This document shows, piece after piece, positions 1 to 40,826 of a stretch of 40,826 nt of DNA (position 1 is its first letter; each line of letters opens with the position of its first letter). A model generated the notes under the pieces. The model was not told the origin of the DNA, searched no databases, and was given only the letters and a program-made list of their open reading frames with translations. The position numbers and the translations under genes are program-made. Origin of the DNA: a virus. The stretch is from positions 1 through 40,826 of IMG/VR virus record IMGVR_UViG_3300010397_000031. One strand, 5' to 3'.

Positions 1-123
1 CTCAAAGACGGAAGGGACCGGAAACACGTCATGCATCACGGCCCCGCCGCTGTCATTCGCCCCTGACGCCATGCGCAGCGACGTAAACGCGACTTCACTC
101 CCAGCGGCCCCGACGCCGAAATC
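1..123. repeat. Terminal direct repeat, left copy
   Basis: These 123 bases are identical to 40704-40826. The fibre reading frame continues through the join without a break, so this is the overlap left when a circular or circularly permuted genome was assembled, rather than two real copies. The true unit is 40,703 bp. Confidence 0.95.
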
Positions 124-1554
124 CAGTTCGTATTCGACTTGGGCGGGATTCGCCGTCATGTAGGCCGTGAGTACCCGATCGGCCGGCACCGAGGGATCAA
201 TCTCGACCCATGAGCCATTCGCCCACGCGGGTGATCCACAGACGACTGGGAACGATCGGCTTGACGCGCCCGTGTTCAGATAGGCCCGCTGGACCACATC
301 ATCAGACCAGTTGTCGAAGTCTGGCGACGTGAGCACTTCCTGATAGGACAGCGTGAATGACGTGGCTACGCTGCCGCTGGTGTATTCGGTGGCGAACCGC
401 AACGCGACGCGCTGACCCGCGCCGATCCGCCGCGCGCACGGCATGGGGTAATTGAAGCGGCCGCCGCCCCAAATGCCGTTCAGCACGAAGAACTCCGCGA
501 TGATGTCCTCGAACCCGGCATCACCCACGCCGAGCTGGACGATGTTGCGGCCGGTGATGCCCGACTGCGGGTAGGTCTTCGCCATGCCGGTGATCGCGAT
601 GTCGGTCGCCGTCGAGGCGATCAGCGTGTTCCATCCGCTGAAAACGCCAATACCACCCGCCGCCGACGCGCATGAGGTCCAATCGGACCAGAGCATGCGC
701 AGATTCGACGCCGCGCCGGTCACCGCATGCTTGACGACGGTCAGGCCGATCCCGAGCGCGAACACGCCCGATGCGCTGCGGACGCGCATCGCCAGCCGAG
801 AACCCGTAGGAATCGGCCCGAGCGCGGGACGCAGCAAGATATTCCACGGGCCGCCCTGCCACGCATTCGCGGTAAAAAACCAGATCGCGTAGGACCGCAC
901 GCTCCAGATGGGGACTTCGGACCCCGAGGCCCCGAGGCCAAACTCGACCTCCCAAAAGCCCCCGTTCGGCCCCACGCACATGACGTTCGTGATGCTCCAC
1001 GCGCCATCGGTAGCGGCCGAGACTTCGGTCCAGGCCCCATACGCGCCAGCCGCGCCGGTCACGGGCGCAAACACGCTGCCGGACGGCACGTTGACCGGGC
1101 CGACCGTGGAGGCGGGCATGATGCCCGTCACGGGGCGCGCGTAATACTGCACTGAGACACGCCATGCCGTGGTGTCCGTGGATGTTTGACGGAGCCGACA
1201 GGAGACGCGCTGACCGCTGGCAATCACGTCCGCCGGAATGCCGAGCGTCAACACATCGCTGTAATCAGCGGAGCCACCCCCGTTGGAGCCCGCCATGCCG
1301 CGCGCTGCGGCGACGGGCGTCTCACTCGCGGCTGCGCCCACGCCGATCTCAACTTCGTAGTAATTGCCTACGGCCCGCGTGCCGGGCAACGCGATGATGG
1401 TCACCAGACGCATATCGCTCGCCGCCGCCGCGGACAACTCTACCCAATCCGACCAGCCCTCAGACACGCCGGAGGGCGTGACCGTCACGCCATTGGCGGC
1501 GGCTGGCAGCGACAAGAGCGGCGACGACGTTTTATAGGGGTTCGAGCGCGCCAT
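1..1554 (-). CDS. Collagen-containing tail fibre, N-terminal half
   Basis: This is the first half of a 1012-residue virion fibre; the frame continues at 40703 and ends at 39219. The ATG at 1554 shares its A with the TGA of the upstream gene. Residues 1-494 lie here and form a repeated unit of about 110-130 residues. Each copy begins near a W-S/T-D/E-W/V motif, has a core such as EVEIGVGAAASE, EVEFGLGASGSE or [12 protein letters not shown], and closes with a strand like GQRVSCRLR, GSRLAMRVR or GQRVALRF. Copies centre at about residues 20-140, 155-285, 290-420 and 440-545; the third is the most divergent. The repeats are probably beta-sandwiches stacked along a trimeric shaft. The role, fibre shaft and host recognition, is inferred from layout and from the C-terminal half. 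Confidence 0.85.
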   Translation of the reverse strand, partial: MARSNPYKTSSPLLSLPAAANGVTVTPSGVSEGWSDWVELSAAAASDMRLVTIIALPGTRAVGNYYEVEIGVGAAASETPVAAARGMAGSNGGGSADYSDVLTLGIPADVIASGQRVSCRLRQTSTDTTAWRVSVQYYARPVTGIMPASTVGPVNVPSGSVFAPVTGAAGAYGAWTEVSAATDGAWSITNVMCVGPNGGFWEVEFGLGASGSEVPIWSVRSYAIWFFTANAWQGGPWNILLRPALGPIPTGSRLAMRVRSASGVFALGIGLTVVKHAVTGAASNLRMLWSDWTSCASAAGGIGVFSGWNTLIASTATDIAITGMAKTYPQSGITGRNIVQLGVGDAGFEDIIAEFFVLNGIWGGGRFNYPMPCARRIGAGQRVALRFATEYTSGSVATSFTLSYQEVLTSPDFDNWSDDVVQRAYLNTGASSRSFPVVCGSPAWANGSWVEIDPSVPADRVLTAYMTANPAQVEYELDFGVGAAGSEVAFTSLRMASGANDSGGAVMHDVFPVPSVFE

Positions 1555-2012
1555 CAGAGCACCGTGTGGCCCTCGCCCACGAGCAGATTCGCCGCGCCCG
1601 TCGTGCCGAAGTCGTGCCCAATCCCGATGGAGACCGAGGTCGTTACCTTGTCAAAAAGAAAGGCCGCGTTGCCGCCGAAGTTGCCGCCGTCGTTGAACTG
1701 CACGGACGTGTCTGGCGGGGCGGGGGATCCCCCGGATGACCCGCTCGACGCCGCCGTGATGCGGCCCTTGGCATCGACCGTGATATTCGTGTTCGTGTAG
1801 CTGCCCGGAACGACCCCCGTGAATGACAGCGTGGCCGATTGCGGACCCGATCCAGGGCCAGCCAGCACGTCTCCGAAGAGCTGCGTAATCCCGCCGCCGC
1901 CTTCCGTGAGCAGCCGGCGAAACCACAGCGCCCATGGCGTCGTGACCATGAGGGACCGCTGATGCGCGATCGGGTCTTGAATGGGCGGGGAGCCGAGCGT
2001 GGAGGTCGCCAT
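1554..2012 (-). CDS. Fibre-associated adaptor or short fibre protein (152 aa)
   Basis: This sits between the gp10-like closure protein and the long fibre, with one-base overlaps on both sides (TAATG at 2012, TGATG at 1554). Residues about 60-95 carry the stretch LSFTGVVPGSYTNTNITVDA followed by KGRITAAS, which is common in phage tail-fibre shafts. The rest is rich in Gly, Ser and Thr. Residues 1-35 (PPIQDPIAHQRSL, ALWFRRLL) could be a head or tail attachment segment. In P22 this position would hold the tail needle, but no long heptad coiled coil is visible, so an adaptor or short fibre is more likely. Confidence 0.6.
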   Translation of the reverse strand: MATSTLGSPPIQDPIAHQRSLMVTTPWALWFRRLLTEGGGGITQLFGDVLAGPGSGPQSATLSFTGVVPGSYTNTNITVDAKGRITAASSGSSGGSPAPPDTSVQFNDGGNFGGNAAFLFDKVTTSVSIGIGHDFGTTGAANLLVGEGHTVL

Positions 2013-3472
2013 TAGCTCATCCCCAGCCCTTGTGAGACCCGCGCGTAGGCGTTCAGCAGATAGACCGGCACACTCGCTGAGGTGCGCACGCGCCAGACGC
2101 GATCCTGTGAGCGACCGAGCAGATGCGCAATCGCCCGCGCGTTGTATTGCCCGAGCGCGCCAATCGTCAGACTGCGTTCCGGCGTGAACGTGTGCGCCGC
2201 GTCATTGCTCCAGGTGAGCGACACGCGCGGATCGGCATCCGCGATCGTGCCCACGCCAGCCTGCAAGTCAATCTGGACCTGATGCCAGAACAGCCATTGC
2301 CGCTGTTTGTTGATGTGCGGCATCGTGCGTTCGCGCACAATCGGCGTGCCGTCATCGGTCGCCAACTCCTGCGACATCTCGTAGACCGTGCCGAGTTCAC
2401 GATCTCCGACCAGATGCTGCCCGAACCCGAACGCATGGCCCGACCAGCGCGAGGCTTGAAAACGGTCCAGGCCCGCATTCCACACGCCGTCTTCGTTCCA
2501 CTGCTGTTCGTTGATGTCGTATTCGAGCGTGGGGCCGGTCGTCGGAAACGTGAACCGCACGCGCGTGTGCCCGTCGATCTGGTAGACCGAGCCGATACAC
2601 TCCTGCAAATCCTGCGTGCGCGCCAGCTTCAACGAAATGGCATAGGTGCTCACTTCGTCCTTGATGAACAGCCCTTCGGAGCGGAGCACAATGGCGTTGC
2701 CATTCGCGCTCTGGCCGATCATCCACAAGGCATCAGCAGCAACGACGGCAGACCACGGCGCGGGCGTGCCGTAGTTGGACACCGCGCCCAATACGGGCTC
2801 GAAGATGCTCAGGCCGCTGGTGGGTTGCCAGACTTCGGTGTTCTGCGTGCCGATCAGCCAGACTTGGCCTTTCAGCTCCACAATCGCGGACAAGTTGTCG
2901 GAGGTAAACTCCGTCTGGATGACGTTCGAGGCATCCCACGTCAGCCCATCATTGGGCGAGGAAATCGACACCTTCGACGTGCCCGCTTCCATGACGAGAA
3001 AGTAGGACGCGCAGTAAATCCCCTGCACCGCATGCTTGGGAAAGCCCGGCGAGGTGATCGGCACGAGCGTGTTCGTGTTGAGCTTGAAGATCCAGCCCTT
3101 GCCAGCGGAGATGACGAGCAGTTGCAAGCCGCCGTGGCCGTTGCTCGCGAGGGACGCGCGCTCATCATCGACGCCGACAAAGCCGCGATCGATGTAGCTT
3201 TCATCCGCTCCGAAGAACTCGTAGAGCCGTGCGCCGAACACGCCGAACACGCGCCCGTCCTGCGAGAACATGGCGCGTTCCGGCCCGTCAAGGCCCGTGT
3301 ATTTAGCCTGAATCCCCGGCCGCGGCTTGAACCAGACCACCGCGGGCGATTTCCCCACGGGCGACTGGATCGTCTCTAGGCCCCAATTCACCAGCGTTTC
3401 GCAGTCGGCCGCGATGGATCGCGCCTGATAGGCGGGGCCGACGAAGCCGGGCAGGGTGATGGTGTCATCCAT
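2012..3472 (-). CDS. P22 gp10-like packaged-DNA stabilisation protein
   Basis: The 486-residue product is close in size to P22 gp10 (472). That protein plugs the portal and tail hub after DNA packaging and forms the base for needle and fibres. Seen here: a start DDTITLPGFVGPAYQARS followed by ADCETLVNW, typical of this family, then repeated blade-like segments such as RVFGVFGARLYEF, LQLLVISAGKGWIF and QVWLIGTQNTEVW, consistent with a beta-propeller-type fold. It lies directly after the gp4-like gene (TAA then ATG with no gap), the same order as in P22. Function is from family and context; the fold is inferred. Confidence 0.85.
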   Translation of the reverse strand: MDDTITLPGFVGPAYQARSIAADCETLVNWGLETIQSPVGKSPAVVWFKPRPGIQAKYTGLDGPERAMFSQDGRVFGVFGARLYEFFGADESYIDRGFVGVDDERASLASNGHGGLQLLVISAGKGWIFKLNTNTLVPITSPGFPKHAVQGIYCASYFLVMEAGTSKVSISSPNDGLTWDASNVIQTEFTSDNLSAIVELKGQVWLIGTQNTEVWQPTSGLSIFEPVLGAVSNYGTPAPWSAVVAADALWMIGQSANGNAIVLRSEGLFIKDEVSTYAISLKLARTQDLQECIGSVYQIDGHTRVRFTFPTTGPTLEYDINEQQWNEDGVWNAGLDRFQASRWSGHAFGFGQHLVGDRELGTVYEMSQELATDDGTPIVRERTMPHINKQRQWLFWHQVQIDLQAGVGTIADADPRVSLTWSNDAAHTFTPERSLTIGALGQYNARAIAHLLGRSQDRVWRVRTSASVPVYLLNAYARVSQGLGMS

Positions 3473-4243
3473 TTACCGACCACCAAAGCCCACAGGGCTA
3501 TCGCTCAGGATGTTGTAGACGCCCGCTTGCGCGGTCAGCGCCGGATCAAGGCCCAAATCGACCATGATCGTGTTGGCCCGCTGGTAGATGGACAGGAACC
3601 GCCGGCAGGCTTTGTCCAGGTCATCGCTCCACGGCGCGCGATAGCGAATCGCGAGCCATTTCGACGCCTCATACGTCAAGGCCGGCTGGGCACCGGGCGG
3701 GAAGTCATACGCATCGGTCAGGCTCGTGAACGTCCGCAGCTGCACGGGCCGATAGAGCACGACGGATGTGGTATTGCCAGATGGCACCGGCCATAGTTGA
3801 ATCGTGGCGAGGCCGCCGGCAAACGTCGTCTGAAAATACAGCCCCGTGAAATACGACGATTGCAAATCCTTCTGCACGATCGACGCATACGCATCGTTGG
3901 TGTAGAGCGCGCGGGTAATCTCAAACGGCTGTGACGTGCTCGTGTCGTAGAGGCCCACACTCGTGATCGAGGTCGGCCGAGAGGTATCGAAATCCCCGCC
4001 GGGGCCAATCGTGTAAGGCCCACTCGTCGGGGTGGACACCCCCGTGCCACCCTTGCCGGCCACGAGCGGGAAGACTTCGCGCGCCGTCACCGGAATCGTC
4101 AGCGGCATCAACGACCACTGATCAAGCACTTGATTGAGGACCGACAAGCCCTGCTGGCCCTGCGTCGCGTCCATGATTTCGCCGGCCGCAAGGACGCCGT
4201 TGATGAGGTAGGCGTCGGTGAGAATGTCTCGGGCCGAGATCAT
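3473..4243 (-). CDS. P22 gp4-like head-closure (tail accessory) protein
   Basis: This 256-residue protein precedes the gp10-like gene as gp4 precedes gp10 in P22, where gp4 docks under the portal after packaging. The N-terminal segment SARDILTDAYLINGVLAAGE with GLSVLNQVLDQWS (about residues 3-45) is the helical pattern typical of these proteins. The C-terminal part holds FPPGAQPALTYEASKWLAIR, also usual for the family. The middle (about 70-170) is an insert rich in Thr and Gly, which makes it longer than P22 gp4 (166). The ATG at 4243 overlaps the previous TGA (ATGA). Confidence 0.8.
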   Translation of the reverse strand: MISARDILTDAYLINGVLAAGEIMDATQGQQGLSVLNQVLDQWSLMPLTIPVTAREVFPLVAGKGGTGVSTPTSGPYTIGPGGDFDTSRPTSITSVGLYDTSTSQPFEITRALYTNDAYASIVQKDLQSSYFTGLYFQTTFAGGLATIQLWPVPSGNTTSVVLYRPVQLRTFTSLTDAYDFPPGAQPALTYEASKWLAIRYRAPWSDDLDKACRRFLSIYQRANTIMVDLGLDPALTAQAGVYNILSDSPVGFGGR

Positions 4244-4569
4244 CGCCGTGCCTCGGGAATGACTGGCACATGCGCCGAGACGGTCTTTTCGTAGTCGGCG
4301 GCTTCTCGCTGCGCCCGTTCGCTCATCCGCAGATCGCTCGCAGCCCGTTCGGCGGCGAGTTGGCCGATCGTTTCTTCGGCCTGTTCAAAGCGATCGAGCG
4401 CATCTTTCGGGTCGTCGCACCAGCCCTGCCCGATCGCCTTGTAATACTCGTCGGAACTCCGCACCACTTTCGTGGTGTGCGCGATCACGCGCGCATCGAC
4501 GCACACGACCTGCCCGTTGGGCAGCTTCATCGCGCGAAACAGCGTGACGGGCGCGTCCATCCAGCTCAT
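4240..4569 (-). CDS. Hypothetical coiled-coil protein (109 aa)
   Basis: The ATG at 4569 (MSWMDAPVTLFRAMK) overlaps the TGA of the methyltransferase gene, which decides the start. Residues about 14-50 look like a small beta domain with VVCVDARVIAHTTK. Residues about 63-100 are charged and helical (DALDRFEQAEETIGQLAAER), a likely coiled coil. No family is recognised. Its place between the modification genes and the gp4-like gene suggests a minor virion or assembly protein, but that is context only. Confidence 0.65.
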   Translation of the reverse strand: MSWMDAPVTLFRAMKLPNGQVVCVDARVIAHTTKVVRSSDEYYKAIGQGWCDDPKDALDRFEQAEETIGQLAAERAASDLRMSERAQREAADYEKTVSAHVPVIPEARR

Positions 4570-5132
4570 GCGCGATACCTCGTCAGCGCGAGCCCGCGCG
4601 GGGTCGGCAGTTTGAGCCACGGTTCAACGAGTCCGTCATCGACGACGGCTTGGAGAGACGCAAAGAACGCCGGCACGCCCGGATAGTCCGTAGGCACCGC
4701 CGTGTCATGAGCGACAATCACGCATCGCGGCGAGGCCCAGCGGTGAAAGTGCCGCACTTCGACCATGCGATCATCCCAGCCGCTATCGACAAACAGCAGA
4801 TCCACGGGCTGCGTCGGTTCCACATGCGCCGCGCGGTTGGTCACGATGGTGACCGGCAGCCCATCGGTGCGCGCCCGCGCCTGTTGGGCCTTCGTTTCGG
4901 CCAGTTCGATCGACACGAGCTGTCCGCGGCCCAGGTCGCGCAACGCAAGGCCGATTTGTTCGGCGGTGTAGCCGACATAGGAGCCGGTTTCGATGACGTA
5001 ATCGGGTTTCAGCGCGCGCACGAGATCGCCCAGGAACGCCGACACGTCGGTTTCCGTGGCCCACGCGTCAGGCGCAGACCAGCGGCCCGGCTCCGGGCAC
5101 TCAGGTCGCGGGGGCAACGCTTCCGCACGCAT
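4566..5132 (-). CDS. Class I SAM-dependent methyltransferase (Methyltransf_24-like)
   Basis: The protein has 188 residues from ATG 5132, ten bases after the previous stop. Motif I is at about 46-57 (VIETGSYVGYTA). The acidic residue after strand 2 is in VSIELAE (E76). DLLFVDSGWDD (111-121) fits motif IV with a likely catalytic or metal-side Asp. VIVAHDTAV follows. This Rossmann layout without a DNA-target domain matches small-molecule or sugar methyltransferases rather than DNA methylases. It lies in the head operon beside a glycosyltransferase and a spike-base-like gene, so methylation of a sugar or head protein is a plausible job. The substrate is inferred. Confidence 0.8.
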   Translation of the reverse strand: MRAEALPPRPECPEPGRWSAPDAWATETDVSAFLGDLVRALKPDYVIETGSYVGYTAEQIGLALRDLGRGQLVSIELAETKAQQARARTDGLPVTIVTNRAAHVEPTQPVDLLFVDSGWDDRMVEVRHFHRWASPRCVIVAHDTAVPTDYPGVPAFFASLQAVVDDGLVEPWLKLPTPRGLALTRYRA

Positions 5133-5142
5133 CGGCAAGCGC

Positions 5143-5400
5143 CTACTGCTGGTAGAGCGCGACCATAAGGGTCGCCGTCGTCGTGGTCGAATTGACGCGC
5201 TTAAAAGTGATCGGCAAGAGCGACCCAGCCACGCACGTAAACTGCGCGACGGTGTTGTCTTCCATGAGCGCGACGACGATGCCGGCCCCACCGACCCACA
5301 GCGCGGTCGGATAGTGGCCATTGATCTTCTCTTGTTCGTCGGTATCGCTCTTGGTGACGGCTCGCGCCGTGTTGTAGCCAGGATTGACAGACTGCGCCAT
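5143..5400 (-). CDS. Head-spike-base-like protein (RCAP_Rcc01079 type)
   Basis: This 85-residue protein starts at ATG 5400, sharing a base with the TGA of the glycosyltransferase gene. Its layout matches my recollection of the spike-base family first seen in the Rhodobacter gene transfer agent: an N-terminal A-x-AVT-x-SD segment (ARAVTKSDT), then ALWVGGAGIVVAL, then FTCVAGSLLPITFKRV, then T-rich TTTTATLMVALY at the end. In the transfer agent this protein anchors capsid head spikes. Here it sits between a glycosyltransferase and a methyltransferase, which suggests the three act on one surface structure. The family call rests on pattern memory, not a search. Confidence 0.6.
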   Translation of the reverse strand: MAQSVNPGYNTARAVTKSDTDEQEKINGHYPTALWVGGAGIVVALMEDNTVAQFTCVAGSLLPITFKRVNSTTTTATLMVALYQQ

Positions 5401-6089
5401 CAGGACACCTCGGCCGGTTCGGGCTGCGTCTCGCCCCACGGCTGCATGAGAAACGGCACGGTGCCGCGCGCAAACACCACCGACCAACCCGTGGCCGTGT
5501 CGTAGTGCGGCCAGACTTCCACGTCCGTCGTATGGCCGAACTGCACGGAGGAATCGCCCCACAACTGCACGCCGGCCTCGCTCAACTTGCGACAGAAATA
5601 CAGATCGTCGTCCCACTGATCGGGCACGAACTGCCCGAGCGCCACATACGGCTTGGGGATCGCCCGCAACGCCGACATGCGCACCAGCAACCCGCCGAAG
5701 GTCGCCGCCGTGAGCGGCACGAGCGGTCCCGGCGGCGGCAGCGTGTCTTTCATCGCGTCGAGTTCGGGCACCGTGCGGTCGAACCACAACGCGCGAAACG
5801 GCGGCTGCCGGCGAAAACTCAGCGGGACCACCGCATCGACGGCCGGATCGTCAAAGCGCCGCAAGAGGCGCGTCAGCGCATCCGGCCCAAACGTCAAATC
5901 GTCGTCGAGAAACCAAATCCACTGGGCCCCGAGCGCCACGGCCTCGTCGATGAGCCCGTTGCGATTGGTCGCGGGCGAACACCCCCGCCCCGTGCGGATC
6001 ACCACACGAGGCGGGAGGTTGAGTTCGCTCACGCACGCCCAGAAGGAGGACCACCGCCCCTGCACGGCGCAGGGAATGGCGATCAACAC
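5400..6089 (-). CDS. Glycosyltransferase (GT-A, GT2-like)
   Basis: In-frame starts near the end of the previous gene (stop at 6100) are TTG 6107, GTG 6089 and TTG 6086. GTG 6089 is chosen because VLIAIPCAVQGRWSSF is the expected first strand; it gives 229 residues. WIWFLDDDLTFGPDALTRLL (residues about 57-76) holds the DDD metal and nucleotide-sugar motif. ATFGGLLVRMSAL and DQWDDDLYFCRKL follow in the acceptor half, as in GT2 enzymes. No transmembrane segment is seen, so it should be a soluble sugar transferase. Its place between a head protein and the spike-base-like gene points to glycosylation of a virion part, though host-surface modification cannot be excluded. Confidence 0.8.
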   Translation of the reverse strand: MLIAIPCAVQGRWSSFWACVSELNLPPRVVIRTGRGCSPATNRNGLIDEAVALGAQWIWFLDDDLTFGPDALTRLLRRFDDPAVDAVVPLSFRRQPPFRALWFDRTVPELDAMKDTLPPPGPLVPLTAATFGGLLVRMSALRAIPKPYVALGQFVPDQWDDDLYFCRKLSEAGVQLWGDSSVQFGHTTDVEVWPHYDTATGWSVVFARGTVPFLMQPWGETQPEPAEVS

Positions 6090-6099
6090 ATCGCAGGGC

Positions 6100-6696
6100 T
6101 CAGCCAAGCGTGACCCCGGCTGCGCACTTGACGCCCCACAGCCCACGCGCCGACAGGAGCGTGATGCTGTTGCCGATCGTGGCCGCGAAGGTCGCCACAT
6201 CGGAGGTCGTCGTGTCGCCGTTGAAGCCGGGGGTATACGTGACGGTGTGCGCCGCCGCCGTATTGGAGTAGATCGTGACTTCCACACCATCGGGGGTTGC
6301 CCCGGTGGGGGAGGCCAACGTCATGGCCGCCGCGGTCGCCTTGTCCAAGAAAATGATCGTGTCCGAGGTCGGCGGCACAATCGCCCCGCTGGCCCCGTAA
6401 CTGACGATGACCTTCTTGTAGAGCGCCGGGTTGGTCGGCCAGCCCTGCTGTGGCGGCGGAAACTCCGTCGCCGTGCCGGTCACGACCGATGCGAGGATGG
6501 GATGGGCCGAGACAATGGACCCGCCCTGTCCGACGCGCTGCACGGGGATGACGGTGCCGTTGGCGGCCCCCGTCTGCACCATGTATTCGCCATCGACCAT
6601 GATCGTCTGGCCGACCGCAAACCCCGTCGCGGACGTGACGTTGATGGACTGATCGCCCGCACCACATGCGGACGCGAGAGTGGTTCGGTTCGCCAT
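6100..6696 (-). CDS. Probable capsid decoration protein (198 aa)
   Basis: The start is ATG 6696, sharing its A with the coat-protein TAA, so translation is probably coupled to coat. The N-terminal half has SINVTSATGFAVGQTIMVDG then EYMVQ and VQRVGQGGSIVSAHP, a small beta-barrel pattern seen in phage head and tail proteins. The C-terminal half (SGAIVPPTSDTIIFLDK, MTLASPT, AAAHTVTYTPGF) resembles a lectin-like or decoration domain. Immediate placement after the major coat gene is typical of decoration proteins. Function is inferred from position and fold pattern. Confidence 0.6.
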   Translation of the reverse strand: MANRTTLASACGAGDQSINVTSATGFAVGQTIMVDGEYMVQTGAANGTVIPVQRVGQGGSIVSAHPILASVVTGTATEFPPPQQGWPTNPALYKKVIVSYGASGAIVPPTSDTIIFLDKATAAAMTLASPTGATPDGVEVTIYSNTAAAHTVTYTPGFNGDTTTSDVATFAATIGNSITLLSARGLWGVKCAAGVTLG

Positions 6697-7970
6697 TAGC
6701 TTGCACCTCCGGCGACGACGCACGCCCAGTCAGGCCGATACGCCAGCCAGCCATAGAAGCAGTCCAGACGGCTGATCTTCTGGTCCGACTGCGCGTTGTA
6801 TTGCCGCACATACCGAGCGCTCCACCCGGTTTCGGCGTCACTGACCATCGCCACGTCGGCACCGGGCAGATCGCTGTCCGCATCGACCATGCCGAGCACG
6901 AACGCTTCCTTGTTGTAGACGAGACCCTGACGGGTCGGCGTCGCCGTCCAAGTGCCCGCGCCGGTCGTGATCGTCGAGCCGAGCGGAATGATCGGCGCGT
7001 TGTTGGCCGGCAGCGCGTCCACGTTGGCGAGCGCGTTGGGAATCGGTCCCGACCCGACCGCGATGAGCGGCGGCTGGAACTGAATCGTCGCGTCGACACC
7101 CGAGGACGTGACCGCTTGCGTCACCGTCAGCTGCATCAACTGACCCGTGGACGTGTAGTTCTGCGGGTTGATTTCGTTGACGTTGGCAATCGTGAACTTG
7201 TCCCCGACCTGATAGGTCGTGGCCGAGCTCGCGTTGCCGTCCGTGACGATGCTCGTCATGCCATCCGCAAACGTCGTCTGGTTGACGAGCGGCGTGAACG
7301 ACGTGGACGAACCAGTCGTGCGCTGCCAGGTGTTCTGGTCGTAATACCAGGCCTCGATGCCCAGCTTTCGGCTCGCGAACAGGCCCGACCGGATTTCCTC
7401 GCTCACCTGTGTCTGTGGGTTGAACGTCGTCGCGTTGTTGCCGACGAGCGTGCCGTGCATGTTGGGCGAGAGGATCGCCACCAGATCGTCATCGGGCACG
7501 GCCACGTTGCGGAGTTTGGTCACCGCATCGAGGTAGGTCTGATACGACGTGGGGGTCGTGCCCGGCGTGCCGACCGAGTGCGCGACGAGCGGCGTGCAGC
7601 GCGTCAGGCCATCGAAATCGATGGTGTTGGCGAGCTGAATCGACGCGGGCTTGATGTAGCGCGAGCGAACTTCTTCGACGGAGAACGTCGCGTCAAACGT
7701 GCTCCACGAAATGCCGATGTTCGCCTGATCGGTGATGTTGAAGCGAACGGTAACGTCGTTGATGCCCTGCTGTTGAAACGCCTGCCCCTTGGTGGTGGCA
7801 TAGCGCTGGGGGAGTCTGAGCGAGAAGCCCGAACCGACTTTGGCACCACCGGCTTTGAAGTCGGCGCTGTATTTCCGAGTGACGTTCGCCCCGAATTTCA
7901 AGGAGTTTTGCGCAATGCGCGAGACCTCCTTGACGACCCAAGTTGGCGTCACGAACGAGTTTGAGGCCAT
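6696..7970 (-). CDS. Major capsid (coat) protein, P22 gp5-like
   Basis: The 424-residue product is near the length of P22 gp5 (430). The N-terminus NSFVTPTWVVKEVSRIAQN, then SLKFGANVTRKYSADF, GSGFSLRLPQRY and VTVRFNITDQANIGISWS are typical of the P22 coat family. The middle insert region and the C-terminal RQYNAQSDQKISRLDCFYGW also fit. It follows the scaffold gene by 14 bases; AGTAGG before the ATG can serve as ribosome binding site. It forms the T=7-type HK97-fold shell by family knowledge. Confidence 0.9.
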   Translation of the reverse strand: MASNSFVTPTWVVKEVSRIAQNSLKFGANVTRKYSADFKAGGAKVGSGFSLRLPQRYATTKGQAFQQQGINDVTVRFNITDQANIGISWSTFDATFSVEEVRSRYIKPASIQLANTIDFDGLTRCTPLVAHSVGTPGTTPTSYQTYLDAVTKLRNVAVPDDDLVAILSPNMHGTLVGNNATTFNPQTQVSEEIRSGLFASRKLGIEAWYYDQNTWQRTTGSSTSFTPLVNQTTFADGMTSIVTDGNASSATTYQVGDKFTIANVNEINPQNYTSTGQLMQLTVTQAVTSSGVDATIQFQPPLIAVGSGPIPNALANVDALPANNAPIIPLGSTITTGAGTWTATPTRQGLVYNKEAFVLGMVDADSDLPGADVAMVSDAETGWSARYVRQYNAQSDQKISRLDCFYGWLAYRPDWACVVAGGAS

Positions 7971-7984
7971 GGGAGCCTACTTCT

Positions 7985-9028
7985 TCAGGCTCGCCGGGCC
8001 TCCCGCGCTTTTCTGTCCCGCTCGTTCATGGCCGCAATGTATTTGGGACCGAACGGCAGGTCTTCCGGCGGGGAGGACTCAGGAGCCATCACCGAAGGTC
8101 TCACCGGCTTAATGAGAGGCTTCGCGTTGGTTTGAGTCAGCACTGTCTCGGGGCCGGATGAAGCCGATGACAGGCGTGCGGTGAGATGGCCGATAGCACG
8201 AGCGGCAGCAATCGGGTCTTTGATAGCCGCCAGGCGTGCCGCATCGTCGGGATGCGTCAAGAGGTGGTCCATCAAATCCGCGCTGAGATGAGGATCGTTC
8301 GCCGTCTCCGTCGCGAGTAGCGCCAGGACGGTGTTGGAATACTGAATCGTGTGCGCCTTTAAGCGCTCATGAAAGCCGGGATGACTTTCCTCCGCGATCT
8401 CCCACGCCGCTTTGACCTGGGTTTCGCGTTCACGCTGCGCGCGGGTCTGTTCGGCGGCCGCTTCGCGTTCCGCAAGGCGTTTGTCCGCAATAAACGCGGC
8501 CATCGCTGCCTGATGCGCGCCATACGGATCGGGCAAACCCGCGGCCTCGAACTCTGCGAGCGTCGGCGCGTCGGGCTCGGACTGATACCGCTGCACGAGC
8601 TGCAAATAGGTCTGGCTGGCTGAGGGTTTCTCGGCGGCGGCAGGCTGTTCGCTCGCCTTGGGCTGTCTCAGGGCGTGCAGTTCCGCTTCGCGCTCATTCG
8701 CGCGTCGTTCAGCTTCTTCGGCGCGGCGTTCGGCGTCGCGCTGTTTGGCAATTGCCGCGTTGATCTTCGCCTGATGGGATTTGCGCGGGTCGCCGTCTGT
8801 CTTGGCCGGTTCAGCGGGCGCTTTCGCCTTGAACGTGCCATCGGGATTGCGCTCACCCGTGGTGACTGCGGCCGGTTCGGTCGTCGTCGGCTTGGCTGGG
8901 TCTGGCGTCTCCGGCGCGTCGGCCTGTTCGGGCTCAGCAAAGCCCGCCGCGGCACGGATGTTAGCTTCCGTGTCGTTGGCCGTGACCGTGACCCGATTCT
9001 CCGTGACCGAATTGATGGCAGATGACAT
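7985..9028 (-). CDS. Scaffolding protein
   Basis: This 347-residue protein lies between portal and coat, the scaffold position in P22. It is highly charged and rich in Ala, Glu and Lys. A disordered N-terminus (about 1-90, PETPDPAKPTTTEPA) is followed by a long coiled coil (about 90-125, RDAERRAEEAERRANEREAE) and a second helical part at about 185-230. The basic C-terminus MNERDRKAREARRA matches the short basic helix that binds coat in P22 gp8. It guides procapsid assembly and leaves before packaging ends, by family knowledge. Confidence 0.8.
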   Translation of the reverse strand: MSSAINSVTENRVTVTANDTEANIRAAAGFAEPEQADAPETPDPAKPTTTEPAAVTTGERNPDGTFKAKAPAEPAKTDGDPRKSHQAKINAAIAKQRDAERRAEEAERRANEREAELHALRQPKASEQPAAAEKPSASQTYLQLVQRYQSEPDAPTLAEFEAAGLPDPYGAHQAAMAAFIADKRLAEREAAAEQTRAQRERETQVKAAWEIAEESHPGFHERLKAHTIQYSNTVLALLATETANDPHLSADLMDHLLTHPDDAARLAAIKDPIAAARAIGHLTARLSSASSGPETVLTQTNAKPLIKPVRPSVMAPESSPPEDLPFGPKYIAAMNERDRKAREARRA

Positions 9029-9045
9029 TAAGTCTGTCTGGCGAC

Positions 9046-9315
9046 CTAAGTTGAGTGATTATCAGTATTCGCGTTGAGCTTGTCAAGCCGACGCAACCGA
9101 ATGCCGTCCCAGCGATAGAGCGTGTGCAGGTCGGCGCTGGCGTAGGTGTTGGGTTTGGCGCTGTGATCGGCAAAGACGATCTCGCCCGATTCGGCGTCTC
9201 GCGATAGACGGCGGTCAATCATCGCCAGCACATGCCGCTGGAGGATGGGCGGCGGTTCGGGCCTGACTCCGCGCGGCGGCAAATTAAGCGTGCGGCGGCG
9301 GGTGGCGTCACCCAT
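9046..9315 (-). CDS. Hypothetical protein between portal and scaffold (89 aa)
   Basis: The ATG at 9315 shares its A with the portal TAA. The product is basic at its N-terminus (DATRRRTLNLPPRG). It then has HVLAMIDRRLSRDAESGEIV and LHTLYRWDGIRLRRLDKL, the second resembling a short beta-hairpin. No family is recognised. Its tight coupling to portal and scaffold suggests a small head-assembly part. Confidence 0.65.
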   Translation of the reverse strand: MGDATRRRTLNLPPRGVRPEPPPILQRHVLAMIDRRLSRDAESGEIVFADHSAKPNTYASADLHTLYRWDGIRLRRLDKLNANTDNHST

Positions 9316-11531
9316 TAGGCCCCAGCCTGATCCGGCGCGGACGCCTGCTGTTCGAGCGCTTGCTGATGCCCCTGTGCGCCCTGTTCGAGCGCGTTTTGCT
9401 GTTGCTGGTCGCCCTGCTGCATCGCCTGTTCATGGGCGACGGCGGCCATGCCCAGCTCGTGCGCGCGATCGTGTTCGGCTTGCGCGTTGTCGTTGGCCTG
9501 CACGCCGAGTCGGGCGCGTTCTTCGAGGAACAGCGCAAGGCGGTCCATCTTCGCGCCCAGTTCGGCCACGGCCAGCTTCGTCTCGTTGTCGGCGCGATGC
9601 TGCTGGAGGTCCGCCGCGGTCTGGATCTGCGTGCGGTGCGTCTCGGCCGTCTCTTGGAGCTGCGTTTTCTTGAGGTCCGCCAGATTCTTGTTCGCGAGTT
9701 CCTGCAACTGCTGAATCGTCGCGTGCATCTGCGCGATCTGCGCTTGCGCGGCCGGCGGCAGCCCGTTGGGATCGTCCACGCCAGGCGGCCTAATCCTCGC
9801 CGCAATGGCATCGGCCTGGGGAATGTCCATCGACTCGACCCACAGGTCCGCGAACCGGGGCACCAGTTCCGGCGCGGCTTGCGCCAAGGCGTTCATGCCC
9901 GCGAATGTCTCGGCCTTGAGCGTCTGTTGCGACTTGCCGACGTTGACGATGACGCCGTATTGCCCCTGTTTGAGCATGTGCGCCATCGGCGGCTTGGCCT
10001 GCTGCATCTGCGGCGGGGCCTGCGAGGCGGGTATCGGCTGCCCGTTGGCGTCTTTCACGAACGCCTGGTTGAGCATGACCCAATCTTCACTGCCGTCTTT
10101 GCCCACGATGCGCTCGACGCGGCCGGGACGGTCATAGACAGACGGCAGCAAGTCCACGACGACAATGCCAGTCTGTCGAATCGCCCGCGCATGGTGCGTC
10201 AGCCAGCCCGACGTGCCCTGCTGCGAGGCCATCTTGAGTTCTTCGATGGCCTTCCCGCTGCGATCATTCGGATTGACGTGGCCGAGCGCCGCATCGGGCA
10301 CGCCCGTCGTGGAGCGGATGAAGTTCGTGAACAACGAGATCATCTCGGCAAAGGCTTGAATCGCCGGTTCGTCGTTGTTGCGCGTCGGTGGCGGCAGGAT
10401 TTGTTGGCCTGTCGCCTCAGTCGTCGCGTTGTATTCGAGGTAGGGGAAATTGCGCGTGTTCGCCTGGTTCCACCACGCTTCGTAGTTCTGCAACTGGCCC
10501 GCCACGGCGAGCCACGGCGACACAGACGCGAGGCCGATCTTCTCGGCCGCGCTCGACACCATGTAATTGAGCATCCGGCAGGGCGACATCGCCGGTTGAA
10601 CCATGCCTTCAACGATGGTGGTACCGCCGACGTTGTATTTGTTGCCCGTGTCCTCGATGATCGGAATGAAGTGGCCGTCCCATTCCTGGGGCTTCTCCAG
10701 CCACTCGATGCCGTTCATCTTGGCCCACTGGATCGTGCGCGTGTAGACGGTGCGCCCGTCCACGGTCTTACTGGGCGTGTAGGTGGCCCACCAGTATTCC
10801 GCGATGCGGTAGGTCTTGCCGGCCTTGCCTTCGATGACCCAGTGCTTCGCGTTGTCGCCCAGCCCCTCCATGAGTTCGCTGTCGGAGGCGTTCGCGAGCT
10901 TGGAGTCACCGTATTCGCGCTTGTAGTCGGCTTCGAGAAGGTCCGAGGTGACGAACGTGTAGTCCGGCTCCCAAAACCCACCTTGGGCCTGCCATTTCGG
11001 CAGCGGGTCGCGGTAGACCGAAAAGCCGTTTTCGATGGGCTCGATGCAGATGATCTGATCGAGGCCGGTTTGCTCGTTCGCGTAGGACTTGTTGACGCGC
11101 CAGTAGCCGCGGCCACAGCCGACCATCCGCTGGAAGCCCCACGAATACACATCATCGGCGTGACTATCCGTCTGGATGGCCCGAATGAGCCCGCCAATCA
11201 CTTCCGCCGTGTCTTTGTTCGCCTTGCCGTCGCGAGCGGTGATCGTGATCGCCAGATCGGCGTCATGCTCCTGGTTGACCACTTGCGCGATGGGCTGGTC
11301 CAGCGTCCGCATGGTGAGCATGGGACGGGCCGGCACCGCGGGTGAACCCGACGAAGCATTGGCCGGCAGCCCGGCGCGGCTCAGTTTGGCGTCTTCGGTC
11401 CACTGGTCGCCGGCTTGGAAACGCAGGGCTTCGAGTTCCCTGGCACGTTGGTCGTGCTCGGTCTCGGCAATGAACTTGAACTGCGCGAGGGCAGTAGCGT
11501 GCAGGTCTGTCAGGCTGTCTTGGGAAGCCAC
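9315..11531 (-). CDS. Portal protein, P22 gp1-like
   Basis: The 738-residue product is close to P22 gp1 (725), the twelve-fold ring through which DNA enters and leaves the head. A TGA three codons upstream makes GTG 11531 the first possible start. Family-like segments include LEALRFQAGDQWTEDAKL, PMLTMRTLDQPIAQVVNQ (about 66-85), QRMVGCGRGYWRVNKSY (about 129-145) and RSTTGVPDAALGHVNPNDRS (about 410-430). The C-terminal 150 residues are helical and very rich in Gln and Ala (QQGDQQQQNALEQGAQGHQQ), matching the barrel helices of long P22-type portals. Confidence 0.9.
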   Translation of the reverse strand: MASQDSLTDLHATALAQFKFIAETEHDQRARELEALRFQAGDQWTEDAKLSRAGLPANASSGSPAVPARPMLTMRTLDQPIAQVVNQEHDADLAITITARDGKANKDTAEVIGGLIRAIQTDSHADDVYSWGFQRMVGCGRGYWRVNKSYANEQTGLDQIICIEPIENGFSVYRDPLPKWQAQGGFWEPDYTFVTSDLLEADYKREYGDSKLANASDSELMEGLGDNAKHWVIEGKAGKTYRIAEYWWATYTPSKTVDGRTVYTRTIQWAKMNGIEWLEKPQEWDGHFIPIIEDTGNKYNVGGTTIVEGMVQPAMSPCRMLNYMVSSAAEKIGLASVSPWLAVAGQLQNYEAWWNQANTRNFPYLEYNATTEATGQQILPPPTRNNDEPAIQAFAEMISLFTNFIRSTTGVPDAALGHVNPNDRSGKAIEELKMASQQGTSGWLTHHARAIRQTGIVVVDLLPSVYDRPGRVERIVGKDGSEDWVMLNQAFVKDANGQPIPASQAPPQMQQAKPPMAHMLKQGQYGVIVNVGKSQQTLKAETFAGMNALAQAAPELVPRFADLWVESMDIPQADAIAARIRPPGVDDPNGLPPAAQAQIAQMHATIQQLQELANKNLADLKKTQLQETAETHRTQIQTAADLQQHRADNETKLAVAELGAKMDRLALFLEERARLGVQANDNAQAEHDRAHELGMAAVAHEQAMQQGDQQQQNALEQGAQGHQQALEQQASAPDQAGA

Positions 11532-11571
11532 AGTTTGCTGTCACATAGGGTAGCACGCCTAAATCATGTTT

Positions 11572-12861
11572 TTACCACCATTGTCCAGCGACGGGCGGCG
11601 GAGCGCTTCTTTGGCGCTTTTCGACGGGTGCCCGGTGCCTGACGGCGAGGTAGCGGAAGGCATCCGCCCCGTGTGAGGCCCAGTCGTGCACGGGCGTGTC
11701 CTTGAACTCGTTGAGCCGCGTGTTGAAGTCCTTCCGGTAGTGCTGTAAGGCTTCGAGCCCTGATTTGCAGCGCTCCGCATCGAACCAGCAGATCGGGAAC
11801 AGCATCCGGGCCGCATGGATGCCGTCGTCAAACGGCACGTTCGGGCAGACCTGGAAGCGGATGCCTAGGCTTTGCGCGGCTTCGAGGCGCGACCGGCCCG
11901 AGGCGAGTTCTTTGACCTGGATGTCATGGGGTGCCCAGTGCGTGCCGTAGGTATAGCCCTTGTCCTTGAGGACTTTGGCGTAGTGGGGGAGACCTTCGCC
12001 GCTGGCTTCGTAGTAGTCGATGAGGCGGACTTCGCCGGAACGTAGAGACTGACTAAACCAGATGGATGTGGAATCACCCACACCCAAATCCCAGTCAGTG
12101 TCGACGGGAAGTATCGGGTCGGTAGGAATGCGGGTAATGCGCCCTGCGCTTCGAGCTGCCAAGAGTTCGGCGCTGTAGATAGCGCCTTTAACGCTCGCCT
12201 CGAAGCTGCACTCGTATTCTTGGTCATACTCATCCTGGGTCATGGCTCGCCTAGCATCCGCTAGCTCAGTCTGCGGCAGCACGGCTGTCTCGCTGGCCTT
12301 GTATTGCGCGAAAAACCACGCGGGGTCAGCCTTCGCACCGACCCATTCCTTGTCGCCGTAAATCAGGGTGTAGAACTGATTGCGACCGGCTGGCGTGCCA
12401 ATGAAGAACGCGCCACCGCCACGGTCGGAGAGCGCCGGACGCAGCACTTCTGAGAAAATCTTAGGCGGCATGAGCCCATACTCGTCCAGCACGCAGCCAT
12501 CAAGGTAGATGCCGCGAAGACTATCGGGCGAGTCCGCGCCGTAGATGCGAAGCTGCCCACCATTCGGATAGTCGGCGCGCAATTCGGACTGATTGAACGT
12601 GACGCCAGGAATCGGCCGCGAATACTTCTGAATGAAATCCCAGCTAATCGTCTTGCCCTGGCTATAGGTTGGCGCAATGTAGGCGAAGCGCGGCCGCTCT
12701 TTCGTGCAGGTCAACGCGGCGCGAATCAGATGATTAACGGCGCACACTGTCTTGCCGAACCGACGATGACAGACGGCCACTGCGAATCGATGGCTCTCAA
12801 GTGCGCTGTGAAGCACGCGCTGGAGCGGGCGCGGCGCGTAGGGGATCGTAATTTCAGGCAT
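11572..12861 (-). CDS. Terminase large subunit
   Basis: The 429-residue product is the packaging motor ATPase and nuclease. Walker A is CHRRFGKT (31-38), Walker B is DGCVLDEYGL (121-130), and FIGTPAGRNQFY (153-164) fits the coupling motif. The nuclease half begins near VDTDWDLGVGDSTS (253-266), with Asp residues placed like the RNase H-type acidic cluster. The start ITIPYAPRPLQRVLHS is usual for the family. A 108-bp gap precedes it and no strong ribosome site is visible. With a P22-type portal, headful packaging from a pac site is likely; the site was not located. Confidence 0.9.
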   Translation of the reverse strand: MPEITIPYAPRPLQRVLHSALESHRFAVAVCHRRFGKTVCAVNHLIRAALTCTKERPRFAYIAPTYSQGKTISWDFIQKYSRPIPGVTFNQSELRADYPNGGQLRIYGADSPDSLRGIYLDGCVLDEYGLMPPKIFSEVLRPALSDRGGGAFFIGTPAGRNQFYTLIYGDKEWVGAKADPAWFFAQYKASETAVLPQTELADARRAMTQDEYDQEYECSFEASVKGAIYSAELLAARSAGRITRIPTDPILPVDTDWDLGVGDSTSIWFSQSLRSGEVRLIDYYEASGEGLPHYAKVLKDKGYTYGTHWAPHDIQVKELASGRSRLEAAQSLGIRFQVCPNVPFDDGIHAARMLFPICWFDAERCKSGLEALQHYRKDFNTRLNEFKDTPVHDWASHGADAFRYLAVRHRAPVEKRQRSAPPPVAGQWW

Positions 12862-12969
12862 GGCGTCGGCAGACGGGACCGGGAGCCTGCACGGTGCAAC
12901 GCTTTACCCCGAGTCTAAACAGGCGCGGCGCGCTTCTAGCCGACCTTATGCGCGGCACTCCCGGATCTG

Positions 12970-13161
12970 TCACATGTCCTCGTCATCCCAGCCGCACACG
13001 CACTCCACGAGGGGCGCGCGGCAAGTGCGGCAATGAGCCTCGCACTGTTCCCACGGCAGGCCACACAGACGGCAATGCGTCAGTACGGTTCTCAGATGAT
13101 CAGCGGCCTGTTGCGTGATTTCGCGTATGGCCTGTTCGAGCGGAATGATCACGTTACCCAT
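12970..13161 (-). CDS. Small zinc-binding protein (63 aa)
   Basis: ATG 13161 is preceded by AGGAGTAGGC, which decides this start over the GTG at 13176. Residues 1-27 form a helix (EQAIREITQQAADHL). Residues 32-56 hold CRLCGLPWEQCEAHCRTC and ECVC, enough cysteine and histidine ligands for one or two zinc sites. It lies between the terminase subunits, so a role in packaging or DNA binding is possible. No family is recognised. Confidence 0.7.
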   Translation of the reverse strand: MGNVIIPLEQAIREITQQAADHLRTVLTHCRLCGLPWEQCEAHCRTCRAPLVECVCGWDDEDM

Positions 13162-13163
13162 GC

Positions 13164-13541
13164 CTACTCCTGCCACTTCACGATCAGTGGCCCGCCATCC
13201 TTGCCAGCCACTTCCATCGGCTCAATCGGCTTGTCCAAGTAGCGGTTCATCAGGTCCGTGAACGCCTGCACGCTCGGGTCTTTCTCCCAGACTTCCACGA
13301 CGATGCGATCGGAGTCTTCGCCATTCAGGAGCTTTTCCGCGTCATCGGCGGTCAGCTTCTCGAACTTGCCGGAGGACTTGTGCCGCGCGACGAGGTAACT
13401 CAGTCCCTTGGCGTGCTTGATCTGCGCGTCCAGCATGGGCTCCATGTGGGCGTCGATGATGCGTCGAGCGGCCTCACGCGCGGCAAGCTTGTCGCGTGTC
13501 GGCTTGTAGATGGCACCCTTTTGCGGGCCGCGTTTGCCCAT
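13164..13541 (-). CDS. Probable terminase small subunit (125 aa)
   Basis: The product begins GKRGPQKGAIYKPTRDKLAA, a basic helix-turn-helix-like start. IIDAHMEPMLDAQIKHAKGL, SYLVARHKSSGKF and WEKDPSVQAFTDLMNRYLDK follow, segments I associate with small-terminase-like proteins of proteobacterial phages. It would recognise the packaging site and load the large subunit, which follows one gene later. Its size is below P22 gp3 (162). Assignment rests on position and motif memory. Confidence 0.6.
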   Translation of the reverse strand: MGKRGPQKGAIYKPTRDKLAAREAARRIIDAHMEPMLDAQIKHAKGLSYLVARHKSSGKFEKLTADDAEKLLNGEDSDRIVVEVWEKDPSVQAFTDLMNRYLDKPIEPMEVAGKDGGPLIVKWQE

Positions 13542-13550
13542 GCGTAAAGT

Positions 13551-13736
13551 TTATGATGTTTTTAGCTGCGCGATATAGAGATCATGCAGTTGGCGGGCGT
13601 CACCTTTGTGCCAGGTGTAGGCGCGCATCAAGAGTTGGTCTCGATAGCGGCTGGGCAGAATCCATCGCACGGCTCGGAGCGCATAGGCGAACTCGCGCTT
13701 GAGGCAAATGCGGACTTGCAGGAGGCGAATGCTCAT
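13551..13736 (-). CDS. Hypothetical small basic protein (61 aa)
   Basis: The ATG at 13736 overlaps the TGA of the preceding gene (ATGA). The product is basic and aromatic (SIRLLQVRICLKREFAYALR, RYRDQLLMRAYTWHKGD) and probably helical. No family is recognised. It sits just upstream of the small terminase. Confidence 0.6.
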   Translation of the reverse strand: MSIRLLQVRICLKREFAYALRAVRWILPSRYRDQLLMRAYTWHKGDARQLHDLYIAQLKTS

Positions 13737-14293
13737 CCCTGCTCCGGTGTCTGGCTGGCCTGCTGGGCGCGCGCGAGCTGTTGGGGACGCATGTCCAAGA
13801 AGGGCACTGGGCTCGCTGGGTAGGGACCGGAGGGCTCGTAACAGACCAGAATCACGCCGTGCTCAGCCGAGAGGACTTCAAGAGGCTTCGCGCGCTCCTC
13901 GCGTCGGCCTTCCTCGCGCAACCGCTCTTGAAACTGCTCAAACGCGATGGATGGATTCCAGACCGTTGGGTCTTGGTGTTCGCTGATGTGCACGACCACG
14001 GGGGGATCAAAGTTGGCAGTGCCGAGACGGGCGAATAATGCCTGGTCCTCGGGAGACAGCGTGCCAGTTGTGAGGCGCTTTGATTCCGCCTGTTCCTCAG
14101 CCTCTAGGCGCTGGGCGAACGCATCAAGAGCGGCGCACACATCGACAAATTGCCCGTCATGGTCGCTGACGGCCAGTGGCGTCCAGCGCGTGATGGTCAC
14201 GTCAAGCGGAGACTCACTAAATGGCACCGCGCCCGCCAGCGTCTTGGAGATTTCGCGAATCTGTGTCGCGGTGAAGGGGGGCGTGTCGCTCAT
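13733..14293 (-). CDS. Hypothetical protein (186 aa)
   Basis: The ATG at 14293 overlaps the TGA of the small gene before it; a GTG three codons earlier is the alternative. Seen: an N-terminal helix (TATQIREISKTLAGAV), a beta segment DVTITRWTPLAVSDH, a coiled coil at about 58-75 (AFAQRLEAEEQAESKRL), another charged helix FEQFQERLREEGRREERAK, and a Pro/Gln-rich tail ending QTPEQG. No family is recognised. It is part of the promoter-proximal late cluster ahead of the terminase. Confidence 0.65.
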   Translation of the reverse strand: MSDTPPFTATQIREISKTLAGAVPFSESPLDVTITRWTPLAVSDHDGQFVDVCAALDAFAQRLEAEEQAESKRLTTGTLSPEDQALFARLGTANFDPPVVVHISEHQDPTVWNPSIAFEQFQERLREEGRREERAKPLEVLSAEHGVILVCYEPSGPYPASPVPFLDMRPQQLARAQQASQTPEQG

Positions 14294-14454
14294 GACTGCC
14301 ACTTATTTAGCATCACTACAGGCATAAGCGCGCATAACGCCACGTTTTTTAGTTCATGCCACGTCAGATAGTCCGCGACACACGCTTGTAACGCTTCCGT
14401 GGACGTGGCGCTCATACAGTAGCCGTCTACGGTGATGGTGCAGCGGGGTTTCAA
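14290..14454 (-). CDS. Small hypothetical protein with TTG start (54 aa)
   Basis: A TTG at 14454 follows directly after the TAG of the previous gene, with GAGGGG just upstream as ribosome site. The frame ends in a TGA overlapping the next ATG (ATGA), so it completes an otherwise broken chain of coupled genes. The product reads KPRCTITVDGYCMSAT then ALQACVADYLTWHELKN and a hydrophobic end VALCALMPVVMLNKWQS. An internal ATG at 14415 is an alternative start. Function unknown. Confidence 0.5.
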   Translation of the reverse strand: MKPRCTITVDGYCMSATSTEALQACVADYLTWHELKNVALCALMPVVMLNKWQS

Positions 14455-14649
14455 CTACCCCTCAACAGCCAGAACTAGCGGTGCCTGGTAGCCGCACTTG
14501 CCGCAAATGCCGAAAATGCCATCCTTCATCGGCAAGAGGCGACCATGATCTGGCACATTGCGGCAATCCACGCCATGCCCGCTGTCAAGTTCAACCGGAT
14601 ACTTGTTCTGCTGACGATCGAGCGCGAGAATCAAATCAGTGTGTTCCAT
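14455..14649 (-). CDS. Small zinc-ribbon-like protein (64 aa)
   Basis: The product begins MEHTDLILALDRQQNKY and contains a cysteine at about 29 (GHGVDCRN) and a CGKC pair near residue 50 (GIFGICGKCGYQAP), a zinc-ribbon knuckle. AGAAAACC precedes the ATG. It is one of the first genes of the late unit. No family is recognised. Confidence 0.6.
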   Translation of the reverse strand: MEHTDLILALDRQQNKYPVELDSGHGVDCRNVPDHGRLLPMKDGIFGICGKCGYQAPLVLAVEG

Positions 14650-14663
14650 TGGTTTTCTCCAGA

Positions 14664-14831
14664 CTAGGATGCCAGCATCTTCTCGCGGCCATAAACAGCG
14701 AGCGGCTTGCCAGATGCCAATTTATTGACAGTATCGTATTGGGCGTCATCCAGCTTGACGAGCACACAGTGCCGCTTCACGTATTCGGGAGGCCCAGGCT
14801 TACGGCCGCGCTTCACGGGCTTCTTCTTCAC
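14664..14831 (-). CDS. Small basic protein, possible DNA-binding regulator
   Basis: From GTG 14831 the product is 55 residues; a TTG at 14867 would give 67. It begins KKKPVKRGRKPGPPEYVKRH, a basic arm, then HCVLVKLDDAQYDTVNKLAS, a strand followed by a helix as in ribbon-helix-helix proteins, then AVYGREKML. It is the first gene of the leftward unit and lies across from the early promoter, a place where phages often encode a regulator. Regulation is inferred only. Confidence 0.5.
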   Translation of the reverse strand: MKKKPVKRGRKPGPPEYVKRHCVLVKLDDAQYDTVNKLASGKPLAVYGREKMLAS

Positions 14832-14880
14832 GCAGCAGACTATGACAGAAAAAACTTTGCGGGTCAACGCGAAATAGTTG
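14832..14880 (-). promoter_or_regulatory. Possible leftward late promoter region
   Basis: Reading leftward, TTGACC (14867-14862), 17 bases, then CATAGT (14844-14839) give a weak sigma70-like match just before the first late gene. A late promoter would be expected here from the divergent layout, but the match is poor. Confidence 0.25.
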
Positions 14881-14909
14881 TTGACATGTAGTTAACCGTC
14901 AATTACACT
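14881..14909 (+). promoter_or_regulatory. Early rightward promoter
   Basis: A perfect -35 box TTGACA (14881-14886) is followed by 17 bases and TACACT (14904-14909, 4 of 6 to consensus). The first early gene starts 49 bases downstream. The stretch 14881-14902 has matching ends TTGAC and GTCAA with TA steps symmetric inside, a possible operator half-site pair over the promoter. Confidence 0.65.
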
Positions 14910-14957
14910 CGCTCTCGTTGGCGATGGGCGCTGACGATTTGAATGGAAGGCCGCGTA

Positions 14958-15173
14958 ATGCCACGCTGCATTATCTGTGATTCATCCTTCTACCCTGAGC
15001 CATGCGATTGCGGTTTGGAGATTTCATTCGCTGATTCTGACGCCTATATGAGCCGAGGACGAGTAAAGGAACTTCGGCGACGCTGGATAGAGCCATCGAC
15101 GAATCCGGACCACTTCAATCAGGACGGTACGCTCAAGGCCATCGACGGACGGGCCAGGTCGGCGCGCGTATAG
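14958..15173 (+). CDS. Small zinc-binding protein, first early gene (71 aa)
   Basis: ATG 14958 is chosen because GGAAGG lies seven bases upstream; an ATG at 14943 has no such site. Residues 4-22 read CIICDSSFYPEPCDCGLE, a CxxC plus CxC set likely to bind zinc. The rest (RGRVKELRRRWIEPSTN, PDHFNQDGTLK) is basic. The last 15-18 codons run opposite a gene fragment of the other orientation, so the C-terminus may have been altered by an insertion. Confidence 0.6.
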   Translation: MPRCIICDSSFYPEPCDCGLEISFADSDAYMSRGRVKELRRRWIEPSTNPDHFNQDGTLKAIDGRARSARV

Positions 15174-15193
15174 CCATACCAGTAGAGCTTCAT
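15119..15193 (-). pseudogene. Inverted fragment of a small early gene (24 codons left)
   Basis: Read leftward from ATG 15193 the frame gives MKLYWYGYTRADLARP and stops after 24 codons. The bases just upstream, 15190-15229, match 27182-27221 exactly in inverted orientation; there they encode the end of another early gene (SSAPSATTPEQA, then TGA overlapping ATG). So a piece of a gene junction from an early operon has been inverted here. The truncation is inferred from the short length. Confidence 0.45.
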
Positions 15194-15481
15194 GCCTGCT
15201 CCGGCGTCGTCGCGCTCGGGGCTGACGACAGCGCCAGCAGCTTGTCGGTAGTGTCTCAGTTTGAAAATCAGGCCGACGGCGCGTGCTGCTGCCTTGCCGA
15301 AGCACAAGCGCAAGGCCATCGCGACCAGGGCGGCTGAAGCCAGATGGAGAAAGTATCTCAGAGGTCAAGTGTGACGACTGGGACAACGCCACGCGCAGCA
15401 CTGACGATTACGGCCACGTATACGAGACTCCTGGAGTTGTCATAGGCGTGTCCATTGGGCCTCGATTCTAACGGAGAAGCC
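15174..15481. other. Gap without a convincing rightward gene
   Basis: The 308 bases between the first and second early genes hold the inverted fragment (15119-15229) and further leftward frames that look degenerate. A possible ribosome site, GGAGAAG, lies at its right end and serves the next gene. Confidence 0.6.
15190..15229 (-). repeat. 40-bp inverted duplication, left copy
   Basis: This is a perfect reverse complement of 27182-27221. It spans a gene end and the following ATG in the other copy. Confidence 0.9.
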
Positions 15482-15907
15482 ATGCAGACCATCAACACAA
15501 CCTCGCGTCCCGACATCGGCCTGACCTTTCTGGACGCCGCCGCCTTGTGGGGCTCCTTCGCCAAACGCGCCATGATCGATGCAACAACGGCTGCAAGCGA
15601 TGACGCCGCCGAGTGGGCGCTGATTCGGGTGAAGAATAACACCCGCTACGCCATGACGTGCGCGCGCTTGGCATTGTCAGAAGTTGGGGACACCTACGAA
15701 CCGGCCATCTGTGACGCCTGCGAAGATGCCCCAGCCGTGGAAGACTTCGGCGGTATGGCCTTCTGCCCGACGTGCGCGCCCCAGTGGTTTGTCTGCCAGC
15801 GGTGCCACGAAGCGCAGCAGGTGGAAGGCCAGCAGACGATTGACGGCCCCCGCTATCAGGAAGTCGTGTGCATGGGCTGCTACAGCAATTGGATGAGCCG
15901 ATGGTAG
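15482..15907 (+). CDS. Hypothetical zinc-ribbon protein (141 aa)
   Basis: ATG 15482 follows GGAGAAGCC, which decides the start. The N-terminal half (LTFLDAAALWGSFAKRAMID) is helical. From about residue 79 there are repeated cysteine pairs: CDACEDAP, CPTCAPQW, CQRC and CMGCYSNW, consistent with two zinc sites like a treble-clef or double ribbon. The stop overlaps the ERF gene start. A role alongside recombination is possible from position only. Confidence 0.65.
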   Translation: MQTINTTSRPDIGLTFLDAAALWGSFAKRAMIDATTAASDDAAEWALIRVKNNTRYAMTCARLALSEVGDTYEPAICDACEDAPAVEDFGGMAFCPTCAPQWFVCQRCHEAQQVEGQQTIDGPRYQEVVCMGCYSNWMSRW

Positions 15908-16677
15908 CGCCCACCACGCCTCAGCCGGTGCTCGATATGAGCCTCGCACCGAAGGAACAGCCGGCGGCACTCGCGCCCGTGGAGAACGAGACCGATTCGC
16001 TCATCCGCGCGGCGATGGACCCGAACATGGACATGGCGAAGCTCTCGGCGCTGATCGACATGCGCGAGCGCGTCATGAAGATTCAGGCGAAGGAAGCCTT
16101 CGATCGGGCGTTCACGAAGATGCAGGCCGAGATGCCCGTCATCGTGGAATACGCGAAGACGAACAACGGCACCTACGCGCCGCTGGAAGACATCATCGAA
16201 CAGGTCCGGCCGATCCTGACGAAACACGGCTTCGGGTTGTCGCATCGCACGGAATGGCCCGAGAAGAACGTGATCCGCGTCGTGGGCATCTTGACGCACG
16301 AGCAGGGCCATGAGCGCACCACGGAATTTGTGGCCGGCGCGGACACGTCTGGCAGCAAGAACGCCGTGCAGGCGCAAGGCTCGACCGTCCAATACGGACG
16401 CCGCTACACGACCAAAGACCTGCTGAACATCGTCACCCGCGGCGAAGACGACGACGCGAAGCGTTCTGGCCGCATTCCAGAGCCGGACGGCTACGGCGAC
16501 TGGCTGGCCGCGCTGTCCAATAAGGCCGATGAAGGGCTGCCCGCGCTGCAAGCCATGTGGACGACGGCGAAGAACGACCCGCAGATTCGCCCCTACATGG
16601 AGCACCTGACGAAGACCGAGCCCGACACCTGGAACGAGTTGAAGAAGAAGGCCGCGAAAGTCGTGGTGAAGAAGTGA
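15901..16677 (+). CDS. erf: ERF-family single-strand annealing recombinase
   Basis: The product is 258 residues from ATG 15901, which overlaps the previous stop. ERF proteins bind single-stranded DNA ends and pair them with homologous DNA; in P22 this circularises the injected genome. The signature GSTVQYGRRYTTKDLLNI (160-177) followed by GEDDDA is clear. Upstream, FTKMQAEMPVIVEYAKTNNG and TYAPLEDIIEQVRPILTKHG are also typical of the N-terminal domain. It is joined by TGATG to the exonuclease gene, forming a two-part recombination pair. Confidence 0.92.
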   Translation: MVAPTTPQPVLDMSLAPKEQPAALAPVENETDSLIRAAMDPNMDMAKLSALIDMRERVMKIQAKEAFDRAFTKMQAEMPVIVEYAKTNNGTYAPLEDIIEQVRPILTKHGFGLSHRTEWPEKNVIRVVGILTHEQGHERTTEFVAGADTSGSKNAVQAQGSTVQYGRRYTTKDLLNIVTRGEDDDAKRSGRIPEPDGYGDWLAALSNKADEGLPALQAMWTTAKNDPQIRPYMEHLTKTEPDTWNELKKKAAKVVVKK

Positions 16678-17348
16678 TGCGCTTTCGCGTATCGGAGCAT
16701 CCCCAGCGGTCCCACGAGTGGATCGCGCAACGACTCGGACGCCTGACTGGCTCACGAGCGGCAGACATGCTCTCGGCGGGCCGGTCTGGCGAGGAAAGCG
16801 CGGGGCGGCGCAACCTCCGCACGCAGCTTGTGCTGGAGCGGATCACGGGACGCCCGCCGGCGCCTGGATATGTGTCTGCGGCCATGCAGCAAGGCACCGA
16901 GCGCGAGGCTGAGGCCGTGGCGCTCTATGAGGCGACCACCGGCAACATCCTGTCGGCCGTGGGATTCTGCGCGGCCGTCGATATCCAGGCTGGATGTTCG
17001 CCCGATGGCGTCGTGGGGAATTTTGAGGGCATCGCGGAAATCAAGTCGCCGCTCCCGGCCACTCACCTCGAATACCTGCGATCAGGCATGGTGCCCAGCG
17101 CCTATCTCAAACAGGTCACGCACAACATGTGGATTACGGGCGCGCTGTGGTGCGACTGGCTGTCCTATAACCCTGACTTTCCGGACGCCCTGCAAATCAA
17201 GATCGTCCGCGTCATGCAGACCGAGCTTGCGATTGAGGACTACGCGAAAAAGGCCAAGGCGTTTCTCGCTGAAGTCGATCGCGATGTTGAGGTTCTGCGC
17301 ACGCTCTCCAATCTCCCCGCCACGCTCCAGCAGGCGGTGACCGCATGA
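16677..17348 (+). CDS. YqaJ-type (lambda-exonuclease-like) recombination nuclease
   Basis: The product is 223 residues from ATG 16677 (TGATG with ERF). The PD-(D/E)XK core is visible: GTEREAEA (about 73-80), GCSPDGVVG (106-114, Asp 110), AEIKSP (120-125, Glu 121 and Lys 123) and YLKQVTHNMWITG (143-155, Gln 146). These match YqaJ/lambda exonuclease enzymes, which resect double-stranded ends 5' to 3' to give strands for the annealing protein. Pairing with ERF directly upstream supports the role. Confidence 0.92.
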   Translation: MRFRVSEHPQRSHEWIAQRLGRLTGSRAADMLSAGRSGEESAGRRNLRTQLVLERITGRPPAPGYVSAAMQQGTEREAEAVALYEATTGNILSAVGFCAAVDIQAGCSPDGVVGNFEGIAEIKSPLPATHLEYLRSGMVPSAYLKQVTHNMWITGALWCDWLSYNPDFPDALQIKIVRVMQTELAIEDYAKKAKAFLAEVDRDVEVLRTLSNLPATLQQAVTA

Positions 17349-17563
17349 CGCGGCTCAAGTGCCGGTGTGGCCGTCGTGCGTCGATCGATCGCGACAAGTG
17401 CACCCGTTGCCGCACGAAGTTGAAGCAGCTCGGACGCCCGCCTATGCGGCGCGTCTTCGGCGGCACCTGGAGTCCGGTGCACGGCGATCTGCCCGCGCAT
17501 GTCATCGAGTCGATCATCCAGCGTGCCCATGCGATGCGTCGGCCGCTGTGGAGGCACGCATGA
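17345..17563 (+). CDS. Small zinc-ribbon protein (72 aa)
   Basis: ATG 17345 overlaps the exonuclease stop, and its own stop overlaps the next start. The start reads TRLKCRCGRRASIDRDKCTR then CRTK, giving C-x-C and C-x2-C pairs for one zinc. The second half (VFGGTWSPVHGDLPAHVIES) shows no known motif. It is basic and sits inside the recombination block, so nucleic-acid binding is plausible. Confidence 0.65.
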   Translation: MTRLKCRCGRRASIDRDKCTRCRTKLKQLGRPPMRRVFGGTWSPVHGDLPAHVIESIIQRAHAMRRPLWRHA

Positions 17564-17979
17564 GCGCGCCTATTCCGCGTTTCGTCGGGCGCACGGAGCG
17601 CGGCAAGGTGCGTCTGGCGTCTCCACGCGACTGCGAAACATGGGTCCGCTCACTCGGGGAAGGCGTGACTGTCGATGTCTCCGTGCGCGTCCACAAGAGC
17701 CAGCGGAGCCTCGATCAGAACGCCTACATCCATGCCGTGCCAGTGCCGATCATGGCCGAGCACTGGGGCTGCACGATCGAAGAAACCAAGCTGCTCCTTA
17801 TGGGGGAATGCTGGGGTTGGAACGACGTTCTAGGCCATCGGCTGCCCGTGAAGCCACACACGTCGTCGATGAACACCCAAGAAGCCTCGCACTTTATTGA
17901 GTGGTGCCAAGTGTGGGCGATGACGGAATTTCACGTCGAGATCCCGTTGCCGAACGAATGCGATTGGGAGGCTGCGTGA
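17560..17979 (+). CDS. NinB-like recombination protein
   Basis: The 139-residue product is close to lambda NinB (146), a single-strand-binding recombination mediator. Seen: VDVSVRVHKSQRSLDQNAYI (about 41-60) with the family SxDQN pattern, then EHWGCTIEETKLLLMGECWG, a PHTSSMNTQEASHFIEW segment corresponding to the S/T-T-x2-M/L part, and the closing EFHVEIPLPNE. Its place after ERF and the exonuclease fits. ATG 17560 overlaps the previous stop. Confidence 0.8.
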   Translation: MSAPIPRFVGRTERGKVRLASPRDCETWVRSLGEGVTVDVSVRVHKSQRSLDQNAYIHAVPVPIMAEHWGCTIEETKLLLMGECWGWNDVLGHRLPVKPHTSSMNTQEASHFIEWCQVWAMTEFHVEIPLPNECDWEAA

Positions 17980-18428
17980 TGGCGATTCAGCCGCTCACGA
18001 AGCCCGCGAAGGGTTCCGGCTTTCTGGAACGCAAAGCGCGTGCGCGCGAGATCGCTAACAGCGAGAAGCGCGAGAAGCAGATCGTCCGCAAGCGTGACAA
18101 GCATCGGTGCCGATGGCCGCGCTGCGAATACCGCACGCTGGAACCGCGGATCGAAGTCGCGCACCTGAACGATAAGGGCATGGGTGGCGACCACGGGGAG
18201 CGATCCACGGCGGATCAAATGATCTGCCTGTGCTTTCTCCACCACCAAGGCGAGAAGTCGCTCCATAGCGGCGACTTGGAGATCCGCCCACTGACGACCG
18301 AAGGTGCCAACGGCCCGTGCTTGTTCATCTCGTGGTTTGACGAGGGACAAAAGGCCGGGCTCAACCCGCGCGCACGAAGTATCGCGGAAACCGCCGTCGG
18401 CGTTCCTGAAATTCTTCCCAACGACTAA
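17979..18428 (+). CDS. HNH-type endonuclease (149 aa)
   Basis: ATG 17979 shares a base with the NinB TGA. The core is CRWPRCEYRTLEPRIEVAHL at about 44-63, then DKGMGGDHGERS and MICLCFLHHQGEKSLHSG, giving paired cysteines, a metal-binding His and a final HH in the beta-beta-alpha-metal layout. The basic N-terminus (RKARAREIANSEKREKQIVR) could contact DNA. Being coupled to recombination genes, it more likely processes junctions or cuts host DNA than acts as a homing enzyme. Confidence 0.75.
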   Translation: MAIQPLTKPAKGSGFLERKARAREIANSEKREKQIVRKRDKHRCRWPRCEYRTLEPRIEVAHLNDKGMGGDHGERSTADQMICLCFLHHQGEKSLHSGDLEIRPLTTEGANGPCLFISWFDEGQKAGLNPRARSIAETAVGVPEILPND

Positions 18429-18439
18429 GGAGCCTCCCC

Positions 18440-18727
18440 ATGACGACCTGTGAACTGAGGAAGAAAGCGGCGGAAGTGATCGAGACGCGCGGATGGCATC
18501 GCGGCAGTTACATCGGCCAAAACGGTGCTGTCTGCATGCTCGGAGCGCTGCACATTGCAGCTTTCGGCAATGCCGTTGGCTGCGATTTAACCAATTCACT
18601 TGAGGCCAGAATCGCATTCAACGAAGCGAAAGAGTCGATCGGGTTGAAATCAATTCCAAAGTGGAATGACCGCAAAGGACGCACGAAAAACCAAGTCATC
18701 GAACGTCTTTTGAAAGGCTGCGAGTAG
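18440..18727 (+). CDS. DUF6197-like hypothetical protein (95 aa)
   Basis: AAGGAG lies upstream of ATG 18440. The pattern LRKKAAEVIETRGWHRGSYI, then GAVCMLGALHIAAFG, resembles a small family common in phages and actinobacteria (initial helix, GW, a C-x2-GA core). The C-terminal half (FNEAKESIGLKSIPKWNDRK, VIERLLKGCE) is also usual for it. The role is unknown. Confidence 0.6.
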   Translation: MTTCELRKKAAEVIETRGWHRGSYIGQNGAVCMLGALHIAAFGNAVGCDLTNSLEARIAFNEAKESIGLKSIPKWNDRKGRTKNQVIERLLKGCE

Positions 18728-18730
18728 CCC

Positions 18731-18889
18731 ATGACGACCTTAGAAACCTCCTACACCCGTCGTGAGCCGATCGAGGAACAGCAGATCGAGGCGTATGTGA
18801 GCAACGCTCGGATCTGGAAACTGGCGGGGAAGTGCCTGCTGGCGCTCGTGTGCCTGGGCGCGGCGCTGCTGCTGTGGGGCTGGCGATGA
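18731..18889 (+). CDS. Small single-pass membrane protein (52 aa)
   Basis: ATG 18731 lies four bases after the previous stop. Residues 1-33 are polar (TTLETSYTRREPIEEQQIE). Residues about 34-52 are a hydrophobic helix, CLLALVCLGAALLLWGWR, ending at the stop. It overlaps the next gene start (ATGA). It could be an inner-membrane early protein, for example for host takeover or superinfection exclusion, but no family is recognised. Confidence 0.6.
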   Translation: MTTLETSYTRREPIEEQQIEAYVSNARIWKLAGKCLLALVCLGAALLLWGWR

Positions 18890-19197
18890 GGGCTCAGGTC
18901 ACGTTCTGCGATATCTGCGGCAGCCGCGAGGACGTGTGCGCGCGGGTGTCGATGCAGGCACCGAAATCAGAACAGCACGAGTCCTCGATGAGCATGAGTC
19001 TGCTGTTTGCCTTCGGTCAGTCGAAAGCGCAGTCCCATGACATTGACATGTGCCGCGCGTGCGCGACCGGGATGATCGACATCGTGGAGCGTGCCGCATT
19101 CGAGCGCAAGCGCAATGAAACGAAGGCTGAACGTGCGGCATCTGCGCAGAGCGTCCTTCACACTTCCGATGCGCTGAAAGGTTACTTCAGCAAATGA
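18886..19197 (+). CDS. Hypothetical protein with two CxxC pairs (103 aa)
   Basis: The start at 18886 overlaps the previous stop. CDICGS (residues 8-13) and CRACATGM (about 60-67) give four cysteines for a rubredoxin-like zinc knuckle. The C-terminal part is a charged helix (AAFERKRNETKAERAASAQS). No family is recognised. Confidence 0.6.
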   Translation: MRAQVTFCDICGSREDVCARVSMQAPKSEQHESSMSMSLLFAFGQSKAQSHDIDMCRACATGMIDIVERAAFERKRNETKAERAASAQSVLHTSDALKGYFSK

Positions 19198-19424
19198 CGT
19201 GGCTCTCTCGTCTCCTGACAGCTTGGCGTGATCGGCACGATCCCTACGCCGTGATGCAGACACCACCAGACATGTCATCGATGCGCTACGACTTTGCGAA
19301 GGCGGCGAAGGCGCGACGGCTGGCGGAATCGCGTGAGATACAGCGGCGCAAGCTCGAAGCGCGCGTGTCACAACCCAAGTCCTCGCCCCGTGTCGTGCCG
19401 CTGCGAAAGAGCGGGAGCCGATGA
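19194..19424 (+). CDS. Hypothetical small basic protein (76 aa)
   Basis: The ATG overlaps the previous stop and the frame ends four bases into the next start region. The product is very basic (RYDFAKAAKARRLAESREIQ, RRKLEARVSQPK), suggesting nucleic-acid contact or a disordered tail. Unknown function. Confidence 0.55.
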   Translation: MTWLSRLLTAWRDRHDPYAVMQTPPDMSSMRYDFAKAAKARRLAESREIQRRKLEARVSQPKSSPRVVPLRKSGSR

Positions 19425-19573
19425 TCGGATACCTCGCCACCGTCGTCGTCGCGATGTGCGCCTATCGGTTGCGTCACGACCCGAGCGCGTTCCCATGGGC
19501 CATGTTCATGCTCGGGGCCAATCTGGCGCTGGATGCCGTCCTCACCTTGCAGAAGTGGGCCGGCGATGAGTAG
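19421..19573 (+). CDS. Small membrane protein (50 aa)
   Basis: ATG 19421 overlaps the previous TGA. Two hydrophobic stretches are visible, IGYLATVVVAMCAYRL and FPWAMFMLGANLALDAVLTL, with a short polar loop between. The gene overlaps the next one by eight bases. It resembles small two-helix phage membrane proteins; a holin role cannot be excluded but it is far from the lysis genes. Confidence 0.55.
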   Translation: MIGYLATVVVAMCAYRLRHDPSAFPWAMFMLGANLALDAVLTLQKWAGDE

Positions 19574-19955
19574 TCAGCCATCGTTGCCAGAGCTGGGCGC
19601 GCGTCCGCACACGGTAGCTGAGACCAGCTTGCAAGCCTTTGAAGAGGTAAAGAAGCGGCTCCCACTAGAGGACTTGAAGATGGTCGCGCACGTGGACGAC
19701 TACTGCCGCTACACCGGCTACGCGAACGTGACGGGATGGGAATTGGCGTCCTACCTCGGGCGTGACAAGACGCATGTGCGGCCCGCGTTGACCCGCGCGA
19801 AGAACGCCCGGTGGCTCACCAAAGCCACGCCACGCGCCAGTCGAATGGCCGGGGAAGGACGGTGTGCCCCCTACCGACTGGCGGTGCCACGAGCGGCGGT
19901 GGAGCGGGCGATTCGGGAGATTGAACAGGCGCGGAAAGTAGGGGCGAAAGCCTAA
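19566..19955 (+). CDS. Probable winged-helix DNA-binding protein (129 aa)
   Basis: ATG 19566 lies inside the end of the previous gene. Residues about 35-95 (LKMVAHVDDYCRYTGYANVT, GWELASYLGRDKTHVRPALT, RAKNARWLTKAT) have the spacing of a winged helix: helix, turn, recognition helix, then a wing. It may be a replication initiator part or a regulator, since a gap with hairpins follows it. Function is inferred. Confidence 0.55.
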   Translation: MSSQPSLPELGARPHTVAETSLQAFEEVKKRLPLEDLKMVAHVDDYCRYTGYANVTGWELASYLGRDKTHVRPALTRAKNARWLTKATPRASRMAGEGRCAPYRLAVPRAAVERAIREIEQARKVGAKA

Positions 19956-20299
19956 TCGCGCGTTCGGTCGTTTCAGCCGTTGTTTTGTGCGTGTTTGTGC
20001 TTGCAGATGGAGGGCGAAAGTGCGAGAGTGGCAGCGACGTTATTCAGTGACTAGCTGAATAACGCCCCTGTCCCGGCTGTTAGGAGCCGAAACCGAGTTC
20101 GCTGCCGACGAAGGATCGTAGCGCAGCGTTCCCATTTCGCCAAACACAGCCGTATCAGGATCGCGCTCACCCAGCGGCGCGTGACTAAGCAGGCGGGCAT
20201 ATCCGCGCACGCGAGTTTTGCGTGCGGCGAGACACGAGGACCACGACCGTGACGGGCGCGCGAGTTTCGCGTCAACCGTGAACGTGGCGCGACATTCGG
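19956..20299. other. Largest early non-coding gap, with two hairpins
   Basis: These 344 bases hold no convincing gene on the + strand. A frame on the - strand (20040-20336, 98 codons) cannot be fully excluded. Two perfect inverted repeats are seen, 20038-20064 and 20206-20226. The gap lies between a winged-helix gene and replication genes, so it is a candidate origin or control region. Confidence 0.5.
20038..20064. repeat. Perfect hairpin, 10-bp arms
   Basis: CGTTATTCAG and its exact reverse complement CTGAATAACG are separated by seven bases. There is no T run after it, so it is not a standard terminator. It could be an operator or replication element. Confidence 0.7.
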
Positions 20300-20548
20300 G
20301 TGAGCGATATACCCGAAGACCCGCACGACGCGGCAACCACCGGGCAACGTCCTACCGGCGACGACCCGGCCGCAGTTGAGAGACGCCGCGAGGCGAAAAA
20401 TGGTTGCCCCTGCTATTTCGATGCGCCGCGAGCGCCGAGACGAGCAGGTCGATTGGGATCGACGGCATGCGCGTGCGGGTTAGACGGCGCTGAGCCTTCT
20501 CTCAGTGGGATAGGCCGGGGTGTGCGATACGAGGATGAGCGATGGTGA
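20300..20548 (+). CDS. Uncertain small protein (82 aa)
   Basis: A GTG start at 20300 with no clear ribosome site opens a frame that overlaps the next gene by seven bases. The product is charged and disordered at first (SDIPEDPHDAATTGQRPTGD) with CPC and CAC pairs later. The overlap fits the operon style, but the lack of a ribosome site makes it doubtful. Confidence 0.35.
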   Translation: MSDIPEDPHDAATTGQRPTGDDPAAVERRREAKNGCPCYFDAPRAPRRAGRLGSTACACGLDGAEPSLSGIGRGVRYEDERW

Positions 20549-21219
20549 TACCGCAGAGATTGCTTGAGCAAATGACGCCCGACGAGCGCGCCGATTTTGA
20601 CGCCACGCTCGATGGTTGGCGCAATTCGATTACCGGCGTGTGCCCGAAATGCAGCGAGCCGTTGACCGTGCGCGTGAAGCTCACGGGTTCTTTTATTCAG
20701 CGCGACACGCAAGAGCGGACGCCGCCGAAAGCTCAACAGTCAGCGCGTCCGCAAAGCCAGATCGACGCCGACGAGCGGTTCATCGAGGACGCGCGGGCGT
20801 CAGGCATGTTGGCCGCATTCGAGGAATGCGTGCAGCAATTGAACGAGCGGCAGCGTCCGTCCAATACCGGCGAGTTCTTGCTGACCGTGCTCCGCACTTA
20901 CGGAGAAAAGGTGGTCCCTCGGGCCGTGTTGGAACGCTACAAATCCGAGTTCGGAGGACGGATTGATTTCTGGAGCGCGCAAGGCGTGATCGTCGTGCTC
21001 TCCGATCGCATTGTGCGGGCGTTCGTGCCGCACCACCTGATCTTTGGGGCGGCGATTCGGGACGCGCGCGGGAAGGCACGCGGAACGCTCGGCACGGACG
21101 AACAGCGATTCGATCTATGGGTGCGAGGCAAGCACGGCTATGTGCCTGCTGACGCCAAGATTTTCGCCGACGCGATGGCCCAACGCACGCGCGGTGACTT
21201 TGCAAAGGTTGTCCAGTAG
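20542..21219 (+). CDS. Hypothetical protein with zinc knuckle (225 aa)
   Basis: The product begins VIPQRLLEQMTPDERADFDA and has a CPKC pair at about 34-37 (ITGVCPKCSEPLTVRVKL). A helical middle (MLAAFEECVQQLNERQRPSN) is followed by a beta-rich C-terminal half (GRIDFWSAQGVIVVLSDRIV, LIFGAAIRDARGKARG). It lies directly before the DnaT/O-like gene, so a replication role is possible. No family is recognised. Confidence 0.65.
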   Translation: MVIPQRLLEQMTPDERADFDATLDGWRNSITGVCPKCSEPLTVRVKLTGSFIQRDTQERTPPKAQQSARPQSQIDADERFIEDARASGMLAAFEECVQQLNERQRPSNTGEFLLTVLRTYGEKVVPRAVLERYKSEFGGRIDFWSAQGVIVVLSDRIVRAFVPHHLIFGAAIRDARGKARGTLGTDEQRFDLWVRGKHGYVPADAKIFADAMAQRTRGDFAKVVQ

Positions 21220-21236
21220 CGGAAAGGTCGGTCGGG

Positions 21237-21602
21237 ATGGACGCACAGGCTCCCCAGCCCACGCAAGACGAGATGTTCAATCTGTTTTGGCGCGCGTATC
21301 CGAAGCGCACGAATAAGGGTGACGCGAGGAAAGCATGGGAGAAATTGAGGCCAGACGCGGAGTTAGTGCAAGCGATCCTGATCGCCATTGCGTGGCAGCG
21401 ACAGACGCCACAGTGGGCCAAGGACGACGGGCAATACATCCCGTATCCCGGTTCGTGGATTCGCGGGGAACGCTGGCTCGACGAGCCGGTGGACACGGCT
21501 CCGCCGAAGTCCGAACACTGGCGGGACGAATGCTCGAGACTCCACGGCGGGACGTGCGAACACTCGTCATGGCACGCGGTGAAGAAGAGCCAGGCGTCGT
21601 GA
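21237..21602 (+). CDS. Replication protein, DnaT / phage O C-terminal-like
   Basis: The 121-residue product carries the pattern FNLFWRAYPKRTNKGDARKA then WEKL (about 14-36), AILIAIAWQRQTPQWAKDDG, and YIPYPGSWIRGERWLDEP (about 68-85). This FW-AYP-K ... W ... P-P-x-W-ER-W-D layout is common at the C-terminus of phage replication and helicase-loader proteins. It probably recruits the host helicase to the phage origin. A purine-rich site precedes ATG 21237. Confidence 0.65.
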   Translation: MDAQAPQPTQDEMFNLFWRAYPKRTNKGDARKAWEKLRPDAELVQAILIAIAWQRQTPQWAKDDGQYIPYPGSWIRGERWLDEPVDTAPPKSEHWRDECSRLHGGTCEHSSWHAVKKSQAS

Positions 21603-21808
21603 GAGGCCAAGGGAACGGATTGCTCGTGCTCGGTATGCTGCATGAGGCCGTGGCGCACTTCGGATCGATCACGCCGGAGAACAGGGACCGCGTAACCCGA
21701 TGGGTGCAAAAGCGCGTGAAGCAGTTGACGAGCACGCCCGGTGAGGTGAAGCCGTTTCAGGCGCGCGGGTTCGATGCGAAGTCGGCCGCGGCTGGAGACG
21801 GCGAATGA
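21599..21808 (+). CDS. Hypothetical small protein (69 aa)
   Basis: GTG 21599 overlaps the previous TGA (GTGA), matching the operon style; an ATG at 21569 in the same frame is the alternative and would add ten residues. The product (LLVLGMLHEAVAHFGSITPE, RDRVTRWVQKRVKQLTSTPG) is helical and basic. Its own stop overlaps the next start. No family is recognised. Confidence 0.55.
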   Translation: MRGQGNGLLVLGMLHEAVAHFGSITPENRDRVTRWVQKRVKQLTSTPGEVKPFQARGFDAKSAAAGDGE

Positions 21809-22317
21809 GCTATCCAGGCTTCGATGAGAAATGGCTCCGCGAGCATGCCGGCGGCATGAAGTCGGCTACGCCATCTCAGATCCGCCGTGCCATGCGCGAT
21901 TCAGCAGCGGCGTTGGTGCGTGAAGGCGCAGCGCCGAAGCGTCAGAAGTTCAACGCGCAGCCGACCGTGACGCGAGGCCGAAAGTTCGCGAGCAAGAAAG
22001 AGGCCCAGCGGTATCACGAGCTGCTGTTGCGGTTAAAGGCGGGCGAGATTCGGCGGTTGGAGTGCCAGCCGGTCTACGTGATGCACACCGAGAACGAGAG
22101 CGGGGAGTGGATCGCGTGCGGGAAGTTCACGCCGGACTTCCGATATCTGGAGCGCGTCGAGCCAGATTACGACAAGGCCGCGAACGTCGTGACATCGGCC
22201 GGCTATCGCGAAGTGATCGAGGACGTGAAGGGTGGACGTGCCACGAGCACAACCGCGTATCGGCTTCGCAAGCGTCACGTCGAGGCTGAATACGGGATTC
22301 AGATCATCGAAGTCTGA
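21805..22317 (+). CDS. DUF1064 PD-(D/E)XK nuclease-like protein
   Basis: The product is 170 residues. The DUF1064 signature is clear: GRKFASKKEAQRYHELLLRL (about 58-77), KAGEIRRLECQPVY, then KFTPDFRYLE (about 108-117) and REVIEDVKGG (about 135-144), ending in GIQIIEV. The conserved Glu, Asp (PDF) and E-x-x-K form a restriction-endonuclease-type active site. Such phage proteins often stand where RusA-type resolvases sit, so Holliday-junction or branch processing is likely. ATG overlaps the previous stop. Confidence 0.85.
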   Translation: MSYPGFDEKWLREHAGGMKSATPSQIRRAMRDSAAALVREGAAPKRQKFNAQPTVTRGRKFASKKEAQRYHELLLRLKAGEIRRLECQPVYVMHTENESGEWIACGKFTPDFRYLERVEPDYDKAANVVTSAGYREVIEDVKGGRATSTTAYRLRKRHVEAEYGIQIIEV

Positions 22318-22359
22318 CCCCGTGGCGCTCCGTGGGACTGGTGGAGGCCGTGCCGACAC

Positions 22360-22388
22360 TTGACAATCATATGATTGTGTGTTAGTAT
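22360..22388 (+). promoter_or_regulatory. Second early promoter
   Basis: TTGACA (22360-22365), 17 bases, TAGTAT (22383-22388, 4 of 6 to TATAAT). The next gene starts 18 bases after the -10 box with GGAGG in front. An AT-rich stretch in otherwise GC-rich DNA supports it. Confidence 0.65.
22363..22378. promoter_or_regulatory. Perfect 16-bp palindromic operator candidate
   Basis: ACAATCATATGATTGT reads the same on both strands. It overlaps the last bases of the -35 box and most of the spacer, the classic place for a repressor dimer to block RNA polymerase. Confidence 0.6.
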
Positions 22389-22405
22389 GTTCTCGGAGGT
22401 TAGAT

Positions 22406-22696
22406 ATGGCTGCTGCTGTTTTGTCGGCTCCTGGTGCGAAGTTTGGCCCGTGCAAGTCCGGGTGTTCTCATCGTGATTGCCTGACAACTCGTCGCATGTC
22501 AGAGGAGGTGTGCCGGTTCTGCGACGAAAGGATCGGATATGGCGTGCGGTTCTTTACAGACCCGCAGAACACGAGAGACGTGCGAGGCGACTCTGCGTTT
22601 AGCGGCCCGATGCTGGTTCACGCGCATTGCCTTGAGGATTACTACGACAAGGAGACCGGCGGCAATTGCTCTCCAGAAGTCGAAGGAGGGCTGTGA
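22406..22696 (+). CDS. Cysteine/histidine-rich early protein (96 aa)
   Basis: ATG 22406 follows GGAGGTTAGAT, which decides the start. The product has AAAVLSAPGAKFGPCKSGCS, then HRDC, CRFCDERIGYGVRFF and a late HAHCLEDYY, enough ligands for two zinc sites. This layout recurs in phage early regions by my recollection. It is the first gene behind the second promoter. Function unknown. Confidence 0.65.
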   Translation: MAAAVLSAPGAKFGPCKSGCSHRDCLTTRRMSEEVCRFCDERIGYGVRFFTDPQNTRDVRGDSAFSGPMLVHAHCLEDYYDKETGGNCSPEVEGGL

Positions 22697-22866
22697 AGCG
22701 CGGCTACTCGAAAGACTTCACGCCGCGCACGGACACCTACGGACGCTACCTGCTGGACAAGATTCCGGCGACGCTCTGGCGCGACGTGAAGGCGAAGGCG
22801 AAGCGCGACGGTGTGAGCGTTCGGGCGGTGATTCTCAAGGCGCTGACAGATTGGGTCCAGAAGTAG
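22693..22866 (+). CDS. Ribbon-helix-helix (Arc/CopG-like) protein (57 aa)
   Basis: GTG 22693 overlaps the previous TGA (GTGA). The product starts KRGYSKDFTPRTDTYGRYLL. DKIPATLWRDVKAKAKRDG is followed by VSVRAVILKALTDWVQK: a strand, then helix A, a turn at DG, and helix B, as in Arc and CopG repressors. Such dimers bind palindromes. The perfect palindrome 315 bases upstream is an obvious possible target, so autoregulation is inferred. Confidence 0.6.
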   Translation: MKRGYSKDFTPRTDTYGRYLLDKIPATLWRDVKAKAKRDGVSVRAVILKALTDWVQK

Positions 22867-23135
22867 CCACGGGTGGAGACGGACGACACGGAGAGATTCG
22901 AGCACGGCCAGTTCTGGGAGGCGCGCGGCGGCGTGGAAGGACACGGCGAGCTTCGACGATGACCAGTGGCATCTAGTCCCGCGCGAGCGTTAATTAGCTC
23001 TGTAGTGAGAATCGAAGCCGGACAACCTGAAAAGGCCCGCATCAACGACTGGAGCCGGTATCAAGCCCGGCCCGCGCGTTTCCCAGATTCAGTTGTGAGT
23101 TCCCCCCAAGGGGGCAGAAGGAGCAGGGCAGGCCA
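22867..23135. other. Gap with only degenerate frames
   Basis: A GTG frame at 22873-22962 (29 codons) and a longer frame from 22966 lack ribosome sites and look like remnants. A short CCCCC-AA-GGGGG element sits near 23105, without a T run. Probably the trace of a lost gene. Confidence 0.45.
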
Positions 23136-23372
23136 ATGGCGACAGAGTTGACACGAGATCTACTGGACGAGTTGATCCGGCGCACCGAGATATGCGAACG
23201 CTCTGGCATGGGCAGTCCGATGGACGCGCCCGAAACACTGAGGCTGCTGCGCGTCGTGCAGGGGCTCGTGGCGCTCGGGCCGGAGATGGACGAAGCGATC
23301 GAAATAGGCAGTGTTGAGCAGAAAGCCAGAGTGCTGCGTCAGGTGCGGGCGCTGATCGGAGATGGGGAGTAG
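23136..23372 (+). CDS. Hypothetical helical protein (78 aa)
   Basis: The product is acidic and helical throughout (ATELTRDLLDELIRRTEICE, TLRLLRVVQGLVALGPEMDE, KARVLRQVRALIGDGE). An A/G-rich leader precedes the ATG and the next gene starts two bases after its stop. No family is recognised. Confidence 0.6.
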   Translation: MATELTRDLLDELIRRTEICERSGMGSPMDAPETLRLLRVVQGLVALGPEMDEAIEIGSVEQKARVLRQVRALIGDGE

Positions 23373-23374
23373 CC

Positions 23375-23788
23375 ATGTCACTCGACAGACGCGCGCTCGC
23401 GGAGCGGTTGAAGGCGATGAAGTTTGACGAGGATTTGAGCGAGCACTATGCGCCGCTCGATCCGGCCGAGCGTGATCTCCTCCTGCGCCTGTTGGGAGAG
23501 GAGGCCGAGCCGCGCGGGTGGCAGCCGATTGAGACAGCTCCGAAGGACGGAACTTGTGTGGTCATGTTGACGCGCGGTGGATCTGTCGTTCGTGCGAGCT
23601 TTGGGAACCTGGGAGATGACGCGTGGACATGGATTGCGACCAACGACGATGAGCATCCGAAGTGTTGGACGGACGGTGCGTGCTGGGAGTCAAACGAGGA
23701 CGACGAGCCCAGCGACCAGCCTGTTTACTGGATGCCCTTACCACCCTCCCCACCTCCCGACACGGAGAGCGCCAAGGAGCAGGCATGA
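23375..23788 (+). CDS. DUF551-domain protein (137 aa)
   Basis: Residues about 48-60 read GWQPIETAPKDGT, the hallmark start of DUF551, and the domain closes with PVYWMPLPPSPP (about 116-127). The first 45 residues are an added helical segment (ALAERLKAMKFDEDLSEHYA). DUF551 proteins are frequent in phage early regions and have no settled role. The tail SAKEQA ends in a TGA overlapping the next ATG. Confidence 0.75.
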   Translation: MSLDRRALAERLKAMKFDEDLSEHYAPLDPAERDLLLRLLGEEAEPRGWQPIETAPKDGTCVVMLTRGGSVVRASFGNLGDDAWTWIATNDDEHPKCWTDGACWESNEDDEPSDQPVYWMPLPPSPPPDTESAKEQA

Positions 23789-24027
23789 GCATGGACACGA
23801 TCAAGATCCCATCCGTTAAACAGCCCCACTCGGCCCTGGACGGCATCTACATGGACGCCATCGACACAGACCCCGCCGAGAATCTGTCATTGATGCTGCA
23901 AGGCTTCCTGACCGGCCTGCCCCAGCAGCGGCGATCGCTTCTGGCGGTGATCCCGATGGTGTTCCACGGGAAGACGCCGGGCTATCTCGTGATCTCGTCC
24001 GAGCCGGCGAAAGGATCGAAGCCATGA
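23785..24027 (+). CDS. Hypothetical protein (80 aa)
   Basis: The ATG overlaps the DUF551 stop. Residues about 17-45 (SALDGIYMDAIDTDPAENLS, LMLQGFLTGLPQQRRS) are helical and the end LLAVIPMVFHGKTPGYLVIS looks like two strands. No family is recognised. Confidence 0.6.
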   Translation: MSMDTIKIPSVKQPHSALDGIYMDAIDTDPAENLSLMLQGFLTGLPQQRRSLLAVIPMVFHGKTPGYLVISSEPAKGSKP

Positions 24028-24887
24028 ACGAGCAGACACTGTTAGGCGGCGCACAGCCCGCGCCCGTGCCGTATGCGACGTATGCGCGGTTGCTGGAGCA
24101 GGTGCGCGAGTTGCGAGATGAGACGCACATTGCCGCTTGTGATTTCTTTATCGGGCATGGCGCGTGCCCGGCTTATGAAGTCGTGACTATTCGGCTGGAC
24201 GCCATTCTAGCGGCCGAGACGCCCGCACCGGAGCCGACGCCGTCAATCATCGCGGCTGATCGGCTTGAGGCGCGCGCAGTCAATCATCGCAACGCTGGCC
24301 GCAAAGATTTAGCAGAGGCGCTTGAACAGGCCGCGCGCGACCGGAGGACGATCGAAGAGGCCAACTCCATCGTCACGAAGGCATTGTGGGGCATTGAGCG
24401 CCCGCACGGCGACGAGTTGGCGGCGTCCATTCGAGCACTTGTTGCGCTCGCGGCCCAGCGTGAGCCGGTAGCCGCGCCAGCGGAGAGGCCGACGACGTTC
24501 GGGCAGTGGGCATCCAAAATCACGCAACACGGTTCAGACGTGCCGCAAATCAACGTCATCGGACGGCCAGCGGAGACCCCGACAGGGCTCGCGCCGCTGC
24601 TCACGATGAGCGAGCGCGAATACGGGCCCGATGGTGTTTCCGTCCGGTGGCAAGTTTGGGACGAGCAGATTCGGAGACTGTGGCTGGAGATCGACGCCCA
24701 GCGCCACGCCCGCGCCTCGGAGCGACGGCAGGCGATTGAAGAGTGCGCGGCTGTCGCAAGGAGGACTTGGCATGGCCGATGGAACTGGCAACCGTCACCA
24801 GACGCTGAAGTAATCGCCAAAGCGATCGAAGCCTTGCGCGATCAGCCCCGCGTCTCTCCGGGGCCGCAGGAAGGCGGGAAGCCATGA
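24024..24887 (+). CDS. Hypothetical helical protein (287 aa)
   Basis: The ATG overlaps the previous stop. The product has helical segments (TYARLLEQVRELRDETHIAA, LEARAVNHRNAGRKDLAEAL), a Pro-rich linker at about 70-75, a middle part with TTFGQWASKITQHGS, and a C-terminal helix pair (RRQAIEECAAVARRTWHGRW, AEVIAKAIEALRDQ). Such modular accessory proteins are common in phage early operons and have no known role. Confidence 0.6.
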   Translation: MNEQTLLGGAQPAPVPYATYARLLEQVRELRDETHIAACDFFIGHGACPAYEVVTIRLDAILAAETPAPEPTPSIIAADRLEARAVNHRNAGRKDLAEALEQAARDRRTIEEANSIVTKALWGIERPHGDELAASIRALVALAAQREPVAAPAERPTTFGQWASKITQHGSDVPQINVIGRPAETPTGLAPLLTMSEREYGPDGVSVRWQVWDEQIRRLWLEIDAQRHARASERRQAIEECAAVARRTWHGRWNWQPSPDAEVIAKAIEALRDQPRVSPGPQEGGKP

Positions 24888-25258
24888 TGGTCGTCATGCA
24901 CGAGAAGACGGTGTGCCGGTGCGGCTGGAAGCCCACGAGCACGGATCGAGAGTCCGCGCAGGTCGAAGTGGAGGCGCACCGTGACCAGCATTTGGATGGC
25001 ACGCTGCCCGCCTACGACACGTATCCCCAGATGCCGCCGTTGCCGCCGACCGACACCGAGCGGATCGAGTGGCTGGAGCGGCGACTGGCGAGCTGCCGAC
25101 TCCCTGGCGACAGATTCGCGCGCGTGGGGCTGCTCAAGGCGACGATGGGGGTTCACATTTACGCGCCTAATTACTCGAACGACCCGAACAAGTTTCCGCA
25201 TGCCACGGTGCGCGAGGCCATCGACGCGGCGATGCAGGCGGAAGGGGAACGGCGATGA
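24884..25258 (+). CDS. Hypothetical protein, modular early type (124 aa)
   Basis: The start overlaps the previous stop. It begins with a C-x-C-containing segment (KTVCRCGWKPTSTDRESAQV) resembling half a zinc finger with a later His (EAHRDQH). A Pro-rich linker (PPLPPTDTERIEWLERRLAS) leads to a C-terminal helix PHATVREAIDAAMQAEGE. The parts look shuffled among phages. Unknown function. Confidence 0.6.
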   Translation: MMVVMHEKTVCRCGWKPTSTDRESAQVEVEAHRDQHLDGTLPAYDTYPQMPPLPPTDTERIEWLERRLASCRLPGDRFARVGLLKATMGVHIYAPNYSNDPNKFPHATVREAIDAAMQAEGERR

Positions 25259-25557
25259 GCAAGGTCGTGTATGTCGTCTACCAATACGAATCCCATGAAG
25301 CGTCGCGCAACGTTCGAGCGTTCGCCACTGAGGAACAGGCGCACGCATTCATCCGAGACTTAAAGGACTACCTCGCCAACGCGCCGACCATCGACGATCT
25401 CGGCAACAGCGATGCGGAAATGGAGGAGTGGTCGCGGCAGGATGAGCGCCAGCGCGCTTACCTGAAAGCGTGCCCGTTCGACGACGAACTCTACGCCGGC
25501 AACGAATATTCAGTTCAACCGGTGCCATTCACGCCAGCGGAGACCGCCCATGACTGA
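25255..25557 (+). CDS. Hypothetical protein (100 aa)
   Basis: The start reads SKVVYVVYQYESHEASRNVR with AFATEEQAHAFIRDLKDYLA: strand, then helix, like small phage proteins of the DUF7336-style pattern. The rest is acidic (DAEMEEWSRQDERQRAYLKA). ATG overlaps the previous stop and it overlaps the next gene by eight bases. Confidence 0.6.
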   Translation: MSKVVYVVYQYESHEASRNVRAFATEEQAHAFIRDLKDYLANAPTIDDLGNSDAEMEEWSRQDERQRAYLKACPFDDELYAGNEYSVQPVPFTPAETAHD

Positions 25558-25801
25558 CGTGCTGAGCAAGGAACAGGTCGCGGCGTGCTTGGAGGGCGAT
25601 TACGGTCCTGAGCATTTGACTCCGCATTCTATGGTCGTAGCCCTCTGCGACTCCCACGAGGCGTTGCGGGCCGAGGTGGCGAGACTGACCGAGGAACTTC
25701 GGCAAATGCGTGAGTGCCCGATGATCCTCTGCCCATTCGAGGAAGAGAACGTGAAGCTGCGCGCGGAATTGGCCGCACGGGACGCCGAGAGGACGGAGTA
25801 A
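25550..25801 (+). CDS. Hypothetical coiled-coil protein (83 aa)
   Basis: Residues about 36-80 form a heptad-like helix (ALRAEVARLTEELRQMRECP, EENVKLRAELAARDAERTE). The start TDVLSKEQVAACLEGDYGPE is polar. It overlaps the gene before it by eight bases. No family is recognised. Confidence 0.6.
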   Translation: MTDVLSKEQVAACLEGDYGPEHLTPHSMVVALCDSHEALRAEVARLTEELRQMRECPMILCPFEEENVKLRAELAARDAERTE

Positions 25802-26122
25802 ATGAGTGACCGCCAAGCCAAACGCATTGCCGCTCAGGACAAATTGAAGTGGATTGTCGTCGGCGATGGCCCAGCGCTTCGATCTGGAGACGACATGCGG
25901 GCGATTATCGAATGGATCGACCGCGCAGTAGACGCCACATTCATCGCCCCGGAAGGCTTCGAGGCGACGATGCTGCAAGCCATGTGCGACGGCATGTTTA
26001 CCGTTGGCTCAGTACGTGATGGGGAATTGGGATTCACACTGACGGCCTACGGTAGAGCCCATACAGATAGCATGCCGCACGACGTCAACAGGCTCACTAA
26101 AGATGGAGTAAAAGGTGCCTAA
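25802..26122 (+). CDS. Hypothetical protein (106 aa)
   Basis: It begins one base after the previous stop. KLKWIVVGDGPALRSGDDMR, AIIEWIDRAVDATFIAPEGF and TMLQAMCDGMFTVGSVRDGE suggest an alternating alpha/beta fold, ending GFTLTAYGRAH. Base composition is a little more AT-rich than its neighbours. No family is recognised. Confidence 0.6.
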   Translation: MSDRQAKRIAAQDKLKWIVVGDGPALRSGDDMRAIIEWIDRAVDATFIAPEGFEATMLQAMCDGMFTVGSVRDGELGFTLTAYGRAHTDSMPHDVNRLTKDGVKGA

Positions 26123-26378
26123 CCAGACCTTCACGGCGCAGGAATTACGTGAGCAAGCAGAAATCGAAGCCACGCGCTCGTATTCGAGGAGGGCGGCCAT
26201 GCTCCGCTACGCCGCGTCGATGCTGGAGCGGCTGGATGGGATGGAGACGTTGCAGTCTCAGATCAACGAGGCATGCGGCATGTCGCTGCCGGTGCGCGTT
26301 CACAGCGTGCTGAGGCAGGTCGAGTGCTACCTCTACGCTCCCGTGTCTCCCGCCGGGAAGGGGGAGGACGCCTCGTGA
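26115..26378 (+). CDS. Hypothetical helical protein (87 aa)
   Basis: GTG 26115 lies inside the end of the previous gene. The product reads FTAQELREQAEIEATRSYSR then RAAMLRYAASMLERLDGMET, long helices common in small early phage proteins. The last part has VHSVLRQVECYLYAP. Unknown function. Confidence 0.6.
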   Translation: MPNQTFTAQELREQAEIEATRSYSRRAAMLRYAASMLERLDGMETLQSQINEACGMSLPVRVHSVLRQVECYLYAPVSPAGKGEDAS

Positions 26379-26593
26379 ACGCGATGCCGCGCGAGAAAAT
26401 TGATCGGCCTAGGTCGCCAGTTATTCCCCAGCTAGGGCGACTCCACGGGACGCTTGCGCGTTTCGCATCGTTTCGGATGCTCGTCAGCCGTAGTAAGTGC
26501 TGGGCTAGATGTCCACAGGTTCGCCGATCTGGTGGACCACACGGATCTGAAATGTTAGCACACGCGGTGATGCGGCAGAGACGGAGGATATGA
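26375..26593 (+). CDS. Doubtful small protein or degenerate gene (72 aa)
   Basis: A GTG overlapping the previous stop opens a frame up to 26593. The product is basic with no clear structure (RPRSPVIPQLGRLHGTLARF) and the DNA looks less codon-like than around it. It may be a remnant; ACGGAGG at its end serves the next gene. Confidence 0.3.
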   Translation: MNAMPREKIDRPRSPVIPQLGRLHGTLARFASFRMLVSRSKCWARCPQVRRSGGPHGSEMLAHAVMRQRRRI

Positions 26594-26784
26594 TGATTAC
26601 GTTGATTGTTGGCATGGCCGTTCTCGGCGTGCTCTACGCGCTCGCGTGCGTTGGCGGATTACATAGCGACGGCGAGCAGGGCATTCCGGCGCTCGTGTTC
26701 ATCACGGTGACGCTGTGGATTCCGGCTTCCATCCAGGTCGGCGCGTGGGTGCGGCCGTGGCTCGCGTGGGTGCTGAGCCGATGA
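26590..26784 (+). CDS. Two-helix membrane protein (64 aa)
   Basis: GGAGG precedes the ATG pair at 26590. Residues about 3-23 (ITLIVGMAVLGVLYALACVG) and 34-60 (IPALVFITVTLWIPASIQVG, then WVRPWLAWVL) are hydrophobic, with a short acidic loop between. It is an inner-membrane protein of unknown role. Confidence 0.6.
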   Translation: MMITLIVGMAVLGVLYALACVGGLHSDGEQGIPALVFITVTLWIPASIQVGAWVRPWLAWVLSR

Positions 26785-27221
26785 CCCTCCCACCCCTCGC
26801 AGACGTGCTGACGGCGGCGCTGACGGATGAGGTGATCGATGAGGTCGTCGCGCATCACGACGCCATAGGCGAACTGCCCGATGCTGTCATCGCCGCGATA
26901 CGATCTGTGCTCGTGTCCGCCCTGCTCGCCCCACTTGAGGTGCGAGAGAAAGAATTGGAGTTTTGGCGCGTAGATGCTGAGTTCGGATTGTCGCAGGCCG
27001 AAGCCAGAGCTGAATCTGCCGAGGCCCGCGTGTCAGCCCTGACCGCCGAACGGGAGGCGCTGATGGATTGCGGTCGATCAATTCGCGGCGAGGTAGTCTA
27101 CTGCCACCGCTGCATCGCGTGTCTAAGGTTCCTCTATAACCATGAGATGCGGCGCACGAACGAACTACTTGAACGCTTTGAGTCGTCAGCCCCGAGCGCG
27201 ACGACGCCGGAGCAGGCATGA
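26781..27221 (+). CDS. Hypothetical coiled-coil and CxxC protein (146 aa)
   Basis: ATG 26781 overlaps the previous stop. An N-terminal helix (ADVLTAALTDEVIDEVVAHH) is followed by a heptad region at about 69-96 (GLSQAEARAESAEARVSALT, AEREAL) and a CHRCIAC motif at about 111-117. The last 13 codons lie in the 40-bp inverted duplication shared with 15190-15229. No family is recognised. Confidence 0.6.
   Translation: MTLPPLADVLTAALTDEVIDEVVAHHDAIGELPDAVIAAIRSVLVSALLAPLEVREKELEFWRVDAEFGLSQAEARAESAEARVSALTAEREALMDCGRSIRGEVVYCHRCIACLRFLYNHEMRRTNELLERFESSAPSATTPEQA
27182..27221 (+). repeat. 40-bp inverted duplication, right copy
   Basis: Exact reverse complement of 15190-15229. It covers the end of one gene and the ATG of the next. 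Confidence 0.9.
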
Positions 27222-27400
27222 CCGACAAACTCCAACTGGTCAAACTGAAGCGATACCTCCAGCGTGAACGTCGGCTATGGAACAAGATGCGCGAAAGCCC
27301 TAATAGTTCATGGGAACATGGAGCTTTCCATGCGCTCGATGACGCGCTGGCACACATGCGGAAACTGGCGGGGCGAGACGCGAAGGGGAAGGGACGATAG
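27218..27400 (+). CDS. Hypothetical small basic protein (60 aa)
   Basis: The ATG overlaps the previous stop. The product (LQLVKLKRYLQRERRLWNKM, EHGAFHALDDALAHMRKLAG) is two basic helices. No family is recognised. Confidence 0.55.
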   Translation: MTDKLQLVKLKRYLQRERRLWNKMRESPNSSWEHGAFHALDDALAHMRKLAGRDAKGKGR

Positions 27401-27404
27401 TGCG

Positions 27405-27773
27405 ATGGGATATGTGTGTCATCACGGGTTTCTGATATCGAGTTGGCAGCGTGAGTCGGTCAAGTCAGCACGCGCTAAAGCTGAGTCGCTTGGGATGGCC
27501 GTGTCTGAGATCGTTGAGTCACCGGCTGATGTCTGCTCGTTTGCGGTCTTTCCTGACGGCAGTAAAGAAGGCTGGCCGGAATCTAACGAAGGCGATACGA
27601 AGCGTGAAATGTTTCGCGCCTACCTCAATCGTCAACGATGGCGCGACGGATCGTCGCCGCTCGATTGGGCCGAAGTTCAATACGGTGACGATGAGGGCGA
27701 CAACAAGGTCGTCGCTCACGAAGCCGAAGTGGAAGTCAGCGACGATTACAAAGGCCCGGCCGATCTTGAATGA
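27405..27773 (+). CDS. Hypothetical protein, last early gene (122 aa)
   Basis: ATG 27405 follows the previous stop by four bases. The product begins GYVCHHGFLISSWQRESVKS and has ARAKAESLGMAVSEIVESPA, a PDGSKEGWPESNEGD turn and an acidic end. The layout suggests a small alpha/beta protein. It closes the rightward unit seven bases from the end of the leftward one. Confidence 0.6.
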   Translation: MGYVCHHGFLISSWQRESVKSARAKAESLGMAVSEIVESPADVCSFAVFPDGSKEGWPESNEGDTKREMFRAYLNRQRWRDGSSPLDWAEVQYGDDEGDNKVVAHEAEVEVSDDYKGPADLE

Positions 27774-27786
27774 CGCTGGCTAGCGT
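27773..27786. terminator. Weak bidirectional stem between convergent units
   Basis: ACGCT and AGCGT flank a four-base loop exactly between the two convergent stop codons. The stem is short and has no T run on either side, so termination here is only suggested by position. Confidence 0.2.
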
Positions 27787-28991
27787 TCACAAATCAGCAC
27801 GTTCGCCGGATGGCCCGGTAGCCCGTAGCTTTTGACGATGCGCCAGCCGTTCGCCGCCGTCGCCACGTAACCCGGTCCAGCGCCTGGGGCAATCACTTCC
27901 GCATAGTTGCCATCGATCATGGCGTGCGTGCGGAGTGAGCCGTTGGGATTGCCGGGATAGCCGATGGACGGTGACGGTTCGATGTCGAAGTGCAGGATTG
28001 GCAGATTGGGATTCTGCGGCTGGTCGGGCGAGTTGCCGCGTTCGTAGCGCGCGAAGGCGTTGCGTCCAAGTGGGAGCTGTGACGCCGCGACGCCAGCGTC
28101 TAGACACTGCTCCTCAAGTCCGCCGGCCAGCGGCAGATTGCCGAAGATGCCCGAGCGGTTGTGCAGGACCGTGGCCGCCGCGCCCATGAGCTTCGAGCCC
28201 GCGACATACTGCCAGACCTTGTAGGGGCTGTTGGTCGTTCGGCCGCTTTCGTAGGCTTCCCCGAGGCCGATGGTTTCGTCTTCGATGATCGGGCACTGGA
28301 ACGCGAACGCGGGCGGATCGCCGGGATTGCCCGTCGTGTTGTCGCCCATGTATTGATCGCGGACGTCTTTGTATTTGCGCTCGAAGTCGTCGTCACGTCC
28401 GCCTTGCCACTGGGCGAAGTCCCACAGGGGATCATGGAGAGGCTGGTAGCCGCCGCCGACTGAGCCAGCACCGGAGATGAGCCCTGCCGGTTTGTGTCCG
28501 CGCTTCGGGTCAAACCCATTGAACGGCCATTCATTCCCAAAATCACTCAAGACCGAATCCGCGAACGGCCGCAACACGTCGCACACGCGGTCGTAGAACG
28601 ACGGATCGAACGTCAGCGGCGCATTCTGACAATCGGCATTCGTCGTGAAGTAGAGCCGCTTCCCCTTGTCGCGGAGGATCGTGGCGAGCGCCTTCAGCCC
28701 GTCGAAGTAGTCAGGATTTTCGGCCGGAATGAATCGCCCAATCCCGCCGTTATACATGCCGAACACGCGCAGAAACTCGACCTGATGGGCGACCATGTAG
28801 GCGATCAGCGCGTCGGCCTTCGGCTTGTTCGTCAGCCAGTCTTGCAGCGTCGTGAAGCCGTCCATGCCGATGCCATACCAGGGCGAGCCGTCAGGCAAGA
28901 GCAGGCGGCGACCGGAAACGCTCAGGCGCTTTGGCGGCGAGCTGGTAGCGGTGTGAGCGCCAAACAGGCTATGGAGTCGCTGGGCCGTCAT
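27780..28991 (-). CDS. Glycoside-hydrolase-like TIM-barrel protein (403 aa)
   Basis: ATG 28991 is taken as start; the gene overlaps its neighbour. The N-terminal part has LLLPDGSPWYGIGMDGFTTL (about 34-53), then a barrel-like series: MVAHQVEFLRVFGMYNGG, TILRDKGKRLYFTTNADCQ, and VLSDFGNEWPFNG, where the N-E pair at a strand end resembles the acid/base Asn-Glu of clan GH-A enzymes. A candidate nucleophile Glu is in FQCPIIEDETIGLGEA. It is last in the late unit after lysis genes. It may cut host surface glycans or serve as a virion enzyme; no signal peptide is seen. Confidence 0.55.
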   Translation of the reverse strand: MTAQRLHSLFGAHTATSSPPKRLSVSGRRLLLPDGSPWYGIGMDGFTTLQDWLTNKPKADALIAYMVAHQVEFLRVFGMYNGGIGRFIPAENPDYFDGLKALATILRDKGKRLYFTTNADCQNAPLTFDPSFYDRVCDVLRPFADSVLSDFGNEWPFNGFDPKRGHKPAGLISGAGSVGGGYQPLHDPLWDFAQWQGGRDDDFERKYKDVRDQYMGDNTTGNPGDPPAFAFQCPIIEDETIGLGEAYESGRTTNSPYKVWQYVAGSKLMGAAATVLHNRSGIFGNLPLAGGLEEQCLDAGVAASQLPLGRNAFARYERGNSPDQPQNPNLPILHFDIEPSPSIGYPGNPNGSLRTHAMIDGNYAEVIAPGAGPGYVATAANGWRIVKSYGLPGHPANVLICER

Positions 28992-29268
28992 ACGCCACGT
29001 AGGGCACCACGTAGTTCTTGCCGGGGCCACGGCCGGCGATCAGGAATGATCCGGTCGTGCCGACCTGGAACGCCTGCCACGGACCTGCGTCCTTGTCGGC
29101 TGGATCATGCCGGAGCGTCCCATCGGGCGTGACGCACAGATAGAGGCCGTCTTCGAGTAGAACGGCTTTTAGAGCGGCGTTGGCTGGGTGAGGCATGAGC
29201 GTGCCGAACAGCGCCGCGTCGTAGGTGCCAGGAGTCGTTTTGGAGGGAGGCCACACAGCGATGGTCAT
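28969..29268 (-). CDS. Hypothetical protein (99 aa)
   Basis: The ATG overlaps the stop of the gene before it (ATGA). The product begins TIAVWPPSKTTPGTYDAALF and has LKAVLLEDGLYLCVTPDGTL and GPWQAFQVGTTGSFLIAGRG, alternating strands suggestive of a small beta domain, perhaps carbohydrate-binding. It overlaps the glycoside-hydrolase-like gene by 23 bases, so the two may work together. No family is recognised. Confidence 0.6.
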   Translation of the reverse strand: MTIAVWPPSKTTPGTYDAALFGTLMPHPANAALKAVLLEDGLYLCVTPDGTLRHDPADKDAGPWQAFQVGTTGSFLIAGRGPGKNYVVPYVAYDGPATP

Positions 29269-29468
29269 GAGTTCGCCCCTTTCAGCGCCAGAAACGCCTC
29301 GCCGGCCTGGATGTAGTGATCGGCTTTCTCGATGAGCGCCGCTTTGATCTCGTCTTCCGTGGGCTGAGGCTGATTGGCCGCGGCCCGCGCCTTGAAGATG
29401 GCGACGATCTCAGGAATCACGATCGACTGGAGAATGGACGACAGCAACGGGTTGTTCAGATTCGGCAT
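29265..29468 (-). CDS. Hypothetical helical protein (67 aa)
   Basis: GGAGT lies upstream of the ATG. The product has a hydrophobic first helix (NPLLSSILQSIVIPEIVAIF) and an acidic second half (TEDEIKAALIEKADHYIQAG). Similar small proteins occur in phage lysis regions next to holins. No family is recognised. Confidence 0.55.
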   Translation of the reverse strand: MPNLNNPLLSSILQSIVIPEIVAIFKARAAANQPQPTEDEIKAALIEKADHYIQAGEAFLALKGANS

Positions 29469-29471
29469 GAG

Positions 29472-29828
29472 TCAGACTCCGAGCAGGGCATCTAGGGTCG
29501 CCAAGGCGACGGCCAGTTTCGTCTTGACGCTCTGCGAGAGCGCCAGCTTCATCGCCGTGTAACCGGTCTGCACGGTCACGCGCCAGCCGTCTGGTGTGGC
29601 CTTGAGCGTCTTCTGGGCGGCCACGGTGAACTTGACGACAGTCACCGCGTCGGCGTCGGAGAGCCCGCCAGAGGCGTTTGCGCTGATCGCGGCCTCTTGG
29701 AGTTCCCCCACGCGCGTGGAGATCGCCAAGGCCGCCTGATTGGCTTTACCGGCCGGTGTGGTGACGTTCGGGTTGTGCGTGCAGCCAACGAGGAACAGGG
29801 CAACAAGGAACGGTGTGAGATATTTCAT
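29472..29828 (-). CDS. Lipoprotein in the lysis region (118 aa)
   Basis: ATG 29828 opens a signal peptide YLTPFLVALFLVGC with the lipobox at Cys 16, so the mature protein should be lipid-anchored, most likely to the outer membrane. The mature part is helical and polar (KANQAALAISTRVGELQEAA, DAVTVVKFTVAAQKTLKATP). Its place and lipobox fit an outer-membrane spanin, but known o-spanins are usually shorter and Pro-rich, so another surface role is possible. Confidence 0.6.
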   Translation of the reverse strand: MKYLTPFLVALFLVGCTHNPNVTTPAGKANQAALAISTRVGELQEAAISANASGGLSDADAVTVVKFTVAAQKTLKATPDGWRVTVQTGYTAMKLALSQSVKTKLAVALATLDALLGV

Positions 29829-29832
29829 GGAG

Positions 29833-30129
29833 TTACCTACGTCCAGGTGAAGGGGCGAGCAGCCCAGCAATAGCGCCGAGCGCCGTGGAGCCCAAGGCAA
29901 TCGCGCCCTCGGGAATGACGCGCCCATAAAACGACAAGGCCAGATCGCCCATGAGCGCAACGATGGCAATCGTGCCGAGCGCGGCAACGACCGTGCGGTA
30001 GATCCAAACATCGGTTTGCAAGGGAAGCGCGGCCAACGTCTGCATGGTCGTCACCGGGTCGTTCTCGAGCTTCGCTTTGAACGCGGGATCGGCCGCGGCG
30101 GCGTTGAGCACTTCGGGAATGCTGGTCAT
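29833..30129 (-). CDS. Two-helix membrane protein, holin or spanin candidate (98 aa)
   Basis: The ATG overlaps the stop of the 43-aa gene before it. Residues about 1-40 are soluble (IPEVLNAAAADPAFKAKLEN). Residues about 43-68 (RTVVAALGTIAIVALMGDLA) and 73-92 (EGAIALGSTALGAIAGLLAP) are membrane helices. It lies between endolysin and lipoprotein and may be a second holin or an antiholin. No family is recognised. Confidence 0.55.
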   Translation of the reverse strand: MTSIPEVLNAAAADPAFKAKLENDPVTTMQTLAALPLQTDVWIYRTVVAALGTIAIVALMGDLALSFYGRVIPEGAIALGSTALGAIAGLLAPSPGRR

Positions 30130-30257
30130 CGCCAGACCTGCAAGAGCAGCGCAACGGAGAGCAGCAGCACGGGCACGTAGAGCGGACAGCGCCCCGCGGC
30201 TGACGCCACGGTCGTGCCGAGCGCGAGCAACGCGAGAATGGGCATCAGAGCAGGCAT
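30126..30257 (-). CDS. Tiny membrane protein in the lysis cassette (43 aa)
   Basis: AGGAG sits seven bases before ATG 30257 and the TGA overlaps the next ATG. The product is almost entirely hydrophobic (PALMPILALLALGTTVASAA, then LYVPVLLLSVALLLQVW), either a signal-type segment plus helix or a two-helix protein. With its neighbours it may adjust lysis timing. It is too short for usual gene calls. Confidence 0.55.
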   Translation of the reverse strand: MPALMPILALLALGTTVASAAGRCPLYVPVLLLSVALLLQVWR

Positions 30258-30265
30258 GAAGACTC

Positions 30266-30622
30266 CTAAGTCAGTGGTGGATAGTCCGCGTGTTGCGCGA
30301 GCTGCATGTGAATGTGCGCGGCGGTCGCGGTCAGATTCACGCCCGGCGTTTCGTATTGCACGAAGAACAGCGGCCCGAGCTGCGTTTTCAGGTAGGCCAC
30401 GAGTTCCTTGATCACCTGATCCGACATGCCGATCGTGCGCAGGTCGTAGGCTTCGCCGCGTGAATGCGGATCAGTCGGCGGATGCGAGTCGGTCCCGCAG
30501 GTAATCGTCAGGTCGCGGTCGAAGATATACGTGGCGTTCTGGATGACGGCCAGCATCTTGAAGCCAGCCGGGCTGATGCGATCGAACTTCACGCCGTCCT
30601 TCACGCGCACGCAGGGCGTCAT
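30266..30622 (-). CDS. Endolysin, peptidase M15-like
   Basis: The 118-residue product has the zinc motifs of M15 D,D- or L,D-peptidases: HSRGEAYD (53-60; His 53 and Asp 60) and HIHMQL (103-108; His 103 or 105). The start ISPAGFKMLAVIQNATYIFD and TCGTDSHPPTDP also fit the family core. It should cut peptide cross-links in peptidoglycan. No signal peptide is seen, so it needs the holin to leave the cytoplasm. ATG 30622 overlaps the holin candidate stop. Confidence 0.8.
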   Translation of the reverse strand: MTPCVRVKDGVKFDRISPAGFKMLAVIQNATYIFDRDLTITCGTDSHPPTDPHSRGEAYDLRTIGMSDQVIKELVAYLKTQLGPLFFVQYETPGVNLTATAAHIHMQLAQHADYPPLT

Positions 30623-30870
30623 CGGAGATCGTCACTCGCCCGTTTCAGGCCATTTGCGTCCAGGCGCCGATGCAGCGAATCGATCACGCTGATGAGCTTG
30701 ACGTTCGACGCCGTGTTCTCTTTGACGGCGCCGACAAGCATTTCCGTCTGGACCTTCCAGAAGTCAGTCATCGAACGGATATCCCGGCGATAGTAGAGAA
30801 ACATAATCCCAGCCAAGACCCCGCCAACGCCCCAAGAGGCGAGCGATTTGACAAACTCATCAGGACTCAT
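30619..30870 (-). CDS. Holin candidate, single transmembrane (83 aa)
   Basis: Residues about 10-27 (LASWGVGGVLAGIMFLYYRR) are a membrane helix followed by a charged helical tail (FWKVQTEMLVGAVKENTASN, SVIDSLHRRLDANGLKR). This one-helix plus coiled-tail shape is typical of small phage holin-like proteins and the gene is coupled to the endolysin (ATGA). Family not identified. Confidence 0.6.
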   Translation of the reverse strand: MSPDEFVKSLASWGVGGVLAGIMFLYYRRDIRSMTDFWKVQTEMLVGAVKENTASNVKLISVIDSLHRRLDANGLKRASDDLR

Positions 30871-31968
30871 TTACGTCAGACTCCCCACGGGATTCTTGCT
30901 GACAATGCTCATGCGATACGTCACGTCGTTATCCACCACGCCTGTGGCGCGAATGGCGATGTCGAAGTCAGTGGTCAGGTCAATCGTGCCGGCGCTATAC
31001 ATGTCCCCGCCCATGCTCGCGCTGATGCCTTGCGTGGTCTGCGTAAAGCGCATGATGAGCAGATCAATGCGCAGATCCGAAAACGTCGTATCCGCGGTGA
31101 TCGTGCGAACCACATCCCCATCGACGAGCAGATCCACGGTTTTCATGTCCGCGCTGGACACGCCTTGCACGACCGCCACAACCGCGATGGATTCGCCGTC
31201 ATTCGCCAGCGTGCCGCCCGCGATGGTCTGCGACCACAGCGTGGTTGGAGTTGAGCCGACAGACGATGCAGGCGTGTCATTGGTGAACAGCACCGTAGGC
31301 GACATGCCCGCGGCTGAACTGGTCGATCGGCTGACTTCCACCCAGTTCGCGCCCTGCCGGATCAGGACAATGCGCGCAGAGGTCGTCGCCAGTTCGCAGT
31401 CGCCGTTCTCAAGGATGATGTTGCCGGTGGCATCTTTCACCGTGATCGTCGCGGAGCCGTTCGTATTGCCCAAGATGAGCAAGGCCCCATCGGGCAGGTT
31501 CGTGACGGCGATGTCCGTCAGATCATCCGGTGAGCCACCTTGCGGCGAGAGCATGTGTCTGTTGAGCGATGGGGCAATAGCCCCACCATTTATGGTTAGT
31601 GTTGTCGATGCTCCGTAACCGATAACCGATGTAGACAGGAACGCCCCGGCTGAAGGGGCAAATACCGGCAGTCCGTCTACTGGGTAATTATCGACCGCAA
31701 CGCCATTGGCGTCCTTCAGAAGCAACTTGAAGCTGACGCACTCGTTGCCTCCATTTGTGGGGTCAAGCCAGATCGAAGCACCTCCAGAAGCATCAAGATC
31801 GATGACGATCTCATTCGCGGCATTCTTGCCTTCATCTTGATAGGTGACGACCGGAGTTGACGTGCCGGCCAGAAAGAACGCTGCCGTTCCATTGCTCAGC
31901 GGAGAGCCGTCAGAATCCGTGAACTTGGTATATCCGTTGACAAAAGTAGTTGCGATGCTGCTAGTCAT
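30871..31968 (-). CDS. Tail fibre or spike protein (365 aa)
   Basis: The N-terminal 90 residues have the layout of podophage head-binding domains: GSPLSNGTAAFFLAGTSTPV then VTYQDEGKNAANEIVIDLDA, SGGASIWLDP and a VSFKLLLKDANGVAVDNYPV strand. A middle shaft (LPDGALLILGNTNGSATITV) and a beta-rich C-terminal domain of about 140 residues follow (TVLFTNDTPASSVGSTPTTL, TDFDIAIRATGVVDNDVTYR). No enzyme motif is seen. Upstream lies a homing-endonuclease gene inserted in the opposite direction; the start at 31968 has no clear ribosome site. Confidence 0.7.
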   Translation of the reverse strand: MTSSIATTFVNGYTKFTDSDGSPLSNGTAAFFLAGTSTPVVTYQDEGKNAANEIVIDLDASGGASIWLDPTNGGNECVSFKLLLKDANGVAVDNYPVDGLPVFAPSAGAFLSTSVIGYGASTTLTINGGAIAPSLNRHMLSPQGGSPDDLTDIAVTNLPDGALLILGNTNGSATITVKDATGNIILENGDCELATTSARIVLIRQGANWVEVSRSTSSAAGMSPTVLFTNDTPASSVGSTPTTLWSQTIAGGTLANDGESIAVVAVVQGVSSADMKTVDLLVDGDVVRTITADTTFSDLRIDLLIMRFTQTTQGISASMGGDMYSAGTIDLTTDFDIAIRATGVVDNDVTYRMSIVSKNPVGSLT

Positions 31969-32009
31969 TCGGTGACACCATTTAACCGATTCGGCTTAGA
32001 ATAGTGGGC

Positions 32010-32633
32010 ATGTGGAGCGAGGCAATCGATGTCACCGACATGCGATTTGGACGGCTTGTTGTCACCGGACGAGCACCAAACGTCGGCGGTAAAGCAGCAT
32101 GGCTGTGCCGTTGCGAATGCGGGAATACGCGGAACGTCATAGGCACATTGCTCAGGACAGGCAAGACCAAATCGTGCGGTTGCTGGAAGGCTGAAAGGAT
32201 CGGCAACGATCGACGACGGCACGGGCTCACTGATAGCCCTGAGCATCTCGCGTGGATGCGCATGCGTGCTCGTTGCTCCAACGCCAAACTTGTTGGATAC
32301 AAAAACTACGGTGGACGAGGCATCTCCGTTTGCGAGCGATGGATGCTGTTTGAGAATTTCCTGAGCGACATGGGGCTGCGCCCGTCCCCGAAACACTCTA
32401 TTGACCGCATTAACAACGACGGCAACTATGAGCCGTCGAATTGCCGATGGGCAGAACGATCCGTTCAGATTCGCAATCGTCGCATGACTAAGATGCTGAC
32501 ATTCCAAGGCCAGACGATGTGCGTAACCGACTGGGAAAATAAGCTTGGATTTCCAGTTGGAACTATTCGCAAACGTATTAGCCTTGGGTGGTCCCAGCAT
32601 GATGCGATGACCACGCCCAAACGTGACTGGTGA
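32010..32633 (+). CDS. Homing-endonuclease-like HNH/AP2-type protein (207 aa)
   Basis: This gene points against all its neighbours. ATG 32010 is preceded by a possible -10 TAGAAT; a GTG at 32004 is an alternative start. A zinc-type N-terminus (AAWLCRCECGNTRNVIGTLL, TKSCGCWK) leads to ARCSNAKLVGYKNYGGRGIS, VCERW, then PSPKHSIDRINNDGNYEPSN with CRW, the layout common in phage free-standing homing enzymes with AP2-like or HNH-related cores. The end (PVGTIRKRISLGWSQHDAM) resembles a DNA-binding helix set. It is visibly more AT-rich than its surroundings, suggesting recent arrival. Confidence 0.75.
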   Translation: MWSEAIDVTDMRFGRLVVTGRAPNVGGKAAWLCRCECGNTRNVIGTLLRTGKTKSCGCWKAERIGNDRRRHGLTDSPEHLAWMRMRARCSNAKLVGYKNYGGRGISVCERWMLFENFLSDMGLRPSPKHSIDRINNDGNYEPSNCRWAERSVQIRNRRMTKMLTFQGQTMCVTDWENKLGFPVGTIRKRISLGWSQHDAMTTPKRDW

Positions 32634-32663
32634 CAGCGTGCCGATCGAGGCGATGACGCTCAC
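32622..32663 (-). pseudogene. Possible displaced 5' end of the 365-aa fibre gene
   Basis: An ATG at 32663 overlaps the stop of the upstream ejection gene (ATGA), as expected for the next late gene. It reads MSVIASIGTLSP and then runs into the opposite-strand insertion. The present fibre gene starts MTSSIATTF after the insertion, similar in its first residues. This suggests the insertion split off the original start. Confidence 0.35.
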
Positions 32664-34078
32664 TGGGAGGCTCCTTCAATGCCACTGACCGCGGCACCAG
32701 CCGCGCGTCCAGGCACCGCAGACGTGGCCGATTGCCCAATCGCGGACAACACATTCGCCGTGCGCCCGGACTGCAACAGGTGATTGGCGAGCGCGAGGCC
32801 CCATTTGCCCGTGCCGAACCCGACGAGATCACCCGCGTTGAGCACGTTGGACCGTTCCGCGACCGGAATGCGGCGAATCACGGCATTCTTGATGCCGATG
32901 AGTTCCCCGATCTGTTTGTTGATGGATTTCACCGGCCCCACGGCCTTCTGTTCGATCTGGTTCTTGAGTTCCTGATAGAACGCATTGGCGACGGTTTCCA
33001 TCGCCTTGTCATCGGCCGAGACGACACGGCCGGTCGGGTCGTGTTTCCACGCGCCCAGTTCGCCCACGCCTTGCTTGAGCGCATTGGCCGTGACCAGATC
33101 GATCTTGCCGCTCGTGGCCGCTTGCGTCCCGGCCTGATCGAGCACGGGCGCGAGTTCATGCAGCACTTTCGTCACGGCATCAGCCATAGCCGTGTTCTGC
33201 CCCATCGTGTGCGCGGCATCGCCGGTCGCTTTCTGCGCGGCCCTGTCGAGCGCATCGATTACGTCGATTTCCGGCTTCTGACCGCCTGGTGACAGATACC
33301 GCAACCGCTGGCCGAGTTGCGCGGACAGGTCTTTGATCTTGTCCGTCGTCTTCTGGTAGGTCTGCTGGAGCGTGCCGCCTACGTCATGCTTGAACACGTT
33401 GGAGGCCGTGAAGCCGTCCGCCTTGTCGGCCGCGGTGGCTTTGACCAGCGCGCGTTCGATGCGTTCGGCAGTCCAGTTCGCGCCAGCCTTGATGGCGGGC
33501 ACGGCGGCATTCACAGCAGCCGTGGCCCCCGTCGCCGCGGCGGCGGCAGTTGGGCTGCCTGTCTGCGCAAACGTGGTCACGCCAGACCGCACGGCTTCCG
33601 CGACCTTGCCCGCCTTGCCTGGGCCGGGCACCAGGAACTCTCCGACCTGTTCGGCGGTGTAACCGGCCTTTTCAGCAGGCGTGCTCGGTTTCACCGCTTC
33701 ACGCGCCGCCGGGAACGCCGCTTTGGACAATCCCGGCGTGCCATAGAGGCGATCGACGAGCGCAGAGACACCGGGAACGCGGTGGAGCATTTCCCCGAGC
33801 CCTGCAACGGTGTTCGCTGCGCCCTTCGCCGCACCGGACGCGAGACCGCTCAGCGTTTCCGTGGCACCAGGCGCACCGAGCGCGGCGTCAAGGTTCTTCG
33901 TGAGGCCCGATCGCGTATCGGGTGGCGGTGTATCAGCCTGCGTCTGCGTCGTCGGCACGGCGTCATACACGCCGGGATACTTCGCTTTGACCTTAGACTC
34001 CAGTTCGGCGTCACTCAGAGAGTCGTAGACGCCCGGATACTTGGCCTTTACGAGTTGGGCGAGGGTGGGCTGGGCCAT
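32660..34078 (-). CDS. Ejection (internal virion) protein with KYPGVYD repeats (472 aa)
   Basis: The N-terminus has two copies of VKAKYPGVYD about 18 residues apart (9-18 and 30-39), a short repeat known at the ends of phage structural proteins. Residues about 60-110 are Gly/Ala-rich and may cross membranes (ETLSGLASGAAKGAANTVAG). The C-terminal half is helical (QTYQKTTDKIKDLSAQLGQR, FYQELKNQIEQKAVGPVKSI). Size and place match P22 gp16/gp20-type proteins injected with DNA. The start shares a base with the previous stop (TAATG). Confidence 0.65.
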   Translation of the reverse strand: MAQPTLAQLVKAKYPGVYDSLSDAELESKVKAKYPGVYDAVPTTQTQADTPPPDTRSGLTKNLDAALGAPGATETLSGLASGAAKGAANTVAGLGEMLHRVPGVSALVDRLYGTPGLSKAAFPAAREAVKPSTPAEKAGYTAEQVGEFLVPGPGKAGKVAEAVRSGVTTFAQTGSPTAAAAATGATAAVNAAVPAIKAGANWTAERIERALVKATAADKADGFTASNVFKHDVGGTLQQTYQKTTDKIKDLSAQLGQRLRYLSPGGQKPEIDVIDALDRAAQKATGDAAHTMGQNTAMADAVTKVLHELAPVLDQAGTQAATSGKIDLVTANALKQGVGELGAWKHDPTGRVVSADDKAMETVANAFYQELKNQIEQKAVGPVKSINKQIGELIGIKNAVIRRIPVAERSNVLNAGDLVGFGTGKWGLALANHLLQSGRTANVLSAIGQSATSAVPGRAAGAAVSGIEGASQ

Positions 34079-35733
34079 TACTTGAGAATCCCCAACGGGT
34101 CTTTTGCGTCAGGTGTCTGGCTGGCCGTGTTCGGCGTCGGAGCACCGCCCATGCGATCGGTGATGTGCGCGATCGCCGCGTCGTAGCCGTTTCGCGTCTG
34201 ATTCATCTCCCATTTCATTTGGTCGATGGTGGACTGGAGCGTGCCCTTACCGAGCGCGGCCGAAATCAGCCCTTCCGCTTTGCGCGTGGCCGCATCGGAC
34301 CCCGCCGCGACTGACCCGGTCGATCCAGACATGATCTTTCCGTATTCAGTCGTGAACGTGTCGAGCGCGTTGAACAGCAATTGCGTGTTGGTATCGCCCA
34401 AGACGGTCTTTTTCCCGCTCAGCAGCCAACTGTTAAAGAGCGGGCTGGTTGTCCGGCTCACCTTGTTCGAGAGAGATGCAATCAAGTCAGCCTGCGCGTT
34501 CGCCTTCGTCTCAAAGGCGTCGGCGCTACTCGCCATTTTCTGCATCTGCGTCAGACTCGCGGCGTCCGCCTTGAAGGCCGCCTGCTTCTGCACCGCCTGT
34601 GCGGGCGTCTCTCCTAACGCCTTCGCCTGCTTCGCTGCTGTGTTCAGAATCTTCACGCGGTCAGGGCCTTCGATGCGCGTCGGGATGCCGCCGGGCCCGA
34701 GAATCCGATACTGCGTGGCCGTGTAGTCCACCGCATCGGGATCGAGGCCGCCGTTCGGTCCAGTTGATCCGGTCGTTGACGCGGCCGGAATCGGCTTAAG
34801 GCGATCGACGGCGATTTCCTGACCGCCGCGGTAATACTTATCCGCCTTCGGGTCGTAACTCACCACCGCCGGATGCCCGTCCAGCAGCAAATTCTTATCC
34901 TGCCGCGAGGTGACAGGCTGGGGATGGAGTCGATCGAGTGCCGCCGCCGATTGCGCCTGCGTCGGACTCTGCGGATTCGCGGCATCGGCCGCCAGTTCGG
35001 CTTGCGTCTTGGCTTTCGGAGCACCTTGCGCGATGACTGCGCCAGTCGTGTCGTTCACCAATGACGCGCCCGGTGCGACGGACACCGCTTTCCCCTTGTA
35101 TTTCTCCGACTGGTCACGGAACGCGGTCAGCAACGCTCTCGGGTCCGCGCCGTTCTGCACGGCTGTCGTGATGGCTTTCTCGGTCTTGTCATCGAGCAGC
35201 CCATTGGCTTTCGCTGGGGCCATGATGAGCGCCAACGACTGCGGATCGATCGGGCCAGTCGGAAACGCATTGAGCACGGAGTTGGAAAAGTCCGCGGCAT
35301 GATCAATGCGCGCCTGCGTGAAGCCCGCCAGTGACTTGTTCATCCCGTCGAGCGCCGTGAACGTCTGCGTCTGGAGCTGAATCGGGACGTTGTGCGCCGC
35401 AAACTGCTGACGCAGTTGCGCGGGGTCGTAGGTCAACACACCGTCTTCGTTCGGCTTGAGGCCCGCGATGATCTGGTTGATGTCGGCCTGCCCCTGCACG
35501 GCCTGTTTCTGCTGATCGAGCGCGAGCTTGTTGGCTTGGTCTTCCACCGCCTGACGCTTCTGCTGCTGAATCTGCTGGGGAATCTTGGCAAACGCATCCC
35601 CGAGCGTGGCGATGGAGCGGCCCCACGTATCGGCATTGGCCTGTCGGCGTCGCGCTTCAATATCGGCCTGCGTGAGCGCCAAATTGGCCTGATCGCGGCC
35701 CCCTTGCAGGATGATGTCCGCCAGACTCGCCAT
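34078..35733 (-). CDS. Ejection (internal virion) protein (551 aa)
   Basis: A helical, Gln- and Ala-rich N-terminus (NLALTQADIEARRRQANADT, IPQQIQQQKRQAVEDQANKL) leads to a middle region with Pro/Thr linkers and a helical C-terminus (DAFETKANAQADLIASLSNK, MKWEMNQTRNGYDAAIAHIT). The last residues DAKDPLGILK are a recurring end of phage virion proteins. Position among late genes after the GNAT gene fits an ejectosome part. Function is inferred from context. Confidence 0.6.
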   Translation of the reverse strand: MASLADIILQGGRDQANLALTQADIEARRRQANADTWGRSIATLGDAFAKIPQQIQQQKRQAVEDQANKLALDQQKQAVQGQADINQIIAGLKPNEDGVLTYDPAQLRQQFAAHNVPIQLQTQTFTALDGMNKSLAGFTQARIDHAADFSNSVLNAFPTGPIDPQSLALIMAPAKANGLLDDKTEKAITTAVQNGADPRALLTAFRDQSEKYKGKAVSVAPGASLVNDTTGAVIAQGAPKAKTQAELAADAANPQSPTQAQSAAALDRLHPQPVTSRQDKNLLLDGHPAVVSYDPKADKYYRGGQEIAVDRLKPIPAASTTGSTGPNGGLDPDAVDYTATQYRILGPGGIPTRIEGPDRVKILNTAAKQAKALGETPAQAVQKQAAFKADAASLTQMQKMASSADAFETKANAQADLIASLSNKVSRTTSPLFNSWLLSGKKTVLGDTNTQLLFNALDTFTTEYGKIMSGSTGSVAAGSDAATRKAEGLISAALGKGTLQSTIDQMKWEMNQTRNGYDAAIAHITDRMGGAPTPNTASQTPDAKDPLGILK

Positions 35734-36780
35734 TTATGCCCCTGCCACGTAGGGCGTTTGAACGCCGTAACCCGTTTGGCCTCGGTCATACAACTTGAAG
35801 AGATTGCTCAAGGTGTCCTGTCCCTGTCCGTAGAGGTCAAGTCCCGCGAGCCGGTTGCGGTCCCACGTCCCGGTCGCCACGTTGTAGTTGGTCAGGTAGT
35901 TACTCGCCGCGTTGTTGCGGTTCGTGTTGTAGACATCGGCCAGATTCGAGTAGTTCAGGCCGTAGGTCTGGTAGTCCTTCTGGAACAGGTCGTTGTAGTC
36001 CTGTGTCGCCAGCCCTTGCGCGTAGGCCGTCTCCGCTTTCGGCGTCGCGCCCGTGTTCAGCGTGCCGTTAGCCGCGGCACCGCGATCGACCGCGGCCAGT
36101 CCCTCTTTCAACCGGAACTGATGCGCGGGGTCGTTGGCAACCTGGGACGGGTCCGGTGGCGCAAACGGCGCGGGCGGTGTGAAGTCGGGATACGAGAACG
36201 GCGACGGGGCCGTAAACGGTGACGTTGCGACGCTCGCGAGGTTGCCGAATGCCCCGCCACCGTCATCGCTCAGCCCGGCTGGGTCATACCAGGAGTTGCC
36301 GCCTTCGCTGTAGGCTTTGATCTTCTGCCCGCCGATGTTGAACTCGTTATTGGACGGCGTGCCGTTGACGTTCCAGCGGTCGATGCCGAACTGGTTTTTC
36401 AGCGCCGTCGCCAGTTCCTCAAAGGCCTGCGGTGACGCCTGTGGATGCGCCTGCTGCCACTGGCGGATAAACGCGATGGCGTCAGTCGTGTTGCTCGATC
36501 CGGCCGCGCTGGCCGTCGAGCCGCCAGGCAAGATCGGATTCGGCGTGCCCTGATTCTCGGACGTGTTGACGAACGGGCCGCCCGGCCCAAACGGCACCGG
36601 CGCGTTCGGGCTCATGTTCGGAAATGCGGGCGGCGTGTAGTAGGTATCCGGGGTCGTCGCTTCTGCGCTGGAATTGGCGTAGGGGTCGCCCACGCCGTAG
36701 TCATCGCCCAGCAGTTGCGCGTCCGGTGGGCGTGACGGGTCGAGAACGATCTGGAAGCCGTTATCGGTGAAAAATCCCAT
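35734..36780 (-). CDS. Ejection or virion structural protein (348 aa)
   Basis: ATG 36780 (GFFTDNGFQIVLDPSRPP) lies one base after the previous stop, so longer starts are unlikely. The first half is low in order, rich in Pro, Gly and Asn (PPAFPNMSPNAPVPFGPGGP). Residues about 105-165 look folded (DAIAFIRQWQQAHPQASPQA, FEELATALKNQFGIDRWNVN). The C-terminal third (DYNDLFQKDYQTYGLNYSNL, TGTWDRNRLAGLDLYGQGQD) is helical and resembles segments found in podophage internal proteins. Function is inferred from place. Confidence 0.55.
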   Translation of the reverse strand: MGFFTDNGFQIVLDPSRPPDAQLLGDDYGVGDPYANSSAEATTPDTYYTPPAFPNMSPNAPVPFGPGGPFVNTSENQGTPNPILPGGSTASAAGSSNTTDAIAFIRQWQQAHPQASPQAFEELATALKNQFGIDRWNVNGTPSNNEFNIGGQKIKAYSEGGNSWYDPAGLSDDGGGAFGNLASVATSPFTAPSPFSYPDFTPPAPFAPPDPSQVANDPAHQFRLKEGLAAVDRGAAANGTLNTGATPKAETAYAQGLATQDYNDLFQKDYQTYGLNYSNLADVYNTNRNNAASNYLTNYNVATGTWDRNRLAGLDLYGQGQDTLSNLFKLYDRGQTGYGVQTPYVAGA

Positions 36781-36781
36781 G

Positions 36782-37354
36782 TCAGGCCACCCTCGCGCCC
36801 AGCGATACCGCACGGGCCACATCAGCGGGTGCAACCAATGCGACTTCACCCGTCGGCGCGATCATCTTCACGCCGCCCGTGCCCGTGCTGGTCGTCTGTG
36901 CCGTGGGCGCGGCCATCGTGTTGGCCGTGGCACTCGGCGGCTGATAGATGCTCGCCAACGATCCCGTCGAAGCGCCGCTAGCGGCTGGGGAGGCGCTAGC
37001 GGCCGGCATGTTGACGGTCTGATAGGTCGAAGTCGGCCGCGCTGCGGGCATCGTCGCCGCTGTGGAAAAGTTGGGCGCGGGCACGCCGAGCTTGCCCGCA
37101 ATGGCCGCGAGGCTCGAATTGGACAGGTTCACGTAAGGCGCGCGCGCCTGCTGCTGCGCGGCCGTCTGCTGCCGTTCGTAAGCCTGTTCTTCCTTCTGTG
37201 CAGCGAGCGCATCGGCCGTAGCCTTGGCCTGCACATCAGCAGCGTGTGTAGCCGCGGCGGCCTGCGTCTTGGCAGACGAGTTGTTGCTATGCGCGCCGAT
37301 CGCCGCGTTCGTGATTGCGGCCCCGGCGGTGATAATGGCTGGAACGGCTGGCAT
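36782..37354 (-). CDS. Ejection protein, P22 gp7 / T7 gp14-like position (190 aa)
   Basis: The N-terminus PAVPAIITAGAAITNAAIGA is hydrophobic and could insert in a membrane. A coiled coil follows at about 28-70 (AATHAADVQAKATADALAAQ, KEEQAYERQQTAAQQQ). The rest is low complexity, rich in Ala, Ser, Thr and Pro. Size and shape match the first ejection proteins P22 gp7 and T7 gp14, which form the outer-membrane end of the DNA channel. ATG shares a base with the GNAT stop (TGATG). Confidence 0.6.
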   Translation of the reverse strand: MPAVPAIITAGAAITNAAIGAHSNNSSAKTQAAAATHAADVQAKATADALAAQKEEQAYERQQTAAQQQARAPYVNLSNSSLAAIAGKLGVPAPNFSTAATMPAARPTSTYQTVNMPAASASPAASGASTGSLASIYQPPSATANTMAAPTAQTTSTGTGGVKMIAPTGEVALVAPADVARAVSLGARVA

Positions 37355-37731
37355 CAGTGCTCTCCAATCGGCAGAACGTGAACGGTCCCCGGCATGTCGG
37401 TGCCCCCAGCGGAGCGGATCATGGCGCGCACCCCGTCATTGACCGCCGCGGTAATCACAGCCTTCGCCCCAAGGCCGCGTAGATGCGCCTTCATGGCCCG
37501 CCACAGATGACGGCCGACGCTGACGCGCTGGCGATAGTCCGGGGCGATCCAAATCCCCTCCGCGTGAAACACCTGCATGAGCGCCCAGCAGCCCACGATC
37601 TGCCCTTCGGGCGTTTCTACGGCAATCACGGTGGTGCTCTCCGGCCGGCAGAACGGATACACCGTCTCCAGCTCCGTCCCGGTGAGCTTCGACCACTCAT
37701 CCGCCGGTAAAATCCGCGTCGTCAGGCTCAT
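37354..37731 (-). CDS. GNAT-like acetyltransferase (125 aa)
   Basis: The product has a GNAT core: STTVIAVETPEGQIVGCWAL (strand pair), GIWIAPDYRQRVSVGRHLWR with the R-x4-G acyl-CoA loop (about 59-78), and GAKAVITAAVNDGVRAMIRS. It lies just ahead of the ejection genes; T7 gp13, an internal protein at the same place, is also GNAT-like by my recollection. So it may be a virion-assembly part that has kept the fold rather than an active enzyme. Confidence 0.65.
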   Translation of the reverse strand: MSLTTRILPADEWSKLTGTELETVYPFCRPESTTVIAVETPEGQIVGCWALMQVFHAEGIWIAPDYRQRVSVGRHLWRAMKAHLRGLGAKAVITAAVNDGVRAMIRSAGGTDMPGTVHVLPIGEH

Positions 37732-37772
37732 CGCGCGTTCAGCGCCCGCACAGCAGCTATTCTACGGGTAAA

Positions 37773-37787
37773 TGTCAAAATATTGAC
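37773..37787 (-). promoter_or_regulatory. Possible control element before the GNAT/ejection genes
   Basis: In the 63-bp gap, GTCAA and TTGAC flank four AT bases (37774-37787), and TTGACA reads leftward from 37778. No good -10 box at the right distance was found. It could be a minor promoter or operator inside the late unit. Confidence 0.25.
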
Positions 37788-37794
37788 GCCCATT

Positions 37795-38133
37795 TTAGGT
37801 CGCGACGTATTCGCCTTCCACGACGATGGTCAACGACGATCCGGCACTGGCTAGCCCCGACAAGAAGTCCGTTGAGACCATCTTGAGGGCGCAGTAGTAG
37901 TCGAAGGAGCTGTTGGCCGCGACCGAGTAGCCCTTGAACAGTTCCGTGCCGCCCGTCGAGCCGCCCGTGCCGCCGACGTAGAGCGTGAACGTGACCGCTC
38001 CAGACGTCACGTTCGCGACGTGGATGTGCCGAATCACGATGTAGACAGCCGCGTTTGGCGGCGTGTAGATGTCGGCGGCCGATGACGCCAAATAACTTGG
38101 ACCTGCGATACGCTTGATTGTGCCGGAAGCCAT
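37795..38133 (-). CDS. Virion structural protein (112 aa)
   Basis: AAGGAG precedes ATG 38133, which shares a base with the HNH stop. The product (ASGTIKRIAGPSYLASSAAD, IYTPPNAAVYIVIRHIHVAN, VTFTLYVGGTGGSTGGTELF) is a small beta-sandwich type common among phage fibre or decoration proteins. Its first nine residues are repeated in the stub at 38661, on the other side of the HNH gene, so this gene was interrupted near its 5' end and given a new start. Confidence 0.65.
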   Translation of the reverse strand: MASGTIKRIAGPSYLASSAADIYTPPNAAVYIVIRHIHVANVTSGAVTFTLYVGGTGGSTGGTELFKGYSVAANSSFDYYCALKMVSTDFLSGLASAGSSLTIVVEGEYVAT

Positions 38134-38624
38134 TAATGGTTCTCCTTGTTAGCTGACCAGCGCGCAACCGCTCCTGCGCTTCCAATAGCCGCGAAGTGTG
38201 CGCGCTGGGCGACAGCCAAACGCTTCAGCGTGGCTGCGATTCGATCTCGACGTTCTTGTGGCACTTGACGACCCTTATTAGCAGCGGATATCTTTGCGCG
38301 CACTTCTGCGGTTCGAGGCACGCCTACATGGGCAGCCGCGATCGCTGCCTTATGCTCAGCGGTAATAGCACGGCCAGTGCTCGCCAACGACATCCGAGCG
38401 CGGGTATCGTCAGAACGCACAGCGCCTCTCTGATGAAGCGTCGAGTGACAACCATGGTGCATCGCAGCGAGATTGCCAGGCACATTATTTGAATCGTCCT
38501 CATCTATATGGTAAACATGGAACGACGATTCAAACTCTATGTCGGCTCCGCAACCGAAACACCTGTATGGTCCTGGTCCATTGTTTGCGAAGAATACCTC
38601 GCGGTGTATTTGCCGCTTAGGCAT
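38133..38624 (-). CDS. HNH homing endonuclease with NUMOD3-like repeats (163 aa)
   Basis: Residues about 20-66 hold an HNH core: YRCFGCGADIEFESSFHVYH, then DEDDSNNVPGNLAAMHHGCH, with two Cys, the H-x-D/E-x-N spacing and a final HHGCH. Residues about 70-135 have DNA-binding repeats of the NUMOD3 kind (ITAEHKAAIAAAHVGVPRTA, EVRAKISAANKGRQVPQE). The ATG lies inside a short stub frame and the stop overlaps the next start (TAATG), so the gene replaced the first codons of its host gene neatly. It cuts unoccupied alleles by family knowledge. Confidence 0.85.
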   Translation of the reverse strand: MPKRQIHREVFFANNGPGPYRCFGCGADIEFESSFHVYHIDEDDSNNVPGNLAAMHHGCHSTLHQRGAVRSDDTRARMSLASTGRAITAEHKAAIAAAHVGVPRTAEVRAKISAANKGRQVPQERRDRIAATLKRLAVAQRAHFAAIGSAGAVARWSANKENH

Positions 38625-38661
38625 TAGTCGTCTCGATTCGCTTGATGGTGCCAGAAGCCAT
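38617..38661 (-). pseudogene. Stub of the interrupted 112-aa gene (14 codons)
   Basis: ATG 38661, with GAGGAGT in front, reads MASGTIKRIETTNA then TAA. The first nine residues equal those of the intact gene at 38133, but with different third codon bases. The stub ends inside the HNH start. It is the original 5' end, cut off when the HNH gene inserted. Confidence 0.75.
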
Positions 38662-38672
38662 GTGTTACTCCT

Positions 38673-39218
38673 CTACAGTTCGATGGCCGTCAAACTGACG
38701 TTCGTCAATGTGACGGTGCCGCCCGTGACGGCCGCTAAGCTGACGTCAATCCAGTAGGCTGTTGCCAACGACAAGCCCGTGACAATGGCCTGAAGCGCGA
38801 TCCCGGTCTTTTGCGCGTTGACCGCAGACGTCGTTTTGTTCAGCGAGCCAACAGCCGTGCCGGTGAGCGCGGCGGCGTTCGCTGGCGCACTTCCGGTGCC
38901 GTAGCGAATCTGCGCGTTGATCCCGTCCAGCAACGTGGAATTGGCGACGTTGCCGGAAATCAGCATCAGCACGCGGCCGGTGTAGACCGGAGTGATTGAA
39001 CCGGCAAGCCCCATCATCACGCCAGCCGTCGAAGTGGTGCCGGTCGGATCGGCGGGTGTCGATTGCGCGACGGCATTCTGACCATTGAGCACCGTGACGA
39101 GCCCCGCATCGTCCACCTGTGAGAGTTGCTTGCTCGCGTTGACAAACAGCTTGGTCTTGCCACTCGCTGGCGTGGCTGGTGTTGCGCCGCTGGTGAGTAA
39201 GAGTTCTGATGAAGCCAT
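38673..39218 (-). CDS. Second fibre-type structural protein (181 aa)
   Basis: The start SELLLTSGATPATPASGKTK then LFVNASKQLSQVDDAGLVTV is a usual stalk-attachment pattern of phage fibres. The C-terminal domain (ADPTGTTSTAGVMMGLAGSI, TPVYTGRVLMLISGNVANST, LATAYWIDVSLAAVTGGTVT) is a small beta-sandwich of the kind found at fibre tips. The ATG follows the long fibre's TAA with no gap. It may form or assist a second fibre. Confidence 0.65.
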   Translation of the reverse strand: MASSELLLTSGATPATPASGKTKLFVNASKQLSQVDDAGLVTVLNGQNAVAQSTPADPTGTTSTAGVMMGLAGSITPVYTGRVLMLISGNVANSTLLDGINAQIRYGTGSAPANAAALTGTAVGSLNKTTSAVNAQKTGIALQAIVTGLSLATAYWIDVSLAAVTGGTVTLTNVSLTAIEL

Positions 39219-40826
39219 TTATGGGAGTCCGTAGAGACTGAAAATGGAACCGTTGACGAATGTGCTAGAGCCCAGCGTGAATCTCAATTTCGTGATGGCC
39301 GCAGATGACTTCCATAGGCCGCCCATCACTTCTGTTCCCATAATCTGAACGGCTCGACCATAGCGGAATGCGGTTCCGACATGCATTTTGGGACCGATCG
39401 GCGTGGAGTATCCTGGGAACTTGATAGTTGTCGCTCCAGCGCCGTTGGAATTGACACTCGTGCCGCAGGCATAGCCAGCGACGTTTCCATTCGCGGTCGA
39501 GACGATGTTGCTGGCCGCGGCCACGCCTTCATAGCCTCCGATGACCTGTGTGCCGCTGTAATTGGCTCCAGAATCATCATTGAACTGCACGTAGAATCCG
39601 ATGTCGCCAACGCTTGCATTGACACGCGCATAGACTTCCACAGCTAGATGCGTGAAGGTCTGCGGAATATTTGTGAACTCGACAATCGCCGTATTGTTTG
39701 CCGTTCTAACCGTGGAGATGAGTCGCACCACGGTTGGAGCATCGACGGTGCCTGTAATTTCGATCCGTGCGCCGCCTTCAATTTCTAGAATGACGCCAGC
39801 CGCAATCTCCAGCGATTCCGGAATCACCCACCCATTGTTCGTCGTGACCGTCGTATTCGCGGTGACGACGATAGGCACGGCCGTGGCGCCCGATCCGGCC
39901 GGTGTTGAATACACGCCATTGCCGTTCAGAAACCGACTGGAGTCACCAGGGAGCACCGGAGCGAGCCCTGGTTGGCTAGACGTGACAACCAGCGGCGTGT
40001 TGATCCCTTGAGTGAACGCCGAGTCGCCGTCTTCGCCATCGAGCCCTGGAGGCCCTGGTCGTCCAGCCGCGCCAGGCGCCCCTGTCGCGCCTGCGGGGCC
40101 AGCCGGCCCCATTGCGCCCGGCCACCCATCAAGGCCATCGTCGCCATCGACGCCCGGAACGCCGATGCCCGCTGGGCCAGCCGGGCCTTGCGCCCCAGCT
40201 GAACCAGACGGCCCAGGTGGCCCAGGAATCGGCCAACTATCAGCGTCTTCGCCGGCAGGGCCTGGTGGCCCGATCTGGCCGCTGGTGCCGGCTCCGATCG
40301 CGGCTGACGCCAGCAGGCCCGTGTCATCGATCACGACCGCATAGGTTTGTGCGGCCGGGGCCGCAATCGCCGAGAGCGTGGTGTCGCCGGTGACATCGAG
40401 GTCGCCGTAAATGGCAACCGTGCCGTCGTCGATGAGCGTGTGCGGACTGCCATCGAGACCAAAGCCCACCGCGAGACTGGCATTCACGGTCATCGCTTGG
40501 CCGTGCGCTTCGGCATAGCGGCCCGTCACCGCATTGCCGCTACCAGCAATAAGATTGTCGGAGCCGTCAACCGTGTGCGCGTCGCCCGTCAGCAGGTTCC
40601 GGCTGGACGTGGATGTCGCGGGCTCGGCGGTGTAGTGCGGCACGACCTCCACGGTGGCTGAGGCCGTGGACCCGCGCGCCCGCACCGCGAAGCGCGTGCC
40701 CGTCTCAAAGACGGAAGGGACCGGAAACACGTCATGCATCACGGCCCCGCCGCTGTCATTCGCCCCTGACGCCATGCGCAGCGACGTAAACGCGACTTCA
40801 CTCCCAGCGGCCCCGACGCCGAAATC
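39219..40826 (-). CDS. Collagen-containing tail fibre, C-terminal half
   Basis: This is residues from about 479 to 1012 of the fibre that begins at 1554; the last 123 bases repeat 1-123. After the fourth beta repeat come YadA-like head motifs ([35 protein letters not shown], about 562-605). A Gly-X-Y collagen-like stretch with short breaks follows at about 662-745 ([20 protein letters not shown]). The C-terminal domain from about 843 ([20 protein letters not shown] ... [19 protein letters not shown]) is a beta-sandwich tip common in phage fibres and likely the receptor-binding part. This tip is more AT-rich than the shaft, consistent with exchange. Confidence 0.85.
40704..40826. repeat. Terminal direct repeat, right copy
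   Basis: Identical to bases 1-123; see the left copy. It should be trimmed when the circle is closed. Confidence 0.95.

Follow-up and report, generated by a model that had tools for sequence, protein, structure and literature searches.

A soluble glycosyltransferase (GT) and, in part of the genomes, a methyltransferase (MT) are encoded beside the decoration-type protein (deco) in P22-like head operons, and we consider it about an even chance (probability roughly 0.5) that they constitute an accessory, swappable module for virion glycosylation, interleaved with the gene of an independent head spike base protein (SB). The DNA analyzed, here called the window, is a whole IMG/VR virus record of 40,826 bases, whose late genes are all on the minus strand in the order terL, portal, small gene, scaffold, P22-type coat, deco, GT, SB, MT, a gene for a 109-aa protein, gp4-like adaptor and gp10-like head closure protein. 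A first-pass annotation had described the three genes GT, SB and MT and regarded them as one cassette that builds a glycosylated and methylated capsid spike. What it had observed was confirmed, and its interpretation was partly supported.

The three genes occupy positions 4566-6089, right after the coat and deco genes: GT at 5400..6089 (229 aa), SB at 5143..5400 (85 aa) and MT at 4566..5132 (188 aa), all on the minus strand. GT starts with GTG, with a TTG at 6107 as a possible alternative start, and overlaps SB by 1 base (TGATG), whereas SB and MT are separated by 10 bases; coordinates and sequence thus agree with the arrangement reported before. The head module is P22-like, with a PF11651 coat protein (6696..7970, minus strand; 5.6e-22, 78.6 bits versus a cut-off of 24; phrog_283, 4.8e-47) that has a scaffold-like protein and the portal upstream. 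The scaffold-like protein (7985..9028, minus strand) was recognized by its position between portal and coat and its conservation in the relatives, where the portal-scaffold-coat order is kept. The 109-aa protein next after MT (4240..4569, minus strand; phrog_26939, 0.0055) is a small head-operon protein conserved among the relatives, whether the enzymes are present or not. It is followed by the gp4-like head-tail adaptor (3473..4243, minus strand; phrog_12985, 2.4e-26; weak match to the SU10 adaptor PF24175, 0.003, below the cut-off) and the gp10-like stabilization or head closure protein (2012..3472, minus strand; phrog_578, 1.9e-66). The tight spacing of GT, SB and MT was considered as a sign of coupling and rejected, as the remaining junctions of the head operon are equally tight: coat and deco overlap, as do the MT stop and the start of the 109-aa gene (ATGA) and the 109-aa gene and the adaptor, 10 bases separate deco from GT, and the adaptor and gp10 genes abut. 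Since every pair of neighbours between coat and gp10 overlaps or is at most ~10 bases apart, a three-gene cassette is not defined by its spacing. The gene order makes late expression of GT and MT together with the head proteins likely, as had been proposed. The dN/dS values between the window and L114 were ~0.13 for GT, ~0.13 for SB and ~0.15 for MT; as these are near the 0.10 of the coat gene, we conclude that both enzymes are maintained by purifying selection.

GT matched PF00535 with 34.5 bits (cut-off 23.3, E 2.5e-8). Its residues D62, D64, D162 and H186 were invariant among nine GT relatives, showing that the DDD motif on which the initial assignment as a GT2-like enzyme was based is real. 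The protein has the DxD motif, the catalytic-base Asp/Glu and the metal-binding His of GT-A/GT2 enzymes, and GT-A folds headed its structural matches. The AlphaFold model (pLDDT 85) is a compact single GT-A domain. The closest solved structure was A197 of the virus STIV (PDB 2c0n; Foldseek E 4e-10, sequence profile 6e-4), and the next fold matches were collagen galactosyltransferases, which modify proteins, and mimivirus R699. The GT relatives fall in phrog_1574, which the window GT itself matches weakly. STIV requires A197 and has a glycosylated major capsid protein, although the substrates of the enzyme are unproven (PMC10551542). It resembles GT in being a minimal viral GT-A enzyme, in this case from a virus with a glycosylated capsid protein, but differs in that STIV is an archaeal virus with an unrelated capsid and in an identity to GT of only ~14%. 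We know of no methyltransferase partner of A197. Among 50,697 phage records, tblastn gave no match to the GT and MT of the window.

The product of the second gene is, judged by profile searches and predicted structure, a spike base of the Rcc01079 family, in agreement with the first assignment of the 85-residue protein. It exceeded the curated cut-off of the NCBIfam model NF048002, 'spike base protein, RCAP_Rcc01079 family' (44.8 versus 28 bits, E 1.1e-11); a search with the single sequence reached Rcc01079 at E 0.011, and a profile of 15 viral sequences at E 5.3e-8. With the AlphaFold model (pLDDT 77), Foldseek ranked the RcGTA structure 6tb9 first (E 8e-5, TM 0.68) and the capsid spike base of Carin-1, a podophage of Cobetia marina, second (PDB 8cjz chain h, TM 0.63). 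SB and Rcc01079 share the predicted jelly-roll fold and an aligned TKSDT-type N-terminal segment. The RcGTA spike base is a pentamer on the fivefold vertices and carries the fibre Rcc01080 (PMC7296036); by homology, SB would form a pentamer with the jelly-roll fold, anchored through its N-termini to the fivefold vertices of the capsid and normally serving as a fibre socket. The RcGTA differs in that Rcc01079 is paired with the Leu-Gly-repeat fibre Rcc01080 (PMC7296036), whereas SB in the window is flanked by GT and MT. A simple pattern scan for an RcGTA-type fibre with an alternating hydrophobic N-terminus returned nothing but a spurious ORF on the plus strand; sockets with other sequences may exist. 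A podophage spike base with a solved structure thus already exists in Carin-1, which was described as T7-like (PMC11476376). The Rcc01079-type family is labelled 'tail fiber' in PHROGs, and likewise as a tail fibre in a GenBank record. A correct part list matters here, and the spike base is to be annotated as a head protein.

We followed the neighbours of GT in 15 distinct contigs (GT identity at least 36%, window counted) obtained from a GT-profile scan and the coat loci. Deco was the immediate upstream gene of GT, within a P22-like head operon, in 15 of 15; an opposite-strand HNH gene lies between the two in L091/L125 and L122. SB was next after GT in eight contigs (window, L114, L115, L026, L116, L028, L121 and L122), three genes away in L120 and after the adaptor in L123 and L124, and none was found in L117. 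MT was next in the window, L114, L115, L026 and L116, and a different PF13578-type enzyme followed GT in L119 and L120; MT was missing from L117, L121, L122, L123 and L124, five distinct GT loci whose downstream sequence is long enough. Of the three-gene order sought in other genomes, the GT-SB part, behind deco, was recovered in eight contigs; SB is not next in the rest, and MT is optional.

MT itself is a class I SAM methyltransferase, as first annotated: it matched PF13578 (Methyltransf_24) with 39.8 bits (Pfam cut-off 26.3, E 8.9e-10), and its profile matched bacterial O-methyltransferases in the PDB, suggesting an O-methyltransferase-like enzyme. About half of the 15 GT contigs have a methyltransferase, and these come from unrelated families. 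The forms found with GT were the PF13578 type of the window, a second PF13578 type, in MW202573 a PF08241 type encoded upstream of GT, and in MW202691 what is probably a fusion to the C-terminus of GT. An obligate GT-MT pair was considered, as the two genes co-occurred perfectly in the 13 records of a first survey, and was rejected; the GT-centred scan turned up GT loci without MT, and we therefore regard MT as optional.

To summarize the distribution of the three genes, coat-anchored loci were scored for SB, GT and MT. Of the 67 scorable loci, 40 had SB without either enzyme, 19 had none of the three, five had all three, one (a truncated contig) had GT and MT without SB, and two had GT alone. 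SB was thus present in 40 of 59 GT-negative relatives, a frequency inflated by the fact that part of the loci entered through the SB search. The enzyme-bearing relatives come nearly all from uncultured DNA, and many of their contigs are truncated. Mapping the GT label on the coat tree requires seven changes, and the closest sisters of the GT-positive L030 and the window are the GT-negative L024 and L025, close kin of the window that have SB and neither enzyme. MT changed with GT in four of five independent contrasts and in none against it, with five contrasts being too few for significance; SB does not follow GT. The position of SB also shifts between genomes; some have it between portal and scaffold, others behind gp4. 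A three-gene GT-SB-MT unit was rejected on the survey and the tree, and the proposal of one cassette that makes a modified spike was not supported, given the relatives that have SB without the enzymes and the GT without SB in L107, L109 and L117. We conclude that SB is a head gene shared by many of these phages and independent of both enzymes. A host could not be assigned from prophages: none turned up in the SB scan, and coat matches occurred only in four metagenome-bin contigs and were too weak.

The gene that stays with GT is deco (198 aa, 6100..6696, minus strand), which keeps its place next after coat throughout the group. It had no Pfam family over the cut-off and no PDB match, its likely role as a decoration or fibre-type protein is read from its position, and no GT-specific feature was identified in it. 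Pairwise identities of GT correlated more with those of deco (0.65) than with those of coat (0.35; 55 non-independent pairs). In the loci with SB, the GT-SB correlation was 0.83 versus 0.79 for GT-deco (the same 36 non-independent pairs); since the GT identities correlate as well with SB as with deco, linkage alone could explain that these genes travel together. L121 shows a replacement, in which GT and deco changed together and coat did not: its identity to the window is 79% for coat, 33% for deco and 37% for GT. In L024, an HNH endonuclease gene stands in the place of GT, and SB is retained.

Genes of the same GT superfamily (phrog_1574) were also found between capsid and adaptor genes outside this set, namely in the GenBank records MW202573, MW202691 and MW202711 from Manatee Spring and in L107 and L109. 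The order is coat, small protein, GT, small gene and adaptor in L107 and L109, both without SB; coat, 78-aa protein, methyltransferase, GT, small gene and adaptor in MW202573; coat, HNH gene, 68-aa protein, GT with a methyltransferase-like C-terminus and tail accessory factor in MW202691; and capsid, 100-aa protein, GT and tail tubular A in MW202711, which we take as T7-like because of its annotated tail tubular protein A. The statement that such enzymes are normally kept with early genes therefore fails for this GT family. MW202573, an uncultured P22-like phage, resembles the window in having a methyltransferase and an A197-like GT between coat and tail adaptor, but its methyltransferase is of the PF08241 type and precedes GT, and its 78-aa protein showed no similarity to spike bases. 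The 78-aa protein and the 68-aa protein of MW202691 were both considered as spike bases, which was not supported. In MW202691 (L111, 4872-6149), an A197-like GT and a C-terminal class I methyltransferase-like region form a single protein of 425 aa. With Pfam, the match to a methyltransferase is weak (0.0035), and the fusion is only probable because a profile comparison of this C-terminus with the window MT gave no significant match.

In the reading that we favour, SB is a structural head protein separate from the enzyme module. GT would be cytosolic, made late with the head proteins, and would most likely use a nucleotide-sugar of the host to glycosylate a head protein exposed on the surface, with deco as the first candidate for the acceptor and coat or spike next. 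MT, where present, would act after GT and cap the sugar by O-methylation, and the outcome would be a glycan coat specific to the phage, which would alter or mask the particle surface and from which the phage may benefit. We favour virion glycosylation because GT follows deco in all 15 contigs and because its best match, A197, comes from a virus with a glycosylated capsid protein. The adjacency may also reflect an insertion hot spot, since HNH genes share that junction in L024, L091 and L122. Glycosylation of phage-particle proteins is known from few systems, chiefly mycobacteriophages. Their GTs (Freeman et al. 2023) glycosylate capsid and tail-tube proteins and shield the particle, as cited in PMC11256854 and PMC12619734. 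The likeness lies in the phage-encoded GTs; the GT genes of Maravista, a relative of the glycosylated Che8, lie near the genome 3' end and not in a P22-like head operon, and no spike base accompanies them.

A late modification of host surface glycans (LPS or capsule), which might for instance keep progeny from binding to debris or block superinfection, is the strongest rival; we hold it to be unlikely. Phage GTs are known in serotype conversion (as cited in PMC12619734), the L072 methyltransferase, of the second PF13578 type, reaches the Pfam cut-off of rhamnosyl O-methyltransferase/CmcI, GT is weakly similar to GlfT1, far below the cut-off, and the turnover of GT variants would be expected if they tracked host glycans. 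However, no flippase or GtrA/B-type partner lies beside GT and MT, GT is modelled as one compact domain, and the placement beside deco is constant over a wide range of phages. Glucosylation of modified DNA bases by GT is very improbable. The match to phrog_842 (beta-glucosyl-HMC-alpha-glucosyltransferase) is weak (7e-4) and spans only ~40 residues around the DDD motif, and a distant GT relative does lie between primase and helicase in HTVC027P, but the GT gene is located in the head operon, and DNA modification was rejected as the window and four relatives have no gene of the thymidylate-synthase/hydroxymethylase type (PF00303).

Two further alternatives concern the linkage of the genes. That GT and MT are unlinked cargo, independent morons with unrelated substrates at an HNH-prone deco/SB junction, appears doubtful. 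It would account for the HNH genes at this junction and after coat in MW202691, for the five GT loci without MT and for the different MT families, but not readily for the joint presence or absence of GT and MT in the 13 surveyed records, for their concerted changes on the tree or for the probable fusion. The version with GT, SB and MT as one functional cassette, whose specific acceptor would be the spike (SB itself or a fibre attached to it), is possible but disfavoured, because SB occurs independently of the enzymes and does not track them, and we give it little credence. The recurring deco-GT-SB order, the 1-base overlap of GT and SB and their identity correlation speak for it; it is countered by the wide occurrence of SB without GT, by the SB of the enzyme-free L024, which is 85% identical to that of the window versus 68% for the enzyme-bearing L030, by the absence of SB or its distance from GT in L107, L109, L117, L120 and L123, and by the lack of a credible RcGTA-type fibre N-terminus in the simple scan.

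An extension of the virion-glycosylation reading, which we put forward only tentatively, is that deco-GT(-MT) is exchanged with the help of HNH genes, so that changing GT and MT types would give each lineage of P22-like environmental phages its own capsid sugar coat. If true, such a head-glycan locus would correspond, on the virion, to serotype switching and would lie next to a head-spike system that is independent of it. As for the main reading, a compact A197-like GT follows deco in many environmental phages of the P22-like type and, in one T7-like genome, the capsid gene; if this enzyme does glycosylate virions, such glycosylation would be common in podoviruses and open to direct testing, with consequences for the stability of the particle, for adsorption and for the recognition of phage particles.

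The window also encodes a tail-fibre-like protein with a collagen Gly-X-Y stretch (39219-40775, minus strand; PF01391, 2.2e-10). It was considered as a GT acceptor in view of the collagen-galactosyltransferase folds and rejected, as the collagen repeat is absent from the other GT-positive genomes searched. An HNH/homing endonuclease-like gene lies within the late tail/ejection region (38133-38624, minus strand). HNH genes opposite in strand to the head genes were seen at the deco/GT or deco/SB junction in L024 (9877-10455, minus strand), L091 (10150-10674, minus strand) and L122 (4480-4959, minus strand), the last called by sequence likeness only.

Additional glycosyltransferase genes were observed in several genomes. 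L121 has a second, divergent one farther down the same late region (8807-9541). L107 (1938-2906 and 9587-10345) and L109 (2287-3216 and 9601-10329), P22-like phages from a bin named Bathyarchaeota, have two GT genes each, one before the terminase and one after coat. L032, which has no GT after deco, encodes a different phrog_1574-type GT between terminase and portal (3556-4260). Two spike-base genes occur in a single head operon in L055, L056, L062 and L065, with both copies after deco, and also in L032 and L100. In L012, L052, L058, L060, L066 and L068, the spike-base gene lies between portal and scaffold and not after coat. Directly after spike-base genes, L005 (316-1443), L004 (6246-8204) and L009 (1258-2100) encode fibre-like proteins with the N-terminal domain of deco, which are candidate spike fibres.
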